Program-made: the position numbers and the translations under genes | The notes under the pieces: model-generated | What the model was told of the DNA's origin: nothing | Database searches by the model: none | The model's input: only the letters and a program-made list of their open reading frames with translations | DNA from: Bacillota bacterium | Lineage (GTDB): Bacteria; Bacillota; Clostridia; Peptostreptococcales; Anaerovoracaceae | Length of the DNA: 47,326 nt | Assembly: GCA_029101005.1 (NCBI GenBank) | Contig: JAQXQE010000018.1 | Coordinates: 1-47,326 of the forward strand | Direction: 5' to 3' | In this document: positions 1 through 47,326 of the stretch, one piece after another | Layout of the letters: each line of letters opens with the position of its first letter | How positions within the stretch are numbered: position 1 is the stretch's first letter

Positions 1-767
1 TGATTCGCTATATGGCAGATTATAATAAACAGGCAAAACCGGAAGAGATGTTAAGCTTTTATGGGTTTGATATGCAAAACTCCGACTTGGATCAAAAATG
101 TGTAGATGAAGCATTTTCGCAACTTAAGATGCAGTATACCGATATGGAAGATGCTGCGGAAACTTTCGCGAATATACCAGTGATGGAAATGTATGCGCAT
201 GCAGCAAGATGCTACCTGCAGAATCAGGAGCTTAGTAATGCGTCAGATGCAGATTATGCAAAAATAAGGGATCATTATATGGCTGAAAACATCGACTGGA
301 TTTATGAGCATGTTCAGAATGCAAACGAATCTATGCTTATGATTTCGGGGCATAACGGACATATGGCAAAGAAGAGTACATATACTACATTCATGGGTGA
401 AGAACTGTTTGAAAAATATGGTGATGACTATTTTGTCATTGGCACAGATTTTTACAAAACAGAATGCAATTTGCCTGGAAAAAATGGAAAAAGAATTACA
501 CGAAAATTTTATTCTGCTGACCCTTTGGCAAATACAGCACATGCTCTTGGGATAGATATTACGTATCTTGATTTTAATAAACTGCAAGAATCAGAAAAAA
601 TAAAGAAAATTATCAATCAGAGTATGCTGATGGGATCACTCGGAGAGGGTTATAGCTTTTTGAATAAGATCTTACCGAATAGTTACAGAATCAATGATGT
701 CCCAGCAGAATTATATGACGGAATGATTATTGTGACAAATGCGACACCAACAGACATAAAGCATTAA
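1..767 (+). CDS. Erythromycin esterase-like hydrolase, 5' end cut by window edge
   Basis: This is the C-terminal part of an erythromycin-esterase-family protein (Ere/succinoglycan biosynthesis type), a metal-independent hydrolase family that includes macrolide lactone esterases. The frame is open to the window start, so the ATG at 12 is not taken as the true start; full-length members are about 400 residues and roughly 250 are seen here. Counting from that ATG, supporting motifs are FYGFDMQ (16-22), a RDxxMAENI segment (86-94) that follows the usual pattern, and the histidine pair GHNGHM (H114, H117), which corresponds to the family's catalytic histidine region. The codons are AT-richer than those of the housekeeping genes further on, which fits recent acquisition. 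Family placement is good; macrolide activity cannot be claimed, since many members act on unknown substrates. Confidence 0.8.
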   Translation, partial: IRYMADYNKQAKPEEMLSFYGFDMQNSDLDQKCVDEAFSQLKMQYTDMEDAAETFANIPVMEMYAHAARCYLQNQELSNASDADYAKIRDHYMAENIDWIYEHVQNANESMLMISGHNGHMAKKSTYTTFMGEELFEKYGDDYFVIGTDFYKTECNLPGKNGKRITRKFYSADPLANTAHALGIDITYLDFNKLQESEKIKKIINQSMLMGSLGEGYSFLNKILPNSYRINDVPAELYDGMIIVTNATPTDIKH

Positions 768-798
768 TAGAGTAACTTTGAATTTGTCGAGGTGATTC

Positions 799-1239
799 AT
801 GATGAAAGAAAGCATTATAGCAAAATTGACATTAAAAGATGATAAATTTGCTTGTGCGTTTGCTGATAAAATTATCTTAGAAAGCCAGGAAACTGATGAA
901 TGGTATGAGTATTTCAATACTTTTGCGTCCTTACTTAACCACCCAAAGTCATTGGTCAGAAATCGCGTGTTATATATCCTAGCTGCTAATGCACAGTGGG
1001 ATGAGGACAATCATTTTGATGCGATTTTTGATGATTACCTCGCTCATGTCACGGACGAAAAACCCATTACAGCAAGACAATGTATTAAGGCTCTTGCACA
1101 AGTAGGTTTAGCAAAGCCACAGTATATTCCGAAGATATTGTCGTGCTTGAAGAATGCTGATTTATCAAAATACAAGGACAGTATGCGCCCGCTGATTAAA
1201 AAGGATATTGCAGAAACCGAAAGTATTTTGAAAACTTAG
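799..1239 (+). CDS. Small HEAT-repeat-like protein
   Basis: A 146-residue, all-helical-looking soluble protein with no signal peptide or membrane segment. It contains recurring helix pairs of HEAT/armadillo character, for example the stretch around NHPKSLVRNRVLYILAANA (about 47-65) and the ARQCIKALAQVG segment, typical of adaptor proteins that bind other proteins. It starts 31 bases after the esterase stop with GAGGTG upstream (790-795) and is followed 19 bases later by a hydrolase, so the three may be cotranscribed. No catalytic motif is visible. The function is unknown; HEAT-like is a fold-level inference only. Confidence 0.6.
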   Translation: MMKESIIAKLTLKDDKFACAFADKIILESQETDEWYEYFNTFASLLNHPKSLVRNRVLYILAANAQWDEDNHFDAIFDDYLAHVTDEKPITARQCIKALAQVGLAKPQYIPKILSCLKNADLSKYKDSMRPLIKKDIAETESILKT

Positions 1240-1258
1240 AATTTATGGAGCACGAATA

Positions 1259-1852
1259 ATGGAAAATGCTATTGTTTATATACATGGAAAAGGCGGAACC
1301 GCTGAAGAAGCACTACATTATAAACAGTTCTTCCCTGGTTGTGATGTAATTGGTTTTGACTATAATTCGCAGTACCCTTGGGATGCTAAAGAAGAGTTTT
1401 CGTTATATTTTGATTCTCTTCTAACAAAATATAAATCAATAAGGATAATTGCGAACAGTATCGGTGCCTATTTTGCCTTGAATGCGCTCAGCAATGCGCA
1501 AATAGAAAAGGCGTATTTTATATCTCCTGTTGTAGATATGGAAAAGCTTATATATGAAATGATGCGCTGGGCTGGTGTTACCGAGGATAAGCTGAAGGAA
1601 AAGGAGTCAATTGAAACTTCTTTTGGAGAGACCCTATCGTATAATTATCTGAATTGGGTCAGACAGCATCTTTTTTCATGGAACGTACCGACAGCTATAC
1701 TGTATGGAAACAATGATAATATGCAATCAATTGATACGATTATGGCATTTGCGAATAACTGTGGTGCGGATCTGACCGTAATGGAAAACGGCGAACATTG
1801 GTTTCATACAGAAGAACAGATGAAATTTTTAGACGAATGGATCAGCAGATAA
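1259..1852 (+). CDS. Small alpha/beta hydrolase
   Basis: A 197-residue cytoplasmic alpha/beta hydrolase. The oxyanion segment is YIHGKGG (about 7-13), the nucleophile elbow is ANSIGAY (the serine in a variant A-x-S-x-G elbow, near residue 67), and a late Asp in YGNNDNM and a His in GEHWFHTEEQ complete a plausible Ser-Asp-His triad. It resembles the short YdeN/RBBP9-like or YqiA-type serine hydrolases. The start codon lies 19 bases after the preceding stop; the upstream GGAGCACGAATA gives a modest ribosome site. The substrate is unknown. It is part of the AT-rich accessory block together with the esterase. Confidence 0.75.
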   Translation: MENAIVYIHGKGGTAEEALHYKQFFPGCDVIGFDYNSQYPWDAKEEFSLYFDSLLTKYKSIRIIANSIGAYFALNALSNAQIEKAYFISPVVDMEKLIYEMMRWAGVTEDKLKEKESIETSFGETLSYNYLNWVRQHLFSWNVPTAILYGNNDNMQSIDTIMAFANNCGADLTVMENGEHWFHTEEQMKFLDEWISR

Positions 1853-1856
1853 CTTC

Positions 1857-1868
1857 CAGTTTGTAGAC
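1857..1868 (+). repeat. 12-bp direct repeat, left copy
   Basis: CAGTTTGTAGAC here is repeated exactly at 3408-3419. The two copies bracket the rhuM gene and the flavodoxin remnant, about 1.55 kb apart. It may be a short target-site or recombination scar; chance is not excluded at this length. Confidence 0.4.
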
Positions 1869-2007
1869 CTATGATTTGTTAAGAAAATAAGCGCTAGAAA
1901 CCGCTAAAATACATGCTATACGCTAGGTATTAAAGCTCCCGCAGAAGAGAATGAATATTATAATATGCCTTCTATACCGGACAGCATACGTACATATTAT
2001 AATGTAT

Positions 2008-2036
2008 TTGAGATAATCTGGGGCATTTGTTATAAT
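2008..2036 (+). promoter_or_regulatory. Promoter of the rhuM-family gene
   Basis: A -35 TTGAGA (2008-2013) and a -10 TATAAT (2031-2036) are separated by 17 bases. Transcription would start at about 2043, directly at the LexA-like box. Confidence 0.7.
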
Positions 2037-2044
2037 GTTGATAA

Positions 2045-2056
2045 GAACAAATGTTT
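2045..2056. promoter_or_regulatory. LexA (SOS) box upstream of rhuM-family gene
   Basis: GAACAAATGTTT fits the core of the Gram-positive LexA/DinR consensus (GAAC-RNRY-GTTY). It sits just downstream of the -10 at the expected start site, a normal repressing position. Its first 11 bases are identical to the box before dinD at 46757. Seen directly; repression by LexA is inferred. Confidence 0.65.
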
Positions 2057-2067
2057 GAGGTGGCGAT

Positions 2068-3096
2068 ATGTCTAAAGAGCAGAATCAGATTGCAATTAGA
2101 TCTTCCGCAGCGGAATATCTTACCTTTGTTGCATCTACAGGTGACAGTGACGAAAGCGTTGAGATGCGTTATGAAGATGAAAATATATGGCTGACACAGA
2201 AGATGATGGCTGTGTTATATGATGTAAGTGTGCCTACCATAAATGAGCATATAAAAAATATAATTAATGATAGTGAACTTGAGGAGACTTCAGTTATTAG
2301 GAAATTCCGAATAACTGCTTCTGATGGTAAAAGCTACAATACGAATCACTATGCACTGCAAATGATTATTTCTGTTGGTTTCAAAGTGAACTCTGAAAGG
2401 GCGGTTCAGTTCAGAAAGTGGATAAATCAGATTGCTTCAGAATACACAATCAAGGGCTGGGTAATTGATGATGAGCGTTTAAAAAGAGGTACTTACCTGA
2501 CTGATAAATATTTCGATGAACAGTTAGAGCGCATCAGAGAAATTAGAGCCAGTGAGCGTAGATTCTATCAGAAGATAACGGATATATATGCTACGGCAAT
2601 CGATTATGATAAAAATGCGAAGGCTACAAAGCGTTTTTATGCATCTGTACAGAATAAGATGCACTATGCAGTCCATGGATATACTGCCGCGGAATTAATA
2701 TATAATCGTGCTGACAGTGAAAAAGAGCATATGGGTCTTACAACATGGCAGGATGCACCAGACGGGAAAATAAAAAAATCCGATGTAACAGTTGCTAAGA
2801 ACTATTTATCAGAGCAGGAAATGAAGCAACTCAATAGAATGGTTACTTCATATTTGGATTTTGCTGAAGATATGGCAGAACGTAAAATTCCGCTTACGAT
2901 GGCAGACTGGGAAAAACGGCTGAATACGTTTATTGAAATGTTTGAATATGGTTTATTAAAAGATGCCGGAAAAGTATCTGCTGAAATTGCTAAACTTCAT
3001 GCGGAAACAGAATTTGAAAAATATCGAATTATACAAGACAAATTTTTTATGTCTGACTTTGATAGATTTATATTGGAGTTGGAAGCTAAACAATAA
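2068..3096 (+). CDS. rhuM: RhuM family protein
   Basis: A 342-residue soluble protein of the RhuM family, named from a Salmonella pathogenicity island 3 gene and widespread on bacterial islands; the molecular role is not established. Family hallmarks are the N-terminal WLTQKMMAVLYDVSVPTINEHI segment in two parts (a winged-helix-like DNA-contacting region, about 46-67), followed by FRITASDGKSYNTNHY and the conserved FRKWIN. The C-terminal half is helical, with the typical SEKEHMGLTTW motif. The start is supported by GAGGTGG (2057-2063), 4 bases before the ATG. It stands alone between its own promoter and the 3.45 kb terminator. The LexA-type box at its start site suggests DNA-damage induction, which would fit a stress or defence role. 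Confidence 0.85.
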   Translation: MSKEQNQIAIRSSAAEYLTFVASTGDSDESVEMRYEDENIWLTQKMMAVLYDVSVPTINEHIKNIINDSELEETSVIRKFRITASDGKSYNTNHYALQMIISVGFKVNSERAVQFRKWINQIASEYTIKGWVIDDERLKRGTYLTDKYFDEQLERIREIRASERRFYQKITDIYATAIDYDKNAKATKRFYASVQNKMHYAVHGYTAAELIYNRADSEKEHMGLTTWQDAPDGKIKKSDVTVAKNYLSEQEMKQLNRMVTSYLDFAEDMAERKIPLTMADWEKRLNTFIEMFEYGLLKDAGKVSAEIAKLHAETEFEKYRIIQDKFFMSDFDRFILELEAKQ

Positions 3097-3137
3097 CAAA
3101 AGGTCGCAACTACGACGATGCGCTTCACGTCGAATGC

Positions 3138-3387
3138 GTGTCTTTGCTACAAAAGCATATGGTTTTGGCAAGCCCGGTTTATTTCTATTCTATTGATGCA
3201 CAATTTAAAGCAGTAATTGATAGAAGCGTTTGTCGTTGGACAGAAGTAGAGAATAAAGAGATGTATTATATCATGACTGCAGCTGACGAAGAAAAGGTAT
3301 CATATACGGAACTGGCGTATACCACGTAGCAGAAATCAAAAAACAAAGTGTATGCAGGAAGCATATGAGATGGGAAAGAATGTATAG
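3138..3387 (+). pseudogene. Flavodoxin/NADPH-dependent FMN reductase remnant with frameshifts
   Basis: Only the C-terminal half of a flavodoxin-like FMN reductase remains. One frame gives LASPVYFYSIDAQFKAVIDR and, after it, RWTE and YYIMTAADEE, all standard for this family. That frame stops at 3327-3329, but another frame carries TGVYHVAEIK over 3312-3341 (the expected continuation), and a third gives MQEAYEMGKNV up to a stop at 3385-3387, the usual family C-terminus. Two frame changes and the missing N-terminal flavin-binding half show a dead gene. No start with a ribosome site is present; the GTG at 3138 only marks where the open frame can begin. It lies directly behind the rhuM-family gene. 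Confidence 0.75.
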
Positions 3388-3407
3388 ACCGAAAGCGGTA
3401 CAAATTT

Positions 3408-3419
3408 CAGTTTGTAGAC
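3408..3419 (+). repeat. 12-bp direct repeat, right copy
   Basis: Exact second copy of CAGTTTGTAGAC (first at 1857-1868). It lies just past the flavodoxin remnant and before the terminator at 3458. Confidence 0.4.
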
Positions 3420-3457
3420 ATCTGGTCTGCAGGTGCTTAATTCTAATAGATATAACA

Positions 3458-3485
3458 AGAGATGCCTTACACGGCATCTCTTTTG
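3458..3485 (+). terminator. Rho-independent terminator
   Basis: A 9-bp stem AGAGATGCC / GGCATCTCT with a 6-base loop, followed by TTTT. It closes the accessory block; the SGNH hydrolase gene ends just beyond it on the other strand, so it may also serve that gene weakly. Confidence 0.75.
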
Positions 3486-3487
3486 CT

Positions 3488-4192
3488 TTATTTGCATAAT
3501 TCTCCGTAGACAAGCTCTGCGAGCTGAAGGTGTCCTTCTGCAGTGAGGTGTTCGCAGTCGATTGCAGATACAGATACCTCTGCTGCATCGAGGAATCTGC
3601 ATCCGTGGCGTTCGGTCAGCTCCTTGTAGAGAGGAGCCAGCTTGTGTGACTTCTCGACCGATGTCTGGTCGATATCTGTCATGAATGGTGTTCCCTCAAT
3701 CTCAGGTCTAATGTGGACTGGTGAGATTACAAGAATCTCAGGTACGAAGCCCTGACGTGCAGGGGCTCTATCCTCGAGGCACTCGATGAGGCTCTCCATG
3801 CCACGAGCTATATCTGCCGGCTCGAGCTTCATATCGTAATTGCAGTCATTAGTTCCAAGCATAAAAACGACTATATCGACAGGCTGGTGAGAACCGAAGA
3901 TTGCAGGCAGAGACTCAAGTCCGTTCTGATAATCAGTGCCGACTCTATGATATGCAGTAGTTCTGCCGTTAAGTCCTTCAGCAATTACTTCGTAATCTGA
4001 ACCGAGTTTCTCCTGCAGAAGAGTAGTCCAGCGCATTGAGCGAGGGTATCTCGTTCCGGTAGCTGGTTCGAATCCGTATGTATTTGAATCTCCGTAACAT
4101 AGCACCGTAGTCTTATGCTCAGCGGCAATTGCGGCGAGCATAGAATCGCGGAGTTCGTCACTATTAATGTTGTTTGTGTTAGCTGTGCTCAT
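3488..4192 (-). CDS. SGNH/GDSL-family esterase
   Basis: A 234-residue SGNH hydrolase, similar to arylesterases/acyl hydrolases. Block I is CYGDSNTYGF with the nucleophile Ser36, block II has the glycine in GLNGRTT, block III is GTNDCN, and block V is DCEHLTAEGH with the Asp and His of the triad. There is no signal peptide, so it is cytoplasmic. About 25 residues precede the fold, so a later start is possible, but the ATG at 4192 has a good ribosome site (GGAGG) on the minus strand. It is monocistronic: its own promoter at 4223-4251 and a terminator just beyond the stop. The substrate is unknown; short acyl or aryl esters and deacetylation of sugars are typical of the family. Confidence 0.85.
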   Translation of the reverse strand: MSTANTNNINSDELRDSMLAAIAAEHKTTVLCYGDSNTYGFEPATGTRYPRSMRWTTLLQEKLGSDYEVIAEGLNGRTTAYHRVGTDYQNGLESLPAIFGSHQPVDIVVFMLGTNDCNYDMKLEPADIARGMESLIECLEDRAPARQGFVPEILVISPVHIRPEIEGTPFMTDIDQTSVEKSHKLAPLYKELTERHGCRFLDAAEVSVSAIDCEHLTAEGHLQLAELVYGELCK

Positions 4193-4222
4193 CGATATGA
4201 ACCTCCATTTCTGAATACGCTA

Positions 4223-4251
4223 ATCTTACTCTTGGGTAGTATTATTTTCAA
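4223..4251 (-). promoter_or_regulatory. Promoter of the SGNH hydrolase
   Basis: Read on the minus strand: TTGAAA (4251-4246), a 17-base spacer, then TAAGAT (4228-4223). It lies about 30 bases before the gene's start. Confidence 0.6.
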
Positions 4252-4327
4252 TAAGTAAAGTCTCTATTGCTGCTACATATGGTACAATAGCAGGGGGTTA
4301 TCGGAAGTATGATAATCAAGAAGTTCG

Positions 4328-4486
4328 ATGAAGGAGACGAAGTCGAGATTGCAGAGACGAATTAAGTATAACGAATTGAATGGAGCACTGGTTGGACTTG
4401 CAAGCGCCTGTGAGGGTCTGTATATGATAGGCTACGCACAGAAAGTTGAAGTAGTTGAGGCGATTATCTCAAAGATCAATCGATAG
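4328..4486 (+). CDS. Hypothetical 52-residue protein
   Basis: A short open frame from ATG 4328 to TAG 4484-4486, ending 19 bases before the arginase start. The predicted product is basic at the N-terminus (MKETKSRLQRR) and then helical (GALVGLASACEGLYMIGYA), ending in VEAIISKINR. The codons look like those of real genes in this window. There is no strong ribosome site, and a different small frame (ATG 4309) overlaps it. An extended -10 (TGGTACAAT, 4280-4288) lies upstream. It could be a small protein or the tail of a lost gene; I do not recognise it. Confidence 0.35.
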   Translation: MKETKSRLQRRIKYNELNGALVGLASACEGLYMIGYAQKVEVVEAIISKINR

Positions 4487-4505
4487 GAATTTGAAAGGAA
4501 TAATG

Positions 4506-5405
4506 ATGAACAAGAAGCTCGATATTGTAGGCGTTCAGATTGACTTCGGAGCGTCCGAGAAGGGTGTAGCGATGGGACCTACAGCTATAAGATATGCTGG
4601 AGTGGTGCACGGACTAGAGCATATGAATTATGATGTCAATGACAGGGGAGACATCATTCCGCTTAGAAAGGGTGCATCAAGACCGGATATGCTTGCATAT
4701 GAGCAGGTTATTGATGCGAATCACAGACTCTATGATGAGGTGTATGACTCGCTCCAGAGCGGTCGCATTCCAGTAGTGCTTGGAGGAGATCACTCAATCG
4801 CTGCTGGAAGTATCTCAGCTGTATCCAAGTTCTACGAGGACAAGGGGCCAATCGGCGTTATCTGGATTGATGCTCACGGAGACTGGAATGACAATAAGAC
4901 TACAGAGACTGGTAATATGCACGGTATGCCATATTCTGCAGTTTGCGGTTACGGCCCAGATGAGATGATAGACTACGGACAGAAGCCTCACTATGTGCAG
5001 GTTAAGAACTGCGTTCAGGTTGGAGCGCGTGATGTCGATCCTCTTGAGGCGGCGAGAATGAAAGAAGCTGGAATGAACACTCTCACTATTCATGACATTG
5101 ATAAGAGGGGAATGTTCGAGGTTATGAAGGATGCTATTCGAATTGCATCAGAGGGAACAGTTGGAATTCACCTCAGCTTCGATGTTGACGCGGTTGATCC
5201 AACTTATGCACCTGGAACAGGAACACCTGTCGAAGGTGGCCTCACATCGAGAGAGGCTTTCCTCGCTGTAGAGATGATTGCTGAGTCAGGCAAGCTTCTG
5301 AGTATGGATATGGTAGAGGTCAATCCTATTCTCGACATAGAGAATAAGACGGGTAAGATGGCTTGCGAGCTGATTCTGGCGGCTTTCGGCAAATCTGTAT
5401 ATTAA
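4506..5405 (+). CDS. rocF: Arginase (ureohydrolase family)
   Basis: A 299-residue ureohydrolase that uses a dimanganese centre to hydrolyse arginine to ornithine and urea. All metal-binding motifs are present: GGDHS, DAHGD and SFDVDAVDP. GNMHGMP is the arginase-type specificity loop, and the C-terminal MVEVNP is typical of arginases. The length (about 300) and the N-terminal DIVGVQIDFGASEKGVAMGP fit arginase better than agmatinase, though APGTGTP is shared with agmatinases. The start was set at ATG 4506 (MNKKLD), 6 bases after AAAGGA; ATG 4503 is the alternative, and the longer frame to 4455 is unlikely. It is followed by a very strong terminator. It probably supplies ornithine and nitrogen from arginine. 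Confidence 0.85.
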   Translation: MNKKLDIVGVQIDFGASEKGVAMGPTAIRYAGVVHGLEHMNYDVNDRGDIIPLRKGASRPDMLAYEQVIDANHRLYDEVYDSLQSGRIPVVLGGDHSIAAGSISAVSKFYEDKGPIGVIWIDAHGDWNDNKTTETGNMHGMPYSAVCGYGPDEMIDYGQKPHYVQVKNCVQVGARDVDPLEAARMKEAGMNTLTIHDIDKRGMFEVMKDAIRIASEGTVGIHLSFDVDAVDPTYAPGTGTPVEGGLTSREAFLAVEMIAESGKLLSMDMVEVNPILDIENKTGKMACELILAAFGKSVY

Positions 5406-5410
5406 ACAAC

Positions 5411-5455
5411 AAAGTTGGATAATTTGTGATTTTCCACAAATTATCCAACTTTTTT
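5411..5455 (+). terminator. Strong terminator after arginase
   Basis: An 18-bp perfect stem (AAAGTTGGATAATTTGTG, 5411-5428, with its complement 5435-5452), a 6-base loop and a T run. It separates arginase from the asnB leader; the asnB -35 begins only 5 bases beyond the stem. Confidence 0.92.
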
Positions 5456-5456
5456 A

Positions 5457-5485
5457 TTGACACAATACAAATACAGGTTTATACT
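5457..5485 (+). promoter_or_regulatory. Promoter of the asnB T-box leader
   Basis: A consensus -35 TTGACA (5457-5462) and a -10 TATACT (5480-5485) with a 17-base spacer. It predicts a transcript start near 5492 and a leader of about 360 bases. Confidence 0.85.
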
Positions 5486-5509
5486 ACCAACATAATTTAA
5501 TAAACAAAG

Positions 5510-5830
5510 GCATTGATGAAGAGAAGTACCTGTAAAGTTCAGCTACAGAGAGTGGGCGATGCTGAGAATCCCGCGCAAAGAGTTACAGCGAATAACACTT
5601 CGGAGCCCCAATCTGAAAGTCGTCTTGCCCATCAGTTTCAAGCTGCATAACTGATGGAAGAGGTGATCAGTAGGTGCGGCGAGTCGTGATCGTTATCTCA
5701 CGCGAGCTTGTTAGAGCTTAGATAAAGAGTGATCGGGAATATTGTTAATGGTATTTCTGGTAAGATAGGTGGCACCGCGGATAAGCAGCTATTCGTCCTA
5801 TGTTTCTATAGGATAGGTAGCTGCTCTTAT
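5510..5830 (+). ncRNA. T-box riboswitch, asparagine specifier, controlling asnB
   Basis: The leader has the T-box layout. Stem I begins with GATGAAGAGAAGTA and AGAGAG (5546-5551). The 3' side of its base is GAATAACACTTC, placing the specifier AAC (Asn) at 5594-5596 followed by the usual purine. The T-box core GGTGGCACCGCGG lies at 5768-5780; its TGGC (5770-5773) pairs with a tRNA ending GCCA, matching the G discriminator of tRNA-Asn. A competing hairpin follows (AGCAGCTA 5784-5791 with TAGCTGCT 5818-5825, inner TCCTAT/ATAGGA). Uncharged tRNA-Asn should promote readthrough into asnB. The U run after the hairpin is weak (CTTAT). This explains the gap from 5406 to 5854. Confidence 0.93.
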
Positions 5831-5854
5831 AATGGAAATTTCGGAGGTGCAATT

Positions 5855-7435
5855 ATGTGTTCAATTATTGGTTTTGCAGGAAAGAGTCTTACAGCAGAAG
5901 AGATCATGCCTTATTTCGAGGAAACTGTATCTAGAGGTCCAGATGATACTAGATTTGTAGAAACACCATCAGGCTGGCTCGGATTCCATCGTCTCGCAAT
6001 CATGGGACTGAGCGACGAGGGTATGCAGCCTTTTACACTGGATGGTGATATCCTCGTGTGTAACGGCGAGATCTACGGCTTCAGACCTATTAGAGAAGAG
6101 CTCGCTAAGACATATGAGTTCGCTAGCGAGAGCGACTGCGAGATTCTGCTTCCGCTCTATCACAAGCTCGGAACAGATATGTTCCCGATGCTGAGCTCAG
6201 AGTTTGCAATGATCATCTACGATCACAAGTCGGACAGCCTGATTGCTGCAAGAGACCCAATCGGAATCAGACCACTCTTCTACGGCTATGACAAGGGCGG
6301 AGATATCGTCTTCGCAAGTGAGGCTAAGAACCTCGTCGGACTCTGTGAGAGAATTACTCCATTCCCTCCAGGTCACTACTACAAGGACGGCGAGTTCGTA
6401 AGATACTGCGACCTGACAACTGTTGAAGAGTATTCAACAAGTGATGTTGAAGAGGCGTGCAAGGGAATCAGGGAAAAGCTTATTCACTCTGTCGAGGAGA
6501 GACTCGACGCTGACGCGCCACTCGGTTTCCTTCTTTCGGGAGGTCTCGATTCTAGCCTCGTATGTGCTATCAGTGCGAAGTTACTGGGTCGCAAGATTAG
6601 AACTTTCGCGATTGGAATGGATGTTGATGCTATCGACCTCAAGTATGCGAGAACTGCTGCTGATTACATCGGCGCTGAGCACACTGAGTTCTATATGACT
6701 AAAGATGATGTTATCGAGGCTCTGCCTGAGGTAATCAGACTGCTCGGGACATGGGACATCACAACTATCAGAGCCAGCCTTGGAATGTACTTGTGCTGCA
6801 AGAAGATTCACGAGACAACAGATATCAGAGTGCTGATGACGGGTGAGATCTCAGATGAGCTCTTTGGTTACAAGTATACCGACTTCGCACCAAGCGATGA
6901 GGAGTTCCAGAAGGAAGCTGTAAGAAGAATAGAGGAGCTGTACATGTACGATGTTCTCAGAGCTGACAGATGTATCTCATCAAACAGCCTCGAGGGACGT
7001 GTGCCATTCGGAGAATCTGAATTCGTTAAGTATGTAATGAGCATCGATCCTGCTATCAAGAGAAACAGCTATGGAATGGGCAAGTACCTTCTGAGACATG
7101 CGTTCGAGGATGACAAGATTCTTCCTGACGAGATTCTCTGGAGACAGAAGGCTGCATTCTCAGATGCTGTAGGTCACTCGATGGTGGACGATCTGAAGGA
7201 ATATGCCGAGTTCTACTACACTGACGAGGAATACGAAGAACTCTCAGCGAAGTATGAATACGCGAAGCCTTTTACCAAGGAGAGCCTGCTCTACAGAGAG
7301 ATCTTCGAGCAGTACTACCCTGGACAGGCTGAGATGATCAAGGACTTCTGGATGCCTAACAAGGAATGGGAAGGCTGCGATGTAGACGACCCATCAGCAA
7401 GAGTGCTCTCGAACTACGGCGAGAGCGGTAAGTAG
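5855..7435 (+). CDS. asnB: Asparagine synthetase, glutamine-hydrolysing
   Basis: A 526-residue class II glutamine amidotransferase that converts aspartate, ATP and glutamine to asparagine. The start is ATG 5855, giving Met-Cys-Ser-Ile so that Cys2 becomes the N-terminal nucleophile; GGAGGT (5843-5848) is 6 bases upstream. The longer upstream frame runs through the T-box and is discounted. The glutaminase domain (1 to about 190) shows GFHRLAIMG and CNGEIYG; the synthetase domain has the ATP pyrophosphatase loop SGGLDSS near residue 228, then MTGEISDELFGY and LEGRVPF. Its own promoter and an Asn-specific T-box drive it, and the terminator at 7519 ends it. All key residues are intact. Confidence 0.97.
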   Translation: MCSIIGFAGKSLTAEEIMPYFEETVSRGPDDTRFVETPSGWLGFHRLAIMGLSDEGMQPFTLDGDILVCNGEIYGFRPIREELAKTYEFASESDCEILLPLYHKLGTDMFPMLSSEFAMIIYDHKSDSLIAARDPIGIRPLFYGYDKGGDIVFASEAKNLVGLCERITPFPPGHYYKDGEFVRYCDLTTVEEYSTSDVEEACKGIREKLIHSVEERLDADAPLGFLLSGGLDSSLVCAISAKLLGRKIRTFAIGMDVDAIDLKYARTAADYIGAEHTEFYMTKDDVIEALPEVIRLLGTWDITTIRASLGMYLCCKKIHETTDIRVLMTGEISDELFGYKYTDFAPSDEEFQKEAVRRIEELYMYDVLRADRCISSNSLEGRVPFGESEFVKYVMSIDPAIKRNSYGMGKYLLRHAFEDDKILPDEILWRQKAAFSDAVGHSMVDDLKEYAEFYYTDEEYEELSAKYEYAKPFTKESLLYREIFEQYYPGQAEMIKDFWMPNKEWEGCDVDDPSARVLSNYGESGK

Positions 7436-7481
7436 GATAGGAATAAGTTAAGCGGCAAAGGGTATATATGGAGGAGGTAGA

Positions 7482-7568
7482 ATGCAAGAACAGATATTGA
7501 CGCTGATTAGACGCATAAGGGATGGCTGTCGAAAGTCATCCCCCCTTTTTTTGATATTTGTTGAATAG
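7482..7568 (+). CDS. Possible 28-residue peptide overlapping the asnB terminator
   Basis: A short frame (MQEQILTLIRRIRDGC...) preceded by a near-perfect AGGAGG (7472-7477), 4 bases before the ATG. Its second half runs through the terminator hairpin at 7519-7552, so a full peptide could only come from readthrough transcripts. It may be a leader peptide, a toxin-like small peptide or a chance frame. The strong ribosome site is the only reason to list it. Confidence 0.3.
   Translation: MQEQILTLIRRIRDGCRKSSPLFLIFVE
7519..7552 (+). terminator. Terminator after asnB
   Basis: A 9-bp stem GGGATGGCT (7519-7527) / AGTCATCCC (7534-7542, one G-T pair), then CCC and seven T. It ends the asnB transcript before the pyrG promoter. 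Confidence 0.8.
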
Positions 7569-7591
7569 AACAATTAATTTCAAAATAATTG

Positions 7592-7620
7592 TTGACAAGC
7601 CTTAAATACATGGGTATTAT
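7592..7620 (+). promoter_or_regulatory. Promoter of the pyrG operon
   Basis: TTGACA (7592-7597), a 17-base spacer and TATTAT (7615-7620). The start at about 7627 gives an unusually long leader of some 185 bases before pyrG. Confidence 0.75.
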
Positions 7621-7673
7621 GATAGAGTATTTTTGATAATTGTTTTTGAAAATATTTATAAGTTGCGCAATTT

Positions 7674-7755
7674 ATAAGGAATCTTTAAGACAGCGAGTAG
7701 TGATCGGTGGCTAGTGTCTCTATCACTCCCTGTAGATAAGAGTCCTTATTTTTTT
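7674..7755 (+). promoter_or_regulatory. Attenuator-like long hairpin in the pyrG leader
   Basis: An elongated hairpin: outer ATAAGGA (7674-7680) with TCCTTAT (7743-7749), middle ACAG (7690-7693) with CTGT (7730-7733), inner GTGAT (7700-7704) with ATCAC (7722-7726). It is immediately followed by a run of T to 7755. It lies between the pyrG promoter and the gene, so it would act as an attenuator. A second small hairpin (CGCA-a-GGGG with CCCCTGCG, about 7773-7798) sits directly before the pyrG ribosome site. The control signal is unknown. With the promoter and terminator this accounts for the gap 7436-7812. Confidence 0.6.
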
Positions 7756-7812
7756 AGTTTTTGGGAGAATTTGCGCAAGGGGATAGTAGCCCCTGCGAAG
7801 GGAGGCAAGGTC

Positions 7813-9432
7813 ATGAAGAAGTACATATTTGTAACAGGAGGAGTTGTATCAGGACTCGGCAAAGGAATCACTGCTGCATCACTCGGAAGATTGCTCAAAG
7901 CACGCGGATACAAGATTGCATCACAGAAGCTCGATCCTTATATCAATATCGATCCTGGAACGATGAGCCCTTATCAGCACGGAGAGGTTTTCGTTACAGA
8001 AGATGGAGCAGAAACAGACCTTGACCTAGGACACTACGAAAGATTCATCAATGAGAATCTGAATAAGTTCAGTAACCTGACAACGGGAAGAGTGTACTGG
8101 AATATCCTGAACAAGGAGCGTAATGGAGATTACCTCGGCAATACAGTACAGGTTATTCCTCATGTTACAGATGAGATTAAGAGATTCATCTATCAGGTAG
8201 GTAAGACATCTGATGCCGACATCATCATCACAGAGATTGGCGGCACAGTAGGAGATATTGAGAGTCAGCCATTCCTTGAAGCAATAAGACAGGTCGGCTG
8301 CGAAGTTGGCAAAGAGAACTGTGTATACATTCACGTAACTCCGCTCCTTCATATCGAGAGTTCAGGAGAGTATAAGACAAAGCCAACACAGCATTCAGTT
8401 AAGGAACTCAGAGGACTCGGAATCTCACCAGACCTCATCGTGCTGAGAGCGACAGGAGAGATTGATGAATCAATTCGCCATAAGGTTTCGATGTTCTGTA
8501 ATGTTAAGCCAGAATGCGTAATACCTAACAAGAATCTTAAGGATCTCTATCACGCACCAACAATGCTCGAGGAGAGCAAGTTCAGTGAGATCGTCTGCAG
8601 AGAACTCGGAATTGAAGCGAATGAGCTTAAGCTCGACTCGTGGAAGGAGATGCTCGACAGAATCGATTCAAGAGAGGGAAGAGTTACAATCGGACTCGTC
8701 GGCAAGTACACAAAGCTGCACGATGCATACCTCTCAGTTGCAGAAGCGCTTGCACATGCGGGCTATGAGAATGGCGTATTCGTAGACATTAAGTGGATAG
8801 AGGTAGAAGATCTCACAGAAGACGGATGTCCAGATAAGAGCGACGAGGAGCTTGAATCAATACTCGGAGATGTTGATGGAATCCTCGTTCCAGGAGGATT
8901 CGGCAACAGAGGTATTGCAGGCAAGATAAGAGCTGCTAGGTATGCGAGAGAGCACGATATTCCATATCTCGGAATCTGCCTCGGAATGCAGATTGCAGTT
9001 ATCGAGTATGCGAGAAATGTACTTGGATATGCAGATGCGAATTCGACAGAGTTTGATGAGAACAGTGCTCACAATGTGATCGACTTAATGCCAGACCAGA
9101 GAGGAATTGTTCCTAAGGGTGGCACAATGAGACTTGGAGCATACGAGTGCAAGATTACAGAGGGCTCGGTCCTCGAGAGCGTATACGGCAAGTCTTCAAT
9201 CAGTGAGAGACATCGCCACAGATACGAATTCAATAATGAATACCGTGAGGCTGTTGAATCAGCTGGCATGAGAATTGCGGGAACTTCGCCAGATGGAAGA
9301 CTGGTAGAAGCGGTAGAGCTTCCAGATCACAGATACTACGTGGGAGTTCAGTATCATCCGGAGTTCAAATCAAGACCAAATGCGGCGCATCCGTTGTTCA
9401 GAGAACTGGTCAAAGCAGCAAAATCAGAATAA
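7813..9432 (+). CDS. pyrG: CTP synthase
   Basis: A 539-residue CTP synthase that aminates UTP to CTP with glutamine and ATP. The start is ATG 7813 ([18 protein letters not shown]), with GGAGG at 7801-7805; the longer upstream frame runs through the leader hairpin and is rejected. The N-terminal synthetase domain has the P-loop-like [11 protein letters not shown] (9-19), and [19 protein letters not shown] is typical. The C-terminal class I amidotransferase domain has the nucleophile in GICLGMQ near residue 385 and the YHPEF His/Glu near 515. It is the first gene of pyrG-glnN-purF. Regulation is probably through the leader hairpin. Confidence 0.97.
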
Positions 9433-9471
9433 ATATATTAAGGGATAGAGATTAGGAAAGAGGGGTAAGAC

Positions 9472-11556
9472 ATGGATAAGACTTTGAAGGAACTGTATGG
9501 ATCAATGGTATTCGACGAGGCGACAATGCAGGAGCACCTTTCGGCAAGAACTTTCGCATCTTGGAAGGATTGCGTTAAGGAAGGCAAGACTCTCGGCCTC
9601 GATGCTGCAGAGGAGATGGCAGAGGCTATGAAGCAGTGGGCAATCTCCCTTGGAGCAACTCACTACACTCACTGGTTCCAGCCAATGACAGGAGCTACTG
9701 CTGAGAAGCACGACAGTTTCATCGATACAGACGGAATGGGCGGAATCGTAATGAAGTTCTCCGGTAAGGAGCTGGTAAAAGGTGAGCCGGATGCTTCATC
9801 CTTCCCTTCCGGTGGCTTGAGAAGTACTTTCGAGGCGAGAGGTTATACCGCATGGGATCCAACCTCATACGCATTCGTTAAGGACAACTCCCTGTACATT
9901 CCAACAATCTTCTGCTCATACTCAGGACAGGCGCTCGACAAGAAGATGCCACTTCTGAGATCAATGGAGGCAGTTAACAAGCAGGCACTCAGAATCCTGA
10001 GACTCTTCGGAGATACTGAGACACAGAAGGTTACAGCTCAGGTCGGACCAGAGCAGGAGTACTTCCTGATTGACAAGAAGCTGTACAACGCAAGAGAGGA
10101 TCTCCGCCTTACTGGAAGAACACTTTTCGGTGCTGACTCTCCAAGAGGCCAGGAGATGGAAGATCACTACTTCGGAATGATCAAGCCAAGAGTTGCGGAC
10201 TTTATGCAGGAATTAGATGAGGAACTCTGGAAGGTAGGAGTTCCATCAAAGACAAAGCACAACGAGGTGGCACCATCACAGCACGAGATGGCAGCTATCT
10301 ACAGTGACGCTAACACAGCATGTGACCACAACCAGCTCGCAATGGAGCTTCTTAAGAAAGTTGCAGACAAGCACGGATTTGCCTGCCTGATTCACGAGAA
10401 ACCATTCGCAGGAGTTAACGGTTCAGGTAAGCACGACAATTGGTCACTCGCTACAGATACAGGCAAGAACCTCTTCAAGCCTGGTTCAACACCAGAGCAG
10501 AACCTGCAGTTCCTCGTATTCCTCGCAGCCTTCGTCAAGGGTGTTGATGAGTATCAGGGAGTGCTGAGAGCATCAATTGCAACTTCTGCTAACGACCACA
10601 GACTTGGAGCCCAGGAGGCGCCTCCAGCAGTAATGTCAATCTTCCTCGGAGATGAGCTCGCAGGCGTTGTTGAGTCAATCATCGAGGGAAGAACGCACAC
10701 ATCAGCTGGTAAGAGAATGCTTGATATCGGCGTAAATGTTCTGCCTAACATCCGTCAGGACAACACTGACAGAAACAGAACATCTCCAATGGCATTTACA
10801 GGTAACAAGTTTGAGTTCAGAATGGTTGGTTCATCAGATTCAATCTCAGGACCTAACATCATACTCAACACTATGATGGCCGAAGAGCTCAAGCAGTTCG
10901 CTGATGAGCTCGAGGGCAAGACTGACCTTGACGCAGCAGCCGCCGAGCTGATCAAGCGAGTTTTCACAGACCACAGCAGAATCATCTTCGAGGGTAACGG
11001 ATATGATGATGCATGGCTCGAACTTGCGGAGAAGAGAGGACTCAAGAACCTCAAAACTACACCTGATGCACTTCCAGAGCTCGTTGCTGATTCAACAGTT
11101 GATCTGCTCGTAGGACACGGAATTTACAAGCCTGAGGAAGTTCACGCTAGATACATTGTATACGTTGAGAAGTACACAACAGAGATTCTCATCGAGGCGA
11201 GAACAATGGTAGATATGATTGAGAAGGACATTCTTCCAAGTGTTTCTTCATATCTTTCTGAGCTCTGCTCAAGAGTTAAGCTTATGAGTGAGATTGGAAT
11301 TGCTGAGTCATTCGAGAAGGGGACAGCAGCAAAGATTGCAGGTCTGCTCTCAGATCTCAAGAAGGCGTGCACATCAATCGAGGATGCAATCGCAAGTGTT
11401 CCATCAGATGATGAAGCAGCGATGTACTTCTGCAGAGATACAATCATCCCTGCTATGAATGATGCGAGGGAAGCAGCTGACACTCTTGAAACTCTCGTGG
11501 ACAGACGCTTCTGGCCATTCCCAACATACAGCGAGCTGCTCTTCAGTGAGAGATAG
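9472..11556 (+). CDS. glnN: Glutamine synthetase type III
   Basis: A 694-residue type III glutamine synthetase, which makes glutamine from glutamate, ammonia and ATP; the large size separates it from GSI (about 450). Family segments include THWFQPMTG near the N-terminus, EQEYFLI (glutamate/metal binding), KHNEVAPSQHE, NGSGKHDNWS and RNRTSPMAFTGNKFEFR. It lies 39 bases after pyrG and 11 before purF, so the ammonia-assimilating enzyme is cotranscribed with two glutamine users. No obvious GlnR-type site was seen before it; control probably comes from the pyrG leader. Intact. Confidence 0.95.
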   Translation: MDKTLKELYGSMVFDEATMQEHLSARTFASWKDCVKEGKTLGLDAAEEMAEAMKQWAISLGATHYTHWFQPMTGATAEKHDSFIDTDGMGGIVMKFSGKELVKGEPDASSFPSGGLRSTFEARGYTAWDPTSYAFVKDNSLYIPTIFCSYSGQALDKKMPLLRSMEAVNKQALRILRLFGDTETQKVTAQVGPEQEYFLIDKKLYNAREDLRLTGRTLFGADSPRGQEMEDHYFGMIKPRVADFMQELDEELWKVGVPSKTKHNEVAPSQHEMAAIYSDANTACDHNQLAMELLKKVADKHGFACLIHEKPFAGVNGSGKHDNWSLATDTGKNLFKPGSTPEQNLQFLVFLAAFVKGVDEYQGVLRASIATSANDHRLGAQEAPPAVMSIFLGDELAGVVESIIEGRTHTSAGKRMLDIGVNVLPNIRQDNTDRNRTSPMAFTGNKFEFRMVGSSDSISGPNIILNTMMAEELKQFADELEGKTDLDAAAAELIKRVFTDHSRIIFEGNGYDDAWLELAEKRGLKNLKTTPDALPELVADSTVDLLVGHGIYKPEEVHARYIVYVEKYTTEILIEARTMVDMIEKDILPSVSSYLSELCSRVKLMSEIGIAESFEKGTAAKIAGLLSDLKKACTSIEDAIASVPSDDEAAMYFCRDTIIPAMNDAREAADTLETLVDRRFWPFPTYSELLFSER

Positions 11557-11567
11557 GGAGGTCGCAT

Positions 11568-12992
11568 ATGCCAGGAATCAAAGAAAAGTGTGGAGTATTC
11601 GGAGTAATCTCTCCCGAGAAATACAATATCGCCGGCACGGCATACTATGGACTGTATTCACTGCAGCACAGAGGACAGGAGAGCTGTGGAATAGTGGTTA
11701 ACGAAGACGGAGTTTTCACAGCACACAAGGATCTGGGACAGGTCAATGAGGTCTTCCAGCCTACTGTCTTAGACAGCCTTGGACCTGGACAGATTGCTGT
11801 AGGACACGTGCGATATGGAACGACTGGCGCAACTGATAGAGCGAACGCCCAGCCTATCATGGTTAACCATATCAAGGGAAGTATGGCAGTTGCGCACAAT
11901 GGCAATCTGACTAATTCATTCGAGCTCAGACAGGCGCTTGAGCTCAAGGGTTCAATCTTCCACTCAACTAGTGATACAGAGGTAATTGCCTACTGCATCA
12001 CAAGAGCGAGACTTGAGACCAACTCAATCGAGGAGGCGATTCTCAAAGCGATGGATGGCTTCGAGGGTGCATACTCACTCGTAGTAATGTCCCCCGCTAA
12101 GATGATTGCAGTAAGAGATCCATTCGGTCTCAGGCCTCTCTGCTATGGTCAGACCGAGGATGGAAGATACGTAGTTGCATCTGAATCATGTGCACTTGAT
12201 GCGGTATCGGCTAAGTTCATCAGAGATGTTGAGCCAGGCGAGGTAATCGTATTCACGACAGACAAGGAGCCAAAATTACTCAGAGAGAAGTGCAATACAC
12301 AAGAGCAGCACACATGTATCTTTGAATACATATATTTCGCTAGACCGGACTCAGTCATCGACGGAATCGATGTACATGAGGCTCGCGTCAATGCGGGCAG
12401 GATACTGGCGAAGACATATCCAGTAGATGCGGATATTGTTATAGGAGTTCCTGACTCAGGCCTTGATGCAGCGATTGGATATTCCAAGGAATCTGGCATT
12501 CCGTATGGAATCGGTTTTGTTAAGAACAAGTATATCGGAAGAACATTCATCTCACCGGGACAGGAGCACAGAGAGAATCTGGTTAATATCAAGCTCAATG
12601 TCATATCAAGCGTTGTCAGCGGCAAGAGAGTAGTTCTGATAGATGACTCAGTTGTTAGAGGAACGACATCCAAGCGCATCGTCAAGAAACTGAAGGAGGC
12701 GGGCGCGAGTGAGGTTCACCTAAGGCTCGCGTCACCGACCTTCGTAGCACCTTGCTATTACGGCACCGACATCCCGGACACCTCCACACTGATTGCAGCG
12801 AACAATTCGCTCGAAGAGGTTAGGGACTTCATCGGCTGTGACAGCATAGGATTCTACAAGACAGAAGATCTCCCACTGATGCTAGATTGTAGCAAGAAGT
12901 TCTGCCAGGCCTGCTTCACAGGAGAATATCCGGCAGGGTCACCTGCGGTGAGAGGTAAGTATCGTTTCGAGAAGAAGCGTAAGCTCGAATAA
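11568..12992 (+). CDS. purF: Amidophosphoribosyltransferase
   Basis: A 474-residue PurF, the first step of de novo purine synthesis (PRPP + glutamine to phosphoribosylamine). Cys8 in KEKCGVFG is the expected Ntn nucleophile after removal of a short propeptide. The glutaminase domain shows LQHRGQES and AHNGNLTN; the C-terminal transferase domain has the PRPP loop VLIDDSVVRGTT (about 356-367). Cysteines in HTCIFEYIYFARPDS and KFCQACFTGEYP match the Fe-S-binding positions of the Bacillus-type enzyme. GGGAGG stands 7 bases before the start. It is the last gene of the pyrG-glnN-purF unit, closed by the terminator at 12997; the other pur genes are not nearby. Confidence 0.96.
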   Translation: MPGIKEKCGVFGVISPEKYNIAGTAYYGLYSLQHRGQESCGIVVNEDGVFTAHKDLGQVNEVFQPTVLDSLGPGQIAVGHVRYGTTGATDRANAQPIMVNHIKGSMAVAHNGNLTNSFELRQALELKGSIFHSTSDTEVIAYCITRARLETNSIEEAILKAMDGFEGAYSLVVMSPAKMIAVRDPFGLRPLCYGQTEDGRYVVASESCALDAVSAKFIRDVEPGEVIVFTTDKEPKLLREKCNTQEQHTCIFEYIYFARPDSVIDGIDVHEARVNAGRILAKTYPVDADIVIGVPDSGLDAAIGYSKESGIPYGIGFVKNKYIGRTFISPGQEHRENLVNIKLNVISSVVSGKRVVLIDDSVVRGTTSKRIVKKLKEAGASEVHLRLASPTFVAPCYYGTDIPDTSTLIAANNSLEEVRDFIGCDSIGFYKTEDLPLMLDCSKKFCQACFTGEYPAGSPAVRGKYRFEKKRKLE

Positions 12993-12996
12993 GATA

Positions 12997-13026
12997 AAAC
13001 ACAGAGTCGTTCCGACTCTGTGTTTT
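12997..13026. terminator. Bidirectional terminator between purF and the CDF gene
   Basis: A 13-bp perfect stem AAACACAGAGTCG / CGACTCTGTGTTT with a 3-base loop and flanking A and T runs, so it can serve purF (plus strand) and the CDF transporter (minus strand). Confidence 0.9.
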
Positions 13027-13036
13027 TGCTTTGCGT

Positions 13037-14143
13037 CTATACGAACTCCGTTTCGATCGTGAGTTCGATTGTGTTGTCAGGGTATCTTTCTCCCATATAC
13101 TCGGCGAATTCAGCCTCGAGTGCATCCCAGTCGTTGAGATTGTAATCGACTATGAAGTCGCAGTAGATTCTGCCGCTTGCCTTGCTCAAATATACGGCGT
13201 GGTAACTCTTGATGTGTTCGTGATTCCTTGCGAATTCAGCAATAGTGCTTCGAAGCTGTCTCATATAATCTGAATCCTCATCTACTGCGTATATTCCGAA
13301 TACGAGAGTCACACCATACTCGTGCATGATTCTGAGCTGAAGCTCGTGGAGGAATTCATATACTTCTCCAATCGTCTTCTTGTGGTCAACCTCGACATTG
13401 ACTGAACCCGAGTATCGCTCTGGGCCATAGCTGTGAAGCATCATATCGGCAACACTGTAGATGCCTTCTGTTTCTCTAATCTCATGAATAAGCTGGCGTG
13501 CGAGTTCTTCCTTGCCTGGTCTTCCGATGAGATCGTCAGCTGTATTCTTCAGTGTCTCATAAGCTGTCTTGAGGATTACGAGTGAGAAGATGAGACCTGC
13601 GTATGCATCGAGTGAGAGTCCAGTAAGAAGGAAAATGACTGATGATGCGATAGTGATAATCGAGATGAATGAATCGTTCTTGCTGTCCTTACCGATGGCG
13701 ATAAGAGCCTCTGATTCAACAGCCTCTCCCTTGCGCTGAGTATACGCGCCGAGGATGTACTTGACGATTGCTGAGAATACGACTACTCCTATGGCGGCTA
13801 TTGTAACCTGAAGTTCGCTCGGATTAACGATGCCATCAATGGACTCCTTAATCAGGCTGATGCCTGCAAGGAGAATGATGATGCCAATAACTACTCCTGA
13901 GAGGTACTCAATTCGTCCGTATCCGAAAGGGTGATCCTTGTCGGGCTTCTTGTTCGAAAGCTTCGAAGCAATGAGCATGATGAAAGACGAAGCTGAGTCA
14001 CTCGCGTTGTTGATACCTTCCGAAACAATGGCAATCGAGTTGACTAACAGTCCGCATATAATCTTGACGCTGGCAATAGCCAGATTAGTGAGAATTCCGA
14101 TTATGGAGGTCCTTGTTATAATCTTCTGTCGGTCTTTATTCAT
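13037..14143 (-). CDS. Cation diffusion facilitator (CDF) metal transporter
   Basis: A 368-residue CDF efflux protein of the inner membrane, exporting divalent metals such as Zn, Mn or Fe in exchange for protons. The N-terminal 210 residues carry about six membrane helices with the metal-site motif NNASDSASSF in TM2, DHPFGYGRIEYLSG after it, and a second intramembrane site region around LSLDAYAG. The cytoplasmic C-terminal domain includes VNVEVDHKKTIGEVYEFLHEL. It is longer than minimal CDFs (about 300) because of an extra C-terminal segment of about 80 residues. It is divergent from feoA; the shared 190-base gap holds the feoA promoter and operator, so an iron-related role is possible but unproven. 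Confidence 0.88.
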   Translation of the reverse strand: MNKDRQKIITRTSIIGILTNLAIASVKIICGLLVNSIAIVSEGINNASDSASSFIMLIASKLSNKKPDKDHPFGYGRIEYLSGVVIGIIILLAGISLIKESIDGIVNPSELQVTIAAIGVVVFSAIVKYILGAYTQRKGEAVESEALIAIGKDSKNDSFISIITIASSVIFLLTGLSLDAYAGLIFSLVILKTAYETLKNTADDLIGRPGKEELARQLIHEIRETEGIYSVADMMLHSYGPERYSGSVNVEVDHKKTIGEVYEFLHELQLRIMHEYGVTLVFGIYAVDEDSDYMRQLRSTIAEFARNHEHIKSYHAVYLSKASGRIYCDFIVDYNLNDWDALEAEFAEYMGERYPDNTIELTIETEFV

Positions 14144-14218
14144 ATATATACCTTTGGGTGATTCATTTCATTAATCTGCCAGGACATTATAACATAGATA
14201 AAAAATTGAAAAAAGTGC

Positions 14219-14247
14219 TTGAAATCTCCTCTAAGTTAATATATTAT
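14219..14247 (+). promoter_or_regulatory. feoA promoter
   Basis: TTGAAA (14219-14224), a 17-base spacer and TATTAT (14242-14247). The predicted start, near 14254, abuts the palindrome at 14257. Confidence 0.7.
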
Positions 14248-14256
14248 CTGAATGAA

Positions 14257-14272
14257 GTTAGCCGAGGCTAAC
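14257..14272. promoter_or_regulatory. DtxR/IdeR-like operator at feoA
   Basis: GTTAGCC-GA-GGCTAAC, a perfect 7+7 inverted repeat resembling the TTAG..CTAA core of DtxR-family iron-repressor boxes. It covers the transcription start of feoA. The same half-sites with the same 16-base span occur before feoB. Confidence 0.7.
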
Positions 14273-14334
14273 ATAGTTATACAAAGCAAACAGAGTTGCA
14301 AATAGCAAACTAACTCACGAAAGGAGAATGAACC

Positions 14335-14547
14335 ATGTCATTAGCAGATGCACATATGGGAATTGATTATACAATTAAGAATATTGAGAGCGGGGATGCG
14401 AACCTCGAGAACTTCCTCTTCACTCTCGGATGCTATTCAGGCGAGACTGTCACTGTAATCAGCAGAAAGAAGAGAAGCCTTATTATGGCAGTGAAGAACT
14501 CAAGATACAATATCGATCTTGAGCTGGCAAGAGCAATACTGGTTTAA
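14335..14547 (+). CDS. feoA: FeoA ferrous iron transport protein
   Basis: A 70-residue SH3-like FeoA, a small cytoplasmic partner that modulates the FeoB ferrous iron channel. FLFTLGCYSGETVTVIS and the C-terminal YNIDLELARAILV match the fold. The N-terminus is a little divergent (MSLADAHMGIDYTIKNI). AAAGGAGAA stands 8 bases upstream. It is transcribed from the promoter at 14219 under the palindromic operator. A stem overlapping its 3' end may end most transcripts before feoB. Confidence 0.9.
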   Translation: MSLADAHMGIDYTIKNIESGDANLENFLFTLGCYSGETVTVISRKKRSLIMAVKNSRYNIDLELARAILV

Positions 14548-14577
14548 TAGGTGGTATTGCTCGAGCGAATTTTTTTG
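14531..14577 (+). terminator. Probable terminator/attenuator between feoA and feoB
   Basis: GAGCAATAC (14531-14539) pairs with GTATTGCTC (14554-14562), then a 7-base gap and seven T. The stem includes the last codons of feoA. The gap between stem and T run makes it imperfect. Confidence 0.5.
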
Positions 14578-14603
14578 ACTAGCGAGTTAGCATACGCTAA
14601 CTA
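14575..14603 (+). promoter_or_regulatory. Possible separate feoB promoter
   Basis: TTGACT (14575-14580) starts in the terminator's T run; TAACTA (14598-14603) lies at 17 bases. The -10 is weak, but the operator fills the spacer exactly. Confidence 0.4.
14586..14601. promoter_or_regulatory. DtxR/IdeR-like operator at feoB
   Basis: GTTAGC-ATAC-GCTAAC, the same 6-base half-sites and 16-base span as the feoA site. With the flanking A and T it extends to AGTTAGC/GCTAACT (14585-14602). Confidence 0.65.
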
Positions 14604-14629
14604 ATATGGGTATAAGGAGATACAAACAA

Positions 14630-16594
14630 ATGAGATTAGCACTTACAGGTAATCCTAATAGTGGCAAAACCACTATGTTCAATGCGCTGACAGCAAGCAG
14701 CGAGAAGATAGGTAACTGGTCGGGCGTGACTGTTGACAGTAAGGAGAAAGAGATCAGAAGCTCACTCTGTTCAGGCGTTGAGAAACTGGTTGCAGTAGAT
14801 CTCCCAGGAGCATATTCGATGTCATCTTATTCATCGGAGGAGAGCATCACAAGTGAATATATCAAGAATGAGCATCCTGATGTGCTTATCAATGTCGTTG
14901 ATGCGACTAATCTGAGCCGAAGCTTATTCTTCACAACTCAGCTTCTTGAGCTCGGAATTCCGCTCGTAGTTGCTCTCAATAAGACAGATATCAACAATAT
15001 GAAGGGGACAAAGATTGATGAGACTGCGCTAGCAGAAGCGCTCGGTTGCCCAGTAGTTAATACAGTATCAACTGCAAAGCAGGGACTTGCTGAGCTCGTT
15101 GAGACAGCAGCCGGACTTGTTGGCAAGGAGCAGAAGCCTGCGTTCGTTCAGACAGATACGGTATCAGCAGAAGAAGCTGACAGACAGAGATTCGCATTTG
15201 TTAACGATATAGTTGAGAAGGTTGAAAGCAGAGAGCAACTCGCAAGCGCGAAGACTGTATCTGACAGAATCGATGAAGTAATTACACATCCTCTTATCGG
15301 ATGGCTGGTATTCGCAGTAGTAATGTTCGGTGTATTCTACATCTCACAGGCAGAGGGACCTCTCGGAGTCGGCAAGTTCTTCGAGGGCATCCTCACAGGA
15401 TGGATTGAAACTTTCCAGGAGTGGCTCGGCGGCAGGCTTGATGGAGCTAATCCTTTCCTCTACGCCATCCTTATTGACGGAATCGTCGGAGGTGTAGGTG
15501 CGGTACTCGGATTCCTTCCACTGGTAATGGTTATGTACTTCCTGATTGCACTCCTCGAGGACTGTGGATATATGTCAAGAGCGTCTGTTGTGCTCGATCC
15601 GGTGTTCAAGAAGGTAGGTCTCTCTGGTAAGTCGGTAATTCCTATGGTAATCGGAACAGGTTGTGGAATTCCTGCGGTAATGTCTTGCAGGGTAATTCCA
15701 GACGAGAGGGAGAGAAGAACAACAGCTATGCTCGCGACATTCATGCCATGCGGAGCTAAGCTTCCAGTAATAGCTCTCTTCGCGGGAGCATTCTTCCCAG
15801 ATGCATCATGGGTCGGACCTCTTATGTACTTCGTTGGAATTGCAATCATTCTCATTGGAGCCCTGATTATTAAGGCAATTACAGGAATGAAGAGCCAGAA
15901 GTCATACTTCATCATCGAACTTCCGGAGTATAAGCGCCCAAGTCTCAAGTTTGCGGCTGGATCAATGCTCGAGAGAGCTAAGGCTTATATCATCAAGGCT
16001 GCAACAGTAATCCTCGTGTGCAATACCGTAGTTCAGGTAATGCAGTCATTCGATTGGGAACTCAAACTTATCGAGGAGGGAATGGAGCATACTTCTATAC
16101 TCGCTGGTATTGCAGGACCATTCGCATACCTTCTCGTACCGGTAGTAGGTATCGCGAGCTGGCAGCTTGCAGCAGCGGCAATTACAGGATTTATCGCCAA
16201 GGAGAATGTAGTCGGAACACTCGCAACTGTGTTCGCGCTCACAAGTTTCATCGATACAGAGGCACTTGAGCTTATGGGTAGCGGAGACACAGTAGCAAGC
16301 GTGATGGGTCTCACTAGAGCAGCGGCCCTAGCATATCTTATGTTCAACCTCTTCACACCGCCATGCTTTGCAGCAATTGGCGCGCTCAATGCAGAGCTTC
16401 AGAGCAGAAGATGGCTTGCGGCAGCAATAGGATTCCAGCTTGCAATAGGCTTCACAGTTGGATTCTTCGTATTCCAGATTGGTACACTGATCGCAACTGG
16501 ATCAGTAGGAGCAGGATTCTTCGGCGGACTCATCGCTGTAGCATCATTCGTAGCGGTAATCATAGGATTAATCATCAAGAACAGAAAGGCATAG
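14630..16594 (+). CDS. feoB: FeoB ferrous iron transporter
   Basis: A 654-residue inner-membrane Fe2+ transporter with an N-terminal GTPase-like domain. The start is ATG 14630 (MRLALTGNPNSGKTT), 10 bases after AAGGAG; the frame's earlier ATG at 14606 overlaps the operator and lacks a ribosome site. G1 is GNPNSGKT (7-14), G3 DLPGAYS, G4 NKTD. The membrane half has the two Gate motifs, including GTGCGIPAVMSCR and MPCGAKLPV with their conserved cysteines. It is complete in one chain and followed after one base by a small Cys-rich protein. It is probably repressed by an iron-dependent DtxR-type regulator not present in this window. Confidence 0.96.
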   Translation: MRLALTGNPNSGKTTMFNALTASSEKIGNWSGVTVDSKEKEIRSSLCSGVEKLVAVDLPGAYSMSSYSSEESITSEYIKNEHPDVLINVVDATNLSRSLFFTTQLLELGIPLVVALNKTDINNMKGTKIDETALAEALGCPVVNTVSTAKQGLAELVETAAGLVGKEQKPAFVQTDTVSAEEADRQRFAFVNDIVEKVESREQLASAKTVSDRIDEVITHPLIGWLVFAVVMFGVFYISQAEGPLGVGKFFEGILTGWIETFQEWLGGRLDGANPFLYAILIDGIVGGVGAVLGFLPLVMVMYFLIALLEDCGYMSRASVVLDPVFKKVGLSGKSVIPMVIGTGCGIPAVMSCRVIPDERERRTTAMLATFMPCGAKLPVIALFAGAFFPDASWVGPLMYFVGIAIILIGALIIKAITGMKSQKSYFIIELPEYKRPSLKFAAGSMLERAKAYIIKAATVILVCNTVVQVMQSFDWELKLIEEGMEHTSILAGIAGPFAYLLVPVVGIASWQLAAAAITGFIAKENVVGTLATVFALTSFIDTEALELMGSGDTVASVMGLTRAAALAYLMFNLFTPPCFAAIGALNAELQSRRWLAAAIGFQLAIGFTVGFFVFQIGTLIATGSVGAGFFGGLIAVASFVAVIIGLIIKNRKA

Positions 16595-16595
16595 A

Positions 16596-16739
16596 ATGGA
16601 AACATTAATTGTACTCGCATTGCTCGTTGCCATAGTCGGCGGGGCAATAGGATATATATATAAGAAGAGAAAAGCAGGTGTTAAGTGCATAGGCTGCCCT
16701 TGTGCGAAGAACGGTGGCTGTTGTTCGTGCAAGCGATAA
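16596..16739 (+). CDS. FeoB-associated Cys-rich membrane protein
   Basis: A 47-residue protein starting one base after the feoB stop. It has a single membrane helix (LIVLALLVAIVGGAIGYIY), a basic stop-transfer KKRK, and a short cytoplasmic tail with six cysteines (CIGCPCAKNGGCCSC). This is the layout of the small FeoB-associated Cys-rich family, suspected to handle iron or redox at the channel. Translation is probably coupled to feoB. The function is not established. Confidence 0.85.
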   Translation: METLIVLALLVAIVGGAIGYIYKKRKAGVKCIGCPCAKNGGCCSCKR

Positions 16740-16750
16740 GATGTTAGAAA

Positions 16751-16782
16751 AGGAGGGAATCGAGTCCGATTCCCTCCTCTTA
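16751..16782. terminator. Bidirectional terminator after the feo block
   Basis: A 12-bp perfect stem AGGAGGGAATCG (16751-16762) / CGATTCCCTCCT (16767-16778). Plus-strand tail CTTATTA; the minus-strand tail TTTTCT is the better T run and would have served the gene fragment at 16802. Confidence 0.85.
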
Positions 16783-16801
16783 TTATGTGTAAAGTATCCT
16801 C

Positions 16802-16906
16802 TTATGGTCTGAGACCGAGTCCGCCCTCGAGTGTGAGTGTCTTACCTGTAAGGAATCCCATAATATTCTCCTTATTTGTTTCGCCATAATAACAAATTTG
16901 CTTCAT
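16802..16906 (-). pseudogene. Short-chain dehydrogenase C-terminal remnant
   Basis: A 34-codon minus-strand frame whose last residues, MGFLTGKTLTLEGGLGLRP, resemble the C-terminus of short-chain dehydrogenases (ITGQ..xVDGGLGLR pattern). It is followed by a terminator well formed in its own direction, as a real gene end would be. The catalytic and NAD-binding parts are absent; upstream sequence is AT-rich and non-coding. I read it as the tail left by a deletion; a true small protein is less likely because no ribosome site precedes its ATG. Confidence 0.45.
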
Positions 16907-17020
16907 TATTGTATCACACATCAAAACTATAAGTAAGAAGAAGTATTTTTTTAACTAACTGGAATAATTCAAGGAAATATATTACTATATATGAACTCAT
17001 TATAATAAGGAGGATAAGAT

Positions 17021-17665
17021 ATGATTAGAAAGATTATTCAGATAGATGAGAGTAAGTGCAATGGTTGCGGAGCATGTGCAGAGGCATGTCACGAAGGCGC
17101 AATCGGTATGATTGACGGCAAGGCTAAGCTTCTGAGAGATGACTACTGCGATGGTCTTGGCGACTGCCTTCCAACATGTCCGACTAATGCAATCACTTTC
17201 GTCGAGAGAGAAGCTGCTGCTTATGATGAGGAGGCAGTGAAGGAGAATATGAGAAGAAGAGAGGCTTCGAAGAATGAAACTCCAGTAGCAGCTCAGGCAG
17301 TATCTCAGCTCACTAACTGGCCTGTACAGATTAAGCTGGCACCAATCAATGCACCTTATTTCGATGGTGCAGATCTACTTATTGCGGCAGACTGTAGTGC
17401 GTATGCGTATGCTAATTTCCACAATGACTTTATCAGAGGCAAGGTGACACTCATCGGATGCCCGAAGCTTGATGGAGTTGACTACAGCGAGAAGCTTGCC
17501 GCAATTCTTCAGAACAACGAGATCAGCAGCCTTACAGTAGTGAGGATGCAGGTTCCTTGCTGCGGTGGACTTGAGATGGCTGTTAAGAAGGCAATGATCA
17601 AGAGTGGTAAGGCTCTTACGACAAGGGTAGTTACTATATCTAATGATGGAAGAATTCTCGACTAA
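17021..17665 (+). CDS. Ferredoxin-like Fe-S protein with CCG-type C-terminal domain
   Basis: A 214-residue soluble protein. The N-terminal 60 residues are a two-cluster ferredoxin: C13, C16, C19 and C53 can hold one [4Fe-4S] centre, while the second has C43, C49 and C23 but Leu46 at the fourth position, so it may be a 3Fe or altered cluster. After a charged linker (about 75-90), the C-terminal 120 residues hold GCPKLD and VPCCGGLE, cysteine motifs reminiscent of heterodisulfide-reductase-type domains. AAGGAGG precedes the start. It stands alone, so its partner is not visible; a role in electron transfer is inferred. Hypothetical proteins with this architecture are common in anaerobes. Confidence 0.75.
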   Translation: MIRKIIQIDESKCNGCGACAEACHEGAIGMIDGKAKLLRDDYCDGLGDCLPTCPTNAITFVEREAAAYDEEAVKENMRRREASKNETPVAAQAVSQLTNWPVQIKLAPINAPYFDGADLLIAADCSAYAYANFHNDFIRGKVTLIGCPKLDGVDYSEKLAAILQNNEISSLTVVRMQVPCCGGLEMAVKKAMIKSGKALTTRVVTISNDGRILD

Positions 17666-17761
17666 TGAGGTGAATTCATCTATAATAGTACCTGTGTATA
17701 GAATGGAGTAAGACTTATGCTTAATCCAGCGAAAACTGACTTTGTTCATTCGCCGTGATGA

Positions 17762-17881
17762 GAAGCTTGGAGCGGAGAGTTCGTCAAGGAACTTCTCGCT
17801 GAAGCAGATAAACTGATGTACGAGGACAAGAACGATTTCTACAGAAGAACTGGTAGAGAACGCAGAAGAATCAATCTATAA
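17762..17881 (+). pseudogene. Diguanylate cyclase (GGDEF) C-terminal remnant
   Basis: An open frame just after a stop at 17759 reads ...ELLAEADKLMYEDKNDFY and ends RRTGRERRRINL. ADKLMYEDK is the conserved C-terminal helix of GGDEF diguanylate cyclases. No GGDEF active site or start is present upstream, so this is a leftover gene end, followed by its terminator at 17887. Together with the AT-rich spacer it accounts for the 17666-17933 gap. Confidence 0.55.
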
Positions 17882-17886
17882 AGAAC

Positions 17887-17918
17887 AGTCTCTTGCTGGA
17901 TAGGCAAGAGACTTCTTG
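17887..17918 (+). terminator. Probable terminator of the GGDEF remnant
   Basis: A 10-bp stem AGTCTCTTGC (17887-17896) / GCAAGAGACT (17904-17913), followed by TCTTG, a weak T run. It lies only 3 bases before the ribosome site region of the M16C gene, so it could also modulate that gene. Confidence 0.55.
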
Positions 17919-17933
17919 CAAAGAGGAGAATAT

Positions 17934-20801
17934 ATGAAAGTTAATGATATTGCGTATGGCTTCAGCGTTAAGAAGATAAGGGAAGTAGAGAACCCGGAGG
18001 GTAGACTCTGGCAGCTCGAGCACGAGAAGAGCGGTGCTCAGCTCGTGTGGTTCGATAATGCGGATGAGAATAAGCATTTCTCGGTGGCGTTCAAGACACC
18101 GGCTTTCGATGATACTGGCGTATTCCATATTCTCGAGCATTCAGTGCTCAATGGATCCGAGAAGTATTCAGTGAAGGCTCCTTTCGTTGAACTTCTTAAG
18201 AGTTCAATGAATACCTTCCTCAACGCTATGACTATGAGCGATTGTACTATCTATCCAGTTTCAAGTAGAAATGGACAGGATTATCTCAATCTTGCGAGCG
18301 TGTATCTCGATGCTGTATTCCGCACTAATATCTACAGCAATCCGAATATCTTCTATCAGGAGGGTTGGCATTATGAGCTTCAGGGTGAGGAAAGGGTTCC
18401 TGCGTTCAACGGTGTTGTATTCAATGAGATGAAAGGCGCAATCTCATCACCTGAGAGGCAACTTCACTCTGGCTTATATAGACTGATGTTCCCAGACAAT
18501 TGCTATGGCTTCGAAGCGGGAGGAAATCCTCTCGAGATACCTAAGCTCACTTACGAGAGCTTCCTCGAGACGCATACTAAGTATTATCATCCGAGCAACG
18601 CGAGATTTTACCTCGATGGAAGTGTTCCGTTCGAAGAGACTCTTGAGCTGATTGACAGCTATCTTTCGAATTACGATAGAAGCGGAGAGGCGATTGAGAT
18701 TGAGGATCAGGCGGTGCTTCGGGGCGTGCGTGGCACTGGATATTATCAGGCGGATAGTGAGCATGCTTACCTGTCCTTCGGAAGAATTATCTGTGGACAC
18801 GATGATGCGGTTAGAAGATTTGCGATTATCGTGCTGCTCGATTATCTAGCTGAGAATAATGAGTCGCCGCTGAATAAGGCTGTGCTCGAGACGGATATTG
18901 CGCAGGATTTCTATGCGCATTACGACCAGGCAGCGAAGAATCAGGCGGTGTATTTCACGGCTAAGCACATTGATATGGAGCGCGAGGATGAGTTCTGGGA
19001 GGCTCTTGCTAGGGTTCGTGCTGAGATTCTTGAGAAGGGCGTGGACAAGGAGGAACTTGAGGCTATCATCAGTCAGCTTGAGTACGCATTCAAGGAACTT
19101 GAGGAGCCTAAGGCTATTCACAGGAATATCTCGGCGATTACTACATGGCTTCACGGCGGAGATCCGATGGATATGATTGCGCTTGGTGAGGTTTTTGCGC
19201 GATTGAGAGAACTGCTTGATACTGATTATTACGATGAGCTCGTCGCAGAACTTCCTCTCACTGCGGAGGACAGTGCTGTATATGTGATGCTACCTTCTGC
19301 GGACTGTGATGAGGAGAGACTCAAAGCTGAGAGGGCTGCTCTTGAGAAGGCTTTCGAGGATGAGAGACTCGTTGAGAGAGTTGATGAGCTTTGCGAGAAG
19401 CTGCAGGAGTGGCAGCTGCAGGAGAATACTTCTGAACAACTGGCGACACTGCCAAGTCTGCCTATTACTGCTGTCAATGAAGAACCAGCGGGTCTTCCTA
19501 CAGATGTGAAGGATGGAGTTGTGCTTCATAAGATTGCTGACGATGGAGTTATTCATCTCAAACTGTATTTCTCGCTGACTGGCACTGCGATTGAGGACTA
19601 CAGCGCACTCTCACTTCTGAGCAATCTGCTCGGAGAACTTCCAACTGAAGAGAAGAGCGTAGCTGTTCTCAGGAAGAAGATGAAGAGCATCTTCGGTTTC
19701 CTGGATTTCAATCTTTCGTCTTATGGAAGACCTGGAGATAGGGAGAATTGCCATCCTTATTTCGTGATTACTCTCGGAGTGCTTGAGGAGAAGCTTGATG
19801 TGGCTATCGAGCTGATTGATGAGATAATAAACAAGACTGATTACGATAATGTAGAGTCCAAAACTCACGTTGAGGATGTGCTTGTTCAGTGTTTCTACTA
19901 TATGCAGGACTGCATCGCTGCTCAGGGTAATAGATTCGCAAGAATGAGGGCTGAGTCGCATGTATCTGCGGCGGCTTATGTTGAGGATGCCTTCGATGGA
20001 ATTGCATTCTATGATTGGATGAAAGCCTTCCTCGATGACTTCGATGCAGGCTATGAGAAGTTCAGAGAACTTATGAAGAAGGCGCAGAAGGAGATTTTCT
20101 GCTCATCCAATATGACAATCACCGCGGCTGTAGGCAATGATGAGCTTGATCTGTCTAAGCTCAGAGAAGTCTTCGATAATGGTGTGCTTTGCGACAATCC
20201 TGAGTTCATCAATCCTAAGCTCGACAAGGCTCATAAAAGCGAGGCAATTGTTGTGCCAGGTGGAATCTCATACACTGCGCTCGTAGCTCCGATTGCGGCG
20301 GAGAAGGCTAACGATGGAAGAATCTACGCGCTCTCAGTACTGCTGAGTTACCAGTATCTTTGGAATGAGATCAGAGTAAGACGTGGAGCTTACGGCTGTG
20401 GATTCAACAGCGCGAAGGCTGGAATTGCGAGATTCTACTCATATAGGGATCCAAGTCCGGCAGAGTCACAGCAGGTCTTTGCAAAGACAAGCGACTTCCT
20501 GAGAGAGTACTGCAAGCTGGACGATAATTTCAATAATATCCTTATCAGTGCGGCTTCGGCTATTGAGCCACTCATCAGCGTGGACAAGCAGCATGGACTG
20601 GCTGACAAGGAGTACTTCAGCGGAATCAGCTACGATGACAAACTGGTAGCTAAGAAGGCTCTTCTAGGAATGAAGAAGGAGGAACTTCTGGACTTCTGCG
20701 AGATGTTCGATGCGATGGCCGAAGACGGCTACGTATGCACGATAGGACCGCAGGAAGCTGTCGACACCATGGGAGCTGAACTCGTGAAGGTAATAAAGTA
20801 A
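17934..20801 (+). CDS. M16C zinc metallopeptidase (PreP/insulinase family)
   Basis: A 955-residue peptidase of the presequence-protease type, a clam-shell enzyme made of four homologous domains that degrades small peptides. The inverted zinc motif HILEH has H65, E68 and H69, followed by SVLNGSEKY and the typical FVELLKSSMNTFLNAMT. The distal zinc ligand lies in the following helix (FNEMKGA region). The length is normal for M16C. The start was set at ATG 17934 (MKVNDIAYGF), with GAGGAG just upstream, rather than the ATG at 17916. No signal peptide is present, so it is cytoplasmic. Monocistronic with a good terminator. Confidence 0.92.
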   Translation: MKVNDIAYGFSVKKIREVENPEGRLWQLEHEKSGAQLVWFDNADENKHFSVAFKTPAFDDTGVFHILEHSVLNGSEKYSVKAPFVELLKSSMNTFLNAMTMSDCTIYPVSSRNGQDYLNLASVYLDAVFRTNIYSNPNIFYQEGWHYELQGEERVPAFNGVVFNEMKGAISSPERQLHSGLYRLMFPDNCYGFEAGGNPLEIPKLTYESFLETHTKYYHPSNARFYLDGSVPFEETLELIDSYLSNYDRSGEAIEIEDQAVLRGVRGTGYYQADSEHAYLSFGRIICGHDDAVRRFAIIVLLDYLAENNESPLNKAVLETDIAQDFYAHYDQAAKNQAVYFTAKHIDMEREDEFWEALARVRAEILEKGVDKEELEAIISQLEYAFKELEEPKAIHRNISAITTWLHGGDPMDMIALGEVFARLRELLDTDYYDELVAELPLTAEDSAVYVMLPSADCDEERLKAERAALEKAFEDERLVERVDELCEKLQEWQLQENTSEQLATLPSLPITAVNEEPAGLPTDVKDGVVLHKIADDGVIHLKLYFSLTGTAIEDYSALSLLSNLLGELPTEEKSVAVLRKKMKSIFGFLDFNLSSYGRPGDRENCHPYFVITLGVLEEKLDVAIELIDEIINKTDYDNVESKTHVEDVLVQCFYYMQDCIAAQGNRFARMRAESHVSAAAYVEDAFDGIAFYDWMKAFLDDFDAGYEKFRELMKKAQKEIFCSSNMTITAAVGNDELDLSKLREVFDNGVLCDNPEFINPKLDKAHKSEAIVVPGGISYTALVAPIAAEKANDGRIYALSVLLSYQYLWNEIRVRRGAYGCGFNSAKAGIARFYSYRDPSPAESQQVFAKTSDFLREYCKLDDNFNNILISAASAIEPLISVDKQHGLADKEYFSGISYDDKLVAKKALLGMKKEELLDFCEMFDAMAEDGYVCTIGPQEAVDTMGAELVKVIK

Positions 20802-20814
20802 GCAAGATAAAAAT

Positions 20815-20841
20815 CTCGGGATGATAACATCCCGAGGTTTT
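20815..20841. terminator. Bidirectional terminator, M16C gene / aconitase X genes
   Basis: A 9-bp stem CTCGGGATG (20815-20823) / CATCCCGAG (20828-20836), loop ATAA, with GTTTTA on the plus side and ATTTTTAT on the minus side. Confidence 0.88.
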
Positions 20842-20862
20842 ACTTATGTCGTAAGCTTGCGA

Positions 20863-21309
20863 TTATTCGTACACTTCTACTATGCCGCCGTCTTTGACGA
20901 TGATCGTCATACCGTCCTGAACGTAGTCTAGGAACTCATCGCCGAGCTCGTCGATTACTGGCATTGTCACATCGTCAACCCATACATCAGCGAGGATGGC
21001 ACCTGCTGCTGCAAGTGAGTCGATATGGTTAGCAAAGAGCATGCAGGCTGGGTTCTTCTTCATGCAGCATGCTGTGTAGAGAACCAGGCCGCCTGTTGTT
21101 GAACCGATTGTCTGTGGCAGGCAGAGAGCCTTGTCGAGCAGTGGCTTGCCGTACAGCTCCTGATTGTTCTGGTCGCCGCACTTGACCTGCTTGTCTCCGA
21201 ACTGAAGTGCCATCTGCAGGGATGCGAGTGTGTTGAAGCCTTCCTTAGATACTACTGCCTCGGCAGTGATCTCGCCAGGTGCGATTACTCTTCCTTTGAA
21301 CTGTCTCAT
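20863..21309 (-). CDS. Aconitase X swivel (small) subunit
   Basis: A 148-residue protein of the former DUF126 family, the swivelling domain of aconitase X. Family segments are RVIAPGEITAEAVVSKEGFN near the start, GKPLLDKALCLPQTIGSTTG with the active-site serine region, and LFANHIDSL. In fused bacterial versions this part is attached to the large domain; here the two are separate (type II). Its ATG overlaps the stop of the large-subunit gene by one base (TAATG on the minus strand), so translation is coupled. It acts with that subunit as one dehydratase. Confidence 0.92.
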   Translation of the reverse strand: MRQFKGRVIAPGEITAEAVVSKEGFNTLASLQMALQFGDKQVKCGDQNNQELYGKPLLDKALCLPQTIGSTTGGLVLYTACCMKKNPACMLFANHIDSLAAAGAILADVWVDDVTMPVIDELGDEFLDYVQDGMTIIVKDGGIVEVYE

Positions 21310-22595
21310 TACTTTGCACCTCCTTCTGCACCACCAGTGATAATCTGGAGAATCTCATCATCTCTGTAGTATCTCGCACTTGTGTACGTGCGGAGCTTAT
21401 TGGAGGATGTGATAACCGGCATTGACTTGCAAAGCGGATTGTTCATATACATAAGAGGGCAGATGTATGAAGTGATTACACCTGTCTTCTGAAGACGTCT
21501 TGCATACATTGTCTTGTCGAAGGCCTTGAGTACGCCAGGTGCTGCTGTGAATACTGTTGGTACTGTGATCTTCTTCTGGCCGTTAGCCTTGAGTGCCTGC
21601 TCGATAGCGATTGTCCACTCCTTGAGCTGATCAAGTGAGAGGTGAGGGCAGCCGACGAAGCAGAGCTTAGGCTTTGCATTAGGCTTCTTCCATACTACAG
21701 GGTAGCTCTTCTGAACTCTCTCAAGCTCAGCATCATCGATTACATATTCCTGAGCACCCTCGAGGATGAGCTTCTCTGCGAGTTCTACTGCCTCAGGGGT
21801 CAGCTTGTCTATGTGATAGAGTCCAACTGCACCATTAGATGCTGTAGCTGCACCGAAATCCTTGAGATAAGCGCAGGCTGCATCGTCAAGCTCTGTGCCG
21901 ATCCACTTGTCGAGTCCGATAACGTATGGAACATCCTCCATAACTTTCATTCCGATAGCTGATCCGAGGAGCTGAGCCTCTGGCTTCTTGGATGTCTCAA
22001 CGCGAACTACCCAGTTAGCCTTACGACCCTCATCTGTGAGGAGCCCGAAGTAAGGCACATATCCTACGATGGAACCCATGATGTCGAGGATTCCTGAATT
22101 TCTGTTACATCTTGCTCCGAGAACTGAGTTCGCATATACTACTGCGCTTGACTCAGCCCATGAGAGCACGTCGCCCTTCTTAGGCTTGTTGCCAACCTCG
22201 TCCATATAGCAGGTGCAGGTGAATGCATCATCTGCGAGGAGTCCGAGCTTCTTGAGCTGTTCTTCATAGTCGTCCTGCTTAGTGTACATAAACTTATTGA
22301 AAACCAGCTTCTGAAGAAGGTTGGCAGGCACGTTATCGTCGAGCGGTCTTGGATCAACTGAGAACTTCTGCTCTGAGCATACGCCCGCATCGAGCAGCTG
22401 CTGCATGAGGTCATATACAGGTGTCATTACCTTGAGACCGAAGGAGGTAACAAGGTGATTGTAATTCGATGTAACTGGAACGAGCTTCTCAGCCTCGAAA
22501 GCATCACCGTACATTACGATGGTTTTCATTACCTTGGCAAGCGTCTCACCCTTAGAACCGTTGAGTATCGCTTGCTGTTCTTCATTGAGTATCAT
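21309..22595 (-). CDS. Aconitase X catalytic (large) subunit
   Basis: A 428-residue member of the former DUF521 family, the [Fe-S] catalytic domain of aconitase X. Cluster-binding cysteines are expected in FTCTCYMDEVG, GARCNRNSGI and VGCPHLS. Known bacterial aconitase X enzymes dehydrate cis-3-hydroxy-L-proline, while the archaeal one acts on phosphomevalonate. Bacterial two-subunit forms are the type II group, for which hydroxyproline is the favoured guess. No racemase, reductase or transporter lies next to it, so the substrate remains open. GGAAA before the ATG at 22595 supports the start; no signal peptide. Confidence 0.9.
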   Translation of the reverse strand: MILNEEQQAILNGSKGETLAKVMKTIVMYGDAFEAEKLVPVTSNYNHLVTSFGLKVMTPVYDLMQQLLDAGVCSEQKFSVDPRPLDDNVPANLLQKLVFNKFMYTKQDDYEEQLKKLGLLADDAFTCTCYMDEVGNKPKKGDVLSWAESSAVVYANSVLGARCNRNSGILDIMGSIVGYVPYFGLLTDEGRKANWVVRVETSKKPEAQLLGSAIGMKVMEDVPYVIGLDKWIGTELDDAACAYLKDFGAATASNGAVGLYHIDKLTPEAVELAEKLILEGAQEYVIDDAELERVQKSYPVVWKKPNAKPKLCFVGCPHLSLDQLKEWTIAIEQALKANGQKKITVPTVFTAAPGVLKAFDKTMYARRLQKTGVITSYICPLMYMNNPLCKSMPVITSSNKLRTYTSARYYRDDEILQIITGGAEGGAK

Positions 22596-22792
22596 ATCGT
22601 GTTCCTTTCTACTGCAAAAGCAACAAGTCTCCTTTGTATACCCTTTGATACATTATAGCACTAGCATCCGAATATGAGAACAGCTCTGGTCTGTCAGGCA
22701 AAGCTCTGCAATCTCCTTATCACCAGAATTTGCCTATATATATAACTATCATTTTGCAGAAAATCAAGAAAAATTTGAATCAACTCTTGATT

Positions 22793-22845
22793 AGTATCGA
22801 AAATGAGATTATTATAATGGCAAGAATAGTATCAAAAATGAGATT
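22793..22845 (+). repeat. Pair of 18-bp direct repeats flanking a promoter
   Basis: AGTATCGAAAATGAGATT (22793-22810) and AGTATCAAAAATGAGATT (22828-22845) differ at one base and are 35 bases apart. Between them lies TATAAT (22813-22818). They are candidate operators for the downstream HTH regulator. This accounts for the gap 22596-22864. Confidence 0.55.
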
Positions 22846-22864
22846 AATCGAAAAGAGGTTTATC

Positions 22865-23644
22865 ATGACTACATCATTAACAAAGAAAGAGATTATTGGC
22901 AAAGCGCTGAAGTTCACTCTCTGCATTCTTCCGATTGCTATCATCGGAGGTATCACAACTGGTTTCTACACTCTCGAGACTTACGATGCCGCCACCATCG
23001 ACCTCGTCATGGAGCAGGTTGGTTCTACTGGAGCCTTAATCGCAATCACTGCGGCTCAGTCCGTAGTCTACGCTTGCTTCGCTGCTTTCGTCGGCTACAT
23101 CCTCTCATACGCAATCGGTCTTATGAAGCCATTCGGATTCACCAAGGATATTCTAGTGAGAACCGTTCCCGCTATCATCGTCTGCGGAATCATCTTCACT
23201 CTTGATGGTCCGATCTTCGGCCGTCTGATTCCTGGAGTTACAGATCTCTATACTGATGGTGTCAGCCCTGCATATTTCATCTGCTCACTGACATACGGAG
23301 GCGTTATCGAGGAGGTTCTCATGCGTCTCTTCCTGATGAGCCTGATCGCATGGGTTTTATGGAAGATATTCGCAAGACGTTGCGACAAGGACAGCATTCC
23401 TACTTGGGTGTTCGTTTCGGCTAACGTTGCAGCTGCGCTGCTTTTCGCGGCTGGACACATCCCAGCGACTATCTCTATCTTCGGCGGACTGACTCCGATG
23501 ATTCTTTTCAGATGTTTCCTGCTCAACGGCGCATTCGGACTGCTCTTCGGATATTTCTACCGCCGCTACGGAATCCAGTACGCAATGCTTGGACATTTCG
23601 GCATTCATCTCGTATCCAAAATTATCCTGATTGTGATACTATAA
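22865..23644 (+). CDS. CPBP family intramembrane metalloprotease
   Basis: A 259-residue integral membrane protein with about seven to eight helices and the CPBP (Abi, CAAX-protease-like) motifs: E149-E150-xxx-R154 in IEEVLMRLFL, then H198 in FAAGHIP and H244 in LGHFGIHLV. Bacterial members include peptide-cleaving and bacteriocin-immunity-type proteases. The start at ATG 22865 is supported by AGAGG (22853-22857); the frame's earlier ATG at 22730 lies upstream of the promoter elements. It is followed by an HTH regulator 28 bases later, suggesting a two-gene operon. The substrate is unknown. Confidence 0.87.
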   Translation: MTTSLTKKEIIGKALKFTLCILPIAIIGGITTGFYTLETYDAATIDLVMEQVGSTGALIAITAAQSVVYACFAAFVGYILSYAIGLMKPFGFTKDILVRTVPAIIVCGIIFTLDGPIFGRLIPGVTDLYTDGVSPAYFICSLTYGGVIEEVLMRLFLMSLIAWVLWKIFARRCDKDSIPTWVFVSANVAAALLFAAGHIPATISIFGGLTPMILFRCFLLNGAFGLLFGYFYRRYGIQYAMLGHFGIHLVSKIILIVIL

Positions 23645-23672
23645 TAGGTAATCTTATATAGGAGAGATGACT

Positions 23673-24176
23673 ATGAAGAAAGATTATGCTTCGGTCTGCA
23701 TGAATCCGATTCGTCAGCGAATCATGCAGTGCATTATCTTGAATAAGGAAGCAACTACCACGCAGATTGCGGAGGCCCTGAGTGATGTTCCACGCGCCAG
23801 CCTCTACAGACATATCGGCATCCTCACTGACGCAGAAGTCATCAAGGTGGTTGATGAGGAGAAAAGGCGCGGGGGTGTTCTCAGAACGTACGCAATGAGC
23901 GCGCCTCCAGTTGGCGATTCGCCTGGAGAGATGAATCAGCTGATACAGACTTCGCTGATTCAGCTCGGTGCTGACTATGCGGAATACTTCTCCCGCGATG
24001 ATGTCAATCCGCAGAGGGATCTCGTAACCTTAGCAGCAGCGACAATTATGATGACTGATGAGGAGTATATGGTTTTCCTGCAGAAATACGCAGAACTGAT
24101 TGGCGAGGCAGTAACCCATGAACCAGCGGAAGGTCGCAAGGAACGCAAAGTTGCTTTTCTCAGCATACCGAAGTAG
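23673..24176 (+). CDS. Winged-helix transcriptional regulator (ArsR-like)
   Basis: A 167-residue regulator with an N-terminal winged helix: NPIRQRIMQCII, then the recognition region TTQIAEALSDVPRASLYRHIGIL and a wing with EEKRRGGVLRTYAMS. The C-terminal half is helical, probably a dimerisation or sensing domain, of the type seen in helix-turn-helix regulators beside small membrane genes. ATG 23673 is 8 bases after GGAG and is preferred over ATG 23667, which touches the ribosome site. It probably controls itself and the CPBP protease through the repeats at 22793-22845. Confidence 0.82.
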   Translation: MKKDYASVCMNPIRQRIMQCIILNKEATTTQIAEALSDVPRASLYRHIGILTDAEVIKVVDEEKRRGGVLRTYAMSAPPVGDSPGEMNQLIQTSLIQLGADYAEYFSRDDVNPQRDLVTLAAATIMMTDEEYMVFLQKYAELIGEAVTHEPAEGRKERKVAFLSIPK

Positions 24177-24230
24177 CGCGTATGTATAGTTCCTGCGATT
24201 TGAAATGATTATTTGTTGTGAATACCTTGT

Positions 24231-24258
24231 GACCCGCAACTTGGCTGCGGGTCTTATC
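24231..24258 (+). terminator. Terminator of the CPBP/regulator pair
   Basis: An 8-bp stem GACCCGCA / TGCGGGTC with a 7-base loop and a TTATCT tail; its end touches the stop codon of miaA on the other strand. Confidence 0.75.
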
Positions 24259-25162
24259 TATCTTTACACTGGTCTGCCAGGAATTCGTCGATTAGTTTGA
24301 TGCTGGATTCGAGTGGTTGGTCTTGCATGTCGATCCAGTGGATGTCTTTGCGCTTGCGGAACCAGGTCATCTGCTCTTTGGCAAGGTGGCGGATCTCCAT
24401 GAAGAGCTTGTCGTAGAATGCGCTGAAGCTTGGGAACTGGCCGTTGAGGTACATGTTGATGTATCTGTATTCGAGGCCGAGTCCGTTGAGGAACTCGTCG
24501 GTGGCGCCGTTGGCCTTGAGGTTCTGGACTTCCTCGATCATGCCCTGGTCAAGCCTGCGGTCGAGTCTCTCGTGAATGCGGCTGTAGAGGATATTTCTTG
24601 GCCAGGTTACGCCGATTGCCAGAGTCTCGTAGCGAGGCTGGTTAGCCTTCTTGTCGGGGATGCCAGCGATGCAGCGTTCAACAGCGCGCTCGAGACGGCG
24701 CTTGTTCTTGAGGTCGATTGACTCGAGGACAGATGGATTGTGCTCCTTGAGGTAGTCGATCAGCTCGTCGATTGACTTGGCGGAGACCTCCTTGCGGATG
24801 GCAGGATCGAGGTTCTCCTTCTGGATGTCATAGCCGTCGACTACAGAATTGATGTAGAGGCCGGTGCCACCCACAAGAAAAGGGGTTACGCCTCGCGCGC
24901 AGATATCGTCAATAGCTTCGTATGCCTGCGTCTGGAAGTCCAGCAATGAGAAGAAATCGTTAGGTTCCGCCACGTCGATGAGGTAGTGCGGAATGCCCTG
25001 AGTTTCCTCAGGGGTGACCTTGCCGGAACCGAGGTCGAGGCCCTTGTAGACCTGTCTCGAATCGGCTGAGACGATCTCAGCTCCGTAGTGCTTGGCGAGT
25101 TCTATTCCAAGGCCACTTTTGCCTGAAGCGTTAGTGCCTGTAATTACAACGAGTTTGTTCAT
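24254..25162 (-). CDS. miaA: tRNA dimethylallyltransferase
   Basis: A 302-residue MiaA that prenylates A37 of tRNAs reading UNN codons. The P-loop is TGTNASGKS (8-16), then SADSRQVYKGLDLGSGK and the characteristic HYLIDV, FLVGGTGLYI and AVERC segments. The start is ATG 25162 (MNKLVVITG), with GGAG upstream; the longer frame to 25399 crosses into the carB promoter and is discounted. It is divergent from carB. Usual neighbours such as mutL or hfq are absent. All key residues are intact. Confidence 0.95.
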   Translation of the reverse strand: MNKLVVITGTNASGKSGLGIELAKHYGAEIVSADSRQVYKGLDLGSGKVTPEETQGIPHYLIDVAEPNDFFSLLDFQTQAYEAIDDICARGVTPFLVGGTGLYINSVVDGYDIQKENLDPAIRKEVSAKSIDELIDYLKEHNPSVLESIDLKNKRRLERAVERCIAGIPDKKANQPRYETLAIGVTWPRNILYSRIHERLDRRLDQGMIEEVQNLKANGATDEFLNGLGLEYRYINMYLNGQFPSFSAFYDKLFMEIRHLAKEQMTWFRKRKDIHWIDMQDQPLESSIKLIDEFLADQCKDR

Positions 25163-25299
25163 AGTCTCATACTCCGAATCAGAATGATAATGCTTTGCTT
25201 CATATACTATAACACGAGAATGCACAAATAGACAGATTTGTATAAATATGAAAATAATTGCAAAAATATGCGGATATCGGTAGCATAATATACAAATTG

Positions 25300-25308
25300 T
25301 GGTATAAT
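25300..25308 (+). promoter_or_regulatory. Extended -10 promoter of carB
   Basis: TGGTATAAT (25300-25308), an extended -10 without a convincing -35. The leader to carB is only about 60 bases, with no attenuator seen. Confidence 0.55.
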
Positions 25309-25375
25309 TATACGGAAAAAGATTGAAAGAAGAAAGACATAGAAGAAATACAATAAAGGGATTGGAGGCATAGCA

Positions 25376-28300
25376 ATGGGCAAAAGAGATGACATTCACA
25401 AGATACTTATCATAGGATCTGGCCCTATCATCATCGGACAGGCCTGTGAGTTTGACTATTCCGGCACTCAGGCATGCAAGGCGCTGAAGAGCCTTGGATA
25501 TGAGATTGTTCTGGTTAATTCAAATCCAGCGACAATTATGACTGATCCGGAGATCGCAGACATCACATACATAGAGCCGCTGAATGCAAAACGACTCGAG
25601 CAGATCATCGCAAAGGAGAGACCGGATGCAGTTCTGCCTAACCTCGGTGGACAGTCAGGACTTAACCTCTGTTCTGAGCTCGCTGAGACAGGTGTGCTCG
25701 ACAAGTATGGAGTGCAGGTAATCGGAGTACAGATCGACGCAATCCAGAGAGGTGAGGACAGAATCGAGTTCAAGCATACAATGGATTCTCTAGGAATCGA
25801 GATGGCAAGATCAGAAGTAGCTTACACAGTTGAGGAGGCTAAGGAGATTGCTAACGAACTCGGGTATCCAGTAGTTCTGAGACCGGCTTATACAATGGGC
25901 GGAACAGGCGGAGGACTTGTATATAACGTAGAGGAACTCGAGAAGGTTTGCGCAAGAGGACTGCAGGCCAGCCTTGTTGGACAGGTGCTCGTAGAGGAGT
26001 CAATCCTCGGTTGGGAAGAGCTCGAACTCGAGGTAGTTCGAGACAAGGATGGTAACATGATCACAGTATGCTTCATCGAGAATATCGATCCGCTCGGTAT
26101 CCATACAGGAGACTCATTCTGTGCAGCCCCAATGCTTACAATCTCAGAGGAAGTGCAGAAGCGCCTCCAGGAGAAGTCATATAAGATTGTAGATGCCATC
26201 GAGGTAATCGGAGGCACCAACGTTCAGTGGGCACACGACCCGGTTAGTGACAGAGACATCATCATCGAGATCAACCCAAGAACATCAAGATCATCAGCAC
26301 TCGCGTCGAAGGCGACAGGTTTTCCGATTGCTCTCGTATCAGCAAAGTTGGCGACTGGGCTGACACTCAAGGATCTGCCATGCGGTAAGTACGGCACACT
26401 CGACAAGTATGTGCCAGACGGTGACTATATCGTACTCAAGTTCGCACGCTGGGCCTTCGAGAAGTTCAGAGGCGTTGAGGATAAGCTCGGCACTCAGATG
26501 AAGGCAGTCGGCGAGGTAATGAGCATAGGTAAAAACTTCAAGGAAGCTTTCCAGAAGGCGATACGCTCCCTCGAGAAAGGGGCGTATGGTTTAGGCGGAG
26601 TGGGTAGCTTCGGCGAAATGACAAAGGACGAACTGATGAAGAAGCTCGTGACGGCGTCATCGAACAGATATTTTATCATCTATGAAGCTCTGAGAAAGGG
26701 TGCGACTGTAGACGAGATCTACGAGCTGACAAAGGTTAAGCACTACTTCCTCGAGCAGATGAAGGAGCTCGTTGAGGAAGAGGAAGCGCTGAATGCATAT
26801 GCGGGCGGACTGCCAGCTGATGAGGCTCTGATTCAGGCGAAGAAGGATGGATTCTCAGATAAGTATCTCAGCCAGGTTCTCGGAATTACTGAGGACGAGG
26901 TGAGAAACAAGAGAATCGAACTCGGAATTGAGGAGAACTGGGAAGGCGTTCACGTAAGCGGAACTGAGGACAGCGCGTACTACTACTCAACATACTGCGG
27001 TGAGGATAAGAACCCAATTTCAAGCGACAAGCCTAAGGTAATGATCCTCGGTGGTGGACCTAACAGAATCGGACAGGGAATCGAGTTCGACTACTGCTGC
27101 GTTCATGCATCACTGGCTCTGAAGAAGCTTGGTTTTGAGACAATCATTGTTAACTGCAATCCGGAGACAGTTTCGACTGACTACGATACATCAGACAAGC
27201 TTTACTTCGAGCCTCTGACACTTGAGGATGTACTCAGCATCTACAAGAAGGAGCAGCCGGTCGGAGTAATCACTCAGTTCGGTGGACAGACACCGCTGAA
27301 TCTGGCAGCTGATTTAGAGAGAAATGGAGTTAAGATTCTCGGAACCCCACCTGCAGTAATTGATCTGGCTGAGGATAGAGATCAGTTCAGAGCGATGATG
27401 GACAAGCTCGGAATTCCAATGCCTGAGGCTGGAATGGCAGTAACAGTTGAAGATGCTCTGAAGATTGCGGATGAGATTGGTTATCCAGTAATGGTTAGAC
27501 CTTCATACGTACTCGGTGGAAGAGGAATGGAGATTGTTTTCACTCCTGATAAGATGGAAGACTATATGAAGGCGGCTGTTGGTGTAACACCTGACAGACC
27601 AATCCTGATCGACCGCTTCCTGAGCTCAGCTGTAGAGTGTGAGGCAGATGCTATCAGTGATGGCGAGCATGCTTTCGTGCCAGCTGTTATGGAGCACATC
27701 GAGTTTGCTGGTGTACATTCAGGAGATTCAGCTTGCATCATTCCTTCAAAGCATCTGAGTGATGAGCATGTTGCTACTATCAAGGAGTACACTAAGAAGA
27801 TTGCAGAGGAGATGCACGTTGAGGGCCTTATGAACATGCAGTATGCGATTGAGAATGACAAGGTGTACGTGCTTGAGGCTAACCCAAGAGCATCGAGAAC
27901 AGTTCCTCTGGTATCAAAGGTTTGCAATATTAGAATGGTACCAATCGCAATCGATGTTATGACAAGAGAGCTGACAGGAAGACCATCACCTGTACCAGCA
28001 CTGAAGGAGCAGAACATTCCTTACTACGGAGTTAAGGAAGCTGTATTCCCATTCAATATGTTTCCGGAGGTTGACCCAATTCTCGGCCCTGAGATGAGAT
28101 CAACTGGAGAGGTTCTTGGACTTTCATATAAGTGGGGCGAGGCATTCTTCAAGGCGCAGGAAGCTACACAGACAGCACTTCCAACTTCTGGAACAGTTCT
28201 GATTGCAGTTAATAATAAGGATAAGAAGTATGCAGTTGAGGTTGCGAAGAATTTCGAGAAGGCTGACTTCAGAATTCTCGCTACTAAGGGAACTGCAGCA

Positions 28301-28603
28301 CTTCTGCAGGAGAACGGTATTGAGTGCGAGAAGGTTTTCAAGTTGACAGAGGGAAGACCTAATATCGCTGACATGATTGCAAATGGAACAATCGATATCG
28401 TTGTTAATACACCTGATGGAGGAGAGTCGGAGATTGATGATAACTATCTGAGAAAGATGGCTATCAAGAAGAGAATTCCTTACATCACAACTATGGCAGC
28501 GGCAAGAGCTACAGGAATCAGCATTCTGGCAGACCTTGCGCAGTCACACGATGAGGTGAAGTCGCTTCAGGAACTTCACGCATCTATTACTGATTTCGAG
28601 TAG
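25376..28603 (+). CDS. carB: Carbamoyl phosphate synthase large subunit
   Basis: A 1075-residue CarB that makes carbamoyl phosphate for pyrimidines and arginine from bicarbonate, ATP and ammonia delivered by CarA. There are two homologous ATP-grasp halves: GSGPIIIGQACEFDYSG and YTMGGTGGGL in the first, GGGPNRIGQGIEFDY and YVLGGRGMEIV in the second. The C-terminal MGS-like allosteric domain follows (FRILATKGTAALLQENG). GGAGG stands upstream of ATG 25376. No carA adjoins it in this window, which is unusual; the small subunit must be elsewhere. It is monocistronic with a strong terminator. Confidence 0.97.
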   Translation: MGKRDDIHKILIIGSGPIIIGQACEFDYSGTQACKALKSLGYEIVLVNSNPATIMTDPEIADITYIEPLNAKRLEQIIAKERPDAVLPNLGGQSGLNLCSELAETGVLDKYGVQVIGVQIDAIQRGEDRIEFKHTMDSLGIEMARSEVAYTVEEAKEIANELGYPVVLRPAYTMGGTGGGLVYNVEELEKVCARGLQASLVGQVLVEESILGWEELELEVVRDKDGNMITVCFIENIDPLGIHTGDSFCAAPMLTISEEVQKRLQEKSYKIVDAIEVIGGTNVQWAHDPVSDRDIIIEINPRTSRSSALASKATGFPIALVSAKLATGLTLKDLPCGKYGTLDKYVPDGDYIVLKFARWAFEKFRGVEDKLGTQMKAVGEVMSIGKNFKEAFQKAIRSLEKGAYGLGGVGSFGEMTKDELMKKLVTASSNRYFIIYEALRKGATVDEIYELTKVKHYFLEQMKELVEEEEALNAYAGGLPADEALIQAKKDGFSDKYLSQVLGITEDEVRNKRIELGIEENWEGVHVSGTEDSAYYYSTYCGEDKNPISSDKPKVMILGGGPNRIGQGIEFDYCCVHASLALKKLGFETIIVNCNPETVSTDYDTSDKLYFEPLTLEDVLSIYKKEQPVGVITQFGGQTPLNLAADLERNGVKILGTPPAVIDLAEDRDQFRAMMDKLGIPMPEAGMAVTVEDALKIADEIGYPVMVRPSYVLGGRGMEIVFTPDKMEDYMKAAVGVTPDRPILIDRFLSSAVECEADAISDGEHAFVPAVMEHIEFAGVHSGDSACIIPSKHLSDEHVATIKEYTKKIAEEMHVEGLMNMQYAIENDKVYVLEANPRASRTVPLVSKVCNIRMVPIAIDVMTRELTGRPSPVPALKEQNIPYYGVKEAVFPFNMFPEVDPILGPEMRSTGEVLGLSYKWGEAFFKAQEATQTALPTSGTVLIAVNNKDKKYAVEVAKNFEKADFRILATKGTAALLQENGIECEKVFKLTEGRPNIADMIANGTIDIVVNTPDGGESEIDDNYLRKMAIKKRIPYITTMAAARATGISILADLAQSHDEVKSLQELHASITDFE

Positions 28604-28663
28604 TCTCATGTCGCACACGCGAGATTACTTGAAATTATCCTAGGACGGATATTATATATGGGA

Positions 28664-28699
28664 GAAGATTGCCGATTCGTCGACAATCTTCTTTTTTTT
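28664..28699 (+). terminator. Terminator after carB
   Basis: An 8-bp stem GAAGATTG / CAATCTTC with a 12-base loop, followed by eight T. Confidence 0.85.
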
Positions 28700-28713
28700 G
28701 GAAAATCTCACAA

Positions 28714-28742
28714 TTGACTTACAAGAGGGATTACTGTATCGT
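28714..28742 (+). promoter_or_regulatory. Possible promoter of the NiaR-linked operon
   Basis: TTGACT (28714-28719) with TATCGT (28737-28742) at 17 bases; the -10 is poor. It lies directly before the palindrome at 28750. Confidence 0.4.
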
Positions 28743-28749
28743 GGTCTTA

Positions 28750-28770
28750 ACACCTGACAAGACAGGTGTA
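28750..28770. promoter_or_regulatory. Candidate NiaR operator
   Basis: ACACCTG-ACAAGA-CAGGTGT, a perfect 7+7 inverted repeat followed by A, about 27 bases before the first gene of the operon that encodes NiaR. The core ACACC-N10-GGTGTA recurs in the MATE promoter at 40873. Assignment to NiaR is inference from context. Confidence 0.6.
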
Positions 28771-28796
28771 AATACTTATGAAAGGCAGATAATAAT

Positions 28797-29372
28797 ATGT
28801 GCAATAATGTGCAGAATGATCTGCTTCTGGTCATCGATATGCAGAATGTCTACCTTCCGGGCGGACACTGGGCTTGCGAGGGAATCGAGGCTGCGGCTGA
28901 GAGAATTTGCGAACTCATTGGCAAGCGTGGAAGTGAAGATGGAGGCACACTAAATGTGGCTTTGACACGTTTCGATGCAGCAGAGGATGCCACAGGAATG
29001 TGGCGAGACTACAATGAAGTCAATGCTTCTGTGAATGTGGACGTGGAAGCCTGTGAGATTATCGAGTGCTTTGCGGAACTCAGTGAGAAGTATCCGCTCT
29101 ACTCGAAGTCTGTGTATTCAGCTGCTGATATTCCAGAACTTATGGATGCTGTATCGTCGGCTGACAGAGTGCTGGTATCTGGAGTTGTGGCAGAATGCTG
29201 CGTACTGGCAACAGTGATGGCGCTGATAGATAAGGGCGTCAAGGTAGTGTACCTGACTGATGCTGTTGCGGGCGAGAGCGTCGCTACTGCTAAGGCAGTT
29301 GAGACCGTGCTTGCGGGATTAGACCCGCTTCATGTAGAACGAATGACCGTGGAAGAGTATTTAAACAGCTAA
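28797..29372 (+). CDS. Isochorismatase-family cysteine hydrolase
   Basis: A 191-residue cysteine hydrolase with the family triad D14 (LVIDMQN), K104 (LYSKSVYS) and C135 (GVVAECCVLAT). Members cleave C-N or ether bonds, as in nicotinamidase, N-carbamoylsarcosine amidase and ureidoacrylate hydrolase. The DxHxxxH metal site of true nicotinamidases is missing: the region after the core strand reads TRFDAAEDATGMWRD with no histidine. It is the first gene of the operon containing an ECF transporter and NiaR, so a pyridine or related amide is an attractive but unproven substrate. AAAGG lies upstream of the ATG. Confidence 0.85.
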   Translation: MCNNVQNDLLLVIDMQNVYLPGGHWACEGIEAAAERICELIGKRGSEDGGTLNVALTRFDAAEDATGMWRDYNEVNASVNVDVEACEIIECFAELSEKYPLYSKSVYSAADIPELMDAVSSADRVLVSGVVAECCVLATVMALIDKGVKVVYLTDAVAGESVATAKAVETVLAGLDPLHVERMTVEEYLNS

Positions 29373-29415
29373 CTTAAGATAAGAATTATTACATTAAGTA
29401 AGTAAGGAGAATGAA

Positions 29416-30018
29416 ATGGCTAAGATTTTCAAGACCAAACTCACAGCAGCTACAATCGTACTGATTCCGGCATGCATCGGAATCAACTATCTCGGTAAGC
29501 TTTTTGCTTCACTGCTTAAGCTCCCTCTGTGGCTTGATTCAATCGGAACATGCATCGGCGCTTGCCTCGGTGGACCTATCATCGGCGGACTCTGCGGTGC
29601 AGTTAACAACATCGTGTTTGGTCTGACAACAGGAGACAATATCACTCTGATCTATGCGCTGACAAGCCTTGGTATCGGTATCGCTGTAGGAGTAATGGCT
29701 AGACTCGGCTTCATGACAAGCTTCCCTAAGGCTATGCTCACAGCAGTAGTTGGCGGAACAGCAGCAGTAGTAATTTCAACACCACTCAACATCCTCTTCT
29801 GGGGAGGCACAACTGGTAACGTATGGGGAGATGCGCTCTTCGCATTCACACAGGCTAAGGGAATGTCAGTTGGAATGGGATCATTCCTCGACGAGCTAGT
29901 AGTAGACGTACCTGACAAGCTACTCACACTCATCATCGTATACCTCATCATCAAGGGTCTTCCTAAGAAGCTCACATCACTCTACGACGTTAACACAGAA
30001 GTGGAGAGACTCGATTAA
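29416..30018 (+). CDS. ECF transporter substrate-binding (S) component
   Basis: A 200-residue membrane protein with about six helices, typical of an S component that captures a vitamin-like solute. Near the N-terminus, WLDSIGTCIGACLGGPI and GLCGAVNNIVFGLT are small-residue-rich helices of the kind that dock to the T unit. It is followed directly by its own T and double ATPase genes, so it resembles a dedicated (group I, YkoE/Hts-like) transporter rather than one sharing a general module. The solute is unknown; the neighbouring NiaR suggests niacin, nicotinamide or a riboside. AAGGAG precedes the start. Confidence 0.8.
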   Translation: MAKIFKTKLTAATIVLIPACIGINYLGKLFASLLKLPLWLDSIGTCIGACLGGPIIGGLCGAVNNIVFGLTTGDNITLIYALTSLGIGIAVGVMARLGFMTSFPKAMLTAVVGGTAAVVISTPLNILFWGGTTGNVWGDALFAFTQAKGMSVGMGSFLDELVVDVPDKLLTLIIVYLIIKGLPKKLTSLYDVNTEVERLD

Positions 30019-30791
30019 TGAAAAGCATAAGTCTTTACAAAGACATGGGTACATGGCTCAATCTCATGCACCCTTATACAAAGCTGCTCTACATTGTGGC
30101 AGCAATATCAATTCCACTCATAGGTAGCAAGCTCTGGCTGTTCGGTGTGTTCATCGCAGCCAGTCTTGTAATTCTTGCGAGTGGCAAAGTCTTAAGACAC
30201 GCGGTTCCACTGCTCGCGTTCTCGGCTACACTTATCGTGGTGATCTTCCTCGTGCAGGGACTCTTCAACCACGCCAACGAGCAGGTGCTATTCGCAATCG
30301 GACCGATGACCTTCTACAAAGAAGGTGTGCTATTCGCAACTAAGCTAGGCCTGAACATCCTGAATATGCTGCTCTCCTTCGGCATCTTCGTGCTGACAAC
30401 CTCTCCAGAGGAGTTGGTTGATGAGATGGAGAAGAACGGATTCTCGGCCAAGTTCGGCTACGTAATCAATTCCGTATTCCAGATCCTTCCGCAGATGATG
30501 ATGACCAAGGATACGATTACTGACGCGCAGAGAAGCCGTGGCCTCGAGACCGAGGGCAGCCTGGGCGTGAGAATGAAAGCTTTTATCCCTCTGATCTCGC
30601 CTGTAGTAATGAGCTCTCTCGTCAACACAAGAGAGCGTGCCATCGCGCTTGAAGTCAGAGGTTTCGGCCGCAAGAACAAGAAGACATGGCTCGCTGACCG
30701 CCCTAAGCATAAGGGTGACAAAGCAATCGGCGCAGTCCTAGTCCTTCTTATCGTGCTTACAATTGCAGGGAGGGTATTAGGATGGCTTTGA
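30018..30791 (+). CDS. ecfT: ECF transporter T (EcfT) component
   Basis: A 257-residue membrane protein with four to six helices, the scaffold linking the S component with the ATPases. The two coupling-helix motifs are present as AQRSRGLE and the later ALEVRGFG, matching the Ala-Arg-Gly type signature. Its ATG overlaps the stop of the S-component gene (TAATG), and its own stop overlaps the start of the ATPase gene, showing tight coupling. Intact. Confidence 0.88.
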   Translation: MKSISLYKDMGTWLNLMHPYTKLLYIVAAISIPLIGSKLWLFGVFIAASLVILASGKVLRHAVPLLAFSATLIVVIFLVQGLFNHANEQVLFAIGPMTFYKEGVLFATKLGLNILNMLLSFGIFVLTTSPEELVDEMEKNGFSAKFGYVINSVFQILPQMMMTKDTITDAQRSRGLETEGSLGVRMKAFIPLISPVVMSSLVNTRERAIALEVRGFGRKNKKTWLADRPKHKGDKAIGAVLVLLIVLTIAGRVLGWL

Positions 30792-32413
30792 TAAATATTG
30801 AGAATCTCAAATACAGATACCCTGGTTACGAGCAGCTCGCCCTCGATGACATCTCTCTTACTATCGAGAGGGGTGAGTTCATCGGAATCTGTGGCCGTAA
30901 CGGCGCAGGTAAAAGCACGTTGTCTCAGGCGATAATCGGCCTGGTTCCGCAGTTCTACAAGGGTGCGTACGGTGGCCGCGTTGAAGTAGGCGGAATCCTC
31001 GCGGAGAAGAAGCCTGTGTACGAGATGTGCGAGAAAGTGGGACTGATATTCCAGAATCCTTTTACCCAGCTGACTGGTGCGAGGGATACTGTGTACGGAG
31101 AGATCGCGTTCGGACTGCAGAATCTCGCAATCGAAAGAGGTGAGATGCACAGAAGAATCGAGACTGTTATGAAGCAGCTCGATATCTGGGAGTACAAAGA
31201 TAGAAATCCGTTCGACCTCTCGGGAGGTCAGATGCAGAGGGTTGCAATTGCGAGTGTGCTTGTAATGCAGCCTGAGATTATTATTCTCGATGAGCCAACA
31301 TCGCAGCTTGATCCGCAGGGAAGCGAGGAGGTTTTCCGCGTGGTTGAGCAGCTCGCAGACAGTGGAATCACTGTTATTATGATCGAGCAGAAAGTCGAGA
31401 AGCTAGCGGCATACTGCGACCGCATCATACTGATGGACGGCGGCAAGATGGTAGCATTCGACACAGCCGAGAAGATCTACTCACGAGATGACCTCGAAGA
31501 GCTCGGCATCGAGCCACCAGTGTACACAAGACTCGCTAAGCAGTACGGAGTCAAGGACGAGAATGGCAATTATCCAGCGAAACTCGAGGATACAGTTCGA
31601 CTCTTCGCTGAGAAGAAGATTGAATTTGAGAAGCCAGTGGCTGAGGCTCCTGTGGCTGAGGCTGAAAAGGTCTTCAATATCGAGGATCTTGACTTCGCAT
31701 ATGTCGAGGGCGTGGATATTCTGAAGGATTTCTGCCTGAAGCTTGACCGTCGCTCGACAGCAATCATCGGACAGAATGGAGCCGGCAAGACTACTCTTGT
31801 AAGACTTCTCAAGGGTCTTCTTAAGCCTGCTAGCGGTTCAATATACTACGGCAGTGAGGACATCTCAGGCAAGACTGTCGCTATGCTGGCTGACAAGGTT
31901 GGATATGTATTCCAGAATCCAGATGATCAGATATTCAAGCACAATGTGCTCGAGGAGCTCATGTTCGGTCCTATGAATATAGGAATGAGCGAGGCTGATG
32001 CAAAGGCTGAGGCACTCAAGGCTCTCAAGCTTATGGGGCTCGAAGGCAAGGAGAATATGAATCCTTACGACCTCGATCTTCATGAGCGCAAGATGGTTGC
32101 AATCGCTTCAGTCCTTGCGATGGATACAGATGTGCTCATTCTAGATGAGCCGACTATTGCACAGGATTATTCTGGTCGAAAGATCATCGGCGATATGATT
32201 CGCAAGCTCACAGATGAGGGCAGATTAGTAATTGCAGTTCTTCACGATATGGATTTCGTTGAGGAATATTTCGATAGAGTTATTGTTATGGCGCACGGAG
32301 AACTTCTGTGCGAGGGCAGTGCTGCAGAGGTTTACTCTCAGGCTGAGCTTCTTGAGGAAGCTAAGCTTCAGAAACCGCACAGGATGCAGCTCTATGATCT
32401 GCTCAAGGCTTAA
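30782..32413 (+). CDS. ECF double ATPase (fused EcfA/A')
   Basis: A 543-residue fusion of two ABC ATPase domains, as in YkoD-type transporters. Domain 1 (about 1-265): Walker A CGRNGAGKST (38-47), signature LSGGQMQR, Walker B IIILDEP. Domain 2 (about 295-543): Walker A GQNGAGKTT near residue 330, Q-loop QNPDDQIF and Walker B VLILDEP, but the signature is replaced by LDLHERK, so only one composite ATP site is likely canonical. An Ala/Glu/Val-rich linker (VAEAPVAEAEK) joins them. It overlaps ecfT by 10 bases. It powers uptake by the S-T pair. Confidence 0.92.
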   Translation: MALINIENLKYRYPGYEQLALDDISLTIERGEFIGICGRNGAGKSTLSQAIIGLVPQFYKGAYGGRVEVGGILAEKKPVYEMCEKVGLIFQNPFTQLTGARDTVYGEIAFGLQNLAIERGEMHRRIETVMKQLDIWEYKDRNPFDLSGGQMQRVAIASVLVMQPEIIILDEPTSQLDPQGSEEVFRVVEQLADSGITVIMIEQKVEKLAAYCDRIILMDGGKMVAFDTAEKIYSRDDLEELGIEPPVYTRLAKQYGVKDENGNYPAKLEDTVRLFAEKKIEFEKPVAEAPVAEAEKVFNIEDLDFAYVEGVDILKDFCLKLDRRSTAIIGQNGAGKTTLVRLLKGLLKPASGSIYYGSEDISGKTVAMLADKVGYVFQNPDDQIFKHNVLEELMFGPMNIGMSEADAKAEALKALKLMGLEGKENMNPYDLDLHERKMVAIASVLAMDTDVLILDEPTIAQDYSGRKIIGDMIRKLTDEGRLVIAVLHDMDFVEEYFDRVIVMAHGELLCEGSAAEVYSQAELLEEAKLQKPHRMQLYDLLKA

Positions 32414-32431
32414 GAAAGGGGAGAAGGGACT

Positions 32432-32995
32432 ATGAAGACAATCGAAAGACGTCATGCAATTCTGGATATTCTCTCTAAGGCTGGCCCTGGTAACCCGGTA
32501 TCCGGAAGCAAGCTTGCTTCCGTTCTCAAAATCAGCAGACAGGTTGTTGTTCAGGATATCGCAATTCTCAGAGCCGAGCAGCACAATATCGTATCGACTA
32601 ATAGTGGATACTATCTCGAGGAGAAGAATAAGCCTACTCGAGTATTCAAGGTGAAGCATACTGATGAGCAGACTGAGGATGAGATGAATATCTTCGTAGA
32701 CAACGGAGCTGAGCTTGTTGATGTATTCGTATATCACAAGAGCTATGGTGTTGTCCGTGCGGATATGCACATCTCAAGCCGCAGAGGAGTTAAGGAGTTC
32801 CTTGCGTCCATCAAGAGCGGCAAGTCAACACTTCTCATGAACATCACTGGCGGATATCACTATCACACTGTTACAGCTCCTGATGTGAGCATTCTCGACA
32901 GCATCGAGGATCAGCTCTGGGAAGCTGGCTATCTCGCAGAGCTCAAGGAGTATGAGCCTGTAGATTTCCGAAAGGATAAGAGTGAGGATGAGTAA
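32432..32995 (+). CDS. niaR: NiaR niacin-responsive repressor
   Basis: A 187-residue repressor of NAD biosynthesis and niacin uptake genes. The N-terminal winged helix has PVSGSKLASVLKISRQVVVQ (22-41) and DIAILRAE; the C-terminal 3H domain carries the expected metal/nicotinate histidines H76 (KVKHTDE), H102 (VYHKSYG) and H143/H145 (GGYHYHTV). AAAGGGGAG lies upstream. Located in the operon right after the ECF ATPase, it probably represses this operon through the palindrome at 28750 when niacin is present. The C-terminus is a little longer and charged. The family assignment is strong; the target is inferred. Confidence 0.92.
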   Translation: MKTIERRHAILDILSKAGPGNPVSGSKLASVLKISRQVVVQDIAILRAEQHNIVSTNSGYYLEEKNKPTRVFKVKHTDEQTEDEMNIFVDNGAELVDVFVYHKSYGVVRADMHISSRRGVKEFLASIKSGKSTLLMNITGGYHYHTVTAPDVSILDSIEDQLWEAGYLAELKEYEPVDFRKDKSEDE

Positions 32996-33917
32996 TACTA
33001 AGATAAGAATTGCCGGAACTGGAGTTGCGACTCTGGACCTGTATCTTAACAGGGGGAGAATGTACCCGGGCGGCAATGAATACAATGTTGTATGCCACGC
33101 AATCAGAAATGGCGCCGAGGCTGGGTTCCTCGGCGTATTTGGCAATGACAGGGCTGGCGAGATTCTCGAGGAGACGCTAGTAGATCTCGGTGTAGATATC
33201 TCAATGTCGCGCCACGAGATTGGATCAAGTGGCTACAGCCTTGTTACAATTAAGGACGATGGCGACCGTGTCTTCCTCGACTGGAACCGCAAAGGCGTAA
33301 CAGACCTATATCCTTTCGAGTTCACTGAAGAAGAGATTGAGTACATCAGAAGTTACGATGTTCTAAGTGCGGGCAAACTTGCAGATGTCAGCCTCGAGAA
33401 GCTGGAACTTCTCGCTTCTTCTGGTATCAGCATCTGCTATGACTTCCACGCATCCTTCGATGATGAGGAGATTAATGCCGTATCACCGCATATTGATTAC
33501 GGATTCTTCTCATGCAGTCATCTCAATGATGAGGAGATATATGAGCTGCTTGAGAAGGCAGTTGAAGCTGGCTGCAAACTGGCCGTGGGTACTCGTGGCT
33601 GCGAGCCTGTTGTGGTATATGACGGCTCTGAGTTCCATGTTCGCGAGACTCTTCGCGTTGAGCCTACTGATACTCTCGGTGCAGGTGATTCATTCATAGC
33701 GGCATTCCTGACAAGCTATCTTACTTCAATCAAAGCAGGTAAGACTGTAGGAGATGCAGTAGATAAGGCCCTGATTGATGCAACTGAGTACTCAGCTGGT
33801 GTTGTTATCATTGAGGGAAGCCTCGGAATGGGGTATGATATAGAGAGCGACGAATTGGCGGACCTCGTCAATGTCGAAAGCTGCAAGCTGTCTGAACTGA
33901 TGGCGGAGCAGGAATAA
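32988..33917 (+). CDS. PfkB-family kinase, FrlD-like
   Basis: A 309-residue ribokinase-fold kinase. The N-terminus has MYPGGNEYNVVCHA (the GGN motif for the sugar), FLGVFGNDRAGE, and the C-terminal catalytic anion hole DTLGAGDSF. Overall it is closest in my reading to fructoselysine 6-kinase (FrlD). The ATG at 32988 lies inside the last codons of niaR (overlap of 8 bases), so it is translationally coupled to a niacin regulator; a frame-extending GTG at 32982 is less likely. No deglycase (FrlB) is nearby. It could phosphorylate a sugar or a riboside such as nicotinamide riboside; this is not settled. Confidence 0.85.
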   Translation: MSNTKIRIAGTGVATLDLYLNRGRMYPGGNEYNVVCHAIRNGAEAGFLGVFGNDRAGEILEETLVDLGVDISMSRHEIGSSGYSLVTIKDDGDRVFLDWNRKGVTDLYPFEFTEEEIEYIRSYDVLSAGKLADVSLEKLELLASSGISICYDFHASFDDEEINAVSPHIDYGFFSCSHLNDEEIYELLEKAVEAGCKLAVGTRGCEPVVVYDGSEFHVRETLRVEPTDTLGAGDSFIAAFLTSYLTSIKAGKTVGDAVDKALIDATEYSAGVVIIEGSLGMGYDIESDELADLVNVESCKLSELMAEQE

Positions 33918-33945
33918 AGATAACATATAATTCAAGGAGATAGAT

Positions 33946-34626
33946 ATGGAACAGTACAAGCAGGAGTTTATTGAATTCATGGTAGAGTCGGACGTGCTCA
34001 AGTTCGGAGATTTCACACTGAAGAGCGGACGTAAGTCACCTTTCTTCATGAATGCGGGCGCATATGTTACTGGCTCACAGCTTAAGAGACTCGGTGAGTA
34101 CTATGCGAAGGCAATCTACAGCAAGTATGGCACAGACTTCGATGTGCTCTTCGGACCAGCTTACAAGGGAATTCCTCTGAGCGTAGTAACAGCAATCGCA
34201 TTCAGCGAGCTCTACGGCAAGGAAATCAGATACTGCTCAGATCGTAAGGAAGCAAAGGATCACGGCGCTGATAAAGGCGGTTTCATCGGAAGCCCGCTTC
34301 AGGATGGCGACAGGGTTGTTATGATCGAGGACGTTACAACTTCTGGTAAGTCAATGGAGGAGACAGTACCAAAGGTAAGAGGCGCTGCTGATGTTACAAT
34401 CGTTGGCCTCATGGTATCACTCGACAGAATGGAAGTAGGCAAGGGCGGAGTTAAGTGTGCACTCGATGAGGTGCACGACCTCTACGGCTTCGACACTAAT
34501 GCCATCGTAACAATGGCTGAGGTAACAGAGCATCTCTACAACAGAGAGTGCAACGGCAGAGTCGTAATCGACGATGAACTCAAGGCAGCAATTGACTTGT
34601 ACTATGAGCAGTACGGCGCTAAGTAG
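33946..34626 (+). CDS. pyrE: Orotate phosphoribosyltransferase
   Basis: A 226-residue PyrE that joins orotate and PRPP to OMP. The PRPP loop MIEDVTTSGKSMEE (about 125-138) is intact, and FTLKSGRKSPFF near the N-terminus and PAYKGIPL match the family. AAGGAG precedes ATG 33946. It sits 28 bases after the PfkB kinase and may be cotranscribed with it, yet pyrF, pyrD and pyrB are not adjacent, so its association with this operon is unusual. It could also serve as a phosphoribosyl donor step in the niacin-linked context, but the orotate signature is clear. Confidence 0.93.
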   Translation: MEQYKQEFIEFMVESDVLKFGDFTLKSGRKSPFFMNAGAYVTGSQLKRLGEYYAKAIYSKYGTDFDVLFGPAYKGIPLSVVTAIAFSELYGKEIRYCSDRKEAKDHGADKGGFIGSPLQDGDRVVMIEDVTTSGKSMEETVPKVRGAADVTIVGLMVSLDRMEVGKGGVKCALDEVHDLYGFDTNAIVTMAEVTEHLYNRECNGRVVIDDELKAAIDLYYEQYGAK

Positions 34627-34658
34627 GACAGACACAAATCAGATAGAAGGCATATACA

Positions 34659-35447
34659 ATGACAGCTTTAGAGAGACAGAAGAGAATAGAGGAGATACTG
34701 CTTGAGCGCAAGCACATATCGGTAGCTGAACTTTCGAACATCTTCGGGGTGAGTTTCGAGACAGTTCGAAGAGACCTGAAGGCTATGGAGAAGATCGGAC
34801 TGATTGAGAAGTCATATGGCGAGGCGCGCATCAAGGAGAAGGTTAGCCATGAGCTCGGTTTCGAGGAACTCTCGCATATCATGGTTGACGCGAAGAAGAA
34901 GATCTCCGAGGCGGCAATGCGCTACGTTGAGCCTGGCGATTGTCTGTATCTGGACTATGCCACAACTTGTCTTATGATGGTTGACTATCTCGGCGAAGTG
35001 CCAGTGACAGTTATGACCAGCTCCTTCGAAGTCCTCAAGGGTCTGACTTCCAAGCCTAAGGTGCACACATACTGCACAGGCGGCAGCTGGGATGAGAAGA
35101 ACAGAGCCTTCGTTGGGCAGGCCACACTTAAGTGCCTGGACGATTTCCACCTGGACAAGGCATTCATCAGCTGCAGAGCACTGAGCATGGAGAAAGGCCT
35201 CTCTGACAGAACGGAGATCGAGGCGGCACTCAGACGTAAGGTTATCGAGGCATCGAACGAGGTGTATCTTATGGTAGACTACTCCAAGTTCGACAAGGAG
35301 GCCTTCGTTCGTACGGCAGACTTCTCTAAGCTAAAAGGTATTATCACTGATGCGGAACTCGGCGAAGAGTGGCAGGAGTTTCTCGAGGAGAGAGGCATCA
35401 CGTATATCAACTGCTACAGACTCCCGGATGAGACGGAACTGTTCTAG
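34659..35447 (+). CDS. DeoR-family transcriptional regulator
   Basis: A 262-residue DeoR regulator. The N-terminal HTH is ISVAELSNIFGVSFETVRRDLKAM in two parts (about 20-43), and the C-terminal domain is a sugar-phosphate sensor fold with LYLDYATTC, CTGGSW and the closing VYLMVDYSKF and GIITD. Such regulators repress sugar catabolic operons until a phosphosugar binds. It ends at a strong terminator and is followed by the symporter/aminotransferase/kinase/aldolase operon, which it probably controls. It lies 32 bases after pyrE and may be cotranscribed. Confidence 0.93.
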   Translation: MTALERQKRIEEILLERKHISVAELSNIFGVSFETVRRDLKAMEKIGLIEKSYGEARIKEKVSHELGFEELSHIMVDAKKKISEAAMRYVEPGDCLYLDYATTCLMMVDYLGEVPVTVMTSSFEVLKGLTSKPKVHTYCTGGSWDEKNRAFVGQATLKCLDDFHLDKAFISCRALSMEKGLSDRTEIEAALRRKVIEASNEVYLMVDYSKFDKEAFVRTADFSKLKGIITDAELGEEWQEFLEERGITYINCYRLPDETELF

Positions 35448-35456
35448 GAATACAGA

Positions 35457-35487
35457 CAGCAGATTGCGTATGCAATCTGCTGTTTTT
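35457..35487 (+). terminator. Terminator after the DeoR gene
   Basis: An 11-bp perfect stem CAGCAGATTGC / GCAATCTGCTG with loop GTAT and five T. Confidence 0.92.
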
Positions 35488-35554
35488 ATATGCACTCACA
35501 TCGCAAAAACCACATACAAATCGATACAATGTGGCTTTAACGATGACATAACAA

Positions 35555-35611
35555 CAAAACCTCAAACAAATTGTATATTCAGCACAAAAAACAAACAAGC
35601 AAAACCTCAAA
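35555..35611 (+). repeat. Direct repeats, candidate DeoR operators
   Basis: CAAAACCTCAAA occurs at 35555-35566 and again at 35600-35611, 45 bases start to start; the second copy ends 5 bases before the -35. The helical spacing and position fit operators of the DeoR-family regulator. The rest of the 247-base gap is A/C-rich and non-coding. Confidence 0.5.
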
Positions 35612-35616
35612 TCCAC

Positions 35617-35645
35617 TTGACCACTTGAAGAACACCACATATAAT
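35617..35645 (+). promoter_or_regulatory. Promoter of the symporter-aldolase operon
   Basis: TTGACC (35617-35622), a 17-base spacer and TATAAT (35640-35645), giving a start near 35652 and a short leader of about 43 bases. Confidence 0.8.
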
Positions 35646-35694
35646 CGAAATATGGAATCAAATAACTTGGTTTATTCAAAAGGGAGAGATCAAA

Positions 35695-37089
35695 ATGAAA
35701 ACTAAGCAATTTACCAAAATGCGCCAGCTCGGTTACGAGGCCGGCATCACAGTTGAATCAGTAGTATACAACGCGTTCTATATCTATTTCCTGATTTTCC
35801 TGAACACAGTTGTAGGACTTAACCCTGTTCTCTGTGGAACTATCTCAATGCTGTCAGTATGCGTTGACGCTATCACTGACCCACTGCTCGGATACATCTG
35901 CGACAAGCCAAATGTAGATGTTAAGAAGCTCATGCTCTGGGGAGGACTTCTCACAGGTATCCTCTACGGATGCTGCTACATAGTAGTGCCAGGAAGCGTT
36001 GCATTCAAGGCTGCATACTACATCATCGTTTCATCACTCATGTGGTGTGCATACACAACATTCTGCATTCCTTACTACTCATGCTGCGCATCACTCACAG
36101 ACGACTATGATGAGCAGACAAAGATCAGAGGAATCTCATCAACAATCAACGCATTCGTTATCTACGTTGGTTGTGTATTCCCAGTTCTCTTCATCACACT
36201 GTTCGCAACTGCTGGTGTAGAGATTACAAAGGCATGGACACTGGCTGCATTCTGCATCGGTGTAATTTCTATCGTATTCGGTCTCATCAACTACTTCTCA
36301 ATCAAGGACGTAGAGTTCATCGAGAAGGCTGTAGTTGAGGAGCAGGAGGGACTGTTTAAGACATACAAAGATGTTATCAAGCTCAAGCCTATGAGATTCT
36401 TCATTCCTTGGGTATTCTTCTACCTCTTCGGTTCAGCTATGGTATCAGCTAACACTAACTACCTGATCATCTATGCTATCGGAGCTGATCCAGATTCAAT
36501 CACATACACAGCAATGATGACACTGCTCTGCTTCCTGATTGGATCACCAATCCTTACAGTTATCGGACACAAGGTTGACAGAAAGCCTGCTGTAATGACT
36601 GCATTCGGTATCACAGCTATCGGTGTAATCATCTGCAGAATTATCGGAGTAACAACACTTCCAATGATGTTCGTTCTCACACTGCTCAACGGTATCGCTT
36701 GCGTAGGTTTCTGGTGCTTCTTCTACGACTTCGCATACGATATGATCGAGCTCGATGAGTACAAGAACAGAAAGAGCAGAGCTGGAGCTATCACATCATT
36801 CCCACAGCTCGTTCAGAAGTTCGGTAACGCTATTGGTCTTCAGGCTGTAGGTATCATCCTCGCAATGGTAGGATTCGATGCAGCAGCTGAGGTACAGTCA
36901 GCAAGCGCTATCTCAGGTATCCAGAACATCTCAACAATCTTCCTCGCAATCTGCATCGGAATCTCACTGTACTGCCTCTGGAGATACCCAATCAACAAGA
37001 AGGTATACCAGAAGCTGCAGGCTGCTAACGAGAGAAGAAGAAACGGAGAAGAGGACTACTGCGATCCAGAAATCGACGCAATTCTCTAA
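35695..37089 (+). CDS. GPH-family sugar:cation symporter (MFS)
   Basis: A 464-residue 12-helix transporter of the glycoside-pentoside-hexuronide:cation type. The signature DAITDPLLGYICDKP (TM2-loop) is typical of the family, and the second half shows FYDFAYDMIELDEYKN and the RKSRAGAITSFPQLVQKFG region. It should import a sugar, sugar-like or polyol substrate with Na+ or H+. AAAGGGAG precedes ATG 35695. It is the first gene of an operon with an aminotransferase, an FGGY kinase and a class II aldolase, so it probably supplies their substrate. Confidence 0.9.
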   Translation: MKTKQFTKMRQLGYEAGITVESVVYNAFYIYFLIFLNTVVGLNPVLCGTISMLSVCVDAITDPLLGYICDKPNVDVKKLMLWGGLLTGILYGCCYIVVPGSVAFKAAYYIIVSSLMWCAYTTFCIPYYSCCASLTDDYDEQTKIRGISSTINAFVIYVGCVFPVLFITLFATAGVEITKAWTLAAFCIGVISIVFGLINYFSIKDVEFIEKAVVEEQEGLFKTYKDVIKLKPMRFFIPWVFFYLFGSAMVSANTNYLIIYAIGADPDSITYTAMMTLLCFLIGSPILTVIGHKVDRKPAVMTAFGITAIGVIICRIIGVTTLPMMFVLTLLNGIACVGFWCFFYDFAYDMIELDEYKNRKSRAGAITSFPQLVQKFGNAIGLQAVGIILAMVGFDAAAEVQSASAISGIQNISTIFLAICIGISLYCLWRYPINKKVYQKLQAANERRRNGEEDYCDPEIDAIL

Positions 37090-37152
37090 TAATTGCTGTA
37101 TAATATTGAAACAAGAAATAAGTCTGTAATAGATTAAGGAGATTAAGTAGAC

Positions 37153-38586
37153 ATGTCAAAGCTTATCAATGAGTACGATTACGCCGCTATACATGCACAG
37201 GCTGGCGAGCTTATGAAGCATCGTAAGCATCTCAAGAGAAGTGCAGTAGAGCGTTACAACAAGTGGTTCGATGAGAATTGTGCTAAGTCAAAGGTTGAGA
37301 CTGCACTCGCTGCAGAGACAATCCCTGGCGGAATTCAGCACAACCTCGCTAACAATCATCCATTCCCACTTGCAATCGACAGAACTGAGGGACCATACCT
37401 CGTGGATATCGATGGCAACAGATACATCGACTTCCTTTGCAGTGGAGGTCCAACAATCCTTGGTAACAACTACCCAGCTGTTACAGAGGCAGTAGTTAAG
37501 CAGATCACTGAGAAGACACATCTCCACGGACTTTACAGCCCATATGAGAGAGAACTCTCAGAGCTTGTAAGAAAGTACATGCCATCAATCGAGATGTTCC
37601 GTTGCCTTGGTTCAGGTACTGAGGCTGACATCATCGCTGCTCGTCTTGCTCGTGCATACACAGGCAAGAAGCACCTCGTCAGAATCTCTGGTGGATATCA
37701 CGGCTGGTCAGATCAGCTCGTATACAACGACGGTGCAACAACAGCAGATATGAAGAACGGAATCCCAGCAGAGTGCTTCCACAATACACATGCCATCCCA
37801 GCAAATGATCTCGATGCTCTCGAAGCAGAGATCGCCAAATGGGAAGACAAGGGCGGTGTAGCAGCCCTCTTTGTAGAGGCAGTTGGACAGGACAGCGGAA
37901 TCGTTCCTCTCACTAAGGAATTCCACAAGGAAGCTGAGAGAATCTGCAGAGAGCACGATATGCTGCTCGTATACGATGAGGTTGTTACTGGTTTCCGTCT
38001 CGGAATGGGCGGTGCTCAGGCAGTATTCGGAACAAAGCCTGACATCACAGTATTCGGTAAAATCATCGGTGGTGGCTTCGGTTCTTCCGGCGGTATCGGC
38101 GGACGCAAGGACATCATGAGCCTGCTCGCTGCCGGAGTAAGCGCTGAGTCAGAGAACAAGGTTAAGGTCGGTGGTACACTGAGCGGTAACCCACTCACAG
38201 CTCTTGCTGGTATCACAGTAATCAAGGAGCTCGAGAAGGAGAACGTTCACGAGAAGCTCGAGAAGGCGTCAAAGTACTTCATGAACGGCATCGCAGAGCT
38301 GACAGACAAGTACGACGTACCTGCACTTGTTTTCCATCACCAGTCAATTCTCCACATCGACACACACGGACTGGCTCACATCCCATACTTCTTCAAGGGA
38401 GATGATCCTGAGTACCAGACACAGCTTGTCGATGCATACACAAATTACATTGAGTTCTCAATGGCACTTGCAGCAGAGGGTCTGATCATCGCTAACGGCG
38501 GTAAGACATACCTGCCATACAACGGAATCGGAATCCTCGACGATGCTCTTGCTTGCTATGAGAGAGTATTCAAGGAGTTCGAATAA
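37153..38586 (+). CDS. Class III PLP aminotransferase (GSA aminomutase-like)
   Basis: A 477-residue fold-type I PLP enzyme. The cofactor Asp is in VYDEVVTGFRLG, the Schiff-base Lys is about residue 303 in VFGKIIGGG, and SGTEADIIAARLARA and SGGYHGWSDQ match glutamate-1-semialdehyde aminomutase and related transaminases. An N-terminal extension of about 45 residues precedes the fold (typical GSA enzymes are about 430). It is not hemL by context: it lies in a sugar operon, between a symporter and a sugar kinase. Its stop overlaps the kinase start by one base. It may transfer or move an amino group on an amino-sugar or amino-polyol. The substrate is unknown. Confidence 0.88.
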   Translation: MSKLINEYDYAAIHAQAGELMKHRKHLKRSAVERYNKWFDENCAKSKVETALAAETIPGGIQHNLANNHPFPLAIDRTEGPYLVDIDGNRYIDFLCSGGPTILGNNYPAVTEAVVKQITEKTHLHGLYSPYERELSELVRKYMPSIEMFRCLGSGTEADIIAARLARAYTGKKHLVRISGGYHGWSDQLVYNDGATTADMKNGIPAECFHNTHAIPANDLDALEAEIAKWEDKGGVAALFVEAVGQDSGIVPLTKEFHKEAERICREHDMLLVYDEVVTGFRLGMGGAQAVFGTKPDITVFGKIIGGGFGSSGGIGGRKDIMSLLAAGVSAESENKVKVGGTLSGNPLTALAGITVIKELEKENVHEKLEKASKYFMNGIAELTDKYDVPALVFHHQSILHIDTHGLAHIPYFFKGDDPEYQTQLVDAYTNYIEFSMALAAEGLIIANGGKTYLPYNGIGILDDALACYERVFKEFE

Positions 38587-40064
38587 TGGACGTAATCGCA
38601 GCTTATGACTTTGGTACCAGCGGAGTTAAAGCCGCACTCGTTACCAGAGATGCAAAGATTATGGCGGTTAAGGAGAAGGCTTATCCTCTCCTTAACCCTA
38701 AGCCGCTCTTCGTAGAGCAGAGTCCGACAGACTACTGGGACGCTGTATGCGAAGTAACTCACGGCGTACTCGCTGAGTCGGGTATCGCGCCTGAGGATGT
38801 AAAAGGCCTTTCTTTTAGCGTGCAGGCTATCAACCTCATCCCTGTGGACGAGGAAGGTAATGTTCTCTACAACGCTATCAGCTGGCTCGACGGCCGTGCT
38901 GAGAAGGAAGCCGAGATCATCAATGAAGCGGTTGGAGTGGACATCGTAAGAAGTCAGGACTTCCAGCCTAGAATCCTCTGGCTCAAGGAGAACGAGCCTG
39001 AGGTATACGCAAAGACAAAGTACTTCCTCGACTGCGACAGCTTCCTGCAGTTCAAGGCAACTGGAATCATGGCTGTCGATGATGACCACGATGGAATCGT
39101 AGTTAACCACCCAGCTATCGAGGAATACATGGACGCATCACTCATGCTCGTTGACCGCACAAAACTCGCTCCACAGGTTCAGGCCTGCAAGGAGTTCGGC
39201 AAGCTCGACGAGAAGGGTGCATCAGACCTGGGACTCGTTCCTGGAACACCTGTCTTCGGCGGCATGATTGACGTTCCTGCTGCAGCTGCTGGCTGCGGAT
39301 GCATCAAGGACGGAGATGCTCATCTCTACCTCGGAAGCTCCGGTTGGCTCTCAGCAATGGTAGATCAGCCATATGAGGCAGCTGAGGGTTCATACCTTCT
39401 TAACAGCATCACACCTGGTCTCATGATCTACGGTGGATGCACTAACGCTTGCTGCCTGATGCAGAACTGGGCAATCGACCACTTCTACAAGAAGGAGCAC
39501 GACGAGCTCGGCGGCGGAATCTTCGACTTCCTCGCTGAGGAGATGAAGGATGTCCCACCAGGATGCGACGGCCTCTTTGCAACACCATGGCTCTTCGGAG
39601 AGCAGTTCCCAATCTGCGATTCATTCGTAAGAGGAATCTTCTTCAATATGCAGGAGGGACACACAAGAGCACACTTCATGAGTGCTGTTCTTGAGAGTAT
39701 CTGCTTCAGTATGAAGGGACAGATTGAGTGTTACAAGAAGGACACAGGCAAGACCATCACTTCTGTAGGCGTTAACGGCGGCGGATCCCTTTCTGACTAT
39801 TGGATGCAGATGATGGCTAACGTTCTCCAGATGCCAGTCTACATTCCAGAGAACACAAGACATTCAGGTGCTATCGGTGCTGCTGTAGCTGCTGCTATCG
39901 GCCTCGACTGGTGCACAATCGAGAATGTCAACGAGTTCGTCAAGAAGGAGAGAGAGTTCGAGCCAGACTCTTCGCTTGCTGATCTCTACGAGAAGAAATA
40001 CAACAACTGGATGAAGCTCTATGATTCAATCAAAGACCTGTCCAGAGAGTTAAATATGGAGTAA
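38586..40064 (+). CDS. FGGY-family sugar kinase (xylulokinase-like)
   Basis: A 492-residue two-domain FGGY kinase. The N-terminal phosphate-1 motif is AAYDFGTSGVKAAL, the region SFSVQAINLIPVD and WLDGRAEKEA follow, the C-terminal catalytic Asp region is GTPVFGGMIDVPAAAAG, and GVNGGGSLSDYWMQMMANVL and TRHSGAIGAAVAAAIG are the FGGY signature. Such kinases phosphorylate ketoses or polyols at C1 or C5. It starts in the last base of the aminotransferase stop (TAATG), showing coupled translation. It probably phosphorylates the product of the upstream enzyme for cleavage by the aldolase downstream. Confidence 0.9.
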   Translation: MDVIAAYDFGTSGVKAALVTRDAKIMAVKEKAYPLLNPKPLFVEQSPTDYWDAVCEVTHGVLAESGIAPEDVKGLSFSVQAINLIPVDEEGNVLYNAISWLDGRAEKEAEIINEAVGVDIVRSQDFQPRILWLKENEPEVYAKTKYFLDCDSFLQFKATGIMAVDDDHDGIVVNHPAIEEYMDASLMLVDRTKLAPQVQACKEFGKLDEKGASDLGLVPGTPVFGGMIDVPAAAAGCGCIKDGDAHLYLGSSGWLSAMVDQPYEAAEGSYLLNSITPGLMIYGGCTNACCLMQNWAIDHFYKKEHDELGGGIFDFLAEEMKDVPPGCDGLFATPWLFGEQFPICDSFVRGIFFNMQEGHTRAHFMSAVLESICFSMKGQIECYKKDTGKTITSVGVNGGGSLSDYWMQMMANVLQMPVYIPENTRHSGAIGAAVAAAIGLDWCTIENVNEFVKKEREFEPDSSLADLYEKKYNNWMKLYDSIKDLSRELNME

Positions 40065-40069
40065 TTGTT

Positions 40070-40741
40070 ATGGCAAACGTTGAAGCAATTAAGCAGAAGA
40101 TTGTTGATATTGTTCAGAAAGAGTACCGCCTAGGCATGGTCAACATGTTCGAGGGCAATGTCTCCGCAAAAGTTGGCGACCGAGTGTTCATCACTCCGTC
40201 CCAGGTTGCCAAGGACGACATGACCAAAGACATGATTATTGAGATGGATCTCGAGGGCAACATCGTTGACTGCCCAGAAGGCCTCAAGCCTTCTTCAGAG
40301 AGCAAGATGCACCTCGAGGTATACCGCCTCAGACCAGATGTCAAGGCTGTAGTTCACAACCACAGCACTTACGCTACTGCTTTCGCAATGAACAATATGC
40401 CAATCGACACTAAGGCACTGACAGAGGTCAACCTAACCCTCGGAGTAATCCCAGTATGCAAGTACGGCACTCCAGGCACTGAGCTGATCTATGCAGACCT
40501 CAAGAATGTAATCGGCAACCTCTATGCAGTACTTCTTGCCAACCACGGACTGCTGGCATTCGGTCCAACACTTGACATCGCATTCTCATATGCTGAGGGT
40601 GTCGAGAAGGTTGCGCAGACAATCACAATAGCAGGCCGCATTGGCGCTCCATCCAACATCCCAGATGCTGAGATTGAAGCACTCCGTCAGTTCGGCAGCG
40701 CAGCAAGAGACGCAGCAATCGCAAAATCCCTTGCTGACTAG
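40070..40741 (+). CDS. Class II (zinc) aldolase, fuculose-phosphate type
   Basis: A 223-residue class II aldolase of the fuculose-1-phosphate/ribulose-5-phosphate epimerase superfamily. The zinc ligands are H96 and H98 in VVHNHST and H159 in LANHGLL; the phosphate-binding residues are GNVSAK and SSES with the catalytic E77. Members split a ketose-1-phosphate into dihydroxyacetone phosphate and an aldehyde. It starts 5 bases after the kinase stop and is the last gene of the operon, before the terminator at 40768. The exact substrate is unknown. Confidence 0.92.
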   Translation: MANVEAIKQKIVDIVQKEYRLGMVNMFEGNVSAKVGDRVFITPSQVAKDDMTKDMIIEMDLEGNIVDCPEGLKPSSESKMHLEVYRLRPDVKAVVHNHSTYATAFAMNNMPIDTKALTEVNLTLGVIPVCKYGTPGTELIYADLKNVIGNLYAVLLANHGLLAFGPTLDIAFSYAEGVEKVAQTITIAGRIGAPSNIPDAEIEALRQFGSAARDAAIAKSLAD

Positions 40742-40767
40742 GATAGATATTGATTATATGGTATAAG

Positions 40768-40795
40768 AAAGAACTCCCGCACGCGGGAGTTCTTT
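40768..40795 (+). terminator. Terminator of the symporter-aldolase operon
   Basis: AAAGAACTCCCG / CGGGAGTTCTTT, a 12-bp perfect stem with loop CACG, giving a palindromic hairpin with T and A tails. Confidence 0.9.
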
Positions 40796-40823
40796 CGTTA
40801 TGGGGAGATCCTTGGGTGTTGAA

Positions 40824-40839
40824 CTGGCGTATACGCCAG
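40824..40839. promoter_or_regulatory. Perfect 16-bp palindrome upstream of the MATE gene
   Basis: CTGGCGTATACGCCAG reads the same on both strands and lies 30 bases before the MATE -35. It could be an operator or a small hairpin. Unassigned. Confidence 0.45.
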
Positions 40840-40868
40840 CCTTTACGACTTTGCGGCTGCTATTCCAC

Positions 40869-40897
40869 TTACACACCTCAGCTAATGGGTGTATAAT
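40869..40897 (+). promoter_or_regulatory. MATE promoter with inverted ACACC/GGTGT repeat
   Basis: TTACAC (40869-40874) and TATAAT (40892-40897) with a 17-base spacer. ACACC-N10-GGTGTA (40873-40893) overlaps both boxes, matching the core and spacing of the site at 28750. A repressor bound here would block polymerase. Confidence 0.6.
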
Positions 40898-40976
40898 AGC
40901 ATGCGGGTGAGAGCGTGGTTGCTCGCTAGAGATTCCAATCAAGTTGAGTACAACTGCTAAGGAGGGTTAAGGACGA

Positions 40977-42350
40977 ATGGCGCAGGACGCTAAGAGTAAT
41001 TCCAAATCGATGGTAAGGGATTTGACGAAGGGCAATGTTGCGAGACAGCTCTTTGTTTTTGCGGCGCCGCTTTTTCTGTCGAATGCGCTGCAGGCGATAT
41101 ACAATATAGTGGATATGATCATTGTTGGCCAGGTAATGGGCGGTAAGGGAATGGCAGCGGTTGCGATAAGCGGCAATATTCAGCATTTGCTGTGTTTTGT
41201 GGCGATGGGATTCGCGGGAGCGGGTCAGATTATCATTGCACAGAAGCTGGGTGCGAAGGATATGGAAGGAGTGAGGAAGACAATAGGAACACTCTTCACT
41301 ATGCTTCTGATTGCTGCGGTGATGATGACAGTAATTTGTCTAGTCTTTAGAATTGAGATATTGAAGTTGGTTAATACGCCAGAAGAGGCTTTTGGCTATG
41401 CGATGGATTACACGATAATCGGAATCTCAGGTCTGATATTCGCATATGGATATAATGTAGTGAGCGCAATCATGAGAGGTCTCGGCGATAGCAAGAGACC
41501 GTTCATCTTCGTAGCAATTGCGTCAGTGCTCAATATAGTGCTGGATGTGCTGTTTGTGGTTATCTTCGGATGGGAAGTAAGAGGTGCAGCACTGGCGACC
41601 ATCATCGGTCAGGCAGTCAGCTTCCTCTGGGCACTCTGGTATCTATACAAGAACAGAGAGAACTTCGTGTTCGACTTCAAACTCAGGAGCTTTGCGATTG
41701 ATAAGTCGGCAGCCGCAGGCCTGCTAAAACTTGGTATCCCGATGGCTATTCAGTCGGCAGCTATCAACGTGTCGATGACTGTAGTATCGGCGTGGGTCAA
41801 TTCCTTCGGATACATCGCGTCGGCGATGGCTGGAATGATCTCCAAGCTGAATACACTTGCGGGAATCCTGTCAGCATCAATCAGCACAGCTGCAGGAGCA
41901 ATGATTGGACAGAATATCGGAGCGCAGAAGTTCGACAGAGTTCCAGTAATTCTGAAGAATGCGTTCGGAGTATCGATTATCATCTCGATGATAATCTGCG
42001 CAGTCGTATATATATTCCCAAATCAGACGTTCGCGATGTTCACAAGCGATAAGCTCGTGCTGGCGAATGCGTCAATAATTATCGGACCATTCATACTCAA
42101 CTGCGTGGGAGCATCGACGAGAACATTCGGATTTGCGATGATTAATGGATCTGGTAATTCCAGACTTAATCTGCTGATAGCAATACTTGATGGAATGGTA
42201 GCAAGACTGAGCCTTGCGTATATCATCGGATTCATTATAGTAAATGGGCCACAGGGATTCTGGTACGGAGATGCCATTGCGGGATTCGTGCCAATGCTGA
42301 TAGGAGGAGTGTACTTCCTGAGCGGCAAGTGGAGAAAGATACGCGTATAA
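40977..42350 (+). CDS. MATE-family multidrug/metabolite exporter
   Basis: A 457-residue 12-helix MATE (NorM/DinF-type) antiporter exporting drugs or metabolites against Na+ or H+. The first half shows LFLSNALQAIYNIVDMIIVG and GKGMAAVAISGN; the second repeat has the matching GILSASISTAAGAMIGQNIGA. The Lys/Ser-rich N-terminus is cytoplasmic. AAGGAGGG lies upstream of ATG 40977, with a weaker GGACG nearer. It is monocistronic, with its own promoter under a candidate operator, and closed by a terminator shared with the ABC-F gene. The substrate is unknown. Confidence 0.9.
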   Translation: MAQDAKSNSKSMVRDLTKGNVARQLFVFAAPLFLSNALQAIYNIVDMIIVGQVMGGKGMAAVAISGNIQHLLCFVAMGFAGAGQIIIAQKLGAKDMEGVRKTIGTLFTMLLIAAVMMTVICLVFRIEILKLVNTPEEAFGYAMDYTIIGISGLIFAYGYNVVSAIMRGLGDSKRPFIFVAIASVLNIVLDVLFVVIFGWEVRGAALATIIGQAVSFLWALWYLYKNRENFVFDFKLRSFAIDKSAAAGLLKLGIPMAIQSAAINVSMTVVSAWVNSFGYIASAMAGMISKLNTLAGILSASISTAAGAMIGQNIGAQKFDRVPVILKNAFGVSIIISMIICAVVYIFPNQTFAMFTSDKLVLANASIIIGPFILNCVGASTRTFGFAMINGSGNSRLNLLIAILDGMVARLSLAYIIGFIIVNGPQGFWYGDAIAGFVPMLIGGVYFLSGKWRKIRV

Positions 42351-42354
42351 CAAT

Positions 42355-42387
42355 AAGAAGCCAGCAGCGAGCGCTGCCGGCTTCTTG
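42355..42387. terminator. Shared terminator, MATE / ABC-F
   Basis: AAGAAGCC (42355-42362) with GGCTTCTT (42379-42386) and an inner GCAGC/GCTGC, one mismatch. It lies between two convergent genes. Confidence 0.75.
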
Positions 42388-42388
42388 A

Positions 42389-43942
42389 TTAGATCTGCTT
42401 TGTTGTCCAGTCCTCGAGGTTCCAGATGTCGGTTACTACACCTTCATAGAATTCCGGCTCGTGGCTTACGAGGATGACTGTGCCCTTGAAGTCGCGGACC
42501 GCCTCTTTGAGGACGTCCTTCGCAACAGGGTCGAGGTGGTTGGTAGGCTCGTCAAGAACCAGGAGATTCATAGGGTTCTGCATCAGCTTGGCGAGTCTGA
42601 ACTTGGCATTCTCACCGCCGGAGAGAACTCGAACCTGACTTTCGATGTGCTCAGTTGTGAGTCCGCACTTGGCGAGCGCACGGCGCACCTCGTTGTTGGT
42701 GAGGGCAGGGAACTCGTCCCAGAACTCCTTGAGAGCAGTCTGGCTGCTACCGTCGTGCTCCTGCTCGAAGTAGGCAGGCTCAGCGTAGTAGTCGAGCTTG
42801 ACCTCGCCATCGAATGGAGGGATGATGCCGAGCATAGTCTTGAGAAGAGTCGACTTACCAAGACCATTTACTCCCTTGATTGCGATCTTCTGGCCGCGGT
42901 CAACGTGGAAGCTGAGGGGGCTTGTGAGAGCCTCATCGTATCCGATTACAAGATTCTCAGCCTCGATGACGTATTTGCCAGGAGCCCTTGAGTACTCGAA
43001 AGCGAACTCTGGCTTTGGCTTCTCCTTAGTGAGCTCAATCTTCTCCATCTTGTCGAGCTTCTTCTGACGCGACTTGGCCATATTAGTTGTGGCAACTCTC
43101 GCCTTGTTACGTGCGATGAAATCCTCGAGATCTGCAATCTCCTTCTGCTGCTTGCGGTATGCCGCCTCCAGCTGATTCTTCTTGATCTCGTACATTCTCA
43201 TGAAGTCATCGTAGTTGCCAGTGTATCTTGTGAGAACCGCGTCCTCGATGTGGTAGATTACGTTGGCAACGTTGTTGAGGAATGGGATGTCATGAGATAC
43301 GAGGATAAAAGCATTCTCATAATTCTGCAGGAATCTTGTCAGCCATACGATGTGGTTCTCGTCGAGGTAGTTAGTCGGCTCATCGAGAATCAGAATCATC
43401 GGATTCTCAAGCAGGAGCTTAGTCAGAAGCACCTTTGAACGCTGACCACCTGAGAGCTCGTTGACGAGGCTGTCGAGGCCGATGTCACCGAGACCGAGAC
43501 CGTTGGCGAACTCCTCGATTCTGGCATCGATAGTGTAGAAACCTGAATGCTCGAGGATGTCCTGGATCTCAGCCGCGTCCTCCATCAGCTTTGCAATCTC
43601 ATCATCTGAAGCAGTGGTCATCTTGTCATAAGCCTCGAGCATCTCCTTCTCAAGATCGAAGAAGTGAGCAAAGGCCTCGCGAAGTACCTCGCGGATGGTC
43701 TTGCCTGGGGTTAGGGTGCTACGCTGGTCGAGATATCCAGTGGTGATGTGGTTGCACCAGCTGATGTTACCTGCGTCAGGCATAAGCTTGCCCGTTATGA
43801 TATTGAGAAAAGTAGTCTTACCCTCGCCGTTAGCTCCGACGAGTCCTACGTGTTCTCCTTTGTTAAGTCTGAATGATGCGTCCTCTAAAATCTGGCGTCC
43901 GCCGAAATCGTGAGAGACGTTCTCAACTACTAATACACTCAT
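42389..43942 (-). CDS. ABC-F family ATPase
   Basis: A 517-residue soluble protein with two ABC domains joined by the 80-residue charged linker of the ABC-F family, which acts on ribosomes rather than membranes. Domain 1: Walker A GANGEGKTTFL, signature NELSGGQRSK, Walker B LILDEPTNYLD. Domain 2: Walker A GVNGLGKSTLL, signature VLSGGENAKFRL, Walker B LVLDEPTNHLD. The linker has AAYRKQQKEIADLEDF and MAKSRQKKLDKMEKIE. It resembles YbiT/Uup-type housekeeping members; a role in antibiotic resistance is not indicated. It is divergent from nudC. Confidence 0.92.
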   Translation of the reverse strand: MSVLVVENVSHDFGGRQILEDASFRLNKGEHVGLVGANGEGKTTFLNIITGKLMPDAGNISWCNHITTGYLDQRSTLTPGKTIREVLREAFAHFFDLEKEMLEAYDKMTTASDDEIAKLMEDAAEIQDILEHSGFYTIDARIEEFANGLGLGDIGLDSLVNELSGGQRSKVLLTKLLLENPMILILDEPTNYLDENHIVWLTRFLQNYENAFILVSHDIPFLNNVANVIYHIEDAVLTRYTGNYDDFMRMYEIKKNQLEAAYRKQQKEIADLEDFIARNKARVATTNMAKSRQKKLDKMEKIELTKEKPKPEFAFEYSRAPGKYVIEAENLVIGYDEALTSPLSFHVDRGQKIAIKGVNGLGKSTLLKTMLGIIPPFDGEVKLDYYAEPAYFEQEHDGSSQTALKEFWDEFPALTNNEVRRALAKCGLTTEHIESQVRVLSGGENAKFRLAKLMQNPMNLLVLDEPTNHLDPVAKDVLKEAVRDFKGTVILVSHEPEFYEGVVTDIWNLEDWTTKQI

Positions 43943-43999
43943 GTTTTTCTCTTAATCCTTATAATGATTTTGTCGATTCATTATTGTATCACAATAGGG

Positions 44000-44008
44000 T
44001 GTTATAAT
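44000..44008 (+). promoter_or_regulatory. Extended -10 promoter of the nudC operon
   Basis: TGTTATAAT (44000-44008), an extended -10 with no good -35; the leader is about 30 bases. Confidence 0.5.
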
Positions 44009-44046
44009 AACATATAAGAATCAATTAAATAGAGGTTAGATAGCAA

Positions 44047-44883
44047 ATGATACAGGATATTGCACCAAGCGTGCTGGATAACCAGTACAGCACTACGGCT
44101 GTAGCTGAGGATAAGGACAATGTAATATGCACACTCGGAGGAGAGCTGCTGCTCGTACCAGAAGGTGAGGGATGGAGACTTCCAAGAGTGAGCGACTTCG
44201 CCGAGGATATGGAATTCACTTATCTTCTCAATATTGATGGAGATGAGTATTATATGCCGGAGCTTGCGAGACAGGGGCAGTCTGCAGAGGATGTGCCAGA
44301 AGGGGCGCAGTACTGCGGAATCAGAACTATAAGAGATAAGCTCAGCAAGGTTCAGAACTTCGCAGCTCTTACTGGCAAGCATCTGATTGACTGGTACAGG
44401 GATAACAGATGCTGTGGAAGATGCGGATCGAAGATGGAGCACTCGGAGACAGAGCGTGCGATGGTATGCCCTGAGTGTGGATACACATCTTATCCGCGAA
44501 TCATGCCGGCTGTAATCGTTGCTTGTAAGAAGGGTGACAAGCTGCTGGTATCTAAGTACAGCAAGGGATATAAGCATTACGCGCTGATTGCCGGATTCAC
44601 AGAGATAGGAGAGACACTCGAGGAGACTGTATATCGCGAGGTATTCGAGGAGACGGGAATCAGAGTTAAGAACATAAGATATTACAAGAGTCAGCCTTGG
44701 GGCATTGCTAATGACATTCTCGTCGGATATGTATGCGAGGCTGAAGGAGATGACGAGATTGTAATCGATGAGAACGAGCTGCAGGAGGCAGGCTGGGTTA
44801 CAGCTGATGAGCTCGATATCAAGTATGACGATTACAGTCTGACTAATGAACTCATGTGGAAGTTCAAATGTGGGGAGATCTAG
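44047..44883 (+). CDS. nudC: NAD+ diphosphatase (Nudix, zinc-ribbon)
   Basis: A 278-residue NudC-type enzyme that splits NADH/NAD+ into NMN and AMP and can remove NAD caps from RNA. The zinc ribbon is CGRCG...CPECG (about 120-140), and the Nudix box runs GFTEIGETLEETVYREVFEE in order, with the catalytic E in REVFEETG. The NudC motif SQPW is present (in the sequence SQPWGIAND), where family members usually have SQPWPFP, so the specificity loop is altered. The N-terminal domain is divergent. A modest ribosome site (GAGG) precedes the ATG. It is the first gene of an operon with an AI-2E protein and a TetR regulator. Confidence 0.88.
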   Translation: MIQDIAPSVLDNQYSTTAVAEDKDNVICTLGGELLLVPEGEGWRLPRVSDFAEDMEFTYLLNIDGDEYYMPELARQGQSAEDVPEGAQYCGIRTIRDKLSKVQNFAALTGKHLIDWYRDNRCCGRCGSKMEHSETERAMVCPECGYTSYPRIMPAVIVACKKGDKLLVSKYSKGYKHYALIAGFTEIGETLEETVYREVFEETGIRVKNIRYYKSQPWGIANDILVGYVCEAEGDDEIVIDENELQEAGWVTADELDIKYDDYSLTNELMWKFKCGEI

Positions 44884-45999
44884 ATGAAGAATATTGAAGA
44901 TTTCAAGGAGAAACTCCTGCTGCTTGCGGCAGGGGTGGCTATGTTCGCTGTCTTTATGAATGCGAAGGTGGTTTTCACTAGTGTGATGTCAGTTCTCGGA
45001 CTCTTCTCATCGCTCTTCGTTGGTGGCGTGATTGCCTTCGTGCTCAACGTTCCGATGAAGGGAATCGAGAAGCGTTTCATCAAACTTAGAGAGAAGCATC
45101 CATCTAAGATACTGAAACCAGTTAGAGTGTACAGCCTCGTGCTGACATATCTGGCACTCTTCGCAGTCATCTATTTCATCGGTTCAGTTGTTATTCCTAA
45201 TACAGCTGAGTCAGTGAAGAGCATTGTTGAGGTAGTAAGAGATAACTATCCAGTATGGCTAGAGTGGTTCAAGTCCAGGGGCATTGATGTTAATCATCTT
45301 GAGAAGTACCTCGGAGAGATCGACTTTGCGCAGATCGCACAGAAGATTGCGGAGAATCGCAACGAGATGTTTGCTCTCGTATCGGGATCACTTGGCGCAC
45401 TGGTAGGAACCGTAGGCACAACGGCCATTGGTTTTATCTTCTCGATATACATACTGCTGGCGAAGGAGAGACTCGGACGCCAGGCGAAGATGCTCACATA
45501 CGCATACCTCAAGAAGGACTGGGCGGACAAGTGCTGTGAAGTAGCGAAGCTGTCACATAGAGTTTTCTCGAAGTTCATCTCAGGACAGTGCCTTGAGGCG
45601 GTTATCATCGGCGTGCTCTTCTTCGTAGCGCTGACTATCGGAAGACTGCCATATGCGTCGACTATCGCAATTGTTATTGGTGCTACATCGCTCGTTCCGA
45701 TCATCGGAGCTTTCATCGGATGTGTGTTCGGACTCGTTCTCATAGTAACAGTAAGTACGAAGCAGGCTATCATCTTCCTGATTGTCTTCTTCGTAATTCA
45801 GCAGTTCGAGGGACATGTTATCTATCCTAATGTTGTTGGTGGACAAGTTGGACTTCCTGCAATCTGGACTATGCTGGCTGTTGTTGTCGGCGGTGCAGTT
45901 GGCGGAATTGGAGGAATTATGCTATTCATTCCTCTCTTCTCAGTTATCTATATGCTGATTAGAAAGGATGTGTACGCAAGACTTAAGGAGGAGATCTAA
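44884..45999 (+). CDS. AI-2E family transporter
   Basis: A 371-residue inner-membrane protein of the AI-2E (PerM/YdiK-like) family, whose members export small molecules or ions, not only autoinducer-2. Seven to eight helices are seen, including LLAAGVAMFAVFMNAKVVF at the N-terminus and, in the second half, the conserved IGAFIGCVFGLVLI and HVIYPNVVGGQVGLPAIW. The ATG follows the nudC stop immediately, and the stop overlaps the TetR start by one base (TAATG). The role in this operon is not obvious. Confidence 0.88.
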   Translation: MKNIEDFKEKLLLLAAGVAMFAVFMNAKVVFTSVMSVLGLFSSLFVGGVIAFVLNVPMKGIEKRFIKLREKHPSKILKPVRVYSLVLTYLALFAVIYFIGSVVIPNTAESVKSIVEVVRDNYPVWLEWFKSRGIDVNHLEKYLGEIDFAQIAQKIAENRNEMFALVSGSLGALVGTVGTTAIGFIFSIYILLAKERLGRQAKMLTYAYLKKDWADKCCEVAKLSHRVFSKFISGQCLEAVIIGVLFFVALTIGRLPYASTIAIVIGATSLVPIIGAFIGCVFGLVLIVTVSTKQAIIFLIVFFVIQQFEGHVIYPNVVGGQVGLPAIWTMLAVVVGGAVGGIGGIMLFIPLFSVIYMLIRKDVYARLKEEI

Positions 46000-46556
46000 T
46001 GCACTACATTGAGGATGCGCTTCTAGAGATGCTCAAGGAGAAGCCTCTAGATAAGACATCCGTCAAGGAAGTGGCGGAGAAGGCTCATGTGAGCAGACAG
46101 ACAGTATACTACCATTATGATTCTCTGCTCGATGTCTTCACGTCGTGGTTTAACGAGTCCATATGGAGCAGATTCACTAATCGCAGAGAGAGAAATTGGG
46201 TGGCTGGATTCGAAGATGCACTGAGATTCTGTGTTGAATATAAGACTGAGATTATCAATGTATATAGGAGTTCGTATCATATGGACTTCATACGTTCACA
46301 GTCGCAATATGCAATCAAGGTGTTGACTGACGATATTGACATCCTGTGCAAGGAACTCGAGATTCCACTGAGCGACAGGGATAAGGAATTCGTCGTTAAT
46401 TACTATGTGAAGCTTGCTATGGGCGTAATACTTAATTTCATAGATGATGAGATGGAGGATGATCCTGGTTATCTCGCTTCAAGACTTGAGATTATGGTGG
46501 CGAACAGCTTCGAGGAGAAGGCGCGAAAGATGCTTGCTTCATACAGTGTTGATTAG
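45999..46556 (+). CDS. TetR/AcrR-family regulator
   Basis: A 185-residue TetR regulator. The N-terminal HTH is TSVKEVAEKAHVSRQTVYYHYDSL in two parts (about 20-43), the C-terminal all-helical domain is of the TetR_C DhaS-like type. It starts in the last base of the AI-2E stop. It probably represses the nudC/AI-2E operon in response to a small ligand. The N-terminus is short, starting directly at MHYIEDALLEML, as in the DhaS/TetR_C_33 type. Confidence 0.88.
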   Translation: MHYIEDALLEMLKEKPLDKTSVKEVAEKAHVSRQTVYYHYDSLLDVFTSWFNESIWSRFTNRRERNWVAGFEDALRFCVEYKTEIINVYRSSYHMDFIRSQSQYAIKVLTDDIDILCKELEIPLSDRDKEFVVNYYVKLAMGVILNFIDDEMEDDPGYLASRLEIMVANSFEEKARKMLASYSVD

Positions 46557-46586
46557 TAGTATCGACAGGAGCACGGATTATAATAC

Positions 46587-46650
46587 AGACAGGTCACGAA
46601 AAGCCAGTAAATTCAACGGTTTATGGCATTTCGAGAACCTGTCTTTTTTC
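46587..46650 (+). terminator. Terminator after the TetR gene
   Basis: A long hairpin: AGACAGGT (46587-46594) with ACCTGTCT (46637-46644), inner CGAAA/TTTCG and GCC/GGC, followed by TTTTTT. The remaining 46650-46747 is AT-rich and non-coding. Confidence 0.85.
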
Positions 46651-46747
46651 ATACATTTCATGAGAATGTGTGAGTGAATCTGTTTTGGTATTGCATTTGA
46701 TGATATAAGTGAGGTGATGGTGAAATTCCTGGAGGTACTAAACTGAC

Positions 46748-46776
46748 TTGAATAAAGAACAAATGTTCTGTATAAT
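46748..46776 (+). promoter_or_regulatory. dinD promoter
   Basis: TTGAAT (46748-46753), a 17-base spacer and TATAAT (46771-46776). The SOS box occupies the spacer. Confidence 0.8.
46757..46768. promoter_or_regulatory. LexA (SOS) box of dinD
   Basis: GAACAAATGTTC, a perfect GAAC-N4-GTTC site fitting the Gram-positive RNRY core, located between -35 and -10 so that bound LexA blocks polymerase. With the flanking bases it extends to AGAACA/TGTTCT. Confidence 0.88.
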
Positions 46777-46812
46777 GTAATCACAATGTAATTATTATAG
46801 AAAGGGGCGCTT

Positions 46813-47326
46813 ATGACTGATATCGAAAAATATAGTGAAATATTATTTGAAAATATAAAACATATAAACGAGTATGGTCAGGAGTTCTGGTATGCGAGAG
46901 AGCTGCAGGAAGTACTTGAGTATTCACAGTGGCGTTACTTTGAAGGAGTAATCTCAAAAGCAATTGAAGCTTGTGAGATTAGTGGAATACTTGTTGAAGA
47001 CCATTTTGCGGAGGTGCGCAAAATGGTTCCTTTGGGAAGTGGTGCCGAAAGAGAGATAAATGACTTCATGCTTACCCGTTATGCCTGCTATCTCATTGTA
47101 ATGAATGGAGATCCTCGTAAGGAAGTAATTGCACTGGGACAAACTTATTTCGCAGTTAAGACAAGGCAGCAGGAATTGATTGAGGATTATGATCAGCTCA
47201 GTGAAGATCAGAAGAGACTTGCAATCAGAAATGAGATGAAAGAGCACAATAAATCCCTGGCTGAAGCTGCACAGATGGCTGGAATAGTAGAGCCTCGTGA
47301 CTATGCAATATTTCAGAACAGAGGTT
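46813..47326 (+). CDS. dinD: DNA damage-inducible protein D, 3' end cut by window
   Basis: The first 171 residues of DinD, an SOS-induced protein in E. coli reported to act on RecA filaments; family members carry an N-terminal BRO/KilA-like DNA-associated fold. Seen here are FWYARELQEVLEYSQWRYF, KAIEACE, the conserved GDPRKEVIALGQTYF and RLAIRNEMKEHNKSL, ending in FQNRG at the edge. E. coli DinD is about 270 residues, so roughly 100 are missing. GAAAGGGGCG lies upstream of ATG 46813. The LexA box in its promoter agrees with SOS control. It may be part of a foreign island, as it is AT-richer than its left neighbours. Confidence 0.9.
   Translation, partial: MTDIEKYSEILFENIKHINEYGQEFWYARELQEVLEYSQWRYFEGVISKAIEACEISGILVEDHFAEVRKMVPLGSGAEREINDFMLTRYACYLIVMNGDPRKEVIALGQTYFAVKTRQQELIEDYDQLSEDQKRLAIRNEMKEHNKSLAEAAQMAGIVEPRDYAIFQNRG

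What the first reader, a model, noticed from the sequence alone, without database searches (positions are those of the whole stretch)
35555..40795. Undescribed-looking catabolic operon: symporter, aminotransferase, FGGY kinase, class II aldolase, DeoR regulator
Seen: one promoter, four tightly packed genes (TAATG overlap between aminotransferase and kinase, 5-base gap to the aldolase), a terminator on each side, and a DeoR regulator just upstream. Known: FGGY kinase plus class II aldolase is the usual end of ketose or deoxysugar breakdown (DHAP plus an aldehyde), normally preceded by an isomerase. Here the isomerase slot is taken by a class III PLP enzyme of the GSA-aminomutase type. Inference: the pathway takes up an amino-sugar or amino-polyol, replaces or moves its amino group to make a keto compound, phosphorylates it and cleaves it. 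I know no named pathway with this set.
Basis: partly seen in the sequence, partly recalled or inferred. Interest (0 to 1): 0.8.

Follow-up and report, generated by a model that had tools for sequence, protein, structure and literature searches.

The report
Uncharacterised amine-to-sugar-phosphate breakdown operon
A gut bacterium carries a compact, conserved set of genes that probably strips the amino group from an unknown amino-alcohol or amino-sugar, phosphorylates what is left and splits it into ordinary glycolysis pieces; the genes recur together in related bacteria and match no pathway that we could find.

Summary
In detail: DeoR, then (after a terminator and a strong promoter) a GPH-type symporter, a class III PLP enzyme (AT), an FGGY kinase and a class II aldolase, then a second terminator. 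The AT is not HemL: it sits in a separate, fully supported clade of 60 rows and lacks HemL's substrate-site arginine. An FGGY kinase lies within 6 kb of 40 of 41 related AT genes with enough flank; within 1.5 kb a kinase, aldolase or RuBisCO-like gene lies beside 57 of 68 AT loci and 0 of 16 other class III loci. Other clusters replace the aldolase by a RuBisCO-like protein, an LsrF-type enzyme or an FBP-type aldolase; in three genomes of the window's genus it sits beside GAPDH elsewhere. Best reading: amine to ketone, phosphorylation, cleavage to triose phosphate. All reactions are inferred; the substrate is unknown. I favour a 2-amino-polyol or amino sugar; sphingoid-base hints for the sister branch are weak. 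Six open-access paper searches for the gene set found nothing. A new variant of a known kind of pathway.

The parts
34659..35447 (+). DeoR/AgaR-like repressor, likely regulator of the operon
   Evidence: Pfam HTH_DeoR + DeoRC; best NCBIfam AgaR 152 bits, under its cut-off 260; next to the same operon in L034 and L052
35450..35489 (+). terminator hairpin between DeoR and the operon
   Evidence: (z -5.62), inverted repeat
35617..35645 (+). sigma-70 type promoter TTGACC-17-TATAAT
   Evidence: 11 of 12 matches; seen in L052 too
35546..35611 (+). two direct repeats (35546-35566, 35591-35611), possible operator; weak
   Evidence: no direct repeat found in L052 in the same call
35695..37089 (+). GPH-family (MFS_2) symporter, presumed importer
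   Evidence: PF13347 169.4 bits; a GPH gene within 6 kb of 11 of 14 AT_A relatives with full flanks
37153..38586 (+). class III PLP enzyme (AT_A), proposed transaminase turning amine into ketone; PLP Lys303
   Evidence: PF00202; under every NCBIfam cut-off among the 25 of 69 families shown; own clade; residues
38586..40064 (+). FGGY carbohydrate kinase (best model XylB, under its cut-off), proposed ketose kinase
   Evidence: D8, G10, T11 and D229 kept in the family
40070..40741 (+). class II (fuculose-phosphate type) aldolase
   Evidence: PF00596; best-scoring solved relatives are fuculose-phosphate aldolases; site residues kept
40762..40802 (+). terminator hairpin after the aldolase
   Evidence: z -5.85

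Best explanation
A catabolic operon for an amino-polyol or amino-sugar that enters by a GPH symporter. The class III PLP enzyme transaminates the amine carbon to a ketone (the step that an isomerase or dehydrogenase does in fucose, rhamnose or xylitol breakdown), giving a ketose-like compound. The FGGY kinase phosphorylates it. The class II aldolase cleaves it to dihydroxyacetone phosphate (or another triose phosphate) plus an aldehyde. DeoR probably senses a phosphorylated intermediate and represses the operon. Shown: gene order, families, kept catalytic residues, conserved linkage, separation from HemL. Inferred: every reaction, the order of the steps, the direction, the regulation, the substrate. 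A substrate with the head CH2OH-CHNH2-CHOH-CHOH- (2-amino-2-deoxyalditol type) would fit all three enzymes without an extra isomerase.
For: Linkage: an FGGY kinase within 6 kb of 14 of 14 AT_A relatives and 26 of 27 sister (AT_BC) genes with at least 5.5 kb on both sides (41 of the 60 AT genes of that call; window not counted; ATs sharing a cluster share a kinase); at +-1.5 kb a kinase, aldolase or RuBisCO-like gene beside 57 of 68 AT loci, 0 of 8 HemL and 0 of 8 other class III loci. Own genome: 3 FGGY genes over the cut-off, two beside ATs, the third GlpK. Aldolase replaced: RuBisCO-like protein, LsrF over its cut-off (399 vs 297) in L038, PF01116 aldolase in L084. Where L119-L122 lack a linked aldolase, one search finds one elsewhere in each of the four genomes; in the three regions fetched it adjoins a GAPDH, and L096 has GAPDH and PFK before AT_B-aldolase-FGGY. 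L084 has nagA over its cut-off (319 vs 226). HemL's arginine is Ala in all AT_A and 98% of AT_BC rows. Aldolase E77, H96, H98 in 34 of 34 and H159 in 33 of 33 rows; kinase D229 in 49 of 49.
Against: No biochemical or growth data. No gene of the set reaches an NCBIfam cut-off in the rows shown, so specificity is unconstrained. Of 14 AT_A relatives with full flanks, 7 have no class II aldolase or RuBisCO-like gene within 6 kb, and of 27 AT_BC genes 5 (L100, L103, L120-L122) have none; for L054, L100 and L103 no substitute was identified. A RuBisCO-like protein in the slot (10 rows) is not an obvious retro-aldol. DeoR is near only 3 of the 14 AT_A relatives, TetR near 9. Two AT_A loci carry a TAG-containing MttB gene in or near the operon (L124, L118), which hints at an N-methylated substrate that the scheme does not explain. 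Natural amino-alditols are not known to me as common gut nutrients (recalled).
Confidence: 0.55

Rival explanations
1. The PLP enzyme is an aminomutase, as its HemL kinship suggests: it turns a 2-amino-aldose (such as glucosamine or galactosamine) into a 1-amino-ketose, which is then phosphorylated and cleaved into a triose phosphate and an amino-triose.
For: Best-scoring family is HemL (302 bits to PRK00062), whose own reaction is 2-amino-aldehyde to 1-amino-ketone (recalled); nagA beside one AT_A/FGGY pair (L084); AgaR-like DeoR.
Against: HemL's SPVR arginine is lost and the AGSG loop motif, present in 6 of 9 hemL rows, is in 0 of 60 family rows; no gene for an amino-triose is in the window operon.
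Confidence: 0.17
2. Sphingoid-base catabolism: the AT converts phytosphingosine-like 2-amino-1,3,4-triols to the 2-ketone, the FGGY kinase makes the 1-phosphate, the aldolase releases DHAP and a fatty aldehyde, oxidised by ALDH. Likely at most for the sister branch (AT_BC), possibly also for the window.
For: Burkholderia plasmid L164: FGGY-aldolase-AT-(hypothetical)-SDR-ALDH with a Mpo1-like gene (PF06127, 83 aa) facing it; ALDH within 6 kb of 3 of 27 AT_BC genes with full flanks, TetR near 22 and DeoR near 0; Phe in AT_BC where AT_A has Asn67 and Ala391. Class III transaminases remove the C2 amine of hydrolysed fumonisin B1, a sphingoid analogue (PMC9858248, passages).
Against: A neutral ceramidase is in only 2 of 197 genomes of the family. 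ALDH is a minority neighbour. Fixed differences between the branches also go the other way (Phe376, Leu369, Met437 in AT_A against Leu, Ala, Ala), and which of them line the pocket was not tested. The Mpo1-like gene is seen in one record and its end overlaps an IS5 transposase.
Confidence: 0.15
3. The kinase acts first and the PLP enzyme is a phospho-lyase or deaminase on a phosphorylated amino alcohol (as in ethanolamine-phosphate or phosphohydroxylysine lyases, recalled); the aldolase acts in a side branch.
For: The class III fold includes such lyases (recalled); ALDH genes near some clusters.
Against: Best models and best solved relatives are HemL-type; the lyase systems that I recall use APH-type kinases; carbon-processing enzymes are often linked.
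Confidence: 0.07
4. A misannotated HemL next to an unrelated ketose operon.
For: HemL is the top family hit.
Against: 283 bits against a cut-off of 527; distinct clade, 100/100 with a stem of 2.13; linkage.
Confidence: 0.02

Closest known systems
L-fucose / L-rhamnose / D-arabinose type ketose-1-phosphate pathways (isomerase, FGGY kinase, class II aldolase; recalled)
   Same: FGGY kinase and FucA-type class II aldolase adjacent in one operon; aldolase site residues kept
   Different: no isomerase in the operon; a class III PLP enzyme stands in its place; kinase and aldolase under the NCBIfam cut-offs shown
Glutamate-1-semialdehyde 2,1-aminomutase (HemL)
   Same: class III fold, PLP lysine (60 of 60 rows), best-scoring family
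   Different: separate clade; SPVR arginine lost; far below the cut-off
AI-2 (Lsr) catabolism: FGGY kinase LsrK, LsrF, Lsr ABC transporter (recalled)
   Same: in L038 the AT_A/FGGY pair stands near an LsrF over its cut-off and a ribose-type ABC permease
   Different: the L038 kinase scores higher with XylB than with AI-2 kinase models (252 vs 123 bits); an AT is added; the window operon has neither LsrF nor ABC genes
Methionine salvage MtnB/MtnW/MtnX (recalled)
   Same: class II aldolase family, MtnW-like RuBisCO-like protein and HAD phosphatase appear in sister clusters
   Different: the one RuBisCO-like protein scored (L046) is under the MtnW cut-offs (340 vs 409; 300 vs 514); an AT and an FGGY kinase are present; MtnK and MtnA were not looked for
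Fumonisin transaminases (FumI type)
   Same: class III PLP enzymes removing a C2 amine from a polyhydroxylated chain to give a 2-ketone (PMC9858248, passages)
   Different: its PDB entry 6HBS is not among the 60 of 68 hits shown; its gene neighbourhood was not examined

Membership tests
HemL (GSA aminomutase) | score above the hemL equivalog cut-off (527.3 bits) | tested here: not met
   283.2 bits
HemL (GSA aminomutase) | substrate-carboxylate arginine in the SPVR motif (role recalled) | tested here: not met
   Arg in all 9 hemL rows; Ala in all 15 AT_A and 98% of AT_BC rows
HemL (GSA aminomutase) | grouping with HemL in a tree | tested here: not met
   60-row AT clade 100/100, the 9 hemL rows outside it; the tool warned of long branches, and the hemL rows' own branch is weak (93/26)
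HemL (GSA aminomutase) | aminomutase activity | not testable with these tools
   needs purified enzyme
Class III PLP enzymes | Aminotran_3 family and PLP lysine | tested here: met
   PF00202 189.2 bits; Lys303, 60 of 60 family rows
FGGY kinases | FGGY_N and FGGY_C domains, ATP-loop DxGT, catalytic Asp (roles recalled) | tested here: met
   D8 48/48, G10 48/48, T11 47/48, D229 49/49
Xylulokinase (XylB) | equivalog cut-off 380.25 bits | tested here: not met
   278.8 bits
Class II (FucA-type) aldolase | Aldolase_II domain with catalytic Glu, HxH and His, and phosphate-site residues (roles recalled) | tested here: met
   N30, S44, E77, H96, H98 in 34 of 34 and H159 in 33 of 33 rows
L-fuculose-phosphate aldolase (FucA) | equivalog cut-offs | tested here: not met
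   110 vs 264 and 94 vs 400 bits
Fuc/Rha/Ara ketose-1-phosphate pathway | aldose-ketose isomerase in the operon | tested here: not met
   none in the operon by ORF and Pfam scans
GPH symporters | TIGR00792 cut-off 231 bits | tested here: not met
   155 bits, but MFS_2 169 bits against a cut-off of 27

The most novel reading that the evidence does not exclude
A general bacterial module, with exchangeable importers and exchangeable carbon-cleaving enzymes, in which a HemL-related transaminase turns 2-amino-1,3,4-polyol heads into ketoses, so that amino-polyols (window branch) and phytosphingosine-type sphingoid bases (sister branch, shared by gut Clostridia and a plant-associated Burkholderia plasmid) flow as ketose-1-phosphates into glycolysis, in the Clostridia without oxygen.
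Probability: 0.2. Interest if true: 0.85.

Novelty: new variant of a known kind. Interest (0 to 1): 0.6.

Why it matters
If right, three common generic annotations in gut anaerobes ('class III aminotransferase' or HemL, 'FGGY kinase', 'class II aldolase') belong to one unrecognised catabolic module for an amine-bearing nutrient. It would explain a HemL-like gene in a genome where no match reaches the hemL cut-off, give a new logic (transaminase in place of isomerase), and offer a testable candidate for how anaerobes break down amino-polyols, amino sugars or sphingoid bases.

Tried and rejected
HemL misannotation: rejected by score, tree, residues and linkage. FrlD-like PfkB and PyrE upstream as part of the pathway: not kept, since no PyrE match lies in the L034 or L052 stretches, and the PfkB match in L052 is 4.5 kb from DeoR. 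Ceramidase co-occurrence as support for sphingoid bases: 2 of 197 genomes (G075, which has an AT, and G192, which is not among the 54 AT-bearing genomes), so no support. DeoR operator: direct repeats in the window, none found in L052, left open. GH1 genes near L054, L055, L094: no consistent link, left aside. One genome-contig scan with the single protein gave 7 loci, 5 of them AT_A. Structure prediction was not used, because no coordinates come back and the fold class was not in doubt. Paper searches for the gene set gave 0 papers. Searches on sphingoid routes listed no paper with this gene set, judged from titles and abstract starts of capped lists (1 of 1; 25 of 3,094; 10 of 10; 12 of 199) and from passages of three papers.

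Row choices: genome neighbourhoods were mapped for the stretches fetched, not for every hit. The tree left out three fragments (L055, L123, L124) and rows duplicated between loci; 77 rows kept. Aldolase rows under 90 bits or 180 aa and kinase rows under 150 bits or 400 aa were dropped before the residue counts. The 6 kb counts used 41 of 60 AT genes because 19 lie too near an end of the stretch. The phmmer references came from the same clusters, so divergent neighbours can be missed; related loci are not independent of each other.
Full report
What is in the window. Pfam gives DeoR, MFS_2 (GPH) symporter, class III aminotransferase, FGGY kinase and Aldolase_II. None of the five reaches an NCBIfam cut-off in the rows shown; for the AT 25 of 69 families were shown and for the aldolase 25 of 31. 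A strong promoter stands at 35617-35645 and is seen in L052 too. Two hairpins flank the operon. DeoR lies before the first hairpin, with 32 bases between it and a pyrE-type gene, so it is probably transcribed apart; it is still beside the operon in L034 and L052.

The PLP enzyme is not HemL. It scores 283 bits against the hemL cut-off of 527, and the genome has no match over that cut-off. In a tree of 77 rows the window enzyme falls in AT_A (15 rows, 100/95). AT_A and its sister AT_BC (45 rows, 100/98) form a clade of 60 rows (100/100, stem 2.13), with 9 hemL rows outside it; the tool warned of long branches. HemL's GGVNSPVRA is GG[IV]QHNLA in the family, with one exception among the rows that reach it (L087, GAVQHNLS). 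The arginine column reads Ala in all AT_A and 98% of AT_BC rows. The AGSG loop motif is in 6 of 9 hemL rows and 0 of 60 family rows; the PLP lysine (Lys303 in the window) is in 60 of 60. That the HemL arginine binds the substrate carboxylate, and that AGSG is in its gating loop, is recalled.

Linkage. In AT loci brought in by whole-genome searches, with up to 1.5 kb on each side, a kinase, aldolase or RuBisCO-like gene lies beside 57 of 68 (FGGY 35, aldolase 32, RuBisCO-like 10). The same test gives 0 of 8 for hemL genes over the cut-off and 0 of 8 for other class III genes. With 5.5 kb or more on both sides (41 of 60 genes), an FGGY kinase is within 6 kb of 14 of 14 AT_A relatives and 26 of 27 AT_BC genes; Aldolase_II or RuBisCO-like within 6 kb of 7 of 14 and 22 of 27; GPH near 11 of 14 and 5 of 27; DeoR near 3 of 14 and 0 of 27; TetR near 9 of 14 and 22 of 27; ALDH near 0 of 14 and 3 of 27. 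AT_A often shares a cluster with an AT_B (L035-L037, L119-L123), so these are not independent. The window's genome has three FGGY genes over the cut-off: the two beside its two ATs, and GlpK. Its second set, on contig C26, is FGGY-aldolase-AT_B-TetR-Ldh_2. Prevalence, own genome included: AT family at E <= 1e-80 in 54 of 197 genomes of the bacterial family; AT_A at 1e-125 in 15 of 349; AT family at 1e-100 in 13 of 391 sampled from the class and 23 of 247 from the order, and at 1e-85 in 4 of 299 from the phylum. The nearest named relative, L052 (Candidatus Crickella, Anaerovoracaceae), suggests the family of the window.

What fills the third slot. Seven AT_A relatives have no Aldolase_II or RuBisCO-like gene within 6 kb. 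L038 has an LsrF over its cut-off (399 vs 297) with a ribose-type permease and a DeoR. L084 has nagA over its cut-off (319 vs 226) and, downstream, an FBP-type class II aldolase (PF01116) and a zinc alcohol dehydrogenase. L119-L122, of the window's genus, carry symporter-AT_A-TetR-AT_B-FGGY; one search finds a class II aldolase elsewhere in each of their four genomes (two of them have a further, tandem one), and in the three regions fetched (L183-L185) an ALD_B-type aldolase adjoins a GAPDH. That of L183 is type I by score (413 bits, cut-off 367), and those of L184 and L185 are 82% and 91% identical to it. In L096 a GAPDH of the same kind (404 bits) and a PFK precede AT_B-aldolase-FGGY. For L054 nothing was found. 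In the sister branch the slot holds Aldolase_II or a RuBisCO-like protein; 6 of 10 RuBisCO-like loci mapped (L039, L040, L043, L044, L046, L051) also have the same HAD phosphatase. L100, L103 and L120-L122 have neither. Different enzymes in one slot, and GAPDH beside the aldolase, point to cleavage of a phosphorylated keto compound into triose phosphate. The RuBisCO-like variants do not fit a simple retro-aldol and may process the intermediate otherwise.

Catalytic residues. In 34 aldolase rows Gly29-Asn30, Ser44, Glu77, His96 and His98 are invariant, and His159 is in all 33 rows that reach it. In 49 kinase rows Asp229 is invariant; D8 and G10 are in 48 of 48 and T11 in 47 of 48 rows that reach them. 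Roles are recalled from FucA and FGGY structures.

Substrate. For the window branch the signs are mostly polar: DeoR scoring best with AgaR, GPH symporter near 11 of 14 relatives, nagA in one relative and a ribose-type ABC in another, Asn67 and Ala391 where the sister branch has Phe. But DeoR is near only 3 of 14 relatives, and other fixed differences run the other way (Phe376, Leu369, Met437 in AT_A against Leu, Ala, Ala). A 2-amino-2-deoxyalditol head would need no isomerase. For the sister branch some signs are lipid-like: TetR near 22 of 27, ALDH near 3 of 27, and in a Burkholderia ambifaria plasmid FGGY-aldolase-AT-(hypothetical)-SDR-ALDH with a Mpo1-like gene (PF06127, 83 aa) facing it, whose end overlaps an IS5 transposase. 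Pfam describes PF06127 as 2-hydroxy-palmitic acid dioxygenase Mpo1-like; titles of papers on Mpo1 and on phytosphingosine degradation were seen in a reference list (PMC10864336, passages). Class III transaminases that remove the C2 amine of hydrolysed fumonisin are described in PMC9858248 (passages). Pseudomonas sphingosine metabolism uses other proteins, and its product is unidentified (PMC11893366, passages including part of the abstract). Against the lipid idea, a neutral ceramidase is in only 2 of 197 family genomes.

Unexplained. Two genomes of one genus, G895 and G896, carry a trimethylamine-methyltransferase-like (MttB) gene with an in-frame TAG in the context GGG*[AV]DSK: between AT_A and FGGY in L124, and upstream of the symporter in L118. 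That MttB has pyrrolysine about there is recalled; the pyrrolysine machinery was not looked for. This hints at an N-methylated substrate in those strains. MttB is absent from five of the eight AT_A genomes searched, the window's included.

Verdict. A real, conserved, uncharacterised catabolic module. The broad scheme is likely, the substrate open. The claim of novelty rests on finding no paper in the held open-access library and no named family over its cut-off for the AT in the rows shown; subscription papers were not searched.

Noticed in passing
L124:1008-2525 (same DNA in L056) and L118:4761-6356: MttB-family genes with an in-frame TAG (GGG*ADSK / GGG*VDSK) inside or just upstream of AT_A clusters in two genomes of one genus (one recorded as Emergencia sp.); likely pyrrolysine, machinery not looked for.
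   Followed up: partly
L047:4818-10553 (own genome, contig C26): Second module of the same kind in the window's own genome: FGGY, aldolase of 277 aa, AT_B, TetR, Ldh_2 oxidoreductase.
   Followed up: partly
L046:6183-12407, also L039, L040, L043, L044, L051: AT_C clusters in which a MtnW-like RuBisCO-like protein and a HAD phosphatase stand where others have the aldolase; substrate and reaction unknown.
   Followed up: partly
L164:8675-16706: Burkholderia ambifaria plasmid with FGGY-aldolase-AT-SDR-ALDH next to a Mpo1-like gene; its AT is 59.5% identical to one on a Butyrivibrio fibrisolvens plasmid (L165), which suggests transfer across phyla.
   Followed up: partly
L183:6519-8816, L184:6001-8194, L185:6261-8474, L096:5871-12529: Aldolase of the module beside a GAPDH (and a PFK in L096) in genomes of the window's genus.
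   Followed up: yes
window 28797-34626: Upstream run that reads by eye as isochorismatase-like hydrolase, ECF-type transporter genes and a winged-helix regulator, then a PfkB kinase (best fructoselysine 6-kinase, under cut-off) and a pyrE-type gene over its cut-off; perhaps a nucleoside or sugar salvage operon.
   Followed up: no
L045, L096, L097, L099, L101, L165: A small GtrA-type membrane protein sits in several AT_B clusters; role unknown.
   Followed up: no
L119-L122 (MATE upstream) and window 40977-42350: A MATE exporter gene lies near the module in the window (downstream) and in four same-genus clusters (upstream, 192-197 bits to the window's MATE).
   Followed up: no
L186:4467-5690 (own genome, contig C11): A third class II aldolase gene with two Aldolase_II matches in one frame; no AT is seen in the 16 kb around it.
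   Followed up: partly
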